From: Planctomycetota bacterium
Lineage (GTDB): Bacteria > Planctomycetota > Planctomycetia > Pirellulales > UBA1268
NCBI GenBank assembly: GCA_016872555.1
Contig: VGZO01000031.1
Coordinates: 1-51,346, forward strand
Direction of reading: 5' to 3'
DNA: 51,346 nt
Made by a program: the position numbers and the translations under genes. This document shows, piece after piece, positions 1-51,346 of the stretch; within the stretch, counting starts at the first letter, position 1, and every line of letters starts with the position of its first letter. Under the pieces are notes generated by a model that was not told where the DNA came from, did not search any database, and saw only the letters and a list, made by a program, of their open reading frames with translations.

Positions 1-162
1 AATTTTTTAGACGATGAGTTTTATCGGAACGCGTTTCCCACTGCACTGCTTGCAAGCGATCCGTATGATTTCGATCAATTGGAAAACGCATGGGAAAAGC
101 AGGAAATCACGCATCTTTCGCTCGAAGGGCGTGAGCTGCTTGCAGCCTTTAGGATTCAATAA
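1..162 (+). CDS. C-terminal fragment of an unrecognised cassette protein
   Basis: The reading frame is open from the first base of the window to a TAA at 160-162 and encodes the last 53 residues of a protein cut by the window edge. The visible part is acidic and Leu-rich and ends LLAAFRIQ. I do not recognise the family. Codon use is more AT-rich than in the sulfatase genes further right. An attC-like site starts about 20 nt after the stop, so this is probably the gene of the preceding integron cassette. The frame is clear but the function is unknown. Confidence 0.55.
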   Translation, partial: NFLDDEFYRNAFPTALLASDPYDFDQLENAWEKQEITHLSLEGRELLAAFRIQ

Positions 163-179
163 ATCCAAATAGACACACC

Positions 180-271
180 AAATAACAAGGCGTTGGACGC
201 GGAGCCGCCGATCGCGTCGTTCGTGGAGTCAATGTTGATTGGCGGCGGCCCGGTCAACGCGGCCGTTCGGC
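180..271 (+). other. attC-like integron recombination site 1
   Basis: An imperfect palindrome of about 92 bp lies between two cassette genes. The left half has ATAAC followed by CGTTGGACGCGG. The right half has CCGGTCAACG followed by GTTCGGC (265-271). CGTTG-G-AC-G-CGG pairs with CCGGTCAACG if two G bases are left unpaired, which is the extrahelical-base pattern of attC sites. The right half (CGGCCCGGTCAACG, then CGTT) matches the right halves of the sites near 3440, 5060 and 5550. The expected cleavage is G^TT at 265/266, so the next cassette starts at 266. The left simple site is degenerate. Confidence 0.6.
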
Positions 272-328
272 CCACAAAGGAATGAGAAGGCCGATGAACA
301 CGAGCAAACACAGAACCAAGGGATGCTC

Positions 329-3304
329 ATGATCAGTCGCGGTTCGGAATGGCACCGATGGGAGCCGCATATCCACGCGCCCGGCACGATCCTCAACAAT
401 CAGTTCGGTGCGACCGATCCCTGGGAGCCCTATCTGACGACGCTGGAAGGCCTAACGCCGAAGATAGAGGCGATCGGTGTCACCGACTACTACGTCACCG
501 ATACCTACCAGGAGTTCCTCAAGCATAAGGCCGCCGGCCGGTTGCCCGGCGTGATGCTGCTCTTCCCGAACATCGAACTGCGCCTGGATGTGGCCGCGAG
601 GTCCGGCTTCGTGAACGTCCACATGCTGGTCAGCCCCGAGGATCTCGACCACCTGTCCGAGGTGAAGCGCATCCTGAATCGACTGCAATTTCACGCGTTC
701 GACGATCGCTTCGACTGCTCACGCGAGGAGCTGATCAAGCTGGGCAAGCGTGCCGACCCGGCAATCACCGATGACGGCACCGCGCTCCGACACGGTGCGA
801 CGCAGTTCAAAGTCAACTTTGATCAACTGCGCAAGGTCATCGGCGAAAGCGAATGGGCGAAGAAGAACATCTTGATCGCCGTCGCTGGCGGCGCCGGGGA
901 TGGCACGTCTGGCATGCGCCAGGCCGCCGACGCCACCGTGCGTCAGGAAATCGAGAAGTTCGCCCACATCATCTTTTCGAGCAGTCCTGCACAGCGCGAA
1001 TTCTGGATCGGTCAGCGCAGCGCGACGGTGGAGGAGTTGCGCGCACGCTATGACGGGTGCAAGCCTTGTCTCCACGGCAGCGACTCCCATGACCAGCAAT
1101 CCGTAGGCCAGCCCGTCGAAGGTCGCTTGTCATGGATCAAGGGTGCCCTGGAGTTTGATGCTCTCCGTCAGGCATGCATCGATCCCGAAGGCCGCGCTTT
1201 CGTCTCCGAGCGGCCGCCACGTTCGGCCATGCCTTCGCAGGTCATTTCGCACGTCAGGATCAACGATGCGGATTGGGCCACCACGCCCGATATTCCTCTC
1301 AATCCCGGACTTGTTGCCATCATCGGCGCGCGCGGCTCGGGAAAGACGGCCCTGGTCGACGTGATCGCCGCAGGCTGCGACGCGATCAAGCCCGCCGGCT
1401 GGGATGCGGACGAGAACATCAGCCCATCTTTCCTGGCTCGAGCGCGCACGCTCATCGGGAGCGCGAAGGCGTCACTGACTTGGGACGACGGCGCCACGGT
1501 CACGCGCTCACTCGATGGCAGCGACGCCAACGATCCTACGGCGTTTCCGCGTGCCAGGTATCTGTCCCAGCAGTTCGTCGAGGAGCTCTGCTCGGCGAGG
1601 GGTGTCTCCGATGGCTTGGTCGACGAGATCGAGCGCGTGATCTTTGAATCACATTCACAGGACGATCGAGACGGGGCACTCGGTTTTGCCGAGCTGCGCG
1701 ACCAGCACACCTCACGGTTCCAGCAGGCGCGCGAGCGCGAAGCCGAGGCGATCTCCGACATCTCGGAACGCATCGCCACCGAGTTCGAGAAAGAGACCCT
1801 TGTCGCCAGCCTGGCAACGCAGGTCCGGCAGAAGACGAAGCTGATCGTGGACTACACGGCCGATCGTGCGAAGCTCGTCGTCAAGGGCACCGAAGCACAG
1901 GTGGCCCGACACACCCAGCTCAGCGAGGCGGCTCAGACGCTTCGCAATGAGATCCAGGCCTTCGGGAACCGGCGCCGCACCTTCGTCGCCCTGCAGGACG
2001 AAGTTCGCAGCATGCGCGCTACGCGAGCCCCGGAACTGCTCCGCCAAGCCCAAGAACGACATGGGAACAGCGGTTTGAACGCGCAGCAGTGGGACGAATT
2101 CCTGCTCATCTACAAGGGCGACGTAGACAAGAGCCTGGCGGCCTACATCAAGTGGGCGGATGGCGAAATCCGCAAGCTGACGGGCATTGCGCCTCCGACC
2201 GGCGATCCGAACGTCGCGCTGATCGCCGACGACGCGGATGTCTCGACGCTGCCGCTAGCGCCCATCGCTGCCGAAATGACTCGCCTCGAAACGTTGTTCA
2301 GCGCCGACAAGATCGTGCGCGATCAGTATGCAGCGCTGACCAGCCGCATCGCGCTAGAGAACTCGGCGCTGCAGGCCCTCAAAGTCCGGCTCACCGATGC
2401 GCAAGGCGCTGCAGCCCGCCGGAAGAACCTCCAGACAGAGCGCGAGGACACGTATGGCCGCGTTTTCGAGGCTATCACCAGCGAGCAGAACGCGCTGGCC
2501 GGTCTCTACGAGCCTCTGATGGCGCGGCTTGTAGCGTCATCGGGAACGCTCAAGAAGCTCAGCTTCTCGGTTCGCAGGATCGCCGACGTCCACACCTGGG
2601 GATCCTTTGCCGAGGAGGAACTTCTCGACCGGCGCAAGACTGGGCCCTTCTACGGCCGTGGCTCGCTGATTGGCGTCGCGAACGAGGCTCTCAAACCCGC
2701 GTGGGAAACGGGCTCGGCGGCCGACGCTCAGGCGGCCATGACAGCCTTCATGGCCAAGTACCTAAAGGACCTGCTGTCCCATGCGCCTTATGCACCAACG
2801 CAGCAGGCCGATTTTCGAGCCTGGTCGAAGCGGTTCGCGCACTGGATCTTCGGCACCGAACACATCACCGTCCGCTACGAGATATCCTACGACGGCGTCG
2901 ATATCCGCAACCTATCTCCCGGCACGCGAGGCATCGTCTTGCTACTGTTGTATCTCGCGCTGGATGATTCAGACGATCGGCCTCTGATCATCGACCAGCC
3001 CGAGGAGAACCTCGATCCAAAGTCTGTCTTCGACGAGCTGGTCTCGCTTTTCACAGCCGCGAAGGTGAAGCGCCAAGTCATCATAGTGACGCACAACGCC
3101 AATCTCGTCATCAACACCGACGCGGATCAGGTCATTGTTGCGGAAGCCGGCCCGCATCCGTCGGGTGGCCTGCCGCCGATCAGCTACAAGGCGGGCGGAT
3201 TGGAGAATGCGGGAATCCGCAAGGCCGTCTGCGACATCCTAGAGGGTGGCGAAGCCGCCTTCCGCGAGCGCGCGCGGCGCCTTCGCGTCCGTCTCGATCG
3301 CTAG
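329..3304 (+). CDS. PHP-domain and AAA/SMC-like ATPase, TrlF type (probable defence gene)
   Basis: The protein of about 991 aa has an N-terminal PHP-like part, with HIHAPGT at residues 14-20 and GVTDYY soon after. An ABC/SMC-type ATPase follows: Walker A GARGSGKT around 333-340, a long helical and probably coiled-coil middle, signature LSPGTRG around 862, Walker B LIIDQPEENLD around 889 and H-loop VTHNAN around 922. This layout matches proteins catalogued as TrlF-family AAA-like ATPases and is reminiscent of RloC-like restriction factors; a metal-dependent nuclease or phosphoesterase gated by the ATPase is an inference. The frame opens upstream at a TTG (239), but that lies inside attC site 1. 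ATG 329 has AAGGG six bases before it and leads directly into RGSEWHRW, so I prefer it over ATG 323. It is the sole gene of a 3.2-kb integron cassette. Confidence 0.85.
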   Translation: MISRGSEWHRWEPHIHAPGTILNNQFGATDPWEPYLTTLEGLTPKIEAIGVTDYYVTDTYQEFLKHKAAGRLPGVMLLFPNIELRLDVAARSGFVNVHMLVSPEDLDHLSEVKRILNRLQFHAFDDRFDCSREELIKLGKRADPAITDDGTALRHGATQFKVNFDQLRKVIGESEWAKKNILIAVAGGAGDGTSGMRQAADATVRQEIEKFAHIIFSSSPAQREFWIGQRSATVEELRARYDGCKPCLHGSDSHDQQSVGQPVEGRLSWIKGALEFDALRQACIDPEGRAFVSERPPRSAMPSQVISHVRINDADWATTPDIPLNPGLVAIIGARGSGKTALVDVIAAGCDAIKPAGWDADENISPSFLARARTLIGSAKASLTWDDGATVTRSLDGSDANDPTAFPRARYLSQQFVEELCSARGVSDGLVDEIERVIFESHSQDDRDGALGFAELRDQHTSRFQQAREREAEAISDISERIATEFEKETLVASLATQVRQKTKLIVDYTADRAKLVVKGTEAQVARHTQLSEAAQTLRNEIQAFGNRRRTFVALQDEVRSMRATRAPELLRQAQERHGNSGLNAQQWDEFLLIYKGDVDKSLAAYIKWADGEIRKLTGIAPPTGDPNVALIADDADVSTLPLAPIAAEMTRLETLFSADKIVRDQYAALTSRIALENSALQALKVRLTDAQGAAARRKNLQTEREDTYGRVFEAITSEQNALAGLYEPLMARLVASSGTLKKLSFSVRRIADVHTWGSFAEEELLDRRKTGPFYGRGSLIGVANEALKPAWETGSAADAQAAMTAFMAKYLKDLLSHAPYAPTQQADFRAWSKRFAHWIFGTEHITVRYEISYDGVDIRNLSPGTRGIVLLLLYLALDDSDDRPLIIDQPEENLDPKSVFDELVSLFTAAKVKRQVIIVTHNANLVINTDADQVIVAEAGPHPSGGLPPISYKAGGLENAGIRKAVCDILEGGEAAFRERARRLRVRLDR

Positions 3305-3402
3305 GTAATAGGTTGAGCAACGATGGCAGGCCCGTCCACAACTGCTACAGGTTCCCAACGCCCCCGAAGATCCGCATCTTGGATTCTCCGACTTGCCATG
3401 AG

Positions 3403-3466
3403 GCCTAACAACAGCATGCAGCGGACGGCCCGCTGCGCGGCCCGCCGCTGAACCGGAGCGTTAGGC
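3403..3466 (+). other. attC integron recombination site 2
   Basis: This is the clearest attC of the array. R'' GCCTAAC (3403-3409) and R' GTTAGGC (3460-3466) are perfect complements and both fit the RYYYAAC / GTTRRRY consensus. Between them CAGCGGACGG pairs with CCGCCGCTG with one base left over, as expected for L''/L' with an extrahelical base. The length is 64 bp. It lies 98 nt after the ATPase gene stop and 16 nt before the next start codon. Cleavage is expected at G3460^TT. Confidence 0.85.
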
Positions 3467-3482
3467 CGACTGCGTACACACC

Positions 3483-4952
3483 ATGAATCAGATACCTGAC
3501 TCATACGCCGATCCTGTTCCCGCGCCTGCACCCAACCGGACCGGCTGGCGGCGTGACGGGCCCCGCTTCGCGCTGGTGGCGTGGGTGATCGCGACCGTTG
3601 CGTTGGCAGCGACAGCGGCGGGCGCTGCGATCGTCGTTTCCGTCGTCGCCGCAGTGCGTGCGGCTCTCGGCGGGGAGAGTTCTCGCGATCGGCTCGGCGA
3701 GATCGCCCAGGAGGCGCTCAGGTCGGACGCCTTCGCGTGGATCACCGTGATCGCAACACAGGTGGCGCTACTCGCGTGCGCGTGGCTCGCCTGCCGCATC
3801 CTGCGAAGACCCGTGCACGAGCGGCTTGGCCTCCGCGCGACGGGCCTGGGTCCCGTGCAGGGAGCGGTGGTGCTGGTCGCTACCGTCGTTCCGTTCGCGC
3901 TGGGCCTGGCCGCGGCGTGGCTCGTAGAAAGCGCGATCGGTTCATCGAGCGACGACGCCCTCGGCCTGCAGCGGATGTGGAGCGAGGGCTCGCGCGGAGG
4001 GAGCGTGGCGTGGGTCCTGCTGATCGCGCTCCTGCCGGGATTCGTGGAGGAGGTCTTCTATCGCGGGTTCCTTCAGCGCGGACTGCTGTTGCGCTGGGGA
4101 GCTGCGGCGTCGATCCTCACGAGCAGCGTGCTGTTCGCCGTCAGCCACGGCGAGTTGGCGTGGGCGGCGGCCATCTTTCCTCTCGGCGTGTGGCTCGGCG
4201 TCGTCGCGTGGCGCACCGGCTCGGTGCTGATGACCTTCGCCATACACGCGAGCGTCAACGGCCTGTGGACGGCGGGCATGATGATCCTGCACCGCGAGCC
4301 GGCGAGCGAGCAGGCATTGAACGAGATCGCCATCGCTCTGCTCGCGGTCAGCGTGATCGCGTTCCCGTGGGCGATCGCCATCCTGCGTCGGCAGCCTGCG
4401 GCCGCGACGAGCGTGGTTACGCGGCGGCCGATGTGGCTTCTTCAGCGAGTCGCCGGCGTGGGGATTGTGGCAGGGGCGTTCCTCTTCTTGCTCGTGCCGC
4501 CTGGAGCTCTGCCGATGTCACCCGAGCAGGCGGCAACGCAGCCCGTGCCCACGCTCGGCGAACTCGAGGCGAGCGCCGTCGAAGACGCGACCTGCGCAGC
4601 CGCGGGCGACAATGGCGCGGTCGAGTTTTTCCTTATGCCCGGCGTCGGCACCCGCGTCGCGCTGCCGAAGAACCGCGTCGGCATCGACGAGGTGATCGTC
4701 ACGCTCGACGCCGCAGGCGAGACCGTCTGGCTCGCCTACGCCGGCGAGCGCAGTGGCAAAGGGGGCAAGCGCCGTCCTGTGGGCATCGTCGAGCAGCTCG
4801 CCTCGGGCGACCCGACCGTGCTTCGCATGACGCTCACGCAGGGGCCGCCGCCGGTGACGGTGCGCTTGACGCTCGAGGAGGACGAAGCGATGAAGATCGC
4901 CGCGTTCGCGCAGGCTGAAGCCGAAGGCTGGGCCATGCGCGGACGGAAGTAG
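3483..4952 (+). CDS. CPBP-family intramembrane metalloprotease (cassette gene)
   Basis: A 489-aa membrane protein. Several hydrophobic helices run from about residue 28 to 330. The CPBP/Abi signature is complete: EExxxR at 189-194 (VEEVFYRG), His222 in AVSHGEL and HxxxN at 255-259 (HASVN). These residues form the metal site of Rce1-like type II CAAX-prenyl endopeptidase relatives. A soluble C-terminal tail of roughly 130 residues follows the last helix and is not part of the usual family core; I cannot name it. Start ATG 3483 lies 16 nt after attC site 2, and the next attC follows the stop by 70 nt, so the gene fills a 1.6-kb cassette. Family members serve in bacteriocin self-immunity and protein processing; the substrate here is unknown. 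Confidence 0.85.
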   Translation: MNQIPDSYADPVPAPAPNRTGWRRDGPRFALVAWVIATVALAATAAGAAIVVSVVAAVRAALGGESSRDRLGEIAQEALRSDAFAWITVIATQVALLACAWLACRILRRPVHERLGLRATGLGPVQGAVVLVATVVPFALGLAAAWLVESAIGSSSDDALGLQRMWSEGSRGGSVAWVLLIALLPGFVEEVFYRGFLQRGLLLRWGAAASILTSSVLFAVSHGELAWAAAIFPLGVWLGVVAWRTGSVLMTFAIHASVNGLWTAGMMILHREPASEQALNEIAIALLAVSVIAFPWAIAILRRQPAAATSVVTRRPMWLLQRVAGVGIVAGAFLFLLVPPGALPMSPEQAATQPVPTLGELEASAVEDATCAAAGDNGAVEFFLMPGVGTRVALPKNRVGIDEVIVTLDAAGETVWLAYAGERSGKGGKRRPVGIVEQLASGDPTVLRMTLTQGPPPVTVRLTLEEDEAMKIAAFAQAEAEGWAMRGRK

Positions 4953-5022
4953 GCCATCAGGAGTGGACGACGCCTTGGCTCAAGCACGTTTGTCATCGCA
5001 AGAAGGATCGACACCGAGATGC

Positions 5023-5086
5023 GCCTAACAACCGGTTGCAGCGGCCGGTCCGCTGCGCGGCCCGCCGCTGAACCGGAGCGTTCGCC
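5023..5086 (+). other. attC integron recombination site 3
   Basis: 64 bp, nearly the same sequence as attC site 2 through the central region (CCGCTGCGCGGCCCGCCGC shared). R'' is GCCTAAC (5023-5029) and R' is GTTCGCC (5080-5086). In the circular form of the CPBP cassette the right site would be G plus TTAGGC (from 3461), a perfect complement of this R''. That is strong support for a real excisable cassette between 3461 and 5080. Confidence 0.82.
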
Positions 5087-5107
5087 CCGCTACATTCGTT
5101 GTTTAAC

Positions 5108-5461
5108 ATGACGCCAAGCAAGATACTGTTCGCGTTGTTGGTTTCCACAGTCATCGGTTTATCCGGGTTTGCTCTCTTGCTTCAAAGAAGGAGGGCAAAG
5201 CTTGCCAATAAAAACATTTACGGCACTGGACTTGATCGAAAAGAATGGACTCTTCTCCAACAGGCTGTGCTTTGCGCGGGGGAATGCCCCGATTTTCCAT
5301 CTAGATCATTTGATTCTCTTCCACAGAATCTCAAGAGTCATGCGGTCGGCCAGATTGTTGCACGTTGTCTAGCAAATGAGCCAAATGTCGATTTGGAGGA
5401 TGCAGCAAAGCTGATGGTTGGCGGACAACAGAATGCATGGCTCGCCCTAAGTAAGTCGTAA
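5108..5461 (+). CDS. Small membrane-anchored protein of unknown function (cassette gene)
   Basis: A 117-aa protein with an N-terminal membrane helix (about residues 6-25) followed by basic RRR and a soluble part of about 90 residues with two Cys (LCAGECPD). No family recognised. ATG 5108 is chosen because it precedes the helix cleanly; a TTG three codons upstream is possible. There is no clear ribosome-binding site, as is usual for cassette genes. The DNA is clearly AT-richer than the chromosome to the right, in line with recent acquisition. It lies between attC sites 3 and 4 in a 489-bp cassette. Confidence 0.6.
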   Translation: MTPSKILFALLVSTVIGLSGFALLLQRRRAKLANKNIYGTGLDRKEWTLLQQAVLCAGECPDFPSRSFDSLPQNLKSHAVGQIVARCLANEPNVDLEDAAKLMVGGQQNAWLALSKS

Positions 5462-5483
5462 GGGAGCAACTACGGAAATCAGG

Positions 5484-5575
5484 GGATAACAAACCGTTGC
5501 ACACGGAGCCGCGGGCCGAGCGGTTTCTGAAGTCAAAGTTGGTTGACCGCGGCCCGGTTAACCGTGACGTTCGGA
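5484..5575 (+). other. attC-like integron recombination site 4
   Basis: About 92 bp. The left half (ATAACAAACCGTTGCACACGG then AGCCGCGG) closely resembles the left half of site 1. The right half (CCGCGGCCCGGTTAACCGTGAC then GTTCGGA, 5569-5575) resembles the other right halves. AGCCGCGG pairs with CCGCGGCC. The left simple site GGATAAC fits the consensus poorly, so the site may be weaker than 2 and 3. Confidence 0.6.
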
Positions 5576-5588
5576 GGCGGCACACGCT

Positions 5589-5801
5589 ATGAGCGAAGAA
5601 CGGTCAGAGTCTCGACGCAGAGTGCCACCCATCTTGTGGCTTGTTGTTGCGCTTCCCGTGCTGCTTGTTCTTCCACTCGGAATTGCGGCAGGCGAGCATT
5701 GCATTCGTGGCAGCGATCATTTCGAGGATCTTCTGCGTCGTGTTGGAGTTCACGACACACGTGATCGTGTGTATCGGCCGGTTATAGATCTGTTCCAATG
5801 A
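5589..5801 (+). CDS. Small membrane protein of unknown function (last cassette gene)
   Basis: A 70-aa protein with one hydrophobic helix (about residues 14-33, PILWLVVALPVLLVLPLG) and a short polar tail. No family recognised. A GGAGG at 5573-5577, formed partly by the R' end of attC site 4, stands 11 nt before ATG 5589. The stop codon TGA (5799-5801) is embedded in TGATAAC, which could be the left simple site of a further, decayed attC. Confidence 0.5.
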   Translation: MSEERSESRRRVPPILWLVVALPVLLVLPLGIAAGEHCIRGSDHFEDLLRRVGVHDTRDRVYRPVIDLFQ

Positions 5802-5893
5802 TAACGCGGCCTAATAGGACTACGTTAGCGGAGCTTGTGCCGGATCGGTGTCGTCGTCATGCTCGGTGGCATGAAGCGGGTGTAACGTTCTTT
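5799..5893 (+). other. Possible degenerate attC site 5, end of cassette array
   Basis: TGATAAC at 5799-5805 and GTTCTTT at 5887-5893 are 95 bp apart, the same size as sites 1 and 4, but I could not pair convincing internal arms. It would mark the distal end of the array. Weak call. Confidence 0.25.
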
Positions 5894-5906
5894 CTGTAAA
5901 TCTGGC

Positions 5907-5953
5907 TGTGGGCCTGCCCGTAGCGAGCGTAGCGAGCTGAGGGCAGGCCCACA
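5907..5953. repeat. Perfect 13-bp stem-loop at the array/transposon junction
   Basis: TGTGGGCCTGCCC (5907-5919) pairs perfectly with GGGCAGGCCCACA (5941-5953) around a 21-nt loop that contains the doubled unit TAGCGAGCG/TAGCGAGC. There is no T-tract. It may be a transcription barrier at the end of the cassette array or part of the transposon edge. Confidence 0.5.
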
Positions 5954-5973
5954 CCCGGGCCACAAGTTGAAGA

Positions 5974-6040
5974 GGTGGGTCATCGAGGCTTTCTTGGAAG
6001 TGCTAACTCACCAAGAAAGGGAAACCTGCGATGACCCACC
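5974..6040. repeat. Long two-part palindrome overlapping the transposase start
   Basis: GGTGGGTCATCG (5974-5985) pairs with CGATGACCCACC (6029-6040), and inside it CTTTCTTGG (5989-5997) pairs with CCAAGAAAG (6011-6019). Both arms are perfect. The right outer arm contains the ATG (6031) of the transposase remnant, so in RNA the structure would bury the start region. This could be a natural brake on transposase translation or the terminal repeat of the element. Confidence 0.5.
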
Positions 6041-6510
6041 AAGAAGGTATTGGATCGACGTGTGCCGACCTCAATGCACTGGTGATCGAGTTGGGCCCCG
6101 CGGCCATCGCCGAAGTCTTCGCCACGCTCATGAACCACGCCATGCAGATCGAGCGAGAGCAGACCCCATGGCCGAGTCTCGTGGCGTGCCCGATCGTCGA
6201 GGCTACGCCAACGGATTCAAACCCGAGTCGCTCAAGACCCGGGTCGGGGACGTGCATCTCCGTATTCCGCAGACCCGCGGCTACCACGACGACCGGGGCC
6301 GACCCTTCTATCCTCGGTCGCTGGAGCGGGGAGTCCGCAGCGAGCGGGCGATGACCCTCGCCATCGCCGAGATGGATGTCCAGGGCGTCAGTGCCAGGAC
6401 GGTGACCAAGATCGTCGAGGAGCTGTGCGGGCTCGATATCACGTCTACCCAGGTCAGCCGAGCTGCCGCAAAGCTCGACGAGCAGCTTGCCGCCTGGCGG
6501 AGTAGCGCGT
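6031..6510 (+). pseudogene. IS256/Mutator-family transposase remnant, frameshifted and truncated
   Basis: Residues in one frame from ATG 6031 (ELGPAAIAEVFATLMNHAM) continue in another frame after about 6160 as RGYANGFKPESLKTRVG, then FYPRSLERGVRSERAM and ELCGLDITSTQVSRAAAKL. This is the typical N-terminal third of an IS256-type transposase. The reading frame shifts near 6160 and the homology stops abruptly around 6500 after EEQLAAW-like residues, before any catalytic DDE core. The element is therefore dead. Its position directly after the cassette array suggests it marked or caused the boundary between mobile and chromosomal DNA. Confidence 0.75.
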
Positions 6511-6645
6511 TACGACTCGATCACCGTTCTCGCCGATATCGACACCTCCCGTGTCCTGGACGTCGCTTCGGAGCGAATCCGGGCTGCCGCCGAAGCGGTT
6601 TTGCAGACTCGCGGCATGGCGGCCCACTCAACGGCCACAACGTGA
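6511..6645 (+). pseudogene. Second transposase fragment (ISL3-like)
   Basis: A 44-codon stretch in frame from TAC 6511 to TGA 6643-6645 reads YDSITVLADIDTSRVLDVAS, then AAAEAVLQT. The pattern of a strand, an acidic residue, then RVLDV and a helix resembles the start of the DDE domain of ISL3-family transposases. It has no start codon and is cut at both ends. It joins the IS256 remnant directly, so one element probably inserted into or recombined with the other. Confidence 0.45.
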
Positions 6646-6727
6646 CTGTTGCCGGCGTGCACGCTGGCGGCGGCCGGGGTGGGCGGTGACAATCCTCCCG
6701 GGCGTCGTCTCTCCGGGGGGCCGTGTC

Positions 6728-8278
6728 ATGCGTGGATCCGATGTCTCGATGTGCCGGGTGTCGCCGTCGGTGACACGACCCGAGAAACGGGAGATCCTCG
6801 GTCTTCAGGAACCCCACCCTCTGTCGAGCCCGAGCAGGCAAGCCGCCTGCTTCCCGACCTCCGGCATAGCCCGGTGGACCGCCGTTGCCTGCCGGCTCGT
6901 GGCCTGCCTCGGCATGGCGATCGTCGCAGTCTCCGCCAGCGCCGCCAACCGCGCCGCGCCGCCGACCAACGTCGTCCTCATCGTCTCCGACGACCAGCAC
7001 TGGCGTGACTACGGCTTCATGGGGCACGAGCACCTGCGCACACCCTGCCTCGACCGGCTGGCGCGCGAGAGCCTCGTCTACCCGCGCGGCTACGTCACCA
7101 GCAGCCTCTGCTGCCCGAGCCTCGCGGCGCTGATCACCGGCCGCTACCCGCACGAGACCGGGATCGTCGGCAACGACCCGCCGGGCACCGACGGCCCGCG
7201 GACCACGCCCGCGGCGAAGGCCGCGTTCGCCGCCGGCCGCGAGGCGATGAACCGCAAGCTCGACGCCTTCCCGACGCTGCCCAAGCTCCTGGCCGCGGCC
7301 GGCTACGACAGCCTCCAGACGGGGAAGTGGTGGCAGGGGGATTTCCGCCGCGGCGGGTTCACCGCCGGAATGACGCGCGGCGAGCGCCATGGCGACGACG
7401 GCCTGGCGATCGGCCGCAAGACGATGGCGCCGATCGAGGACTTCGTCCGCGCGACACACAGGGCGGGGAAGCCGTTTTTCGTCTGGTACGCGCCGATGCT
7501 GCCCCATGATCCCCACGACCCGCCGGCCGAGCTGGTCGAGCACTACCGCACGCGTGCGCCGAGCGACCATGTGGCGCGCTACTGGGGCAACGTCGAACGG
7601 TTCGACCGGACGGTCGGTGAGCTGCTCGACTTCCTCGACCGCGAGGGGCTCGCCGCCGACACGCTGGTCGTCTATGTGACCGACAACGGCTGGATCCAAT
7701 CGCCCGACAACCCGCGCTTCGCGCCGCGCTCCAAGCTCTCCCCCTACGACGGCGGCCTGCGGACGCCGATCATGCTCCGCCAGCCGGGGCGGATCGCTCC
7801 GGGCTCGTGCGCGACGCCGGTGTCGAGCGTCGATATCCTCCCCACGGTGCTTGCCGCCTGTGGCGTGGCGGCACCGGCCGGGCTGCGGGGTGTCGATCTC
7901 CTCGATCCGGCCGCGGTGGCGGCGCGGAAGGAGGTGTTCGGCGAGTGCTTCACCCACACGCTCGTCGACGCCGATGACCCGGCGCGGAGCTTGCTGTGGC
8001 GGTTCGTCGTCCGCGACGAGTGGAAGCTGATCGTGCCGGTGTCGGCCGACCGGCCCGCCGCGACGGTGCCGCCCGAGGGGCGGCTGGTCGACACCGAATC
8101 GCGCGTTAGGCTCGCGCGCGGGCAGAGCGAGCTGTACGACGTCGCCGCCGATCCGACCGAGGCGACCGACGTCGCCGGCGGTCACCCCGACGTGGTGCGG
8201 GAGTTGCGGGGCGTGCTCGACGCATGGTGGAATCCGTTTCCGCCGGCGTCGCCGGCGAACCCCGGGGGAGGAGAGTGA
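6728..8278 (+). CDS. Secreted sulfatase with variant CCPSL active-site motif
   Basis: About 516 aa, alkaline-phosphatase-fold sulfatase. Metal-binding VSDDQHW opens the domain, GKWW lies near residue 200, YVTDNG is the C-terminal metal site, and the last third has the usual sulfatase subdomain. The formylglycine motif is SSLCCPSLAALITG (Cys codon 7109-7111): the customary C-x-P-S-R has Leu for Arg, as I recall for some planctomycete sulfatases. A signal peptide (ACRLVACLGMAIVAVSASA) precedes the domain but sits about 50 residues in. ATG 6728, with a G-run before it, is the best visible start, although 6749 or a later codon would fit the leader better. The 5' end abuts transposon debris. It is the first gene of the sulfatase run. 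Confidence 0.85.
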   Translation: MRGSDVSMCRVSPSVTRPEKREILGLQEPHPLSSPSRQAACFPTSGIARWTAVACRLVACLGMAIVAVSASAANRAAPPTNVVLIVSDDQHWRDYGFMGHEHLRTPCLDRLARESLVYPRGYVTSSLCCPSLAALITGRYPHETGIVGNDPPGTDGPRTTPAAKAAFAAGREAMNRKLDAFPTLPKLLAAAGYDSLQTGKWWQGDFRRGGFTAGMTRGERHGDDGLAIGRKTMAPIEDFVRATHRAGKPFFVWYAPMLPHDPHDPPAELVEHYRTRAPSDHVARYWGNVERFDRTVGELLDFLDREGLAADTLVVYVTDNGWIQSPDNPRFAPRSKLSPYDGGLRTPIMLRQPGRIAPGSCATPVSSVDILPTVLAACGVAAPAGLRGVDLLDPAAVAARKEVFGECFTHTLVDADDPARSLLWRFVVRDEWKLIVPVSADRPAATVPPEGRLVDTESRVRLARGQSELYDVAADPTEATDVAGGHPDVVRELRGVLDAWWNPFPPASPANPGGGE

Positions 8279-8279
8279 G

Positions 8280-9575
8280 ATGGTGCGCCGCGGCGTTTCG
8301 GGTGGTTGGCTGTGCGTGGCGGTGTGCACGCTCTCGAGCGTGGCAGGGGGCGAGGCGCCCCCGGCGGGCACCTGGCCCAACTGGCGCGGGCCGGCGGGTG
8401 ACGGGGTCGCCACGGGGACGGGGTATGCGACCCGCTGGAGCCCGACCGAGAACGTCCGCTGGAAAGTCGCGCTCCCCGGTTTCGGGGCGAGCACACCGGC
8501 GGTGTGGGGCGACAGGCTCGTCCTCACCTGCACGATCGACGGCCAGGATGCCGCGCTGTGCTACACGCGCGACGGCAAGGCGGCGTGGCGGAGAAGCCTC
8601 GGCACTGCCAAGGCGGGGAAGCACAAGAAAGCCACCGGGGCCAACTCCTCGCCGGTCACCGACGGCCGGCAGGTGTGGGTCTATTTCAAGAGTGGCGAGC
8701 TGGCCTGCCTCGATCTCGCCGACGGCGCGGTGGTGTGGAAGACGAATCTCCAGGAGCAGTTCGGCGAGGACACGCTGTGGTGGGACCTCGGCACGTCGCC
8801 GGTGCTGTCGGCCAAGGCGGTGGTCGTGGCGGTGATGCAAAGCGGCCCGAGCTACCTGGCGGCGTTCGACCGGCAGACGGGCAAACTGCTCTGGAAGCAA
8901 GACCGGCTCCTCGGCGCCCCGGAGGAGGCGGCGCAGAGCTACTCGACGCCGCTGGTCGTCGCCGGTGATGCCGCGAAGGGGGAACCGGCCGAGATGCTCG
9001 TGGTCCTCGGCGCCGACCATGTCACGGCCCACGATGCCGCCGACGGCCGCGAACTGTGGCGCGTCGGCGGGCTCAATCCGGGGGGCGAACGGTTCTTCCG
9101 CTCGATCGCCTCGCCGGTGATCGCCGGCGACCTCGTGATCGCCCCGTACGCCCGCGGCAGCACGTTGACCGCGATCCGCCGCGGCGGGACGGGGGACGTG
9201 ACGACGACGCACGTCGCCTGGGTGCGGAAGGACCTCGGCGCCGACGTCCCCACGCCGACGGCCAAGGATGGCAAGGTCTACGTCTGCACCGACAAGGGGA
9301 CGGTCGCCTGCCTCGACGCCGCCACCGGCACGACCGTGTGGAGCGGCGACGTCGAGCGCAACCGCAACGCCTACAGCGCCTCGCCGGTCCTCGTCGGCGA
9401 CCGGCTCGTCGTCATCCGCGAGGATGGGGCGGCGGCGGTGATCGACGTCGCCGACGGCTTCAAGGTGATCGGCGGCGGCAGTGTCGACGAGATGACCGTC
9501 GCCACGCCGGTGTGCGTCGACGGCCGGATCTACCTGCGGACGCACGACAGCCTGTGGTGCATCGCCGGCACCTGA
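8280..9575 (+). CDS. Secreted PQQ-like beta-propeller protein
   Basis: 431 aa with a signal peptide (WLCVAVCTLSSVAGG) and then WPNWRGPAGDG, the typical opening of planctomycete outer-membrane-assembly-like propellers. Repeated blades show the pattern of Gly-Lys or Gly-Thr followed by LWK/VWK/LWR, for example GKLLWKQ, GRELWRV and TTVWSG. Such WD-like/PQQ propellers bind partners or ligands and are often non-enzymatic; a quinoprotein dehydrogenase role is not supported because no active-site domain is seen. ATG 8280 starts one base after the upstream sulfatase stop and follows a GGGGAGGAG stretch, so the two genes are translationally linked. It may be a scaffold or substrate-binding partner for the sulfatases (inference). 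Confidence 0.85.
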   Translation: MVRRGVSGGWLCVAVCTLSSVAGGEAPPAGTWPNWRGPAGDGVATGTGYATRWSPTENVRWKVALPGFGASTPAVWGDRLVLTCTIDGQDAALCYTRDGKAAWRRSLGTAKAGKHKKATGANSSPVTDGRQVWVYFKSGELACLDLADGAVVWKTNLQEQFGEDTLWWDLGTSPVLSAKAVVVAVMQSGPSYLAAFDRQTGKLLWKQDRLLGAPEEAAQSYSTPLVVAGDAAKGEPAEMLVVLGADHVTAHDAADGRELWRVGGLNPGGERFFRSIASPVIAGDLVIAPYARGSTLTAIRRGGTGDVTTTHVAWVRKDLGADVPTPTAKDGKVYVCTDKGTVACLDAATGTTVWSGDVERNRNAYSASPVLVGDRLVVIREDGAAAVIDVADGFKVIGGGSVDEMTVATPVCVDGRIYLRTHDSLWCIAGT

Positions 9576-9618
9576 CCGCCGGCGTCGTTTTCCCCGTGCC
9601 GATTCCAGGAGGCTGTCG

Positions 9619-12171
9619 ATGAACCGTCTGCGTCGTTCCCGCTGCCGGGGTGCAGCCGTCGTCGGCGCCCTGCTGGTGGCCGCCACGGCCGCGCGGGCCG
9701 CCGAGCCGGCCCGCCTGCTGGTGGTGACGGTGACCACCGGCTTTCGCCACGGGTCGATCGCCACCGCCGAGCCGGTCCTCGAGCAGCTCGGCCGGGAGAG
9801 CGGCCTGTTCCACGTCGATTTCCTCCGCCTGCCGCCGGGGCGGCCGGGGCGGCCGCCGGAGCCGAAGCGGGCCGACGGCACGGCGGATGCCGACTGGGAG
9901 AAGCAGCAGGCGGCCCACAAGGAGGCGCTCGCGCGCCACGGCGCCGCCGACGCGGCGTGGTTTGCGGGACTCGAGGAGCAGTTCGCCAAGGCGTTCGCGC
10001 CGGAGGCGCTGGCCCAGTTCGACGGCGTGATCTTCGCGAGCACGACCGGCGACGACCTGCCGATCCCCGATCTGCCGGCGTTCCTCGACTGGGTGCGGTC
10101 GGGGAAGGCGTTCATCGGCGTCCACGCCGCCACCGACACGCTCAAGCGCTCCGATGCCTACGTCGAATTCATCGGCGGGGCGTTTGCCGGCCATCCGTGG
10201 AACGCCGGGGGCGAACACGGGTTCGTGGTCGACGAGCCGGGCCACCGCCTCGTGGCGATGTTTCCCGAGCGCTTCCGCTGGAAGGACGAGATCTACCAGT
10301 ACGACCAGCGCTACGTGCCGGAGAACGTCCGCGTCCTGCTCAGCCTCGACATGGCTGCGAGCAACCCGAAGGAACCGTGGCACGTCCCGGTGAGCTGGAT
10401 CCGCGAAGTCGGCAAGGGGCGGCTGTTCTCGACGAACCTCGGCCACAACGACTCCACCTGGAAGGACCCGACGTTCCAGAAGCATCTCGTCGAGGGGATC
10501 GCCTGGGCGCTGGGGAGATTCGACGCCCCGGCCACGCCCAATCCGGAGGTCCAGGCGGCCGAATACCTGCGCAGTGTCGTCGCCGCCGCCTGCGCCGCCA
10601 CCAGCGCCGATCATGGGGCGCTCCGCGCCAAGGCCGACGAGCGGATCAAGGCCGATCCCGGCTGGGCCCGGCGCTGGCGGCCGCAGTTGGTGGCCCTGCG
10701 GACGCAGAACGCCGAGGAACGCAAGGCGGGCTACGCCAAGCTCCTCGACGAGATCCGCGATGCGCCGGCGAAGGCCGCTGCCAGCGGCCGCAAGAACGTC
10801 CTCCTCGTGATGTGTGACGACCTGTGCTGCGCGCTGGGGGCGTATGGCGACGCCGCGGCGAAGTCGCCGGCGATCGATCGCCTGGCAGCGCGGGGCGTGC
10901 GCTTCGGGCGCGCGTATTGCCAGTTTCCGCTGTGCAATCCGTCGCGGGCGAGCATGCTCACCGGACGGCGGCCGCAGCGGACGACCGTCCTCGACAACAC
11001 CGTCCACTTCCGCACCGTCGATCCGGGGATCGTGACGCTGCCGCAGGCGTTCCGCGCCGCCGGCTACCGGGTGGAGCGGGTCGGGAAGCTCTACCACTAC
11101 GGCGTGCCCCGGCAGATCGGTACCGATGGCCTCGACGATCCACAGAGCTGGGACGCGGTGTTCAATCCCAAGGGGCGCGACGTCGCCGACGAGGGGCGGA
11201 TCTTCTCGCTCGTGCCCGGCCAATTCGGCGGCACGGTGAGCTGGCTGGCCGCCGACGGCGATCCCGCCGAGCAGACCGATGCAATTGGCGCGGCCCATGC
11301 CGAGCGCCGGCTCGAGGCCTTCGCCCGCGACAAGACGCCGTTCTTCCTCGCCGTCGGCTTCTACCGGCCGCACACCCCCTACGTGGCGCCCAAGGAATTC
11401 TTCGCCCGCCACCCGCTCGACTCGGTCCTCCCTCCCGAGGTGCCCGCCGACCACGACGCCCACGTGCCCGCCGCGGCGCTCGGCAGCCGTAAGAAGGAGC
11501 AGGTCCGGCTCGTCGGGGATCTCGGCCGGGAGGCGCTGCAGGCTTACCGCGCCAGCGTGAGCTTCGTCGACGAGCAGGTCGGCAAGGTGGTCGGGGCGCT
11601 CGACCGCCTCGGCCTCGCCGACGACACGATCGTGGTCTTCACCAGCGACCACGGCTACCACCTCGGCGAGCACGGGCTGTGGCAGAAGATGAGCCTGTTC
11701 GAGGAGAGCGCCCGGGTGCCGCTGGTGATCGCGGCGCCGGGTGGGGCCCGGGGCGTGCGCGACCACACCGTGGAACTGATCGATCTGGCGCCGACGCTCT
11801 GCGACCTGGCCGGAGTCGCGCCGCCGCCGGGGCTCGATGGCCGTAGCCTGGGGGCGCTGGTGAGTGACGGCGGTGACGTCGCCGGTTTTCCCGACCGTCC
11901 GGCCTTCACGCAGGTGACGCGCGGTGGGGCGAAAAACCCCGGGGGTGGCGGGCAGAGCGTGCGCCGCGGCCGTTGGCGCTACACGGAGTGGCACGATGCC
12001 GCGGGCACGACGACCGGCCGCCAACTCTACGACCACGACACCGACCCACACGAGCTGACCAATCTCGCCGCCGATCCGGCCCATGCCGCCACCGTGGCCG
12101 AGCTGGCTGGGTTGGTGGCGGAACGGTTCACGCCGCGCGCCGACGTGAAGGCGGCGACCGTGAGCCGCTGA
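9619..12171 (+). CDS. ThuA-domain and sulfatase fusion protein
   Basis: 850 aa. After a signal peptide (GALLVAATAARA) residues 29-300 form a ThuA-like domain of the class-I glutamine-amidotransferase fold (LLVVTVTTGFRHGSI, AFIGVHAATDT, FSTNLGHND). A linker then leads into a complete sulfatase from about 393: NVLLVMCDD, formylglycine motif CNPSRASMLTG with Cys439, FTSDHGYHLGEHG near 680. The second half looks like iduronate-2-sulfatase relatives (SulfID/S1_7 type by appearance). Both halves seem intact, so this is a true fusion rather than a frameshift. ThuA domains are linked to sugar metabolism but their chemistry is poorly known. GGAGG stands before ATG 9619. It is the third gene of the run, 43 nt after the propeller gene. 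Confidence 0.88.
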   Translation: MNRLRRSRCRGAAVVGALLVAATAARAAEPARLLVVTVTTGFRHGSIATAEPVLEQLGRESGLFHVDFLRLPPGRPGRPPEPKRADGTADADWEKQQAAHKEALARHGAADAAWFAGLEEQFAKAFAPEALAQFDGVIFASTTGDDLPIPDLPAFLDWVRSGKAFIGVHAATDTLKRSDAYVEFIGGAFAGHPWNAGGEHGFVVDEPGHRLVAMFPERFRWKDEIYQYDQRYVPENVRVLLSLDMAASNPKEPWHVPVSWIREVGKGRLFSTNLGHNDSTWKDPTFQKHLVEGIAWALGRFDAPATPNPEVQAAEYLRSVVAAACAATSADHGALRAKADERIKADPGWARRWRPQLVALRTQNAEERKAGYAKLLDEIRDAPAKAAASGRKNVLLVMCDDLCCALGAYGDAAAKSPAIDRLAARGVRFGRAYCQFPLCNPSRASMLTGRRPQRTTVLDNTVHFRTVDPGIVTLPQAFRAAGYRVERVGKLYHYGVPRQIGTDGLDDPQSWDAVFNPKGRDVADEGRIFSLVPGQFGGTVSWLAADGDPAEQTDAIGAAHAERRLEAFARDKTPFFLAVGFYRPHTPYVAPKEFFARHPLDSVLPPEVPADHDAHVPAAALGSRKKEQVRLVGDLGREALQAYRASVSFVDEQVGKVVGALDRLGLADDTIVVFTSDHGYHLGEHGLWQKMSLFEESARVPLVIAAPGGARGVRDHTVELIDLAPTLCDLAGVAPPPGLDGRSLGALVSDGGDVAGFPDRPAFTQVTRGGAKNPGGGGQSVRRGRWRYTEWHDAAGTTTGRQLYDHDTDPHELTNLAADPAHAATVAELAGLVAERFTPRADVKAATVSR

Positions 12172-12207
12172 CCGTCGATACCGTCCGCAGCCCTGGGAGG
12201 ACAGACG

Positions 12208-15200
12208 ATGAACCGATGGCGGCGACGGTGTGGTCGCATGGCGGCGCTGGTGGCGGCGCTCGTCGGCGCCGGAGCCACTGGTGACGGTGGCTCACCGCCG
12301 GCCCGCGCCGCCGACCGCCCCCCCGACGTGCTCGTGATCCTCGCCGACGACCTCGGCTTCTCCGACGTCGGCGCCTACGGCGGTGAGATCGCCACGCCGC
12401 AACTCGACCGTCTCGCGGCCGGCGGCGTGCGGTTCACGCAGGGCTATTCCACGTCGCGCTGCTGGCCGAGCCGCGCGGCGCTGCTCACCGGGTACTACGC
12501 CCAGTCGGTCAACCGCGACGCTCTGCCGGTTGGAGCTGGCCCGGCTGCGGGCGGCGGCAAGGGCGGCAACCAGGGCACGCGACCCCGGTGGGCGAAACTG
12601 CTGCCGCAGCTCCTCGCGCCGGCCGGCTACCGCGCGTACCACTCGGGCAAATGGCACGTCGATGGCGATCCGCGTGCCAGCGGGTTCGCCCGCTCGCTCG
12701 ACGTCGGTGGCAAGGGCCAGAGCAACTTCTTCGACGCCACCGGCATCACCGACGGCGGCCAGCCGATCACCGCCGGAGAGGACTTCTATGCGACGACCGC
12801 CATCGGCGACCATGCGGTCTCGTGCCTCGACGAGCACCTCCGGGACCATGCGGCCAGCCCCTTCTTCCACTACGTCGCCTTCACCGCGCCACACTTTCCG
12901 CTCCAGGCACCCGCGGAGCGGATCGCCGCCGTCGGGGCCCGCTACCGGGCCGGGTGGAACGCCATCCAGAAGGAGCGTCAGGGCAGGATCGCCGCCGCGG
13001 GGCTCGTGACGACCGTCCCGGCGGCGATGGAGCCTGCGATCGGGCCCCCATATCAGTTTCCCAAGGCGTTCGAGGCGCTCGGTCCGGGGGAGATCGACAG
13101 GCCGCTGCCGTGGGACTCGCTCACGGCCGAGCAGCGTGAGTTCCAGGCGGGGAAGATGGCGATCCACGCCGCGATGGTCGAGTCGATGGATCGCGAGATC
13201 GGGCGGATCATCGGCCGGCTGGAAGCCGCCGGCCGGCTCGCCAACACGCTCATCATCTTCGCCAGCGACAACGGCGCCTCGGCCGAGATCATGGTCCGTG
13301 GCGAGGGGCACGATCGGACGGCGGCGCCGGGCTCCCGGCCGACGTTCCTCTGCCTCGGCCCGGGCTGGTCGAGCTGTGCGAACACGCCGTTTCGTCGGCA
13401 CAAGACCTGGGTCCACGAAGGGGGCATCGCCTCGCCGTGGATCGTCCACTGGCCGGCGCGGATCGGCACCGGTGGGGGCCTACGCACACAGCCCGTGCAT
13501 CTGATCGACGTCGCACCGACGGTCCTCGAAGCGGCCGGGATCCCGCCCCGTGACCCGCCTCCCGCACAGCCCGGGGGCACCGTGGCCGTGCCACCGTTGC
13601 AGGGCCGCAGCTTCCTCCGGGCACTCGCCGATGCGGCGGCGCCGCCGGCGCACGAGAGCCTGTGGTGGTGCCATGAAGGGCACCGCGCGGTGCGCGTCGG
13701 CGACTGGAAACTCGTCGCCGCCAAGGGAGATCCGTGGGAACTCTACGATCTCGCCACCGACCGCTGCGAGACGCACGACCGCGCCGGCGAACAGCCCGAG
13801 CGCGTCGCGGCGCTGGCCCGCCGCTGGGAGGAGACCGCGGCGGAGTGCGCGGCGCTGGCGGCCGAACCGCCGGCCACGGTGCCGCCGGCCGCGGCGGTGC
13901 CGGCACCGCCTGGCAGCCCGCGACGACCGCCGAACGTGGTGATCGTGTTCGCCGACGATCTCGGCTACGGCGACCTCGGCTGCTACGGCGGCACCCGCGC
14001 CGCCACGCCGCACATCGACAGCATCGCCAGGGAAGGGACGCGCTGCACCGATTTCCACGTCGCCCAGCCGGTCTGCTCGGCGTCGCGCGCCGCGCTGCTC
14101 ACCGGCTGCTATCCCAACCGGGTGTCGATCGCCGGGGCGCTCGGCCCGAGCGCCCGCCATGGGATCGCCGCCGCCGAGACGACACTTGCCGAGCTGCTCG
14201 CGGCGCGCGGCTATGCGACGGCCGCCGTCGGCAAGTGGCACCTCGGCCACCACCCGCCGTTCCTGCCGTCGCGCCACGGGTTCGACGAGTATTTCGGGCT
14301 CCCCTATTCCAACGACATGTGGCCGCACCACCCCGAGGCGAAGCCGGGAAGCTACCCGCCGCTGCCGCTGTTCGACGGCGAGACGGTGGTCGACGCCGAC
14401 GTCGGCCCCGAGGACCAGGCGACGCTCACCGCGCGCTACACCGCCCGGGCGGTCGATTTTCTCGAGCGCGTTGGCCGCGGTGACAAGCCGTTTTTCCTGT
14501 ATCTGGCCCACTCGATGCCGCACGTGCCGCTGTTCGCCGGCGAGGCACATCGCGGGAAGTCCGCCGACGGGCTGTACGGCGACGTCCTCACCGAGATCGA
14601 CGCCTCGGTCGGCGCCCTGCTCGGGGCCCTCGAGCGCACGGGCCATGCCGACGACACGCTGGTGATCTTCACCAGCGACAACGGCCCCTGGCTCTCCTAC
14701 GGCGACCATGGGGGGAGTGCCGGCGATCTGCGCGAGGGGAAGGGGACGGTGTTCGAGGGGGGTGTGCGCGTGCCGTGCGTGGCGCGGCTTCCGGGCGTGA
14801 TCCCCGCCGGCAGCACCTGCACGGCGCCCTTGATGACGATCGACCTGCTGCCCTCGATCGCGGCGCTGACAGGCGCCGCGCTGCCTCACGACGCCGCCGG
14901 CCGGTGCCTCGTCGGCGGTCGGCCGATCGACGGCCAGGACCGGCTGGCGAGCCTCCGCGGCGCGGCCGATCCCCGGGCTGCCGAGGCGTCCTACGGCTTC
15001 TGGTACGCCGACAACCAGCTCCAGGCGGTGCGCCAGGGAAACTGGAAGCTGATGCTCCCCCACACCGCGCGGACGATGGCCGGCCAGGAACCGGGGGCAG
15101 GGGGCACCCCGGGGAAATACAAGGCGCTGCCGGTCGAGCGGATGCTGTTCGATCTCGACGCCGATCCCGGCGAGCGGCATGACGCCGCCGCGGCGCATCC

Positions 15201-17706
15201 CGACGTGGTCGACCGGCTCGAGCGTTTCGCCGAGGCCTGCCGCGCCGAGCTCGGCGACTCGCTTACGCACCGCGTCGGCACCGGCACGCGCCCCCACGAC
15301 ACGCTGCCCGACCGACCGCCGCCCGCGGCGGCGCGCCCCGGGCGGCGGCCGAACATCATCTACGTGATGACCGACGACCAGGGCTACGGCGACATCGCCG
15401 CCCACGGCAACCCCGTGATCCGCACCCCGTCCCTCGACCGGCTCCACGCCGAGAGCGTGCGGCTGACCGAGTTTCACGCCAGCCCGACCTGCTCCCCCAC
15501 GCGCGCCGCGCTCCTGACCGGCCGCCACGAATTCCGCTCCGGCGTGACCCACACGATCCTCGAGCGCGAGCGGCTCGCTCCCGGGGCGACGACGCTGCCG
15601 GATTTGCTCCGCTCCGCCGGCTACGCGACCGGGATCTTCGGCAAGTGGCACCTCGGCGACGAGGACGACCGCCAGCCGGGGAAGCGCGGCTTCGACCGCG
15701 TCTTCATCCACGGCGCCGGAGGCATCGGCCAGAGCTATCCCGGGAGCTGCGGCGACGCGCCGGGCAACCGCTACGTCGATCCGGTGGTCCGCAGCGACGG
15801 CACGTTCGTGAAGACGAAGGGCTACTGCACCGGCGTGTTCTTCGACGCGGCACTGGAATGGATCGACTCGCGCCGTGGTTCGGGAGCCCCGTTCTTCTGT
15901 TATCTCACCCCCAACGCCCCCCACGGGCCGCTCGACTGCCCGCCGGGGAGCGACGAACCCTACCTCGCGGCGCTCGACGACCAGGGCCGCGCCGATCCCG
16001 GCAAGCGCGCCGCGATCGCGAAGTTCTACGGGATGATTGCGAATATCGACGCCAACGTCGGCCGGCTGCTCGCCAAGCTCGACGAGTGGGGGATCGCCGA
16101 CGACACGCTGGTGGTGTTCACGACCGACAATGGCTCCGCCACCGGCCACACCGTGTGGAACGCCGGGATGCGCGGCGCCAAGGGGAGCCCGTGGCGCGGC
16201 GGGACGCGCGTGCCGAGCCTGTGGCGCTGGCCGAAGACGCTGCCGGCCGGCGTCGACGTTCCGGCCGTCACCGCCCACATCGACGTCCTGCCGACGCTCT
16301 GCGAACTGGCCGGAGTCGAGATCCCCGCGGAAGTCGCCGGCCGGCTCGAGGGGCGGAGCCTCGTGCCGCTGCTGTTCGATCGGGGCGCGCCGTGGCCCGA
16401 CCGGGCGCTGTTCACCCACGTCGGCCGCTGGGAGCGCGGGAAGGCGGCCGACAGCGCCCTGGCCAACTGCCGGGTCCGCGAGGGGCGATGGAGCCTGGTC
16501 AACGTCGGCGGCCGCGACGAATCGTGGCAACTGTTCGACACCGCGGCCGATCCCGGCGAGACGACCGACCTGTCGGCCCGCGAGCCGGCGCTCCGTGCGC
16601 GGTTGATCACGACCTACCTCGACTGGTGGCGGAGCGTCCAGGGCGATCTGGTCAACGAAGACCGCGACGGTCCGGCGGAGAATCCGTTCAAGACGGCGTT
16701 CGTCCGCCAGTTCGGCGCCGAGGCGACGGCGGCGACCGTGAGCGCCGATGCGCCTCCGCCGCCGGCGCCCGCGCGGCAGTCGGCCGCGCAGCGCCGCAAG
16801 GCGAAGGAAGCGGCGGCAGCGCCGCCGCCGTCGCGCGCCGACGTCCCCTACGGCGACCATCCCAAGCAGGTGTTCCATTTCTGGTCGGCCCCCGGCGCGA
16901 GCGCCGCCGAGCCGGCGCCGCTGCTGTTGTTCATCCATGGCGGCGGCTGGAACGCCGGCGAGCATTTGAACGGCCTGGCGCCGATGCTTCCGGCGCTGCT
17001 CGACAAGGGGATTTCGGTGGCGAGCGTCGAGTACCGGTTCATCAAGGAGGCGATGGATGCCGGCATCGAGCCGCCGGTCCGGGCCCCGCTCCACGACGCG
17101 GCCCGCGCGCTCCAGACGATCCGGTACCGGGCGGCGGAATTCGCCATCGACCCCCGGCGCGTGGTCGCCAGCGGCGGGTCGGCGGGGGCGTGCACGAGCC
17201 TGTGGCTGGCGTTCCACGACGACCTCGCCGATCCGGCCGCCGCCGACCCGGTGGCCCGGCAGTCGACGCGCCTCCTTGGCGCCGCCGTCACCGGCGCCCA
17301 GACGACGCTCGATCCGGCGCAGATGAAGGCCTGGACCCCCAACAGCCGTTACGGCGGCCATGCCTTCGGCTTCATGAGGGATCCGCAGCAGCGCGACGCG
17401 CAGTTCGCCGAGTTCCTCGCGGCCCGGGAGCGGATCCTCCCCTGGATCGCCGAGTACTCGCCCTACGCGCTGGTCTCCGCCGACGATCCGCCCGTCGCCC
17501 TCTACTACGCCGCGCCGCCGGCCCTCGGCGAGGAGCAAAAGGACCCGACGCACACCGCCAACTTCGGCGTCAAGCTCGCCGAACGCCTCGCGGAGGTCGG
17601 CGTGGCGTGTGAACTGGTCCATCCCGGTGCCGCGGGCGTCCGCCATCCGACCGTCGAGGCGGCGATCGAAGGGATGCTCCTCGGGGAGCGGCCGGGGAAC
17701 CGCTGA
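12208..17706 (+). CDS. Giant triple sulfatase with C-terminal esterase
   Basis: One uninterrupted 1832-aa frame with four catalytic domains. Sulfatase A spans about 39-555 (LVILADDLGF, CWPSR with Cys85, GKWHVD, FASDNG). Sulfatase B spans 576-1035 (FADDLGYGD, CSASR with Cys623, GKWHLGHH, FTSDNG). Sulfatase C spans 1049-1490 (MTDDQGYGD, CSPTR with Cys1095, GKWHLGDE, FTTDNG). An alpha/beta hydrolase spans about 1548-1830 (HGGG from 1577, nucleophile Ser1658 in GGSAG), similar to BD-FAE/acetyl-xylan-type esterases. There is a single leader at the N-terminus; domains are joined by Pro/Ala-rich linkers such as PPAAAVPAPPG and PPPAAARPG with no internal signal peptides. Every sulfatase keeps its Cys, so all may be active if matured. 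Likely exported, acting on a polysaccharide with several sulfate positions plus ester groups (inference). Confidence 0.9.
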   Translation: MNRWRRRCGRMAALVAALVGAGATGDGGSPPARAADRPPDVLVILADDLGFSDVGAYGGEIATPQLDRLAAGGVRFTQGYSTSRCWPSRAALLTGYYAQSVNRDALPVGAGPAAGGGKGGNQGTRPRWAKLLPQLLAPAGYRAYHSGKWHVDGDPRASGFARSLDVGGKGQSNFFDATGITDGGQPITAGEDFYATTAIGDHAVSCLDEHLRDHAASPFFHYVAFTAPHFPLQAPAERIAAVGARYRAGWNAIQKERQGRIAAAGLVTTVPAAMEPAIGPPYQFPKAFEALGPGEIDRPLPWDSLTAEQREFQAGKMAIHAAMVESMDREIGRIIGRLEAAGRLANTLIIFASDNGASAEIMVRGEGHDRTAAPGSRPTFLCLGPGWSSCANTPFRRHKTWVHEGGIASPWIVHWPARIGTGGGLRTQPVHLIDVAPTVLEAAGIPPRDPPPAQPGGTVAVPPLQGRSFLRALADAAAPPAHESLWWCHEGHRAVRVGDWKLVAAKGDPWELYDLATDRCETHDRAGEQPERVAALARRWEETAAECAALAAEPPATVPPAAAVPAPPGSPRRPPNVVIVFADDLGYGDLGCYGGTRAATPHIDSIAREGTRCTDFHVAQPVCSASRAALLTGCYPNRVSIAGALGPSARHGIAAAETTLAELLAARGYATAAVGKWHLGHHPPFLPSRHGFDEYFGLPYSNDMWPHHPEAKPGSYPPLPLFDGETVVDADVGPEDQATLTARYTARAVDFLERVGRGDKPFFLYLAHSMPHVPLFAGEAHRGKSADGLYGDVLTEIDASVGALLGALERTGHADDTLVIFTSDNGPWLSYGDHGGSAGDLREGKGTVFEGGVRVPCVARLPGVIPAGSTCTAPLMTIDLLPSIAALTGAALPHDAAGRCLVGGRPIDGQDRLASLRGAADPRAAEASYGFWYADNQLQAVRQGNWKLMLPHTARTMAGQEPGAGGTPGKYKALPVERMLFDLDADPGERHDAAAAHPDVVDRLERFAEACRAELGDSLTHRVGTGTRPHDTLPDRPPPAAARPGRRPNIIYVMTDDQGYGDIAAHGNPVIRTPSLDRLHAESVRLTEFHASPTCSPTRAALLTGRHEFRSGVTHTILERERLAPGATTLPDLLRSAGYATGIFGKWHLGDEDDRQPGKRGFDRVFIHGAGGIGQSYPGSCGDAPGNRYVDPVVRSDGTFVKTKGYCTGVFFDAALEWIDSRRGSGAPFFCYLTPNAPHGPLDCPPGSDEPYLAALDDQGRADPGKRAAIAKFYGMIANIDANVGRLLAKLDEWGIADDTLVVFTTDNGSATGHTVWNAGMRGAKGSPWRGGTRVPSLWRWPKTLPAGVDVPAVTAHIDVLPTLCELAGVEIPAEVAGRLEGRSLVPLLFDRGAPWPDRALFTHVGRWERGKAADSALANCRVREGRWSLVNVGGRDESWQLFDTAADPGETTDLSAREPALRARLITTYLDWWRSVQGDLVNEDRDGPAENPFKTAFVRQFGAEATAATVSADAPPPPAPARQSAAQRRKAKEAAAAPPPSRADVPYGDHPKQVFHFWSAPGASAAEPAPLLLFIHGGGWNAGEHLNGLAPMLPALLDKGISVASVEYRFIKEAMDAGIEPPVRAPLHDAARALQTIRYRAAEFAIDPRRVVASGGSAGACTSLWLAFHDDLADPAAADPVARQSTRLLGAAVTGAQTTLDPAQMKAWTPNSRYGGHAFGFMRDPQQRDAQFAEFLAARERILPWIAEYSPYALVSADDPPVALYYAAPPALGEEQKDPTHTANFGVKLAERLAEVGVACELVHPGAAGVRHPTVEAAIEGMLLGERPGNR

Positions 17707-17728
17707 AGCCTCCGTGGAGAACCGCCGC

Positions 17729-20713
17729 ATGAGCCGTTCGATCCCGCTGCTCGCCGCCGCGGTGTGCTGCGCGCTCCAGGCAGTGCCGGTGGCCGCGGCC
17801 CCCGCGGCCCGGCCGCCGAACGTCGTCTTCTTCCTCTGCGACGACCTCGGCACGGGGGACCTCGGCTGCCTCGGCGCCGGGGAGATCCGCACGCCGCACA
17901 TCGACGCGCTGTTCGCCCGCGGCACGGTGCTCGCCCGCCACTGGGCCGGCAGCGCCGTCTGCGCGCCGAGCCGCTGCGTGCTCATGACCGGCCGGCATCC
18001 GGGCCACGGCGCGGTGCGCAGCAACCGCGAGGTCAAACCCGAAGGGCAGGCGCCGCTCCCCCCGGGCACGACGACGCTCGCCGGCCTGTTTCGCGCCGCC
18101 GGCTACGCCACCGGCGCGTTCGGGAAGTGGGGCCTGGGGGCGCCGGGGAGCGGCTCCGAGCCGCTCGACTGCGGCTTCGAGCGGTTCTTCGGCTACAACT
18201 GCCAGCGCGAGGCCCATACCTATTACCCGCAGCATCTGTGGAGCGACCGCCAGCGCGTCGCGGTCGACAATCCCGCCGTCCCGCGCGGGGGTACGGTGCC
18301 GGCCGATCCCCCTCCGGGACGCGAGGCGTTTGCCCCCTTCCTCGGCACGACCTACTCGGCCGACCTGATCGCCGAGCAGCAGTTGGCGTTCGTCCGCGCC
18401 CACGCCGCCGAGCCGTTTTTTCTCTACGTCCCGACGACGGTGCCCCACGTCGCCCTCCAGGTGCCCGCCGACGAACCGTCGCTGGCGGAGTACGAGCGCG
18501 TCTTCGCCGACGAGACCCCCTACCTCGGCGGCAAGGGCTACGTTCCCTGCCGCCGGCCGCTGGCGACGTTTGCGGCGATGGTCACGCGGCTCGACCGTGA
18601 GGTCGGACGGCTGGTCGCCCTCCTCGGCGAGCTGGGCCTGGCCGACGACACGATCTTCGTGTTCACCAGCGACAACGGCGCGACGATGCCGGGCGTCGGT
18701 GGGTTGGACACGCCGCGGCTGCGGAGCAACGGGGCGCTGCGCGACTGGAAGGGCTCGCCATACGAAGGGGGCCTGCGCGTGCCGACGGCGGTCGTCTGGC
18801 CCGGGCGGATCCCCGCCGGCCGGCGGATCGAGACACCGACCGGCTGCGAAGACTGGCTGCCGACGCTCCTCGACCTGGCCGGGCTCGGTGACCGGATTCC
18901 CGCCGGGCTCGACGGCACGAGCCTCGCGGGGCCGCTCACCGGCGCCGCGCCAGCGCCCGCGGAGCGGATCCTGTACCGCGAGCTCACCGAGGCGCGCTGG
19001 CAGGCGGTCCTCGCCACCGGCCGCGACGGAGAGTGGAAGGCGATCCGCCGCGCTGCCGGCCGCGACCGCGCCGACGAGGCGCGGCCGACCGAGCTCTACG
19101 ACCTCGCGGCCGATCCCGGCGAGGCACACGACCTGGCAGCGGCGCGGCCGGAGATCGTCGCCCGTCTCGAGGCGCTCCTCGACCGAGAGCACGTTCCCCA
19201 TCCCGACTGGCCGCTGCCGTTCGCCGACGCCGCTGCCCGCGCCCGGCGCGGCGCCGGCACCGGTCGGCGTCCCAACATCCTGTTGGTCGTCGTCGACGAC
19301 CAGTCGCCGTTCGACCTGCGCTGCTACGACCCCGCCTCGCGCCTCGAGACGCCGGTCATCGACCGGCTGGCGCGCGGGGGGATGGTGATCGACGCCGCCT
19401 ACCACATGGGGTCGTTCTCCGGGGCGGTGTGCACGCCGAGCCGCCACATGCTGATGACCGGGCGAACACTGTGGCACCTCCCGATCGGCCCCGGCGGCCG
19501 CCGCGCGGCGCCCGCCGGGCCCGCGCGCTGTCCCCCCGACATCGCCGAGCAGTCGCTGGCCGCCGTCTTCAACCGGGCCGGCTACGACACGATGCGGACC
19601 TGCAAGCAGGGCAACAGCTACGAGGGGGCCGACCGGCTGTTCACGACGCGGCGCGACGCCACGAAGCGCGGCGGCTCGGCCGACGACGGGAGCGCTTGGC
19701 ACGCCGAGCAGGTGCTCGCCTGGCTCGACGGGCGCGCGGCGGCGGGCGACGACGATCCGTTTTTCGTCTTCTTCGGCTTCTCCCATCCCCACGACACGCG
19801 CGACGGCACGCCGGAGCTCCTCGCCCGCTACGGCGCCTCCAACCACGCCGACCCTGCCACGCTCCCGGCGCCCGGGGCCCGTGCGCCGCCGCTGCCGGTC
19901 AACTGGCTCCCGCGCCATCCCTTCGACGACACCGACATGCGCGTCCGCGACGAGATCGCCGTCAGCGGCGTGTGGGAGCGGCGCGACGAGCGCACGATCC
20001 GCAACGAGATCGGCAGGCAGTTCGCCTGCAGTGCGAACATCGACGCCCAGCTCGGCCGCGTCCTCGACCGGCTCGAGGCGACCGGGCAGCTGGCCGACAC
20101 GTGGGTGATCTACACCTCCGACCATGGCATCGCCATCGGCCGGCACGGCCTCCAGGGGAAGCAGAACCTCTACGAGCACACCTGGCGCGTCCCGCTGGTC
20201 GTGAAGGGGCCAGGCGTCCGCCCCGGGTCGCGTGCCCCTGGCAACGTCTACCTCCTCGACCTGCTGGCCACGGCCTGCGACATCGCCGGCATCCTCGTCC
20301 CCGCGACGAACGAGGGGCGGAGCTTCCTCCCGGTGCTCCGCGGCGAGGTCGACCGGGTGCGCGACCGCCTCTACGGCGCCTACTGCGGCGGGGCGAAGCC
20401 CGGGATCCGCAGCCTCAGACGCGGCGACTGGAAGCTGGTCAAGTACCAGTCCGGCCCCGCGGCGGTCGTCGAAACGCAGCTCTTCGACCTCGCCGCCAAT
20501 CCGCACGAACTGCTCGCCGAGCATGCTGGGGCCGAGGTCACGGCGCTCACGGGGCGCTTTGGCCGGGTGCCCGGTGGCAACCGGGCCGCCGACCCGGCCG
20601 TCGCGAATGTGCGTGCGGAACTGGAGCGGGAATTGCTCGCCGAGATGGAGCGGCTCGACGACCCGTTCCGGTTCGCCGACCAGCCGGCCCCGGCCGGCAA
20701 GGAGACGCGATGA
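17729..20713 (+). CDS. Secreted double sulfatase
   Basis: 994 aa. MSRSIPLLAAAVCCALQAV is a clear signal peptide with GTGGAG just before it, so ATG 17729 is preferred over the longer frame that opens at 17609 inside the previous gene. Sulfatase 1: NVVFFLCDDLG, CAPSR with Cys78, GKWGLG and FTSDNG (arylsulfatase-A-like). Sulfatase 2 begins at Asn516: NILLVVVDDQ, CTPSR with Cys568, YTSDHGIAIGRHG. The second belongs to a different subfamily: its GKWH position reads CKQGNSYEG. The two domains are joined by a short Ala/Arg/Gly linker. The gene lies 22 nt after the triple sulfatase and overlaps the next start by 4 nt (ATGA), so translation is coupled. Confidence 0.88.
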   Translation: MSRSIPLLAAAVCCALQAVPVAAAPAARPPNVVFFLCDDLGTGDLGCLGAGEIRTPHIDALFARGTVLARHWAGSAVCAPSRCVLMTGRHPGHGAVRSNREVKPEGQAPLPPGTTTLAGLFRAAGYATGAFGKWGLGAPGSGSEPLDCGFERFFGYNCQREAHTYYPQHLWSDRQRVAVDNPAVPRGGTVPADPPPGREAFAPFLGTTYSADLIAEQQLAFVRAHAAEPFFLYVPTTVPHVALQVPADEPSLAEYERVFADETPYLGGKGYVPCRRPLATFAAMVTRLDREVGRLVALLGELGLADDTIFVFTSDNGATMPGVGGLDTPRLRSNGALRDWKGSPYEGGLRVPTAVVWPGRIPAGRRIETPTGCEDWLPTLLDLAGLGDRIPAGLDGTSLAGPLTGAAPAPAERILYRELTEARWQAVLATGRDGEWKAIRRAAGRDRADEARPTELYDLAADPGEAHDLAAARPEIVARLEALLDREHVPHPDWPLPFADAAARARRGAGTGRRPNILLVVVDDQSPFDLRCYDPASRLETPVIDRLARGGMVIDAAYHMGSFSGAVCTPSRHMLMTGRTLWHLPIGPGGRRAAPAGPARCPPDIAEQSLAAVFNRAGYDTMRTCKQGNSYEGADRLFTTRRDATKRGGSADDGSAWHAEQVLAWLDGRAAAGDDDPFFVFFGFSHPHDTRDGTPELLARYGASNHADPATLPAPGARAPPLPVNWLPRHPFDDTDMRVRDEIAVSGVWERRDERTIRNEIGRQFACSANIDAQLGRVLDRLEATGQLADTWVIYTSDHGIAIGRHGLQGKQNLYEHTWRVPLVVKGPGVRPGSRAPGNVYLLDLLATACDIAGILVPATNEGRSFLPVLRGEVDRVRDRLYGAYCGGAKPGIRSLRRGDWKLVKYQSGPAAVVETQLFDLAANPHELLAEHAGAEVTALTGRFGRVPGGNRAADPAVANVRAELERELLAEMERLDDPFRFADQPAPAGKETR

Positions 20714-23700
20714 GGATTCCCCGGGCGCTGTTTACCTGCGCGGCGGTGCTGCTCGTGGCCGTGCCGGCCGCGGCTGCCGAGCGGCCCAATATCCTCTGGC
20801 TCGTCGCCGAGGATCTCCCCCCGCGCCTCGGCTGCTACGGCGACGCCCTCGCCCGCACCCCGGTGCTCGACCGGTTGGCCGCCGAGGGGGTCGTCTTCGA
20901 GCGCTGCTATGCGCAGCCGGTCTGCGCGCCGTCGCGGTTCACGCTCGTCACCGGGCTGCCGGCCGCCGCCTGCGGGCCGGCCCAGCACATGCGCGCAAGC
21001 GCCACGCTTCCCCCGGGCGTCGCCGGCTTTCCCGAGCTGCTGCGCCGCGCCGGCTACCACGCCACCAACAACGCCAAGACCGACTACAACACCGCGCTCG
21101 ATCTCGCCGCGACCTGGGACGCCTCGTCGAAGCGCGCCACCTACCGCGATCGGGCCGATCCACGGCGCCCGTTCTTCGCCGTCTTCAACCACGAGACGAC
21201 CCACGAGAGCTGTCTGTTTCCCGAGACCGACGAGCTGCCGTTCGCGGCCACGCCGCCGGCGGCGGTGACGCTCCCCCCCTACCTGCCCGACACGCCCGAG
21301 CTGCGCGCCGACCTGGCACGGCAGTATGACCGGATCGCGCTGCTCGACCGGCAGATCGCCGAGAAGCTCGCCGAGCTCGAGGCGTCGGGGGAGTCCGACG
21401 ACACGATCGTGTTCTTCTACGGCGACAACGGCGGCGTCCTTCCGCGGAGCAAGCGCTTCCTCCATTCCAGCGGCACGCGCGTGCCGTTGATCGTGCGCTT
21501 CCCGCCGAAGTGGGCCCACCTCGCCCCCGCGGCGCCGGGGAGCCGGATCGCCGACCCCGTCGGCTTCGTCGACTTCGCGCCGACCGTGCTGGCGCTCGCC
21601 GGCGTGCCGATCCCGGAAGCGCTCGCCGGCCGGCCGTTCGCCGGGCCGTCCCGCGTTGCCAACGAGTACGTGTTCACCACGCGCGACCGGATGGACGAAC
21701 GGCTCGACATGGTCCGCGCGGTGATGGACCGGCGCTGGCTCTACATCCGCAACTTCCGCCCCGACCTCCCCTTCGTCCAGCCGCTGGCCTACATGTTCCG
21801 CGCCCGCGGCTACCGCTCGTGGGCCCGGGAGGCCCGCGCCGGCACGCTCACCGCCGCCACGGCAGCTTACTGGGGCGAGAAGCCGACCGAGGAACTGTAC
21901 GACATCGATGCCGACCCCGGCAGCACGGTGAACCTCGCCGCCGATCCGGCGCACGCCGCGACGCTCGAGCGCCTCCGCGGGGCGCTCCGCGGGCAGATGC
22001 GCCGGATCCGCGACAACGGCCTCGTTCCCGAGGGCTCGGCGTCCGAGGGGTTCGCCGCCGCCCGTGACGAAGACCGGTTCCCGGCGGTGCGCGCGCTCGA
22101 CGCCGCCTGGCTGGCGGCCGAGCGCGACGCGGAGGCGCTCCCGCGCCTCGCGGCACTCGGTGCCGATTCCGCCGAGCCGGTCCGCTGGTGGGCCGCGCAG
22201 GGGCTGGCGATGCTCGCCAAGCGCGCCGGTCGCGATGCCGACCTCCAGGGTCGCCTCGCCGCGGCGCTGCGCCCGCTCCTCGACGACCCGAGCGGTCCGG
22301 TCCAGGTGGCCGCCGCCGAGGGGCTCGCCGCAGCCGGTGCGGTGCCCGAGGCCCTGGCGGCACTCGGTCGGCGGATCGAGGGGCCCGATCCGTGGTGCGC
22401 CGTCGCGGCCGGCAACGTCGTCGACCGGCTCGGCAGGACCGCGGCGCCGCTCGCGCCGGTCCTCGCCCGGTTCCTCGCCCGGCCCGAACAGGACCCCGCG
22501 GAGAAGCGCCCCGCCGCCGTCCGTTACCCCGGCGACATCGCCGCCCATGCCCTGGCGGTGATCCGCGGCGAGACCGAGGCGCTCGAATACCCGCCACCGG
22601 CGGCCTCGGCCGCCGCGCACGACGCGACCGGCGCGCCGTGGAACGTCGTGTTCATCCTCGCCGACGACCTCGGCTGGACCGACCTGGCGGTGCAGGGCTC
22701 GGGCTACTACCGGACGCCGGCGCTCGATCGCCTCGCGGCCGACGGAATGCGGTTCTTGTCGCACCACTCCTGCCCCAACTGCCAGCCGACCCGTGCGGCG
22801 CTCCTCTCCGGCCAGTACCCGCCACGGACCGGCGTCTACACCGTCGGCGGCATCGACCGGTTCGATTGGTCGGCACGGCCGCTACGGCCGGTCGACAACG
22901 TCGTCAAGCTGCCGCTCGACCGCCAGACGCTCGCCGACGCCCTGCGCGGGGCGGGGCGGGCCACCGCACTGTTCGGCAAGTGGCACCTCGGCGACGACGA
23001 CGACCACCATCCGCTGGCCCGCGGGTTCGACGAGGCGCTGGTGACAATGGGGAAGCACTTCGGCTTCGTGACCAAGCCGCCGGTCGACCATCCCGAAGGG
23101 GAGTACCTCGCCGACTTCCTCACCGACCGGGCCTGCGACTTCATCCGCCGCCATGCGGCGGAGCCGTTCTTCCTCTACGTCCCGCACTTCGCCGTCCACG
23201 GGCCCCACGACGCCAAGGAGGATCTCGTCGCGCGGTTCCGCGACCTCCCCGCCGTCGGCGGCCACCACGACCCGGTCTACGCGGCGATGATCGCCAGCGT
23301 CGACGAGAGCGTGGCGCGAATCCGCCGCCAGCTCGAGGAGTCGGGGATCGCGCGGCGCACGGTGGTGATCTTCTCGAGCGACAATGGCGGCGTCGGTGGC
23401 TACGTCCGCGAGGGGCTCCGCGAGTCGGGTGGCGTGACCGACAACCTTCCCCTGCGGAGCGGCAAGGGGAGCCTCTACGAAGGGGGCACGCGCGTCCCGC
23501 TGCTCGTCTCCTGGCCCGGGGTCACGCCGGCCGGCGCGACCTGCAGCGTCCCGACGATCCACGTCGACGTGTTCCCCACGCTCCTGGAGATCGCCGGCGC
23601 GCGGCCACCGGCGCAGCGGCTCGACGGCGTGAGTCTCGTGCCCCTGCTCCGTGATCCCCGGGCGACGCTCGACCGCGACGGGATCTACCAGCATTTCCCC

Positions 23701-23994
23701 GGCTACCTCGGCGCCGACGAGCGCCGTGGCACGTGGCGGACGACCCCGGTCGGTTCGATCATCGCCGGCGACTGGAAGCTGCTCGAGTTCTTCGAGGATG
23801 GCCGCCTCGAGCTCTACGACCTCGCCGCCGACCCCGGCGAAACGCGGAACCTCGCCGAGCGCGAGCCGGCCCGTGCCGCCGACTTGCACCGCCGGCTGGT
23901 GGCATGGCGGGAGCGGGTCGGCGCGAAGCTGCCGACGGCCAACGAGCGCGCCGCGCCCGCACGCCCCGCGAAGGCCGGTGCGGCGGGCGACTGA
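20710..23994 (+). CDS. Sulfatase, HEAT-like repeats and second sulfatase in one chain
   Basis: 1094 aa with signal peptide (LFTCAAVLLVAVPAAAA). Sulfatase 1 covers about 22-450: NILWLVAEDLPPRLGC, CAPSR with Cys72, FYGDNGG. It is compact, and its substrate loop reads NNAKTDYN in place of GKWH. Residues about 465-615 are Ala/Leu-rich helical repeats (VRWWAAQGLAML, VQVAAAEGLAAAG) of HEAT type, a probable binding or spacer module. Sulfatase 2 runs from Asn645 to the end: NVVFILADDLGWTD, CQPTR with Cys691, GKWHLGDDDD, FSSDNGG, then a C-terminal Ala/Pro tail. The ATG overlaps the previous stop. It is the last gene of the sulfatase run; a 316-nt gap to the chitinase follows. Confidence 0.88.
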   Translation: MRIPRALFTCAAVLLVAVPAAAAERPNILWLVAEDLPPRLGCYGDALARTPVLDRLAAEGVVFERCYAQPVCAPSRFTLVTGLPAAACGPAQHMRASATLPPGVAGFPELLRRAGYHATNNAKTDYNTALDLAATWDASSKRATYRDRADPRRPFFAVFNHETTHESCLFPETDELPFAATPPAAVTLPPYLPDTPELRADLARQYDRIALLDRQIAEKLAELEASGESDDTIVFFYGDNGGVLPRSKRFLHSSGTRVPLIVRFPPKWAHLAPAAPGSRIADPVGFVDFAPTVLALAGVPIPEALAGRPFAGPSRVANEYVFTTRDRMDERLDMVRAVMDRRWLYIRNFRPDLPFVQPLAYMFRARGYRSWAREARAGTLTAATAAYWGEKPTEELYDIDADPGSTVNLAADPAHAATLERLRGALRGQMRRIRDNGLVPEGSASEGFAAARDEDRFPAVRALDAAWLAAERDAEALPRLAALGADSAEPVRWWAAQGLAMLAKRAGRDADLQGRLAAALRPLLDDPSGPVQVAAAEGLAAAGAVPEALAALGRRIEGPDPWCAVAAGNVVDRLGRTAAPLAPVLARFLARPEQDPAEKRPAAVRYPGDIAAHALAVIRGETEALEYPPPAASAAAHDATGAPWNVVFILADDLGWTDLAVQGSGYYRTPALDRLAADGMRFLSHHSCPNCQPTRAALLSGQYPPRTGVYTVGGIDRFDWSARPLRPVDNVVKLPLDRQTLADALRGAGRATALFGKWHLGDDDDHHPLARGFDEALVTMGKHFGFVTKPPVDHPEGEYLADFLTDRACDFIRRHAAEPFFLYVPHFAVHGPHDAKEDLVARFRDLPAVGGHHDPVYAAMIASVDESVARIRRQLEESGIARRTVVIFSSDNGGVGGYVREGLRESGGVTDNLPLRSGKGSLYEGGTRVPLLVSWPGVTPAGATCSVPTIHVDVFPTLLEIAGARPPAQRLDGVSLVPLLRDPRATLDRDGIYQHFPGYLGADERRGTWRTTPVGSIIAGDWKLLEFFEDGRLELYDLAADPGETRNLAEREPARAADLHRRLVAWRERVGAKLPTANERAAPARPAKAGAAGD

Positions 23995-24310
23995 CGCCGC
24001 CGCCACGCCGGGATTCAACGCGACACCGCGCCGAATCTGCGCGCCTGTTGCTTGCGGCGGTGGCGAACGGGTGTAGGAATGGAGGAACCGGTCCGGGAGC
24101 GTGGCGCGTGGGGGCAGCCGCTCTGGAAGGTGGACCGGTCTCTTCTCCTGTCCGGAACTCCATCCATGAACGGAGGCCCCCATATTCTCGCGCGCATGGT
24201 TCCACGGTCGATTCTTCGGCAATGACGACGCCGCCCCCCGCAGCGGGGCGGCTCCCCGGGCGACGCGGCAGCAGCGACGCTCGGCGACCCGCCTCGCGGG
24301 CCGGGAACGG

Positions 24311-27040
24311 TTGGCGTGCGAGTCACTCGAATCGCGGGCCCTGCTCGCCGGCGTCGTGCCCGGTTACTCGGTGAGCGATTTCTGGGGCAGCGGCTTCCAG
24401 GGGGCGATCACGCTCGACAACCAGACCGCCGCCGCGATCCCCGACTGGAAACTGTCGTTCGACTCGACGGCGACGATCACGTCGATCTGGGACGCGAAGA
24501 TCGTGTCGCGCGTCGGCACGACCTACACCGTCGCCAACGTCGGCTGGAACGCGACGATCGACGCCGGCAAGAAGCTCGGTTTCGGGTTCGTCGCCACGCC
24601 GCCGACCGCGGGCGTGCTGCCGCCGGCGCCGACCGGCTGGGTGCTCAATGGCGCGGCGCTCGGCGGCACGGCGCCGGCGCTGCCGGTGGTGTCGGTGGCG
24701 GGCACGAGCGTGGCCGAGGGAGCCGCCGGGAGCGGCGGCCGGGCCGTGTTCGCGGTGACGCTCTCCCGGGCAGTGAGTACGCCGGTGACGGTGAGCTACG
24801 CGACGGCCAACGGCACGGCGACGGCCGGCAGCGATTACACCGCGGCCACCGGCACGATCACGTTCCCGGCTGGATCGACGCGGCAGGAGGTGGCCGTGGC
24901 GGTGATCGGTGACGCGACGGTCGAACCCGACGAGACGTTCGCGCTCAAGCTCACCGCGGCGCAGGGGGCTTCGCTCGGGCAGTCGACCGCCCACGCCACG
25001 ATCACCAACGACGACACCCCGCCGGCCGGGCAGGGGGTGACGGCGACGTTCTCGATCGTCAACCAGTGGCAGGGGGGGTTCCAGGGGCAGGTGACGTTGA
25101 GGAACGGTGGCCTGACGGCCCTGGCCGGGTGGCGGTTGGGGTTCACCGCGCCATGGTCGATCAGCTCGTTGTGGAACGGCACGATCGACGGCCGGACGGC
25201 GGTGTCCGGCGGGACGAGCTACGTCGTCCGTGACGCCGGCTGGAACGGCGCGGTGCCCGTCGGTGGTGCGGTGAGCTTCGGGTTCTCCGCCACCACCACC
25301 GCCAGCACGGTCGCCGCGCCGACGAATTGGACGCTCAACGGCGCGCCGTTGGGGGGAACGACGCCCCCACCCGCGCCGCTGGTTCCTGTGGTGACAGTGG
25401 CCGGCGCGACGGTGACGGAGGGGGCCGCGGGGGCGACGGCGCGGGCGCTGTTCGCCGTGACGCTGTCGCAGGCGGCGACGGCGCCCGTGACGGTGAGCTA
25501 CGCGACGGCCAACGGCACGGCGACGGCCGGCAGCGATTACACCGCGGCCACCGGCACGGTCACGTTCCCGGTCGGCTCGACACGGCAGGAGGTGGCCGTG
25601 GCGGTGATCGGTGACGCCCAGGTCGAGTCCGACGAGACGTTTTCGCTCGTGCTCACCGCCCCGCAGAACGCCACGCTCGGGCAGGCCACGGCCACCGGCA
25701 GGATCGTCAACGACGACGTCGCGCCGCCCCCCGATCCCGGCACCCTCCCGATCGCCCGCCACGACCGGGTGCTGGCGGCCTACTTCCCCGAGTGGGGCAT
25801 CTACGGCCGCAACTTCCAGGTCGCAGACGTCCCGGCCGAGAAGCTCACCCACCTCATCTACTCGTTCCTCGACCTCAAGAGCAATGGAACGGTGGCGCTG
25901 TTCGACAGCTACGCCGCCGTCGAGAAGCGCTTCCCGGCCGGGGAGACGGTGAGCGGGGAGGCCGACCTCTGGTACTACCCGCCGGGGGATCCGCGCGCCA
26001 CGCAGACGGTGTGGGGCAACTTCAACCAACTCGCCCAGCTCAAGGAGAAGTACCCGCATCTCCGGGTCAGCATCGCGGTCGGCGGCTGGACGCTGTCCGA
26101 CCACTTCAGCACCGTCTGCTCGACGGCGACGGGGCGCGAGACGTTCGCCGCGTCGCTGGTGAAGTTCCTCGAGACCTACCGGATGTTCGACGGCATCGAC
26201 TTCGACTGGGAATACCCGGGGGGGGGCGGCGAGGGGGGCAACTCGGCGAGCCCGGCCGACGGGCGGAACTACGCCCTGCTGCTGGCGACGTTCCGCGCCA
26301 AGCTCGACGGCCTCGAGGCACGCACCGGGAGGCGCTACGAGATCTCGGTTGCGGCGCCGGCGGGGGTCGACAAGATCGCGAACTTCAACGCCGCCGGGTT
26401 GGCCCCGTCGGTCGCGTTTTTCAACGTCATGACCTACGATTTCCACGGAACGTGGGAGACGACCACCGGGCATCTGGCCGCGTTCACCGCCGATCTGGCC
26501 GGCTACGACATCCGCACCGCCGTCGCCGCCTACGCGAAGGCCGGCGTCGATCCGCGGAAGATCGTCCTCGGCGCGCCGATGTACACGCGCGCCTGGAAGG
26601 GGGTGATCGACGGCGGCGACGGCGGCTACGCCGAGAAGTCGGCGGGGGCGGCGCCGGGGAGCTTCGAGCCGGGCAACTACGACTACAAGGAGTTGTTGGC
26701 GAAGCTCCAGGCCGCCGGAAGCACGTGGAAACTCCACTGGGACGATCGCGCCCAGGCCGCCTATCTGTACAGCGGCACCGAGGGGATCTTCAGCTCGTTC
26801 GAGACGCCGACGACGATCGCCCAGAAGGCGCAGTGGGCGTCCGATTCCGGTCTCGGGGGGATGATGTTCTGGGACATCTCCAACGATGCGACGACATCGC
26901 CCGAGAGCCTGCTCACGGCGGCCTACTCGTCGTGGGTGATCGACGAGAGCTTCGCCTCGATCCGCTCCCGGAGCCGGCTGACAGGCGAAACGATCATCGG
27001 CGGCGACGGCGTGATCACGCCGCTCGCGCCGGGTTGGTGA
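24311..27040 (+). CDS. Exported GH18 chitinase with two CBM2-like and two Calx-beta domains
   Basis: 909 aa from TTG 24311. Order: CBM2-like domain (about 15-105, VSDFWGSGFQGAITLDN), Calx-beta (127-232), second CBM2-like (238-345), second Calx-beta (358-465), GH18 catalytic domain (478-885) with the DGIDFDWE motif ending in catalytic Glu634 and FNVMTYDFHG after it. GH18 enzymes cleave beta-1,4 GlcNAc links in chitin with substrate assistance; CBM2 binds chitin or cellulose, and Calx-beta domains serve as Ca-binding spacers. CESLESRALLAG at the N-terminus resembles the LExR-LLA signature of large planctomycete exported proteins. The real start may be further up: the frame is open from 24170, and FSRAWFHGRFFG looks like the usual family N-terminus, but its first codon is ATA 24182 preceded by GGAGG. 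Confidence 0.88.
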   Translation: MACESLESRALLAGVVPGYSVSDFWGSGFQGAITLDNQTAAAIPDWKLSFDSTATITSIWDAKIVSRVGTTYTVANVGWNATIDAGKKLGFGFVATPPTAGVLPPAPTGWVLNGAALGGTAPALPVVSVAGTSVAEGAAGSGGRAVFAVTLSRAVSTPVTVSYATANGTATAGSDYTAATGTITFPAGSTRQEVAVAVIGDATVEPDETFALKLTAAQGASLGQSTAHATITNDDTPPAGQGVTATFSIVNQWQGGFQGQVTLRNGGLTALAGWRLGFTAPWSISSLWNGTIDGRTAVSGGTSYVVRDAGWNGAVPVGGAVSFGFSATTTASTVAAPTNWTLNGAPLGGTTPPPAPLVPVVTVAGATVTEGAAGATARALFAVTLSQAATAPVTVSYATANGTATAGSDYTAATGTVTFPVGSTRQEVAVAVIGDAQVESDETFSLVLTAPQNATLGQATATGRIVNDDVAPPPDPGTLPIARHDRVLAAYFPEWGIYGRNFQVADVPAEKLTHLIYSFLDLKSNGTVALFDSYAAVEKRFPAGETVSGEADLWYYPPGDPRATQTVWGNFNQLAQLKEKYPHLRVSIAVGGWTLSDHFSTVCSTATGRETFAASLVKFLETYRMFDGIDFDWEYPGGGGEGGNSASPADGRNYALLLATFRAKLDGLEARTGRRYEISVAAPAGVDKIANFNAAGLAPSVAFFNVMTYDFHGTWETTTGHLAAFTADLAGYDIRTAVAAYAKAGVDPRKIVLGAPMYTRAWKGVIDGGDGGYAEKSAGAAPGSFEPGNYDYKELLAKLQAAGSTWKLHWDDRAQAAYLYSGTEGIFSSFETPTTIAQKAQWASDSGLGGMMFWDISNDATTSPESLLTAAYSSWVIDESFASIRSRSRLTGETIIGGDGVITPLAPGW

Positions 27041-27069
27041 GCGCCGCGGCATGATCCGGCACGACGGTG

Positions 27070-27100
27070 GCCCGCGGCGGCGATTTCCCGCGCCGCGGGC
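27070..27100. terminator. Perfect 10-bp stem-loop after the chitinase gene
   Basis: GCCCGCGGCG (27070-27079) pairs perfectly with CGCCGCGGGC (27091-27100) around an 11-nt loop, 30 nt after the chitinase stop. There is no U-tract, so it is a terminator-like or RNA-stabilising hairpin rather than a textbook intrinsic terminator. It separates the chitinase from the transporter pair. Confidence 0.5.
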
Positions 27101-27171
27101 TGCCGCCGCCGGCGGCCACTCGGCAGGCTACAATCATTTTTCCGATGAACTCCTCGGGGGAATGACGCGGC

Positions 27172-27423
27172 ATGCACCGACCGGGCGACGGCCAGCCACC
27201 GACGACCCCCGCCGGCCGGCGGACGGGGCTGGCGCTGTTCTGGCTGTACGTCGCCCTGTACGGCGGGTTCATGGCGCTGGTGCTGGTCCGCCCCGACCTG
27301 CTGTCGAAGCGCCCCTTCGGCGGCGTGAATCTGGCGATCGCCTACGGGATGGGGTTGATCGCCGCCGCCTTCCTCCTCGCCGTCCTCTACATGGTCCTGC
27401 GCTCGGACCGTTCCGGAGGGTGA
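27172..27423 (+). CDS. DUF485 inner-membrane protein (YjcH-like)
   Basis: 83 aa with two membrane helices (about 20-40 and 54-76) and the internal motif typical of DUF485 proteins, FWLYVALYGGFM, then NLAIAYGMGLI. These proteins are encoded directly before acetate/monocarboxylate SSS symporters, as YjcH is before ActP in E. coli, and that is the arrangement here: the symporter starts 6 nt after the stop. GGGGG stands upstream of ATG 27172. It probably assists or regulates the symporter. Confidence 0.82.
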   Translation: MHRPGDGQPPTTPAGRRTGLALFWLYVALYGGFMALVLVRPDLLSKRPFGGVNLAIAYGMGLIAAAFLLAVLYMVLRSDRSGG

Positions 27424-27429
27424 CGGCCG

Positions 27430-29178
27430 ATGCTCCACGAGACCTCGGCGACCGCCGTCGCGATCTTCGCCGCTTTCGTGCTCGGCGTCCTCGGCCTGTC
27501 GTTTTTCCTCGGTCGCAAGGGGCAGTCGGCGGCCGGCTACTACGCCGCCCACGGTCAGATCCACTGGTTCGTCAACGGCATCGCCTTCGCGGGGGACTAT
27601 CTCTCCGCGGCGTCGTTCCTCGGCATCTGCGGGATGATCGCCTTCACCGGCTACGACGGCTTCCTGTACTCGATCGGATTCCTCGCCGGCTGGATCGTCG
27701 CCCTGTTCGTGATCGCCGAGCCGATCAAGGCGCTCGGCCGGTTCACGTTCGCCGACGCGCTCGACGCGCGCTTTCGCAGCCGCGGCATCAAGCTCGCGGT
27801 GGCGATCTCGACGTTGGTGGTGAGCGTCTTCTACCTGATCCCGCAGATGGTCGGGGCCGGGTCGCTGATCCGGCCGCTTCTCGGACTTCCCCACGAGGCC
27901 GGGGTGATCCTCGTCGGCGTCACCGTGACCCTGATCGTCGTCACCGCGGGGATGGTTTCGACGACGTGGGTCCAGTTCATCAAGGGGTCGCTGCTGGTGT
28001 TTTTCTGCGGCGTCCTCACCGTGTTGATCCTCCAGCGCGGCCTGAAGGAGAATGCCGGCCGCCCCGGCGTCGAGGACCTCACGCCGCAGGTCCGCACCGT
28101 GACCCCCGCGGGCGCCGTACTCGTCGACGGGGTGGCGCAATCGCGCGACCACGACCTCCGCCCCGTCGGGACGATCGCCGCCCTGCCGGAGCGGTTCGCC
28201 GGGCGGCGCGAGACCGGGCCGCTGGGGGCGCTTGAATACCTCGCCGTGCTCGAGGACTCGTCGATCGTCACCTGGGCGGGAAAGAAGGCCGCCACCGCCG
28301 CCGGCACCGAGACGACGTTCACCCCCGTCGTCCGCTCCGGGGCGGAGCTGCTCAAGCCGGGGGGCTCGTTCAAGGGACTGACCACCGGCAGGCTCGCCGA
28401 CCGGCTCGACTTCGCCAGCCTGATGCTCGCGCTGTTCTGTGGCACCGCCTCGCTGCCGCACATCCTCATCCGCTACTACACCGTCAAGGACGGCGAGGCG
28501 GCACGGCGCAGCACCGTGGTGGGGATCGCCGCGATCGGCGTGTTCTACGTCCTCACCCTGTACCTCGGCCTCGGGGCGATGACCTCCGGGGCCCTCGACC
28601 CGACCGACACCAACATGGCGGCGCCGCTGCTGGCCAAGAGCTTCAACGACACGCTGTTCGCGGTGATTTCGGCGATTGCCTTCACCACCGTGCTCGGCAC
28701 CGTGAGCGGATTGATCATGGCGGGGAGCGGCGCGGTGGCCCACGACCTCGTCGAGCACGTCCTCGGCGTGGCGATGACCGACCACGAGAAGGTTCGCTGC
28801 GGCAAGGTCGCGGCCGTCGTCCTCGGCGTCGTGGCGATGGGCCTCGGGATCGTGTTCCGCGACTTCAACGTCAGCTTCCTCGTCGGCTGGGCGTTCAACA
28901 TCGCCGCCAGCGCCAATCTCCCGGCGCTGGTGATGCTGCTGTTCTGGCCGCGGACGACCAAGCAGGGGATCATCGCGGCAGTCACGGTCGGGATGCTGTC
29001 GTCGCTGGCGTGGATCCTCCTCTCCGCCGACACCTTCGAGAAGGTCTACGGCTGGCCGCGCGAGGCGGCACCGATGCCCTTCAGCCAGCCGGGTCTGGTG
29101 ACGATCCCGCTGGGGTTCGCGGTCCTCGTCGCGGTGTCGCTGCTGACGGCGCCACGGCCGGCGGAGGGGAGAGCGTGA
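27430..29178 (+). CDS. Sodium:solute symporter, ActP-like
   Basis: 582 aa of SSS-family type with about 13 hydrophobic helices. Early residues GRKGQSAAGYYAAHGQIHWF and NGIAFAGDYLSAASFLG are characteristic of the ActP/DhlC branch that moves acetate or other short monocarboxylates with cations. A hydrophilic insert of roughly 110 residues (about 205-315) includes EDLTPQVRTVTPAG, as found in longer ActP relatives. The DUF485 gene just upstream supports the assignment. The ribosome-binding site is GGAGGG, 7 nt before the start. Specific substrate unknown; acetate released by the neighbouring esterases and chitin breakdown is a reasonable guess. Confidence 0.85.
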   Translation: MLHETSATAVAIFAAFVLGVLGLSFFLGRKGQSAAGYYAAHGQIHWFVNGIAFAGDYLSAASFLGICGMIAFTGYDGFLYSIGFLAGWIVALFVIAEPIKALGRFTFADALDARFRSRGIKLAVAISTLVVSVFYLIPQMVGAGSLIRPLLGLPHEAGVILVGVTVTLIVVTAGMVSTTWVQFIKGSLLVFFCGVLTVLILQRGLKENAGRPGVEDLTPQVRTVTPAGAVLVDGVAQSRDHDLRPVGTIAALPERFAGRRETGPLGALEYLAVLEDSSIVTWAGKKAATAAGTETTFTPVVRSGAELLKPGGSFKGLTTGRLADRLDFASLMLALFCGTASLPHILIRYYTVKDGEAARRSTVVGIAAIGVFYVLTLYLGLGAMTSGALDPTDTNMAAPLLAKSFNDTLFAVISAIAFTTVLGTVSGLIMAGSGAVAHDLVEHVLGVAMTDHEKVRCGKVAAVVLGVVAMGLGIVFRDFNVSFLVGWAFNIAASANLPALVMLLFWPRTTKQGIIAAVTVGMLSSLAWILLSADTFEKVYGWPREAAPMPFSQPGLVTIPLGFAVLVAVSLLTAPRPAEGRA

Positions 29179-29705
29179 GCGGCGATCCCGGCGTGATCCG
29201 CTGTGCCCCACGGCACCTCGGGGCGATCCGCGAGATCTACAACGACGCCATCGTCGGCACCACCGCCCTCTACGAATACCACCCGCGCAGCGCCGAGACG
29301 GTCGCGGCCTGGTGGGACGGCAAGTCGCGGGCGGGCCTGCCGGTGCTCGGCATCGAGGCCGACGACGGGGCGCTGGCCGGGTTCGCCACCTGGGGCCCGT
29401 TCCGTCCCTTCCCGGCGTTCAAGTACACCGTCGAGCACTCGGTCTACGTCCACCCCGCCCACCGCGGCCGCGGTGTCGGGCGCCGGTTGCTCGCGGCGAT
29501 CGTCGCCGAGGCGACGGCACGCGAACTGCATCTTCTCGTCGGCGGCATCGACGCCGACAACGTCGCCAGCAAAACGCTCCACCGCCGGGCGGGGTTCGCC
29601 CACGCCGGCACGATCCGCCAGGCGGGGTTCAAGTTCGGCCGCTGGCTCGACCTCGAGTTCTGGCAGCTCCACCTCGCCGGCCCGGAGCGACCCGTCGACG
29701 GCTGA
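29175..29705 (+). CDS. GNAT acetyltransferase, phosphinothricin-acetyltransferase type
   Basis: 176 aa. IREIYNDAIVGTTALYEYHP is the typical opening of the Pat/YncA branch of GNAT enzymes, and the acetyl-CoA loop is VHPAHRGRGVGRRLL around residue 95, followed by DADNVASKTLHRRAGF and an aromatic C-terminus. These enzymes acetylate small amines such as phosphinothricin or methionine derivatives. GTG 29175 overlaps the symporter stop by 3 nt and follows GGAGGGGAGA, so it is translationally coupled to the transporter. The true substrate cannot be read from sequence. Confidence 0.82.
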   Translation: MSGDPGVIRCAPRHLGAIREIYNDAIVGTTALYEYHPRSAETVAAWWDGKSRAGLPVLGIEADDGALAGFATWGPFRPFPAFKYTVEHSVYVHPAHRGRGVGRRLLAAIVAEATARELHLLVGGIDADNVASKTLHRRAGFAHAGTIRQAGFKFGRWLDLEFWQLHLAGPERPVDG

Positions 29706-29759
29706 CCGCGATCCGGTCGGTTCGCGGCCCGTGGCCCAGGGGGTCTCGGCCACCGGCGC

Positions 29760-29861
29760 ACCGGGAAACCCTCGGCGTGTGCCGCGGTCGCCTGCGTGGA
29801 CTGCGTGAGCCGGCCATCCCGCGGCCGGTCAGGGCCGGAGAGGGCCTCGTTCACGGACAGT
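29760..29861 (-). repeat. Dispersed intergenic repeat, copy A
   Basis: About 100 bp directly after the stop of the minus-strand oxidoreductase. It shares blocks with the stretch at 36335-36422: CGGTCGCC, then GTGGACTGC, TGAGCCGGCC, TCCCGCG and CACGGACA near the stop codon. Read on the minus strand, TGTCCGTGAACG follows the TGA. An extra 15 bp sits near the proximal end compared with copy B. Confidence 0.6.
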
Positions 29862-31328
29862 TCAGACGCGCGGCAGTTCGTAGCCCTTGCGGTATTCCTT
29901 CGTGAACAGCGCGTTGGCGGCGCTGTCGAGGGCCCGTTCGGCCTTCGGGTCGATCTCCAACTCGCGGCCGAGGAACAGCTTCGTCTCGGCGAAGTCGACT
30001 CCGTTCTCGGCGAGATGCGCCTCGAAGCCCTCGAGCGTCTTCTTCACCGCCGCCTCGTTGGCGGAAAGCGTGGGCCGCGTGCCGGCCGGCACCGCCGTGC
30101 CGAGCGCCCAGGAGACGTTGCCGAGGTGGGCCAGGGCGCTCGACAGATGGCCGTCTTCGATGTCGAGGACGAGGTCGGTGTGGTTACGGCTTTTGATCGC
30201 GGTGACGAGGTTGGCGAAATGGGCCTGGCTCGAGCCGCCGCTCCACTTCCCCAGTTCGTGGCCGTCGTAGTCGAATGCCACCCCCGACTGGTAATTGGTC
30301 GACACCGCGTAGCCCTCGGTGCCCCACCAGATGTTGCCGACTGCGAGCGGCCCGCCGGCGAGCCCGAACGTGACCGGCGTCTTGATCTCGAGCCCGCGGA
30401 CATCGGAGATGAGCAGGGCGTCGTCCCACTGGAAGAGAGTGACCTGGCTGTTGGCGACGTCGCCGTTGTCGCGGTAGCCGAGGCGGCCGCCGAGGCTGAC
30501 GACGCGGCGGGGGAACTCGGCCTTGCCGAGTCCCCAGCGAGCCTTGTCGAGCTCGTGGGGGTTTTGGTTGCCGATGTCGCCGTTGCCGGTGCGCTTGTCC
30601 CAGTGCCAGTCATAGTGGAGGCGCTGGCGGATCGGCACCTCGGCCGGCGCCGGGCCGGCCCAGAGGTCGAAGTCGAGCCCCGGCGGCAGCGGCGCCGGCG
30701 TGTCGACCAGACCGATGCTCGGGCGGCGCTTGTAGCACAGCGCGTGGGCGACCTTCACCGCCCCGAGCTTGCCGCTGCGGACGAAGTCGATCGTCTCGCG
30801 CATCCCGGTCATGCTCCGGCTCTGCGCCCCCATCTGGCACATCTTCCCGAGCTTCCGTGCCCACTGCGTGATCACCCGTCCCTCTTCGACGGTGTGGCTG
30901 CAGGGCTTCTCGACGTACACGTCCTTGCCGGCCTGCATCGCCCAGATCGCCATCAGCGCGTGCCAATGGTTGGGCGAGGCGATCGACACCAGGTCGATGT
31001 CCTTCCGCTCGAGGAGCTTGCGGATGTCCTTCTCGTACTGCGGCGGGCGCTGGAGCGACGCGAAGCGCTTCTCGTACTTGCCGAACGCGGCCGGGTCGCA
31101 GTCGCAGATCGCCGCCAGCTCCGTCTCGGGGTGGGCGAGCCACTGCGAGATGTGCTCCCCACCGCGGCCGTTGGTGCCGACGACGGCGACGCGCAGCTTG
31201 TCGTTGGGCCCGACGCGGCGCGGGGTGGTGGCGGGCGCCTCGGCGGCGCCACCCCGCGGCATCCCGGCGAGCGACGCGGCGGCCAGGGCCAAGGTCCGTT
31301 CGAGCATGTCACGGCGGCGGATCGTCAT
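29862..31328 (-). CDS. Gfo/Idh/MocA oxidoreductase with Tat-type leader (copy 1)
   Basis: 488 aa. The N-terminus MTIRRRDMLERTLALAAASL looks like a Tat signal (RRRDML). A Rossmann fold follows: VAVVGTNGRGG around 47-57, then DCDPA. SPNHWH at 118-123 and EKPCSH at 140-145 (with the family Lys141) are diagnostic of exported planctomycete and Bacteroidetes Gfo/Idh/MocA members. Such enzymes bind NAD(P) tightly and oxidise, reduce or even hydrolyse sugars; exported members include NAD-dependent glycosidases. It is about 65-70% identical by eye to the gene at 31433, with a much more similar central part. A GGGAGGG stretch stands before ATG 31328. Confidence 0.88.
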   Translation of the reverse strand: MTIRRRDMLERTLALAAASLAGMPRGGAAEAPATTPRRVGPNDKLRVAVVGTNGRGGEHISQWLAHPETELAAICDCDPAAFGKYEKRFASLQRPPQYEKDIRKLLERKDIDLVSIASPNHWHALMAIWAMQAGKDVYVEKPCSHTVEEGRVITQWARKLGKMCQMGAQSRSMTGMRETIDFVRSGKLGAVKVAHALCYKRRPSIGLVDTPAPLPPGLDFDLWAGPAPAEVPIRQRLHYDWHWDKRTGNGDIGNQNPHELDKARWGLGKAEFPRRVVSLGGRLGYRDNGDVANSQVTLFQWDDALLISDVRGLEIKTPVTFGLAGGPLAVGNIWWGTEGYAVSTNYQSGVAFDYDGHELGKWSGGSSQAHFANLVTAIKSRNHTDLVLDIEDGHLSSALAHLGNVSWALGTAVPAGTRPTLSANEAAVKKTLEGFEAHLAENGVDFAETKLFLGRELEIDPKAERALDSAANALFTKEYRKGYELPRV

Positions 31329-31381
31329 GGTTCACCCTCCCCTCGGCGTCCGGATCGAACACGAGCGGAAGAGTTTACCAC

Positions 31382-31440
31382 TGGGCTGATGCCCTCGCGC
31401 CGGGGCCATGGATGGCCCCGCGGGCGCGAAAGTCAGCCCA
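31382..31440 (-). terminator. Nested palindrome between the two oxidoreductase genes
   Basis: TGGGCTGA (31382-31389) pairs perfectly with TCAGCCCA (31433-31440, containing the stop of the downstream-numbered gene). Inside it GGGGCCAT pairs with ATGGCCCC and CGCGCC with GGGCGCG. No T-tract follows. It would form a strong hairpin in the mRNA right at the stop codon of copy 2, likely attenuating transcription into copy 1. Confidence 0.55.
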
Positions 31441-32926
31441 CCCTGGGCAGCTCGTAGCCGCGGCGGTATTCGCGGCTGAACAGGGCGTTGGCGTCGGCGT
31501 CGGTCGACCGCTCTGTAATCGGATCGAGGACCAGTTCGCGGCCGCGGGAGAGACGCGTCGTCGCCAGATCGACACGGTTGTCGTCGAGGTAGCGCTGGAA
31601 GCTCGCCAGCGTGTCGCTGACGTGACCACCGAAGGGGAAGTCGAGGTGACCGAGCGACAGCGGCGTCCGTGGCTCGAGCGGCTCGCCGAGTGCCCACGAG
31701 ACGTTGCCAAGGTGCGCCAGGGCACTGGAGAGGTGGCCGTCCTCGATGTCGAGGTGGAGGTCGGCGGGGTCGCGGCTCTTGATCGCCGTGACGAAGTTGG
31801 CGAAATGCGCCTGGTAGGTGCCGCCGCTCCACCGCCCCAGCTCGTGGCCGTCGTAGTCGAAGGCGATCCCCGACGAGTAATTCGGGCCGACGGCATAGCC
31901 GCTGGTGCCATACCAGATGTTGCAGGCGCCGTTGAACGGCCCGCCGGCGAGTCCGAACGTGACCGGCGTCTTGATCTCGAGCCCGCGGACATCGGAGATG
32001 AGCAGGGCGTCGTCCCACTGGTAGAGGGTGACTTGGCTATTGGCGACGTCGCCGTTGTCGCGGTAGCCGAGCCGGCCGCCGAGGCTGACGACGCGGCGCG
32101 GGAGCTCGTGCTTGCCGAGGGCCCAGCGTGCCTTGTCGAGCTCGTGGGGGTTTTGGTTGCCGATGTCGCCGTTGCCGGTGCGCTTGTCCCAGTGCCAGTC
32201 ATAGTGCAGGCGCTGGCGGATCGGGACCTCGGCCGGGGCCGGGCCGGCCCAGAGGTCGAAGTCGAGCCCCGGCGGCAGCGGCGCCGGCGTGTCGACCAGA
32301 CCGATCGAGTCGCGGCGGCGGTAACAGATCGCCCGGGCGACCGTGACCGGTCCGATCGCCCCGCTGGCGAGGAACTCGAGGGTCTGCCGCATCCCGGTCA
32401 TGCTCCGGCTCTGCACCCCCATCTGGCACATCTTCCCGAGGTTCCGCGCCCACTGCGTGATCACCCGTCCCTCCTCGACGGTGTGGCTGCAGGGCTTCTC
32501 GACATACACGTCCTTGCCGGCCTGCATCGCCCACACCGCCATCAGCGCGTGCCAGTGGTTGGGGGTGGCGATCGAGACGGCGTCGATGTCCTTCCGCTCG
32601 AGGAGGCGGCGGACGTCGGCGACCGCCTCGGGCAGCCGGCGCGGCGGCTGCTTGCGTTTCTCCACCTGTGCCAGGCAGCGCGCCGATGCGGCTGGATCAC
32701 AGTCGCAGATCGCCACCAGTTCGACGCCGGGCGTGTCGAGCCAGTTGTCGACGTGGGCCCGGCCCTGGCCGTTGACGCCGATGACGGCGACCCGCAGCGT
32801 GTCGCCGGTCGCGATGGCCGCAGCCGTGGCGGCAGGCTCGGCGGCCACCGGCGGCCGACCGTCGGCCAGCGCCGCGGTGGCCAGGGCGAGTGCCTGCGAG
32901 ACGAAGTCACGGCGGCTGGTGGCCAT
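31433..32926 (-). CDS. Gfo/Idh/MocA oxidoreductase with Tat-type leader (copy 2)
   Basis: 497 aa, tandem paralogue of the gene at 29862-31328 and upstream of it on the same strand, with about 100 nt between. Leader MATSRRDFVSQALALATAAL is Tat-like (SRRDF). The fold markers are the same: VAVIGVNGQGRAH, TPNHWHALM, EKPCSH, then LDFDLWAGPAPAEVPIRQ. An insertion EKRKQPPRRLPEAV and a different C-terminus (SLGHLDFPFGGHVSD) set it apart. Likely exported and NAD(P)-dependent; substrate unknown. A GGGGGAG stretch precedes ATG 32926. Confidence 0.88.
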   Translation of the reverse strand: MATSRRDFVSQALALATAALADGRPPVAAEPAATAAAIATGDTLRVAVIGVNGQGRAHVDNWLDTPGVELVAICDCDPAASARCLAQVEKRKQPPRRLPEAVADVRRLLERKDIDAVSIATPNHWHALMAVWAMQAGKDVYVEKPCSHTVEEGRVITQWARNLGKMCQMGVQSRSMTGMRQTLEFLASGAIGPVTVARAICYRRRDSIGLVDTPAPLPPGLDFDLWAGPAPAEVPIRQRLHYDWHWDKRTGNGDIGNQNPHELDKARWALGKHELPRRVVSLGGRLGYRDNGDVANSQVTLYQWDDALLISDVRGLEIKTPVTFGLAGGPFNGACNIWYGTSGYAVGPNYSSGIAFDYDGHELGRWSGGTYQAHFANFVTAIKSRDPADLHLDIEDGHLSSALAHLGNVSWALGEPLEPRTPLSLGHLDFPFGGHVSDTLASFQRYLDDNRVDLATTRLSRGRELVLDPITERSTDADANALFSREYRRGYELPRVG

Positions 32927-33051
32927 GCGAACGCTCCCCCGGGTTGGCCGAGCAGACCGTGGAAAAACTGATCGGCCGCCGGATGCAGCCGATGGCGTTG
33001 TCCACGGACAGCAAGCCCCGGGGAGTCTACCGCGGCGCGCCGCCGCGCCGG

Positions 33052-33294
33052 TCAGGCGCCGGGGCGACGGAAATGCCGGTAGGCCTGGAGGACGTCGTAG
33101 AGGTCACTCGAGACGGTCACTTCGTCCGACTCGAAGTCGGTCAGCCAGGTGCGGTTGCTGGCGACGGCATCGGCGAGGATCGGCAGGATTTCGCCGAGCG
33201 TGACCTGCACGCCCCGTTCCTGGGCCGCCACCTGCAGGGTGCCGACCGACTCGGTCTCCGGACCGGTGTAGACCCGAAACTTGCGCAGCGCCAT
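33052..33294 (-). CDS. Small conserved-looking protein of unknown function
   Basis: 80 aa beginning MALRKFRVYTGPETESVGTL and ending YDVLQAYRHFRRPGA. It is acidic in the middle (DFESDEVTVSSDLYD) and has no leader or membrane helix, so it is cytosolic. The composition and tidy ends look like a real, constrained protein; I do not recognise a function. ATG 33294 has GGGAG nine bases upstream; a longer frame to 33405 adds a basic, low-complexity extension and is unlikely. It lies between floA and the oxidoreductases, and the TGTCCGTGGACA element lies 40 nt after its stop. Confidence 0.65.
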   Translation of the reverse strand: MALRKFRVYTGPETESVGTLQVAAQERGVQVTLGEILPILADAVASNRTWLTDFESDEVTVSSDLYDVLQAYRHFRRPGA

Positions 33295-33435
33295 TGGTGC
33301 ACACTCCCTTGCCTGGGCTTTTCCGGGCCTGAGGGTCGGCCGGGAACGAGCGGTCGCGACGGCGGGACGCGTGCCATCCGGGCACCGGACCCGTCCGAAA
33401 GCCACTTCATCGGCGCGCGGGACCGGGCGACTTTG

Positions 33436-33475
33436 AAAAAAAGCCCCCGGCGGGTAGGAAACCCCCAGGTTTCCC
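33436..33475 (-). terminator. Terminator-like hairpins with T7 tract after floA
   Basis: On the minus strand the floA stop is followed by GGAAACC/GGTTTCC (7-bp perfect arms, 33457-33463 and 33468-33474), then a GC-rich CCCGCCGGGGGC run and seven T (33436-33442 as A on +). The order hairpin, GC block, T-tract is what an intrinsic terminator needs, although the last stem is short. Confidence 0.6.
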
Positions 33476-33497
33476 GTGGGTCCCGGGAAGGGGGGCG

Positions 33498-34463
33498 TCA
33501 GGCCCCCACCGGGTCCGTCCCTTCCTGCAGCCCTCGGCCGAGCCGCCCGGCACGGAACGCGGCCCCCATCGACGTCGGCACCAGTGCCTCGGCCTGCAGG
33601 AGACGGGCCTTGTTCTCCGCCGTCGCGGCCTTCATCTCCTGCTCACGGGCGATCGCCACGCTGCGCCGCTCCTCGGCCTTCGCCCGGGCGACGCGCGTGT
33701 CGGCCTCGGCCTGGTCGGCCTGGAGGCGGGCGCCGATGTTCTCGCCGACCTCGATGTCGGCGATGTCGATCGACACGATCTGAAACGCCGTCTGCGCGTC
33801 GAGGCCGCGCTGGAGCACCGCCTTGGAAATCGTGTCGGGGTGCTCCATGACGTCGAAATGGCTTTCCGCCGAGCCGATCGACGTGATGATCCCCTCACCG
33901 ACGCGGGCGATGATCGTCTCCTCGGTGGCGCCGCCGATGAGCTGCTGGATGTTGGTCCGCACGGTGACCCGCGCGGCGATCTTCAGTTCGACGCCGTTCT
34001 TGGCGACGGCCGACAGGGTCGACTTGCCGCTGGCATTGTCGGGGCAGTCGATGACCTTGGGGTTGACGCTGGTCTGGACGGCGTCGAGGACGTCGCGGCC
34101 GGCGAGGTCGATGGCGCAGGCCTTGTCGAAGTCGAGGTCGATGTCGGCGCGGTGGGCGGCGATCAGGGCGCGGATCACCCGCGGCACGTCACCGCCGGCG
34201 AGGTAGTGGGCCTCGAGCTTGCGCGACGAGATCTCGCGCCCCAGTCCGGCCTGCACGGCCATGATCCGCGCCTGGACGATCGTCCGCGCGTTGACCTTCC
34301 GCAGGCTCATGCCGAGCAGCTCGAGGAACGAGATCGGCGCCTTCGACCAGTAGGCCTGGAACCACAGCTGGCCGTAGTTGAACACCAGCGTGAGCATCAC
34401 CAGGGCCACGAGGCCGAGGATGACGAGCAAACCCACGAACACCGGCTGCGGGATCGGCGGCAT
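33498..34463 (-). CDS. floA: Flotillin-like protein FloA
   Basis: About 321 aa. One N-terminal membrane helix ([20 protein letters not shown]) is followed by the conserved FloA body: [79 protein letters not shown] and a charged helical tail ([19 protein letters not shown]). It matches the FloA/YqfA family over its full length. FloA scaffolds membrane microdomains and affects protein secretion and signalling. Two ATGs are close: 34463 has GGAAG eight bases upstream and is preferred; 34469 has too little spacing. It lies downstream of apt on the same strand with a gap of about 200 nt. Confidence 0.9.
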
Positions 34464-34664
34464 CGGCATCTCTTCCAGGGAGGAGCGGGGTACGCGAACC
34501 CGCCCGACAGAGCGTAGTTCCGGGATTCGGGCAGGGGAAAAACCACCGCCGGACCCCGCGAATCGGGCCTTCTTTCGCCCTCCCGAGGCCGCCGGTGGCC
34601 GCACCCCCCGCCGTTCGGTGGACCGTCGCTGCGGACGAACGGGTCGGAACGGGCCGTCCGCCGG

Positions 34665-35186
34665 TCAGTACACCAGCACGCTCTCGACCCGGGCCGGTGC
34701 GAGGCGCTCCCGCCCGCCGAGCGCCGCCAGTTCCACCAGGAACGCCGCCCCCACCACTGACGCGCCGCCCGCCTCGGCCAGCCGCATGCAGGCCGCCGCC
34801 GTGCCCCCCGTCGCGAGGACGTCGTCGACCACCAGGACCCTGGCCCCGGCGGCGAGGATCCCGCGGTGCATCTCCAATCGGTCGCGGCCGTATTCGAGGT
34901 CGTAGTCGTGGCCGATCGTGTCGGCCGGCAGCTTGCCCGGCTTGCGCACCGGCACGACGCCGATCCCCAGCCGCAGCGCCACCGGCACCGCGAACAGGAA
35001 CCCGCGCGCCTCGACGGCGACGACGGCGTCGAGGCCTGCCCCCAGCCATGGAGCCGCGAGGCGCTCGACGGCCGTCGCCAGGGCCGGACCGTCGGCCAGC
35101 AGCGGCGTGATGTCGCGGAACAGGATCCCCGGCTTGGGGAAGTCGGGGATGTCGCGGATGTGGCGTGTCAGATCGACGGGGGCCAT
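34665..35186 (-). CDS. apt: Adenine phosphoribosyltransferase
   Basis: 173 aa, full length for the family. IRDIPDFPKPGILFRDITPL at the start, AVEARGFLF in the middle and the PRPP-binding motif VLVVDDVLATGGTA at about 117-130 identify Apt. It converts adenine and PRPP into AMP and pyrophosphate in purine salvage, in the cytosol. ATG 35186 follows GGAGA with a spacing of about 6 nt; longer readings of this frame run through the sigma-factor gene and are artefacts. It begins 47 nt after the sigma-factor stop, so the two may be cotranscribed. Confidence 0.93.
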   Translation of the reverse strand: MAPVDLTRHIRDIPDFPKPGILFRDITPLLADGPALATAVERLAAPWLGAGLDAVVAVEARGFLFAVPVALRLGIGVVPVRKPGKLPADTIGHDYDLEYGRDRLEMHRGILAAGARVLVVDDVLATGGTAAACMRLAEAGGASVVGAAFLVELAALGGRERLAPARVESVLVY

Positions 35187-35233
35187 CGAGGTCTCCGGTT
35201 GGGGGGCAGGGACGGCCTGGCGGCCGCAGACAC

Positions 35234-36106
35234 TCAGGCCCCTTGCCTGAGGCGGATCCGGACTCGGGGCGCGGCGTCGATCTCGGCGGCCAGCGCCGCC
35301 AGGGTCTCCGACTCGATCTGGCGCACGCGCTCCCGCGTCAGCCCGAGCACGGCGCCGATCTGCTTGAGGGTCATCGGCTCCCCGCCACCGAGGCCGAAGC
35401 GGAGGCGGAGGATCGTCGCCGCCCGCTCGTCGAGCCGCTCGATCCGGGCGAGCACGTAACGCAGCGTGTCGGCGTCGAGGAGCACCTCGGCGGGACAGCG
35501 CGTGTTCTCGTCGCGGATCAGGTCGCCGAGCGACCAGCCGCCGTCGGCCTGGTCGGTCTGCGGCGCGGCCTGATGGACGTGGATCGCCTTCTTGATGATC
35601 GGCAGTTTCTTGCGGGCCAGGCCGAGGGACCGTGCCACCTCCTCGGGGGTCGGCGTGCGCCCGAGGGCGTCGAACAGGCGGGCCGAGGCGCGCCGCCATT
35701 TCGACAGCAGCTCGACCATGTAGGCGGGGATCCGGATCGTCTTTCCGGAGTTGATCAACGCCCGCTTGATCGACTGCTTGATCCAGTAGCTGGCGTAGGT
35801 GCTGAAGCGCGTGCCGACCTTGGGGTCGAATCCCTCGACGGCGCGCAGCAGCCCGAGGTTGCCCTCCTCGATGAGGTCGGGGAGCGGAAGGCCGCGGTTG
35901 GCGTAGCCGCGGGCGATGTTGACCACCAGGCGCAGGTTCGCCCGCACCATGTGGTCGCGGGCGGCGGCGTCGCCGGCGGCGATCGCGGTCGCCAGCCGCT
36001 TCTCGTCGTCAGCGGTGAGCAGCGCCGTGTCGTTGATGTCGCGGAGATAGGTCTCCAGCGGGTTTTGCACTCCGTGGGACGACGGCCGGCGGCGGGGGGT
36101 TGGCAT
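35234..36106 (-). CDS. RNA polymerase sigma-70-family factor (group-2-like)
   Basis: 290 aa. Region 1.2 is NPLETYLRDINDTALLTADD. Region 2 is complete: HMVRANLRLVVNIARGYANR, LIEEGNLGLLRAVEGFDP, GTRFSTYASYWIKQSIKRAL. Region 3 (RIPAYMVELL) and region 4 (ATILRLRFGL, LTLKQIGAVLGLTRERVRQIE in part) follow. The long acidic N-terminal domain of the primary RpoD is absent, so this is probably an alternative, RpoS/SigB-like factor of group 2. ATG 36106 opens MPTPRRRPSSHG; the longer frame to 36259 is low complexity. Which genes it controls cannot be told here. Confidence 0.88.
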   Translation of the reverse strand: MPTPRRRPSSHGVQNPLETYLRDINDTALLTADDEKRLATAIAAGDAAARDHMVRANLRLVVNIARGYANRGLPLPDLIEEGNLGLLRAVEGFDPKVGTRFSTYASYWIKQSIKRALINSGKTIRIPAYMVELLSKWRRASARLFDALGRTPTPEEVARSLGLARKKLPIIKKAIHVHQAAPQTDQADGGWSLGDLIRDENTRCPAEVLLDADTLRYVLARIERLDERAATILRLRFGLGGGEPMTLKQIGAVLGLTRERVRQIESETLAALAAEIDAAPRVRIRLRQGA

Positions 36107-36422
36107 GGTCGGCGGCGATTCCGGATGAGGGATGATGGATGGATGAGGAGAAAGCCGGTCGCGGCGGTGACGAGTCCCCCGTGGGCGACCCGCACCGGCA
36201 TCGCGTCCCGACGAAGAGGATATCGGCGGCATCGCCGACGCTCTGCACAAGCGGGGCAAGCGCGGCCGGGTGTGCGGCCTGTAGCGACGGTTGCGCGGCG
36301 CTCGGGCAAGAGCCTTCGAGCGTGTCCGGCGACGACCGGGGAAACACCGGGCGTTTTCCCGGTCGCCCGAGTGGACTGCATGAGCCGGCCGTCCCGCGAC
36401 CGGCGGCTTTGTCCACGGACAA
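36107..36422. other. Intergenic stretch with simple repeats and repeat copy B
   Basis: 316 nt between the sigma-factor start and the YidB-like gene stop. It holds a GGATGA-type simple repeat (36123-36150) directly upstream of the sigma gene, no recognisable -35/-10 pair, and at its far end copy B of the dispersed repeat. I see no coding frame here. Confidence 0.5.
36335..36422 (-). repeat. Dispersed intergenic repeat, copy B
   Basis: About 88 bp immediately after the stop of the YidB-like gene. On the minus strand it reads TTGTCCGTGGACAAAGCC right after TGA, then GCCGGTCGCGGGACGGCC, CATGCAGTCCACTCGGG and TTTCCCCGGTCG. The same order of blocks is found in copy A (29760-29861). The core TGTCC-GT-GGACA is itself a palindrome. 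Confidence 0.62.
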
Positions 36423-36872
36423 TCAGCGCCGCCGCGGGTCGATCTGACCGGTCGGGGTCAGCTCGTCGATGATCTTGGGGATGTAGCGGCTGAGGACCTC
36501 GGCGAGGTGCTCACGATCGATGTTGCGCTTCCGCGCCAACTCGTCGATCTCGCGGCTGCCGAACACGTCGTCGATCTGCCGACGATCGACCGGCTTGTTG
36601 GGACCGGTCCGGACCCACGAATCGACCTGCTCACGCAGCCCCTTCTCCTCGAACTGGCGGACGACGTCGGGGAGCTTCTCGGCCTGGCCACCGCCGAAGA
36701 TCTGCTTGAAGATCTCGGAGAGATCGTCGGGAGACGGCATCCCCTGCGGCGGGCCGCCCTGCGGGCCGCGCCCCTGGGGCGGCTGCGGGGCGCGCTGCGG
36801 TTGCTGCGGTTGCTGTTGCTGCTGCTGGGCGCCGGCCAGCACCTGCTTGAGGATCTCACCGAGAATGTCCAT
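36423..36872 (-). CDS. YidB-like / DUF937 protein
   Basis: 149 aa. It begins MDILGEILKQVLAGAQ, continues with a Gln/Pro/Gly-rich linker (about 16-47), then LSEIFKQIFGGGQAEKLPDV and WVRTGPNKPVDRRQIDDVFG, and ends with VLSRYIPKIIDELTPTGQI. These are the hallmarks of the YidB/DUF937 family, small cytosolic proteins of unknown role. TCCCAGGAGCGACGC places AGGAG before ATG 36872. The family call is firm; the function is not known. Confidence 0.85.
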   Translation of the reverse strand: MDILGEILKQVLAGAQQQQQQPQQPQRAPQPPQGRGPQGGPPQGMPSPDDLSEIFKQIFGGGQAEKLPDVVRQFEEKGLREQVDSWVRTGPNKPVDRRQIDDVFGSREIDELARKRNIDREHLAEVLSRYIPKIIDELTPTGQIDPRRR

Positions 36873-36987
36873 GCGTCGCTCCTGGGAATCGTCAGTGACA
36901 AGAAAAGAACCGGGAAGCCCGCGATTGTAGAGGGGCGTCACCGGCGGAGAAAGCATCGGGACCGGACGGCGCCGGCCGGTCGGGGCG

Positions 36988-37671
36988 TCAGGAATCGGCG
37001 GGCGTGACCCCGAGGACGACGTCGAACGCGGCGGTGAGCTCGCCGATCCGCGATCCTTCCAGCGGGCGGAAGTCGGCCAGCACGCTGTCGCGCACCGGAC
37101 CGGCCGGAAGCGCGCGGAGGATCCCGTCACGCTCATTGCCGGCATCGCCGCGCACGTAGCACTGCGTGGTGAGCAGGCGGGTGTCACCGCGGCTGATGCG
37201 GACGTGGATGTGGGGCGCGCGCCCCGGGTAGGCCACCGGCTTGATCGTGCGGAAGCCGTAGCGGCCGTCGGTGCCGGTGACGAACCGGCCGTACCCCTGG
37301 AAATGTCCGTCGCGGCGCGAGCCATTGACGCTGCCCGAGTGGAGGTAGGCCCCATGGGCGTCGCACTGCCAGATCTCGACCACGGCGCCGCGCAGCGGCG
37401 TGCCGGTGGCGGAGAGGATCCGGCCCGACAGCCAGGTGACGACGCCGTCGGCCGGCGACGACGAGTCGTTGATGATCAGCAGGTCGTTGTCGGTGTCGAG
37501 CGGCAGCCGGTCGGGAAAGAACGGGCCCTCGGTCTGGGCGGCAGTGCGGACCAGTTCGTCGGCGTAGGCACCGCGACGGGTGGCGAACACCGTTCCGAGC
37601 GCCGCCATCCCGAGAAGGCGACGGCGGCTCGCGGCGGGCAACGGCCGGGGAAGGAAACCGGGCTGCAGCAT
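36988..37671 (-). CDS. Intradiol ring-cleavage dioxygenase-like protein, exported
   Basis: 227 aa with a Tat-like leader (SRRRLLGMAALGTVFATRRGAYA). The core TEGPFFPD, then GTPLRGAVVEIWQCDAHGAY, GYGRFVTGTDGRYGFRTIKP and YPGRAPHIHVRIS matches catechol/protocatechuate intradiol dioxygenases. The four Fe(III) ligands can be placed as Tyr109, Tyr148, His154 and His156. Intradiol enzymes open catechols between the hydroxyls to give muconates. Exported stand-alone members are common in planctomycetes and their substrates are mostly unknown. GAGGT lies close before ATG 37671. Confidence 0.85.
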   Translation of the reverse strand: MLQPGFLPRPLPAASRRRLLGMAALGTVFATRRGAYADELVRTAAQTEGPFFPDRLPLDTDNDLLIINDSSSPADGVVTWLSGRILSATGTPLRGAVVEIWQCDAHGAYLHSGSVNGSRRDGHFQGYGRFVTGTDGRYGFRTIKPVAYPGRAPHIHVRISRGDTRLLTTQCYVRGDAGNERDGILRALPAGPVRDSVLADFRPLEGSRIGELTAAFDVVLGVTPADS

Positions 37672-37745
37672 GATGACCTCGCGCGGGGGCTGGGACGCGG
37701 CGGAGGGGCAGTATATCGGTCGCCGTCGGTCGGGGCGGGATCGGT

Positions 37746-38822
37746 TCACTCCGGCGACGTGGTTTCCCCGCCCGAGCGCGTCCCGAGCGCGCGCCACACC
37801 GCCAGCGCGACATCGTCGCCGAGCGCACGGACCGAGCCGTCCATCATCGCGACGGCGACCGTCCCGGCGTGATGGCTCCGCGCGGTGATCGCCGCGAACG
37901 TGCGAATCGTGGCGCTGTTGCCCTCCTGGCGCGAGTTGTAGTCGATGTCGTGCGTGATCCCGCCGACGGTGAGGGGGACTCGCGTGTTCGGCGTGAACAC
38001 GGTCGTGAACCCGGCGTGGTGGACGCGGCCGTCGGGCCATTCGGTGTGGCCGGTGCAGTCGTTGGTCGTGGGACCGAGCTTGGGATCCGACGGGCTACCG
38101 CCGGCCAGCGCGACCACCTCGGCCGGGAGCGTCGGCGGCAGGGGGGCGGGGAAAGTCGCTCCGGGGTCGGCCGTGTTGCGGACGTAGGGCGTGAACGCCT
38201 TCACCTCTGCCAGGCACAGCGTCTTGGCCAGCCCGTCGGTGAACATCCCGGTCTTGAAGCGGGAGTTGGGATGGAAGGCACCGTCGCCGCCGTTTCCCGT
38301 CGCCGGGTCGTAGACGAACCACGTGCCGAAGTTGAAGCCGTAGGTGTGCGGATAGACGAACGGGGCGTTGTTCTTGAGCCGGACCGTGTCGTTCTTCTCG
38401 CTCGGGCAGAGGAAGATACCGACCCGCGTCGTGGGCACACCGGTGGTGCTGTTGGGCGGTTGGTCCCAGGCCCTCTCGAGATCGAGCTTCACCGCGGCAT
38501 TCCCCTCCTCGACGAACGGGAGGATCCGGCCGAGGATGCCCCACGAGCCGTTGTTGCTGACGAACGACGTCCCCGGTGCATGGATCATGCTCGGCGGAAA
38601 GTGCCGCCGGGCGCCTTCGTAGTTGTGGACCGCCAACGCGAGTTGCCGGACGTTGTTGTGGCACCCCGTTCGCCGCGCCGCCTCGCGCGCCGCCTGGACC
38701 GCCGGGAGCAGCAGCCCCATCAGCGTGCCGATGATCGCGATCACCACCAGCAGTTCGACGAGCGTGAAACCACGGCGCGGCGCAGGGCGGCGACGACCGC
38801 TGGTGATCGGGGAGGAGGCCAT
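37746..38822 (-). CDS. DUF1559 pseudopilin-like protein
   Basis: 358 aa. The N-terminus is a type IV pilin/type II secretion leader: RRGFTLVELLVVIAIIGTLM, with prepilin cleavage after Gly and the conserved Glu five residues later. LLPAVQAAREAARRTGCHNN, then LALAVHNYE, and the C-terminal H-x9-DG element (HAGTVAVAMMDGS) place it in the large DUF1559 family peculiar to planctomycetes. Role unknown; likely surface-anchored. AGGAG stands nine bases before ATG 38822; a GTG at 38828 is also possible. Confidence 0.9.
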   Translation of the reverse strand: MASSPITSGRRRPAPRRGFTLVELLVVIAIIGTLMGLLLPAVQAAREAARRTGCHNNVRQLALAVHNYEGARRHFPPSMIHAPGTSFVSNNGSWGILGRILPFVEEGNAAVKLDLERAWDQPPNSTTGVPTTRVGIFLCPSEKNDTVRLKNNAPFVYPHTYGFNFGTWFVYDPATGNGGDGAFHPNSRFKTGMFTDGLAKTLCLAEVKAFTPYVRNTADPGATFPAPLPPTLPAEVVALAGGSPSDPKLGPTTNDCTGHTEWPDGRVHHAGFTTVFTPNTRVPLTVGGITHDIDYNSRQEGNSATIRTFAAITARSHHAGTVAVAMMDGSVRALGDDVALAVWRALGTRSGGETTSPE

Positions 38823-39019
38823 GAGCACGCGCTCCTGGTCGGGGGCTGGTATCGGTCGGGGGCCGGGACCATGTCCCTTCTATGGATAGCACGGCATAGC
38901 ACGTCGCGTGCCGGACGCCACGGTGCCATCCGCCGCTCGGGTCGGCCGGGAACGCGGCGGCGCTTCTCCCGCCCGGTCAACGCAGCGCGGTGAATCCGTC
39001 GCCGCGCGCGGCGAATGCT

Positions 39020-40381
39020 TCACCGGCCGAGCCGGTTCCGAAGCGTCGCCCGGTCGAGGCCGAGCCGCCGGGCGGCGGCGGTGAGGTTGCCCTGTTCCTG
39101 GGCGAGGATCTCCTCCGCCAGCGTTGGCTCCACCAGCGCCAGCAGGCGTGCGTGGAGGTCGGAGGGGGAGTCGGAGGTGGCGCCCTCAGCCGCCGCCCAG
39201 CGCCGCACTGCCGCCACCACCTCGGAGGCGGTGTGGCCGGGGGGCGCGGCGGTGCCGATTGGCGCCGGTAGGTGCTCCGGCAGGAGCGGGCCGCCGCGGG
39301 CGACGATGGCGGCGTGCTCGACGGCATGGCGCAGTTCGCGGACGTTGCCCGGCCAGGGGCGGATGGCGAGCGCCGCCAGGAACGCCGCGCTGACCTGCGG
39401 AGGGGGGCGGCGCCCGGCGAGGAAATGACCCACCAGCAGCGGCAGGTCGTCGAGCCGGTCGGCCAGCGGTGGCATCGCGATCGCGAACGCGGCGAGCCGG
39501 TGGTAGAGGTCGGCCCGGAACCGCCCCACCTCCCGGTCTCCGCGGAGATCGCGATTGGTGGCGGCGATGATCCGCACGTCGACGCGCTGCACCGCCGCGG
39601 CACCGACCGGCTGGATCTCGCCGCTCTCGATGACGCGCAGCAGCCGCGCCTGGACCTCGGGGGGAGCGTCGCCGATCTCGTCGAGGAACACCGTCCCGCC
39701 GTGGCCGCGGGCGAACAGCCCGGCGTGATCGGCATGGGCCCCGGTGAACGCGCCGCGGACGTGGCCGAACAGCTCGCTCTCGACCAGACCGGGCGCGAGC
39801 GCCGCGAGGTTGGCGGTGACCAGCGCCCCATGGCGCCGGGGGCCGTGGGCGTGGATCGCCCGCGCGGCCAGCTCCTTGCCGGTGCCGGTCGGGCCACTGA
39901 GGAGCACGGGCAGGTCTGCCGCCGCCGCGAGGGCAATCCGCTTGAAGACCGTCTGCATCGCCGCCGAGCGCCCCACCAGCCCGGGCGTGGTCGCTTCGGC
40001 GGGCGCCGCGTCGGCCAGCCGGTCCACCGCGAGGAGTCGGGCGACGACCGCCGTGACGTTCTCGAGATCGAACGGCTTGACGAGGTACTCTCGCGCTCCG
40101 GCCTGGACGGCGCGGACTGCGGTCTCGAGATCGCCGAACGCCGTCATCACGACGACCGCCGCGCGCGGCGCCAGCGCCAGGAAGTCGGGGATCGCGTCGA
40201 TCCCGTCGCGCTCGCGGAGCCGAACGTCGAGGAGCACCAGGTCGGGCGCGGCGGACCCGCAGGCGTCGAGCGCGGCGGGGAGGTTGGCGGCGACGGCGAC
40301 GTCGTGGCCGGCGTCGCGGAGCACCTCGCGAAGGCTCCAGCCGATCGCCGGCTCGTCATCGACCACGAGGATCCGGCTCAT
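39020..40381 (-). CDS. NtrC-type sigma-54-dependent response regulator
   Basis: 453 aa. Receiver domain 1-120 with phospho-acceptor Asp52 (VLLDVRL) and Lys102. AAA+ domain about 133-370: Walker A GPTGTGKE at 163-170, the sigma-54-contact loop GAFTGA at 210-215, Walker B GTVFLDEIGDA. A Fis-type helix-turn-helix ends the protein (NLTAAARRLGLDRATLRNRL). It therefore activates sigma-54 promoters when phosphorylated. The start ATG 40381 overlaps the kinase stop (ATGA), so the kinase/regulator pair is translationally coupled. Longer readings of this frame upstream cross the kinase gene and are artefacts. Confidence 0.93.
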   Translation of the reverse strand: MSRILVVDDEPAIGWSLREVLRDAGHDVAVAANLPAALDACGSAAPDLVLLDVRLRERDGIDAIPDFLALAPRAAVVVMTAFGDLETAVRAVQAGAREYLVKPFDLENVTAVVARLLAVDRLADAAPAEATTPGLVGRSAAMQTVFKRIALAAAADLPVLLSGPTGTGKELAARAIHAHGPRRHGALVTANLAALAPGLVESELFGHVRGAFTGAHADHAGLFARGHGGTVFLDEIGDAPPEVQARLLRVIESGEIQPVGAAAVQRVDVRIIAATNRDLRGDREVGRFRADLYHRLAAFAIAMPPLADRLDDLPLLVGHFLAGRRPPPQVSAAFLAALAIRPWPGNVRELRHAVEHAAIVARGGPLLPEHLPAPIGTAAPPGHTASEVVAAVRRWAAAEGATSDSPSDLHARLLALVEPTLAEEILAQEQGNLTAAARRLGLDRATLRNRLGR

Positions 40382-41775
40382 GGCACGCAGCCCAGCGCGG
40401 CGGCGACCGGCACGATCCGCTCGGCCGGTAATTCCAGTGCGAACCGCGTCCGCCCCTGGGCCCGGTCCCAGGCGAGACGGCCTCCGTGGGCCTCGGCCAC
40501 GGCACCGGCGACGGCCAGCCCGAGGCCGATCCCCTCGGCCTTGCCGGTGACGAACGGCTCGTGGAGCGTGGCGGCAAGCTCGGCCGGCGGTCCGGGGCCG
40601 TCGTCCTCGACGGCGAGGCTGACGCCGGTCCCGTCGGCCGTGGCCACGAGCCGGACGCTGCCTCCCGGGCCGGCCGCGTCGATCGCGTTGAGGGCGAGAT
40701 TGACAAGTGCCGCCCGCAACGGCTCGCGCCGGCCGCGGATCGCCAGGCCGGTGGCGGGCGCGCGGGCCAGGCCGACCCCGGCATGGGTGCAGCGCGCGGC
40801 GACGAGGTCGTGGACTTCGTCGACAAGCGCGCTGACGGTCACGGTGACCTCGGCGGCATCGGCGGGGCGCCCCAGCGCCAGCAGGCCACGGACCTCCTCC
40901 TCGACGATGTCGAGTTGGCGGACGGCGACGGCGAGGCTCTCGTCGCCGGCGGGGCAGCGCCGGCGGTGGAGATCGATCGCCAGCCGGCAGCCGGTGAGGC
41001 AGTTGCGCAATTCGTGGGCGAATCCGGCGGCCAGCTGGCCGAGGAGCCGCTGCCGTTCGCCGGCGACGAGCCGCTGGCGCAGCCCGGCAAGCGCGCCGGC
41101 GAGCCGGTCGACGCCGGCCGTGAGCCGGTCGATCTCGTCCCCCGCCGCGGTCGGCGGTGGCGCGTCGGGCGGCGGTGCGGCGCCGTCGTCGAACCGCCCG
41201 GCGGCGATCAATTCGACGTGCTCCTCGATCCCGGTCAGCCGCCGCGCCAGGCCGCGCGTCGCCGCCAAGCCGAGGGGCACGAGCACCGCCAGCGTGCCGG
41301 CGGCGACGGCCAGCGCCGGTGCCACCGCCTCGAGCGTCGCCGCAGCCAACGGCGGGATCGGCGCGAGCACGGCGACCGCCTCGGGTCTGCCGTCGGCGGG
41401 AATCAACGCGATCCGGTGGGGACCGGACGGCAGGTCGACCCGGCCGCGCGACTGCGCGGCGACGGGAAATGCCTCGGCGTCGGAGCGGGGGAGCGTGCCG
41501 CCGCTGACCCGCCCCGCGATCGGATCGAGCGACACGAATCGGCAGCCGGTGAGCCGGTCGAGCGCGTCGAGGACGACCGGCGACAGCGGCACCCGCGAAG
41601 CGGCCAGTGCCGACGCCACCTGGGTCGCCTGCCGCTCGGCGACCGCCGCCGAGCGCCGGGCCGCGAGCCACGCCGCGCAGACGACGTTGATGAGCACGGC
41701 GGCGAGGATCAACCCCACGACCGGCAGCACCAATTGCCGCGACAGCGAACGGCGGTGGCTGACCGGATCGGTCAT
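40378..41775 (-). CDS. Membrane sensor histidine kinase (NtrB-like partner)
   Basis: 465 aa. Two membrane helices (about 14-38 and 150-176) flank a periplasmic sensor of about 110 residues of unknown fold. A HAMP-like segment (LARRLTGIEEHVELIAAGRF) leads to the dimerisation domain with phospho-acceptor His254 (GFAHELRN). The ATPase domain has NLALNAIDAA (N box), EDDGPGPP (G1) and GIGLGLAVAGAV (G2). ATG 41775 opens MTDPVSHRRS; the earlier 41820 is possible. Cognate of the NtrC-type regulator it overlaps. The signal is unknown. Confidence 0.9.
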   Translation of the reverse strand: MTDPVSHRRSLSRQLVLPVVGLILAAVLINVVCAAWLAARRSAAVAERQATQVASALAASRVPLSPVVLDALDRLTGCRFVSLDPIAGRVSGGTLPRSDAEAFPVAAQSRGRVDLPSGPHRIALIPADGRPEAVAVLAPIPPLAAATLEAVAPALAVAAGTLAVLVPLGLAATRGLARRLTGIEEHVELIAAGRFDDGAAPPPDAPPPTAAGDEIDRLTAGVDRLAGALAGLRQRLVAGERQRLLGQLAAGFAHELRNCLTGCRLAIDLHRRRCPAGDESLAVAVRQLDIVEEEVRGLLALGRPADAAEVTVTVSALVDEVHDLVAARCTHAGVGLARAPATGLAIRGRREPLRAALVNLALNAIDAAGPGGSVRLVATADGTGVSLAVEDDGPGPPAELAATLHEPFVTGKAEGIGLGLAVAGAVAEAHGGRLAWDRAQGRTRFALELPAERIVPVAAALGCVP

Positions 41776-41902
41776 CGGCGGGCACGCGGGGTGAACGGGG
41801 TGGGGCGACGAACCATCCATGATACGTGCGGTCACACCGCGGTCGGCCGAAGGGGTCGCCGGGCGAAACCTCCGCCCGCGGGCGGAGCGGTATCATCGGG
41901 CC

Positions 41903-42940
41903 ATGACGCCTCGCGCTTCCGTCCGGGTTCGGGTCCTCACCCTGTGGGCCGCCGCCGTCGTCGTCGTCCTGACGGCGCCCTCGGGCCACGCCCAGCGCGC
42001 CGCGCCGGCACCGCCGGAGGCGCGCTTCCCCCTCGAGCTGCTCGAGTTCGGCCCGCCGTCGCGGACGCCGCTGTTCGCCGGCCGTGGCGACGGCGGCTGG
42101 GACCACGAGATCCGCGAACGCGGCTGGATCGTGCGCGAAGGGGGGCGGTGGCGGATGTGGTACACCGGCGTCGCGCCCAAGAGTGATCCAGCCGGCCCGC
42201 GCGGCCGCTGCCGGCTCGGCCATGCCACCAGCCCCGACGGTCTCAACTGGACGCGCACCCCGGGCCGGCCGCTGGTGGCCGACACCTGGATCGAGGACGT
42301 GTGCCTGATGCGCCCGGCGGGGGGCGCCTACCAGGCGTTCGTCGAGGGGGAGGGAGACATCGCGGCGCACTGGACGTCGGCCGACGGGCTCGACTGGCAC
42401 TCGCAAGGCGCACTCGACATCCGCCTCGTCGATGGGCGGCCGATTCCCGACGGGCCGCGTGGCACTCCCGCCGTCTGGCTCGAAGGGGGCGTGTGGCACC
42501 TGTTCTACGAACGGCAGGATCTCGGCATCTGGCTGGCGACGTCGCGCGACCTGCTCGTCTGGACCAACGTCGCTGACGAGCCGGTGATCGCCTGCGGGCC
42601 GGAGCCCTACGACGCCCGCGCCGTGGCACTCGACCAGATCGTCCGCTACCAGGGGCGCTACTTCGCGCTGTACCACGCCAGCGCGCTCGGCGGCCAGGGG
42701 CGCTGGTGCACCTGCATCGCCACCAGCGACGACCTGCGGCACTGGACGAAGTGGCGCGGCAATCCCCTCCTCCCGGTCGATGACGAGGTGCCCGGCGAAT
42801 CGAGCGCGATGCTCGTCTTCGACGGCACTCGCCACCGCCTCTACACCACCCACCCCGCGGTCCGTGTGCGGTTCGCCGTCCATCCGACGCGCGTCGGCGT
42901 GGAAACCGGCGGCCGGGGCGAACTGGCGCCGGTGCGCTGA
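41903..42940 (+). CDS. Secreted five-bladed beta-propeller, glycosidase-like (GH43/GH32/GH130 type)
   Basis: 345 aa with signal peptide (LTLWAAAVVVVLTAPSGHA). The blades show the pattern of clan-F/J-type propellers: GGRWRMWYTGVAP, LGHATSPDGLNWTRTPG, AAHWTSADGLDW, GVWHLFYERQDLGIWLATS, IATSDDLRHWTKWRGNPLLP. An acidic residue near each expected catalytic blade is present (WIEDVCLM, ESSAML) but I cannot assign a family or confirm activity. The start is 127 nt from the divergent kinase gene, so the two-component system could control it. Confidence 0.78.
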   Translation: MTPRASVRVRVLTLWAAAVVVVLTAPSGHAQRAAPAPPEARFPLELLEFGPPSRTPLFAGRGDGGWDHEIRERGWIVREGGRWRMWYTGVAPKSDPAGPRGRCRLGHATSPDGLNWTRTPGRPLVADTWIEDVCLMRPAGGAYQAFVEGEGDIAAHWTSADGLDWHSQGALDIRLVDGRPIPDGPRGTPAVWLEGGVWHLFYERQDLGIWLATSRDLLVWTNVADEPVIACGPEPYDARAVALDQIVRYQGRYFALYHASALGGQGRWCTCIATSDDLRHWTKWRGNPLLPVDDEVPGESSAMLVFDGTRHRLYTTHPAVRVRFAVHPTRVGVETGGRGELAPVR

Positions 42941-43000
42941 TCGCGGATCGCGCTGTCGGCCAGTGGTGGTCGGCCGCGCGGCTGCGTCACCGGCGGGCTT

Positions 43001-43324
43001 TCACCAGCCCCACAGCACGCTCCGCCGGTAGACGCGGTTGGCGTAGCGCACAGCAGGGCGCGTGACGATCACCGGTGCCGGCGAGTAATAGGACACCGTC
43101 GTCACCACCGGGGTCATGACGGGGACCACCGGCCGGGCGACGACGATGGGCATCACCGGCGCCACGGGCACGAAGCCACCGACGAACGTCGGCCCCGCCA
43201 GCCCGAACGGCACCGGCGCCACGACCGGCGGGCCGAACGACCCGACCCAGAATCCTCCCGCCTTGGCCGGCCGCGTTGCCGCCAGCGCCGCGACCAGACC
43301 GAGCATCATCACGACCCGCTTCAT
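43001..43324 (-). CDS. Small secreted Val/Pro/Gly-rich protein
   Basis: 107 aa. Signal peptide MKRVVMMLGLVAALAATRPA, cleaved near KAGG. The mature part is low complexity with alternating PV and aromatic residues (VVARPVVPVMTPVVTT, YSPAPVIVTRPAVRYAN) and ends RRSVLWGW. No family recognised. GGGAGG stands six bases before ATG 43324, which decides the start over the ATG at 43330. Probably periplasmic or surface-exposed. Confidence 0.65.
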   Translation of the reverse strand: MKRVVMMLGLVAALAATRPAKAGGFWVGSFGPPVVAPVPFGLAGPTFVGGFVPVAPVMPIVVARPVVPVMTPVVTTVSYYSPAPVIVTRPAVRYANRVYRRSVLWGW

Positions 43325-43474
43325 CGTCATCCTCCCTGCCGAAGAAAACCGGCGCCGCGGTGACCGATCCGTTCCGGTCCTCGCGCTGGCATCGATCATA
43401 CGCGCGCGGTGCAAAAAACGCTCGCTGCGCACGGCCAGCGGACGGAATCGGTGCGCCGCCGCCGGTGCGGCCCG

Positions 43475-44392
43475 TCAGGGGACCATGCCGCGCTGCCGCA
43501 GCCACGCCAGCGACCCAGCTTGCCAGGCATCCCAGGAGGGGCCCTTGTAGCCGTCGAGCCCGTGGCCTCCCGAGGGGAGCCGGAGGAGCCGCACCGGGAC
43601 CCCCTTGGCGACGAGGGCGTCGTGGAACAGGACGCTGTTGGCGATCGGCACCGGCGCGTCGTCCTCGGCATGGGCGAGGAACGTCGGCGTGGTGTCGGCG
43701 GTCACCTGCTGCTCCGCCGAGAACCGGCGGACGAGGTCGGCCGACGGCGCGGGGCCGAGGAGATTGCTCCGTGATCCGCCGTGCGCGGCGTTTCCGGACA
43801 TGAGCGTGATCACCGGATAGACGAGGATCGCGAAGTCGGGGCGGCTGCCGACGCGCTCGACCGGGTCGGCCGCACCGGGGGCGCCCGCCTCGAAGAGCGT
43901 CGCCGCGGTGGCCGCCAGGTGGCCCCCCGCCGAGAACCCGATGATCCCGATCCGCCGCGCGTCGAGGTTCCACTCCGCGGCGCGGTGGCGGACCGTGCGG
44001 ATCGCGCGCGCCGCATCGAGCCGTGGCACTTCCGGCCGACCGGCGGGAAGGCGGTATTCGAGGACGACGCCGGCGATCCCGTGGCGGCACAGCCAGGCGG
44101 CGATGCCGTGCCCCTCCGGGCCGGTCACCAGCCCGCCGTAGCCGCCGCCGGGGCAGATCACCGCCGCGGCCCCGGTCGGCTTCTCGGGAAGGTGGACGGT
44201 GATCCGCGGCTTCCCCTCACCATCGACAGAGCCATCCCCGACCGGCGCCGGTCCCGGCCACAGCGGCACTTCGATCGGCTCGGCAGCGGCGACGCGCGCC
44301 CCGCAGGCCAGCAGCAGGGGCACCAGGGCAAGGCCGGGGCTGCGCGCACGCTGCGGGAAACGCGAACGAAAGCTCGCGGAGACGGTCGGCAT
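43475..44392 (-). CDS. Secreted alpha/beta-hydrolase esterase
   Basis: 305 aa with a leader (SPGLALVPLLLACGARVAAA). The mature protein opens IEVPLWPGPAPVGDG, typical of planctomycete acetyl-xylan-type esterases. The oxyanion element is CPGGGYGGL (80-88), the nucleophile Ser154 sits in GFSAGGH, Asp in HAEDDAPVPI and His in LPSGGHGLDGY. A BD-FAE/endo-xylanase-associated esterase is the closest match. It probably removes acetyl or feruloyl groups from plant or algal polysaccharide, complementing the esterase domain in the giant sulfatase. Confidence 0.82.
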   Translation of the reverse strand: MPTVSASFRSRFPQRARSPGLALVPLLLACGARVAAAEPIEVPLWPGPAPVGDGSVDGEGKPRITVHLPEKPTGAAAVICPGGGYGGLVTGPEGHGIAAWLCRHGIAGVVLEYRLPAGRPEVPRLDAARAIRTVRHRAAEWNLDARRIGIIGFSAGGHLAATAATLFEAGAPGAADPVERVGSRPDFAILVYPVITLMSGNAAHGGSRSNLLGPAPSADLVRRFSAEQQVTADTTPTFLAHAEDDAPVPIANSVLFHDALVAKGVPVRLLRLPSGGHGLDGYKGPSWDAWQAGSLAWLRQRGMVP

Positions 44393-44506
44393 GGCTCGGG
44401 CCCTCGAGGGAGGCAGTGCGGCGGGGAGCGGGATTGGACCGTGGTGCCCCGCATTGTGGCACACTTTCCCCGCGGTCCGCGCCGCCCCTCCCGCCTCCGA
44501 GCGACG

Positions 44507-45796
44507 ATGACCCGCCCCGCCGCCCCACTGGTGATCCTCTGCGCCGTCGGCAGTTCCGGCGACGTCCATCCGTTCGTCGGTCTCGGCCGGGAGCTCGTCG
44601 CGCGCGGCTGCCGGGTGACGCTCCTGGCCGCGGGCTACTTCCGTGGCCTCGCCGAGCGGGCGGGGCTCCGCTTCGTCGACCCGCTCCCCGACCTCGACTT
44701 CGCCACGGCGATCGCCGATCCGGTGATCTGGGATCGCTACCGGGGCACGAAGGTGATCCTCGAGAAGATGGGGCGACCGCTCCTCGAAGGGCTGCACGCG
44801 ACCCTCGTCGGCCTCGACGAACCGGGGCGGACGCTCGTCGTCGCGTCGAGCCTCGCGTTCGGGGCGCGCGTCGCCGCCGAGACGCACGCGATCCCGCTGG
44901 TCAGCGTCCATCTTTCGCCGGCACTGTTCCGCAGCGTCTACGACTCACCGCGTCTCCCGGCCGGCTGGACGCACGTCGGCCCGCGTTGGTGGCGGCGGCT
45001 GCAGTGGGCCGGGATCGACCGGTTCCTCGCCGACCCGGCGATCGCGCCGTGGCTCGAGCCGTTCCGGGCCCGCCACGGCCTCGCGCCGGTCCGCGGCATC
45101 CTCCGCGACTGGTGGCACTCGCCGACCCGCGTGCTGGGGATGTTTCCCGAGTGGTTCGCCCCACCGCAGCCCGACTGGCCGCCGCAGACGCGCCTCGGCG
45201 GCTTCCCGCTCTACAGCGAGGAAGGGGTGAGCGCACCGGAGCGGGCAACCGCCGCCTGGATCGAGTCGGGCCCTCCGCCGATCGTCTTCACGCCCGGCTC
45301 GGCCAACGTCTTCGGCCACGCCTTCTTCGCCGCCGCCGTCGAGGCCTGCGGGATCCTCGGCCGCCGCGGGCTGTTGCTCTCGCGCTTTCCCGGGCAGGTG
45401 CCCGCGGCGTTGCCGGACCACGTGTGCCACGTCGACTTTCTCCCCTTCCGCTGGCTCCTGCCCCGGGCGGCGGCGCTGGTCCACCACGGCGGCATCGGCT
45501 CGGCGTCGCAGGCCCTCGCCGCCGGGATCCCGCAGGTGATCATGCCGCTGGGGTTCGACCAGTTCGACAACCTCGCGCGCGTCGAGCGGCTCGGCGTCGG
45601 CACGGGCCTCGTGCCCCGGAGGTTCCGCGGGCCGGCTCTGGCTGCCCGTCTCGGGAATCTGCTCGGCGACAGCGCCGTCGCCGCGGCCTGTGCCGCGCTC
45701 GCCGCGAAGATCGCGGCCGAGGACGGCATCGGCCGCGCCGCCGACGAGGTCTGCCGGCTGCTGCCGCACACGACGATCGTCGCCCGCCCGCATTAG
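44507..45796 (+). CDS. Glycosyltransferase, UDP-glycosyltransferase (MGT/GT1-like)
   Basis: 429 aa, GT-B fold. N-terminal half: VILCAVGSSGDVHPFVGLGR, the pattern of sterol and macrolide glucosyltransferases. C-terminal half: FTPGSANVF, then VCHVDFLPFRWLLPRAAALVHHGGIGS and QVIMPLGFDQFDN, the nucleotide-sugar binding region. It transfers a sugar from a UDP or dTDP donor to a small lipid or secondary metabolite. ATG 44507 begins MTRPAAP; a very long upstream extension of the frame overlaps the esterase and is false. The stop overlaps the end of the convergent protease gene by 4 nt. Confidence 0.87.
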   Translation: MTRPAAPLVILCAVGSSGDVHPFVGLGRELVARGCRVTLLAAGYFRGLAERAGLRFVDPLPDLDFATAIADPVIWDRYRGTKVILEKMGRPLLEGLHATLVGLDEPGRTLVVASSLAFGARVAAETHAIPLVSVHLSPALFRSVYDSPRLPAGWTHVGPRWWRRLQWAGIDRFLADPAIAPWLEPFRARHGLAPVRGILRDWWHSPTRVLGMFPEWFAPPQPDWPPQTRLGGFPLYSEEGVSAPERATAAWIESGPPPIVFTPGSANVFGHAFFAAAVEACGILGRRGLLLSRFPGQVPAALPDHVCHVDFLPFRWLLPRAAALVHHGGIGSASQALAAGIPQVIMPLGFDQFDNLARVERLGVGTGLVPRRFRGPALAARLGNLLGDSAVAAACAALAAKIAAEDGIGRAADEVCRLLPHTTIVARPH

Positions 45797-47994
45797 CGCG
45801 CGGCGCGCCGCTCCTCGAGCGCCGTCACCAGCTCGCGGACCTTGTCGAGGTCCACCCCCTCGGGGGCGTTGTCGAGGAGCCAGCGGGCGTCGGCCAGCGC
45901 CGTCTCGAGCCGCTCGAGCCGCGTCGCCACGATCATCCGCCGGACGCGCGACGAGACCGTCTCCGGCTCGAGCGCCAAGGTCGCGTCGAGGTAGCGGAGC
46001 AGTGCCTCGGGGCGGTCCTCGCGCTCGGCGATCCCGATCAGGTTGCCGAGGATCCGCACGAGGATCGCCCGCGGGCCGACGACGGCCAGGTGGTCGTCGA
46101 CAAGCTCGATCCCCTGCACGTCGCGGAGCAGTGCCGCCACGCCGGCCCGGTCGAGCTGCTTTCCACCGTCGAAGACGTCGATCCACACCGGCTCCCCGCC
46201 GGCGGGGTCGTGGCGGACGATGAAGTGGCCGGGAAGGCCGACCCCCTCGATGACCAGGCCGAGGCGCCGGGCGAGCTCCATGTAGACGACCGCCAGCGTG
46301 ATCGGGATCCCCTCGCGGTCGTCGAGCACCTCGCTGACGTAGCTGTTGGCGCGGTTGTAGTAGTCGCCGCGGCTGCCGTGGAACCCGAGCTCGGAAAACA
46401 GGACGCGGTCGAGGGCGGCGCGCCGCGCCGCTTCGTCGGCGTCGGCGGGGAGCCCCGCGGCGACGTCGCGCGCGAGGCGCTCGAGCTGGCGCACAGACGC
46501 CTCGACGTCGAGCGCCGGGTCGTCGAGCTTGGCGACCAGCAGCGCCCCGCGGAGCAGGTCGATCGACTCGTCCTCGCGGACCGCCGTGGCGACCAGCGCC
46601 CCGATCGTCTTCCGTGCCTCGACGCCGCCGGCCAGCTCCTCGAGCCACGCCGCCTCGCGGCGCAGGTCTTCGCTGCGCGCGCGGAGCGCGGCGGCGCGGT
46701 CGTCGCCTTCGAGGAGGCGCGCGATCGAGTCGGGGGCGGGGCGGCCGTCGGCGGGGGGCGGGCCGGCGAGCCGGCCGGCGGCGTCGCGCGCGGCGGCGTC
46801 GGGGCGTGCCGGCGGCAGCGAGCGGCCCACGGCAAATCCGCGGAACGCCGCCTCGGTGCCGCGGAAGGCGGCCAGGCCGACGCGGCCGCCGGCGGGGCCG
46901 TCCAGCGCGACGGCGAACGCTTCGACGTCGTTGACGAAGCCGACGATCCGGCCCGCCTCGCGGCGGACGCGGAGGTGGTTCCATTCCCCGGGGCGGTAGG
47001 CGTCGCTTTGCAGTTCGCGGAGGATGTTCCACGACGTCACGTCGGGCCCGTCGAAGCGCGTCAGCCGGAGCTTCCCCGCCGAGGGATAGAAGCCGTGGTG
47101 ACGGTCGCCGCCGTCGGCGGTGAACACGAGCCCCGCGGCCCCCGATTCGTCGTCGAGTTTCACCCACGTCGCCACCTCGTAGGGCACGGCAGGCGGCGGC
47201 TCGACGGCCAGGCAGAGCGAACGCCCGCCGAAGCCGGTCCCCACGCCGGCGACGGTGATCCGCCCGGCGCGCTGCCGCCAGCGGGCGCCGCCGAGCGCCG
47301 TCCATTCCGACGGATCGAGGGCGCCGATCGTCAGCCAGCGCTCCATCGACACTGGATTGGGATCGGCCAGGAGGGGAGTGAGGCGGTCGGCGGCGACGGC
47401 GAACCCGAGCGACGGCGTGACCAGCGATTTCATCGTCAGCACGCCATGGACGCGCCCCTGGCGGTCGAGGAGCGGGCCGCCGCTGTTCCCCGGCTCGATC
47501 GGGATCGCCAGTTGGATCATGCTCCGGCCGTCGATCTCGCGCTTCCCTGAGACACGCCCGGCGACGACGCTCCGCTCGAGGCCGTGCGGATTGCCGACGG
47601 CGACCACCTCCTGCCCGTCGGCGAGTGACTTCGGGTCGCCGAGCGCCAGCGGCGCGAGCCCCTGCCGGGCGATCCGCACGATCGCCAGGTCGGCCGCCCG
47701 GTCGACGGCGTGGACGGCGATCACATCGTGCCGCGACCCGTCGGCCAGTTCGACGCTCACCGGCCGGGCTTCGCCGATGACGTGGAGATTGGTGGCGACG
47801 AGGCCGTCGGCGGCGACGACGAATCCGGTGCCGAGGCCCTGGTCGCGCTCACCACGACCGATGTGGCGGATCGTGACCACGCTGCCGCGCACGCGCCGCG
47901 CCACCTCCTCGACCGATAGCTCATCGGCGGCCCCCGCGCGGCGGACTGCCGCGAGCGCGACGACGAGCAGCGTGCAGACGACCAGGCCACGCAT
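45793..47994 (-). CDS. Exported trypsin-like protease, LamG-like and SirB1/transglutaminase-like fusion
   Basis: 733 aa. Signal peptide MRGLVVCTLLVVALAAV. Domain 1 (about 25-230) is a trypsin/HtrA-like serine protease with a complete triad: His71 (ATNLHVIG), Asp102 (ADLAIVRI) and Ser171 (EPGNSGGPL). Domain 2 (about 235-400) resembles a concanavalin/LamG or DUF1080-type jelly roll (GFYPSAGKLRLTRFDG, EWNHLRVRREAGRIVGFVND). Domain 3 (about 470-733) is SirB1-like: FHGSRGDYYNRANSYVSEVL, then GIPITLAVVYMELARRLGL and EGVGLPGHFIVRHD, with transglutaminase-like fold and TPR-like end. SirB1 proteins are usually cytosolic, so an exported fusion is unusual. Divergent from SelO with 172 nt between. Confidence 0.87.
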   Translation of the reverse strand: MRGLVVCTLLVVALAAVRRAGAADELSVEEVARRVRGSVVTIRHIGRGERDQGLGTGFVVAADGLVATNLHVIGEARPVSVELADGSRHDVIAVHAVDRAADLAIVRIARQGLAPLALGDPKSLADGQEVVAVGNPHGLERSVVAGRVSGKREIDGRSMIQLAIPIEPGNSGGPLLDRQGRVHGVLTMKSLVTPSLGFAVAADRLTPLLADPNPVSMERWLTIGALDPSEWTALGGARWRQRAGRITVAGVGTGFGGRSLCLAVEPPPAVPYEVATWVKLDDESGAAGLVFTADGGDRHHGFYPSAGKLRLTRFDGPDVTSWNILRELQSDAYRPGEWNHLRVRREAGRIVGFVNDVEAFAVALDGPAGGRVGLAAFRGTEAAFRGFAVGRSLPPARPDAAARDAAGRLAGPPPADGRPAPDSIARLLEGDDRAAALRARSEDLRREAAWLEELAGGVEARKTIGALVATAVREDESIDLLRGALLVAKLDDPALDVEASVRQLERLARDVAAGLPADADEAARRAALDRVLFSELGFHGSRGDYYNRANSYVSEVLDDREGIPITLAVVYMELARRLGLVIEGVGLPGHFIVRHDPAGGEPVWIDVFDGGKQLDRAGVAALLRDVQGIELVDDHLAVVGPRAILVRILGNLIGIAEREDRPEALLRYLDATLALEPETVSSRVRRMIVATRLERLETALADARWLLDNAPEGVDLDKVRELVTALEERRAAR

Positions 47995-48166
47995 GGCGAC
48001 GGTTCCCGGGGGAGAGAGCCGCGGCAGGCGCGCGGCCAGGCGGACGATCCGATTGTCGTGCCGCGGGGGCGATCGGTCGAGCCGCGATCCTTCGGGCCAC
48101 GGCGTCCTATACTTCGCAGGTCGGCTGCTCCCGCACCGGCTTCCCCGCGGCGACGAGGACGAGGGC

Positions 48167-49621
48167 GTGGCAAGCGCGAGTGCCGGCTGGCGGTTCGACA
48201 ATTCCTACGCCCGGCTCCCGGCCCCGCTCTTCTCCCGGCTTGCCCCCGCGCCGGTGCGCCAGCCGCGCCTCGTCGTCCTCAACGACGACCTCGCCGCCGC
48301 GCTCGGCCTCGATCCGGCGGCGCTCGGGAAGACGCCCGAGGTGTTGGCCGGCAATGCCCTGCCGCCGGGGGCCGAGCCGCTCGCCCAGGCCTACGCCGGT
48401 CACCAATACGGCCACTTCGTCAACCTCGGCGACGGCCGGGCGATCCTCCTCGGCGAGCAGATCGCTCCCGACGGCCGGCGCCACGACATCCAGCTCAAGG
48501 GCTCGGGCCGGACCCCCTATTCGCGCCAGGGGGACGGCCGGGCGGCGCTGGGGCCGATGCTCCGCGAGTACGTGATCGGCGAGGCCATGCACGCGCTGGG
48601 GATCCCCACCACGCGGGCGCTGGCCGTGGTGGCCACCGGTGAGCCGGTGTACCGCGAGGCAGTGCTGCCCGGCGCCGTGCTCACGCGGGTCGCCGCCAGC
48701 CACGTCCGCGTCGGCACGTTCCAATTCGCCGCCGCCCTCGGCGACGAGGCGCTCGTCGGCGCCCTCCTCGACCACTGCATCGCGCGCCACGACCCCGAGC
48801 TCGCCGCCGCCCCCGAGCGGGCGCTTGTATTCCTCGACGCGGTCGTCGGCCGGCAGGCGGACCTCGTCGCGCGCTGGCTTGCCGTCGGCTTCGTCCACGG
48901 CGTGATGAACACCGACAACTGCGCCGTCTCCGGCGAGACGATCGACTACGGCCCCTGCGCGTTCCTCGACGTCTACGACCCGGCGACGGTCTTCAGCTCG
49001 ATCGACCACCACGGCCGCTACGCGTTCGGCAACCAGCCGGCGATCACGCAGTGGAACCTCGCCCGGCTCGCCGAGAGCCTCCTCGGGTTGATCGGCGACG
49101 GCGGCGCGGGGGCGGTCGACGCGGCCCGCGGCGTGCTGGCGACGTTTCCCGATCGGTTTCGCCAGCGCTGGCTGGCCGCGATGCGCGTTAAGCTCGGTCT
49201 GTTCACGGCCGAGGAGGGGGATGGGCAGCTTGCCGACGGATTGCTCGCGGCACTCGCCGAAGCCCGCGCCGATTACACGCAGTCATGGGCCGCGCTCGCC
49301 GACCGGCTCGCGGCCGGATCGCCACCTGCCGCGACCGAGGCGCTTCATGTGTGGGAGGAAGCGTGGCGCGCCAGGCTCGCCCGGCAACCGCAGTCGCTTG
49401 CCGAAGCGGCCGGACTGTTGCGGCGGAGCAATCCGCAGGTGATCCCGCGCAATCACCTCGTCGAAGAGGCACTCGCCGCGGCGGTGGCCGGCGACCTCGC
49501 GCCGCTCGAGCGGCTCGTGGCAGCTATCCGCCAGCCATTCGTGGCGACGCCGGAGAACGACCGCTATCGCCAGCCGCCGCCCGCCGGCGGAGCCTGCTAC
49601 CGGACATTCTGCGGCACGTGA
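48167..49621 (+). CDS. selO: Protein adenylyltransferase SelO (YdiU family)
   Basis: 484 aa. WRFDNSYARLP at the start, then YAGHQYGHFVNLGDGRAILL, KGSGRTPYSRQGDGRAALGP, REYVIGEAMHALGIPTTRAL, HGVMNTDNCAVSGETIDYGP and FGNQPAITQWNLARLAE: a complete SelO pseudokinase. It transfers AMP from ATP to Ser/Thr/Tyr of target proteins, with the nucleotide flipped relative to kinases. The C-terminus is YRTFCGT; this Cys corresponds to the selenocysteine of animal SelO. GTG 48167 is the best start; no ATG lies between it and the conserved region. The longer frame to 47255 runs through the divergent protease gene. Confidence 0.92.
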   Translation: MASASAGWRFDNSYARLPAPLFSRLAPAPVRQPRLVVLNDDLAAALGLDPAALGKTPEVLAGNALPPGAEPLAQAYAGHQYGHFVNLGDGRAILLGEQIAPDGRRHDIQLKGSGRTPYSRQGDGRAALGPMLREYVIGEAMHALGIPTTRALAVVATGEPVYREAVLPGAVLTRVAASHVRVGTFQFAAALGDEALVGALLDHCIARHDPELAAAPERALVFLDAVVGRQADLVARWLAVGFVHGVMNTDNCAVSGETIDYGPCAFLDVYDPATVFSSIDHHGRYAFGNQPAITQWNLARLAESLLGLIGDGGAGAVDAARGVLATFPDRFRQRWLAAMRVKLGLFTAEEGDGQLADGLLAALAEARADYTQSWAALADRLAAGSPPAATEALHVWEEAWRARLARQPQSLAEAAGLLRRSNPQVIPRNHLVEEALAAAVAGDLAPLERLVAAIRQPFVATPENDRYRQPPPAGGACYRTFCGT

Positions 49622-49691
49622 GGCCAGCGGCGCCGAATCAAGGGGATGGCGAGAGTAGAGGGCTGCGGAGCATGTCCCCGGTGTGACGCCG

Positions 49692-50471
49692 TCAGGGGAT
49701 CATCACGCCGCGGGTAAAGACCATCGCGGCGCCGGCGGCGGTGATCGCCTTGCGCGCCTGGCTGTCGGCCCGGTAGCCGAAGAACATAACGCGGATATCG
49801 GCTCCGGGAATCGCCTCGCGCGCCGCCTCGACGACCTTGAGAAACTTGCGCACTTCGCTGGCGCTCACGGCTGCCTTGACTTCGCACAGCACGATCACCG
49901 GCCGGCCGGCCAGCGTGCCGCGGATCACGACGTCGAACTCTTTCGCTTCGCCTGCGACGACGATCTCTTCGGGTCCCGCCGAGGTGATCACCATGCCGCG
50001 GTGATGTTCGAGCAACTCGGGAATCAACTCGCAGGCGAAATCCTCGAGGCTGCCGCCAAACGCTCCGGCAAGGCCCCCGACCTGCTTGGCGAGGTCCTTG
50101 ACGGCCCAGGTGGTCTGCTTTTGGGCCTCGGCCAGATCTCGTTGCGCTTCGGCCAGCTCCTCGACGCGGGCTTCGGTGCACTTTTGGGCTACGGCTAATT
50201 CCTCGACCCTGGCTTCGGTGCGCTGCTGTGCCTCGGCGAGATCCTTCTGTGCCTCTGCCAATTCCTCGACTCGGGTTTCTGTGCGCTGCTGCGCCTCGGC
50301 CAGCTCGTGCTGCGCCGTGGCAAGCTCCTTGACGACGGCGGTGAGCTCGTTGAATTCGGCGCGGTGGATCAGCTCGTCGTGCGACTCGACGAACACCGTG
50401 GCCATGAGCGTGGCCTGCGGTTCGGGAAACTGCTCGAGGAGTTTGGTGCGGATCGACGAGATCGTGGCCAT
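49692..50471 (-). CDS. Coiled-coil protein with PD-(D/E)XK nuclease-like C-terminus (DUF3782 type)
   Basis: 259 aa. A short helical head ([19 protein letters not shown]) is followed by a coiled coil of near-identical heptads from about 45 to 125 ([20 protein letters not shown] and variants). The C-terminal 110 residues have [22 protein letters not shown], with Asp and E-x-K placed as in PD-(D/E)XK nucleases. Such DUF3782/DUF1626-type proteins are frequent, often multi-copy, in cyanobacteria, archaea and planctomycetes; a nuclease function is inferred only. ATG 50471 opens [10 protein letters not shown]; a longer frame to 51068 crosses repeat-rich DNA and is unlikely. Confidence 0.8.
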
Positions 50472-50598
50472 GGGTCGCGCCGTCGGAGAAGCCCCGAAAG
50501 AGTGTACAGGCGTTCCCTCATGGGTCCAAGGCCCGCCGCGGGGTCCGCGCCGAACACAGCGGCCAAGTGACAGAAGAACAGGGAACAAGGAGACGGAC

Positions 50599-50692
50599 AA
50601 GGACGGGACAGCCAACCTCGCCCCGCCAAGGGACATAAGGACGGATAAGGGGACATAAGGACGGACTAAGGACGGGACAGGCACCTTGTCCC
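50599..50692 (+). repeat. Short tandem repeats and GGGACA...TGTCCC hairpin
   Basis: GGACATAAGGACGGA occurs at 50631-50645 and again at 50651-50665 (period 20). AAGGACGGGACA occurs at 50599-50610 and 50668-50679. The last copy runs into GGGACA-GGCACCT-TGTCCC (50674-50692), a six-bp stem hairpin. The GGGACAGGCACC word is one I associate with REP-like intergenic elements in several GC-rich genomes. Confidence 0.6.
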
Positions 50693-51102
50693 TCGCCGAA
50701 CAACGGCGCCAGTCCCCTCTCCTTGCCCGGTCCTCTCCCTTCTTTCTCGGATCGACGAGTCGCGAGCCAACGGCGCCATCCCCCTCTCGAAGAGGGCATG
50801 GACGTGGCGACTGCCTGGCCGGGCCACCCTTGATTCCCAAAAACCCGCAGTTTTCCTGGGAAAATTTGGTCCATCCGGCATTTCCGTGGGTCATCGCGGC
50901 GGGCGCAGCCTCCGCTCGGTCTCTGCAGAGGGGGATGCCCCCCGCGCCTTTGCCCTCGCATCGACCCGCCGCCAGGGGGTGACGGGCCGATGCGAGGGCG
51001 ACGGCGGAGGGGGCTTGGCTGGCCCTGTCATGGGAATGCCGGCATGTCGTCTCCTGTCGTCCACCCACAAAGATCCCGGATGGACCGTTTTTTCACCGAC
51101 TG

Positions 51103-51131
51103 TTGACAGGCCAGGAGGGAGGGGTTAAACT
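51103..51131 (+). promoter_or_regulatory. Sigma-70-type promoter candidate
   Basis: A perfect -35 box TTGACA (51103-51108) and TAAACT (51126-51131, four of six matches to TATAAT) are separated by 17 nt. It points towards the right edge of the window, so the gene it would serve is probably outside. The pair stands out in a region of otherwise high GC. Confidence 0.5.
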
Positions 51132-51346
51132 GCGGTCTCCTTCAATCGTAGCCCCTCAGGATCCGCTCCTGCAAGCACCGTCCCCGTCGCGACCGCAAGG
51201 CCGCCGACGGCAATCAAACCGGCCCTATGGCGCGGAGCGGTTCGCTCTGCGGCTTCTGCCGGTGGTGCATGCGCGGGATCGAGGGGGCGACGCGCCCTCT
51301 TCATCGCGCCTGGCGGATTGCGCGTGGCGTGTCTGACGTCGTCTCG

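Follow-up and report, generated by a model that had tools for sequence, protein, structure and literature searches.

The stretch of DNA analysed here (the window, 51,346 nucleotides) makes up the entire contig C31, one of 162 in the draft genome (4.47 Mb, contamination estimate 3.2%) of a Planctomycetota bacterium, and all the genomes compared with it are likewise fragmented draft assemblies of uncultured organisms. Its left end carries the following features, in which R1 denotes the attC covariance model described below.

1-162, + strand: 3' part of a cassette gene truncated at the contig edge (53 aa); matched no Pfam or NCBIfam family at E < 0.1
180-271, + strand: attC site 1; R1 64.9 bits, E 1e-16
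323-3304, + strand: cassette gene whose 993-aa product is a TrlF-family AAA-like ATPase with a putative role in defence; NF045780 695.8 bits, cut-off 350
3403-3466, + strand: attC site 2, with some mismatches in the outer stem; R1 40.2 bits
3483-4952, + strand: cassette gene for a CPBP/Rce1-like intramembrane protease, 489 aa; PF02517 62 bits; closure GTTAGGC/GCCTAAC
5023-5086, + strand: attC site 3; R1 45.7 bits
5108-5461, + strand: cassette gene; small product, hydrophobic at the N-terminus, that matched no family
5484-5575, + strand: attC site 4; R1 46.6 bits
5589-5801, + strand: last ORF, small hydrophobic protein; no attC after it
5967-6689, + strand: Mutator-family (IS256-like) transposase remnant, right end of the insertion; PF00872 72 bits
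6857-8278, + strand: sulfatase gene forming the conserved right flank; its neighbour in congeners is a PDZ gene, which in the source genome lies on C89

The first-pass annotation had described five single-gene units on one strand. All do lie on the + strand, but the first unit is incomplete, since the window is a whole contig whose edge cuts the gene, and the cassette status of the last is unproven because no attC follows its ORF (none was found after 5575 down to 6400, even with filters off); this last unit is either a truncated cassette or not a cassette. Part of the adjoining stretch 5893-6720 is 81% alike to sequence at C118.

attC sites, closure and cassette contents

Recognition of attC sites relied on R1, which was built from 38 aligned sites in relatives' arrays lying beside integrase genes in the same taxonomic family and contains zero window sequence. 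An arm-pairing scanner served only to seed this model and was not used alone as evidence, because its combined scores reached 30-38 in shuffled sequence. R1 matches all four sites that had been called attC-like (40.2-64.9 bits), the next best match in the 51 kb being a partial one of 12.6 bits, and genome-wide it yields 12 matches above 40 bits (five on C37, four on C31, two on C65 and one, of 58.2 bits, on C101), with the remainder at or below 20.3 bits. The sites have the conserved cores and paired, bulged arms of attC, and their stems covary (278 two-sided changes vs 70 in shuffles, over 77 distinct sites that had been pre-selected or model-fitted by pairing). Matches are found in 53 of the 72 family genomes. 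An Rfam scan returned zero matches.

Neighbouring attC sites of a genuine array each contribute an end to a single circle (the right end of the first, the left end of the second), and these two ends should be complementary. Such closure was exact at all four variable positions in 38 of 59 consecutive attC pairs, vs 7% at random, and the within-site pairs used as a control displayed no such complementarity. In the window, where cassettes close into circles between R' of one site and R'' of the next, the CPBP cassette closes at 4/4 positions, exactly as the first-pass annotation had stated (GCCTAAC with GTTAGGC), the TrlF cassette at 3/4 and the third cassette at 2/4. The attC model, closure, a genomic integrase and an empty-site comparison (the last two presented below) concur, and we regard the window array with high confidence as a genuine integron cassette array in a planctomycete chromosome, as had been proposed. 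What had been named as evidence to the contrary did not materialize: the sites are scored, an integrase is present in the genome, and the occurrence of TrlF without these palindromes in relatives is not contradictory, since it means that TrlF also exists outside integrons and nothing more.

The product of the largest cassette scores well above the cut-off of the TrlF family, and its role in defence is putative. Identity with the anti-phage protein Ppl was rejected (NF042955, 119 bits vs a cut-off of 1000). Matches to PDB sequences are weak and restricted to the ATPase part, so that the PHP-like character of the N-terminus is read from motifs by eye. Only one of the 72 family genomes has the gene; in a phylum-wide sample of 392 genomes it occurs in 40 at E 1e-60, and 25 of these exceed the family cut-off. 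Among 30 TrlF loci tested, one other, in the distant planctomycete G388, is flanked by attC (1351-1426 and 4280-4343 of L165, with the TrlF-family gene at 1450-4260) with exact closure (GTTCGAC/GTCGAAC). This is apparently an independent capture of the same family, so that TrlF has probably become a cassette on two or more occasions. Cassette products otherwise comprise the CPBP protease and two small hydrophobic proteins in the window, and a DUF4303 protein and a glycosyltransferase on other platforms.

The integrase and the attI leaders

A single full-length integron integrase was detected in the genome, at 1075-2175 of C101 (TIGR02249, 443.7 bits; cut-off 265). It is an IntI-family tyrosine recombinase with the IntI-specific region, and its best solved relative, with which it aligns end to end, is V. 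cholerae IntI4 (2a3v). Its nearest relatives among named records are from uncultured Planctomycetaceae and other planctomycete genomes, several of them apparently lake-derived as judged from isolate names, and the source organism is apparently a freshwater planctomycete. Above the cut-off, intI is present in 27 of the 72 family genomes. On C101, intI, attI, one membrane-protein cassette, attC and the contig end follow each other on one strand. Most other family genomes also have intI and array on the same strand, whereas two (G050 and G045; L080 and L082) have the classical layout with intI divergent from the array. In another (L066, contig G017:C6), at least 13 attC follow intI, and a second, partial intI with an attC cluster lies at the opposite end of the same 405-kb contig. 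Integrases 47-59% identical to that of C101 were also seen in drafts assigned to other phyla, including Anaerolineales, Acidobacteria and Azonexus (L112, L116-L120, L123 and L124), hinting at either cross-phylum relatives or binning error.

The attI sites were searched by closure, the R'' of the first attC predicting the R' of attI. Exact partners were found at the head of the arrays on C101 (GTTCTGT), C37 (GTTCGCA) and C65 (GTTCGGC, with a further exact match more upstream), each with a conserved core like TTATACGGACCGTATAAATACAA in front. Upstream of the C101 attI there is a promoter-like TTGCCG-18-TATACT, and TATACT-like boxes occur in other leaders. A leader model (R2), made from six intI-linked leaders only, matches C89 (65 bits), C37 (53 bits) and, weakly, C65 (27.9 bits); similarity to the leader that follows intI on C101, and to stretches upstream of the C37 and C65 arrays, is seen at the right end of C89. 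The source genome hence has four leader copies, one of them with intI. Several relatives have two to six leaders each and intI at most once per genome (four leaders in G014, three in G023, five in G024, six in G025, four in G029 and five in G030), and no intI was detected in the leader-bearing genomes G023, G021 and G026. The leader at 8480-8590 of L187 (C89) and leaders in A3 also display an extended inverted repeat (about GTTAACGCACCGGCG ... CGCCGGTGCGTTAAC on C89) that encloses some 75-100 variable bases and is recognisable in leaders from two genera.

Are the arrays without integrase dead relics, i.e. CALINs in the usual sense, left by duplicated integrons that lost intI and in which exchange has ended? 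We consider this unlikely, although parts of it fit. Remnants of intI lie beside two leaders of G014 (L221 and L224) and a truncated intI beside L245 (G025), which shows that some platforms were formerly complete integrons, and in the window closure of cassette 3 is imperfect and the stem of site 2 mismatched. However, among the 24 integrase-less leaders that are followed by attC within the retrieved sequence, a set that includes C37, C65, the weakly scored L249 (29.5 bits), L247 (23.8 bits) and L243 (21.7 bits) as well as L221 and L224, which have intI remnants but no intact intI beside them, attI closes exactly with the first attC in 18 and at 3/4 positions in four, whereas 9.5% would close at 4/4 at random. 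Upstream of most of these leaders no intI-like sequence was found in the 344 to 2,600 bases examined (344 to 690 for a few, at contig ends). Moreover, species have platforms in common but differ in their cassettes, and cassettes are common to different platforms. Sister platforms with upstream flanks 91-98% identical carry different first cassettes (L226/L235, L229/L228 and L242/L243), while the same first cassette is found on different platforms (L222/L225, 100% identity; L230/L248, 97%), with one such pair spanning genera. Finally, L243 corresponds to L242 plus one cassette of ~535 bases at attI, as read from the sequence of the junction, the cassette that both share being 98.8% identical (BLAST).

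Where the window array probably sits

In the congeneric loci L174, L175 and L176, the counterpart of the window's sulfatase gene adjoins the PDZ gene, with no attC between them, and a large sulfatase/PhoD-like gene, which defines the empty site. Both neighbours, the PDZ gene and the large sulfatase/PhoD-like gene (1,015 aa), are on C89 in the source genome, and past the PDZ gene the right end of C89 consists of the attI-like leader without intI. As the gene adjoining the sulfatase in congeners is on a contig that ends in such a leader, the array is probably located between the PDZ gene (C89) and the sulfatase gene (C31), the simplest arrangement of the sequences probably being C89 leader, cassettes, C31. 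The leader of C89 and the array of the window are not found together on any contig, and no overlap of contig ends joins the window to C101, C37 or C89; it is through synteny only that the C89 leader is assigned to this array as its attI. Its GTTAGGC does not close with the AAATAAC of site 1, and therefore at least one intervening cassette is missing or decayed. A near-identical stretch of ~21 bases (GTGCACGC[C/T]GGCGGCGGCCG) occurs at both inferred ends of the insertion (about 8050-8080 of L187 and about 6640-6670 of the window), and could be a target duplication or a chance resemblance in GC-rich sequence.

As the first-pass annotation had noted, no integrase is visible in the window: C31 has its four attC, and the array continues past the contig edge at position 1. 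The expected position of intI, immediately to the left, is probably wrong, since the inferred left neighbour is C89, where no intI was found in the stretch examined upstream of the leader, and intI is on C101. It is nevertheless conceivable that the window array forms the far portion of one ordinary integron starting at the C101 intI, with an assembly break between, for C101 ends within a cassette, the window starts within one, and the strand logic agrees. This is improbable in view of the gene that adjoins the window's right flank in three congeners, which is on C89 with a leader of its own and no intI, of the exit R' of C101 (GTTCGGG), which does not close with AAATAAC, and of C37 and C65, which are additional separate arrays each with its own attI. 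Very improbable is a binning error that brought in array contigs from another organism: the draft's 162 contigs and contamination estimate would allow for it, but the gene adjoining the window array is 87-91% identical and the C89 genes are 75-88% identical to their congeneric orthologues, and the multi-leader pattern is found again in several genomes. The notion that terminators, REP-like repeats or other unrelated palindromes account for the sites, GC-rich intergenic hairpins though these are, is refuted by the independent covariance model, by conserved AAC/GTT cores and bulged G, by obedience to the closure rule, and by an integrase encoded in a genome that has no such sites elsewhere.

A probable multi-platform integron with one integrase

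We consider it likely that this genome has a multi-platform integron in which one integrase serves all arrays in trans. What is directly observed comprises the attC sites and their closure, the gene for the integrase, the copies of the leader, the empty site and the between-species cassette differences; the C89-C31 join, the action in trans, the use of the promoters and defence by TrlF are inferred. Positions 1-5575 would be the far end of a cassette run that starts at the C89 leader, with no integrase beside it, and is inserted between the PDZ and sulfatase genes; the genome would hold at least four platforms (C101, C89, C37 and C65) for its one detected integrase. The latter would excise cassettes as circles at attC, in the form of a folded single strand, and these could be inserted at any attI, including those of the integrase-less platforms. 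The promoter-like sequence of C101 and the TATACT-like boxes of the other leaders may drive the first cassettes. If several attI platforms are indeed loaded by one integrase, each gives a separate first-cassette position near a promoter.

The existence of several attI platforms with one integrase has good comparative support. We lean slightly towards the broader proposal that freshwater planctomycetes of this family have a polycentric integron, in which one integrase acts in trans on several attI platforms with their own promoters and cassettes are shuffled between distant sites, and that some of the CALINs known elsewhere may be platforms of this kind, having escaped recognition since attI is not searched for. 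To our knowledge, attI detection by IntegronFinder is limited to class 1. If one integrase does load several platforms, many CALINs would need re-reading. The closure rule offers a simple attI search in any lineage. A survey of open-access titles returned none relevant to duplicated or orphan attI.

Planctomycetes are among the listed integron hosts (PMC2426708) and a planctomycete-specific attC model exists (PMC8352920). Like sedentary chromosomal integrons, those of planctomycetes among them, the source genome has an IntI-family integrase, attI, attC sites with R''/R' ends and a bulged stem, and single-gene cassettes in one orientation with taxon-specific attC. However, integrons typically have one attI close to the integrase (PMC9024848), whereas here several separate attI-headed arrays, each with its own loading site, accompany one detected integrase gene apparently common to them, which departs from the usual description. 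The window resembles a CALIN, an integrase-free cluster of attC sites (PMC9024848; PMC8618304), in that its contig lacks intI. The identification of CALINs makes no use of attI, because descriptions of this site are poor beyond class 1 (PMC9024848); the integrase-less arrays differ from them in being headed by an attI leader that closes with the first attC. The atypical Treponema integron has genes oriented as the integrase gene (PMC3607928), like the arrangement of intI and the following array on C101 and in most relatives, but passages on it mention one integron per genome, unlike the several platforms found here. Integron cassettes have also been viewed as phage-defence libraries (Darracq, Kieffer and Getz 2025, as cited in PMC12444791). 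The window likewise has a putative defence gene as a cassette, although the TrlF cassette is a 3-kb single gene and its defence role is putative.
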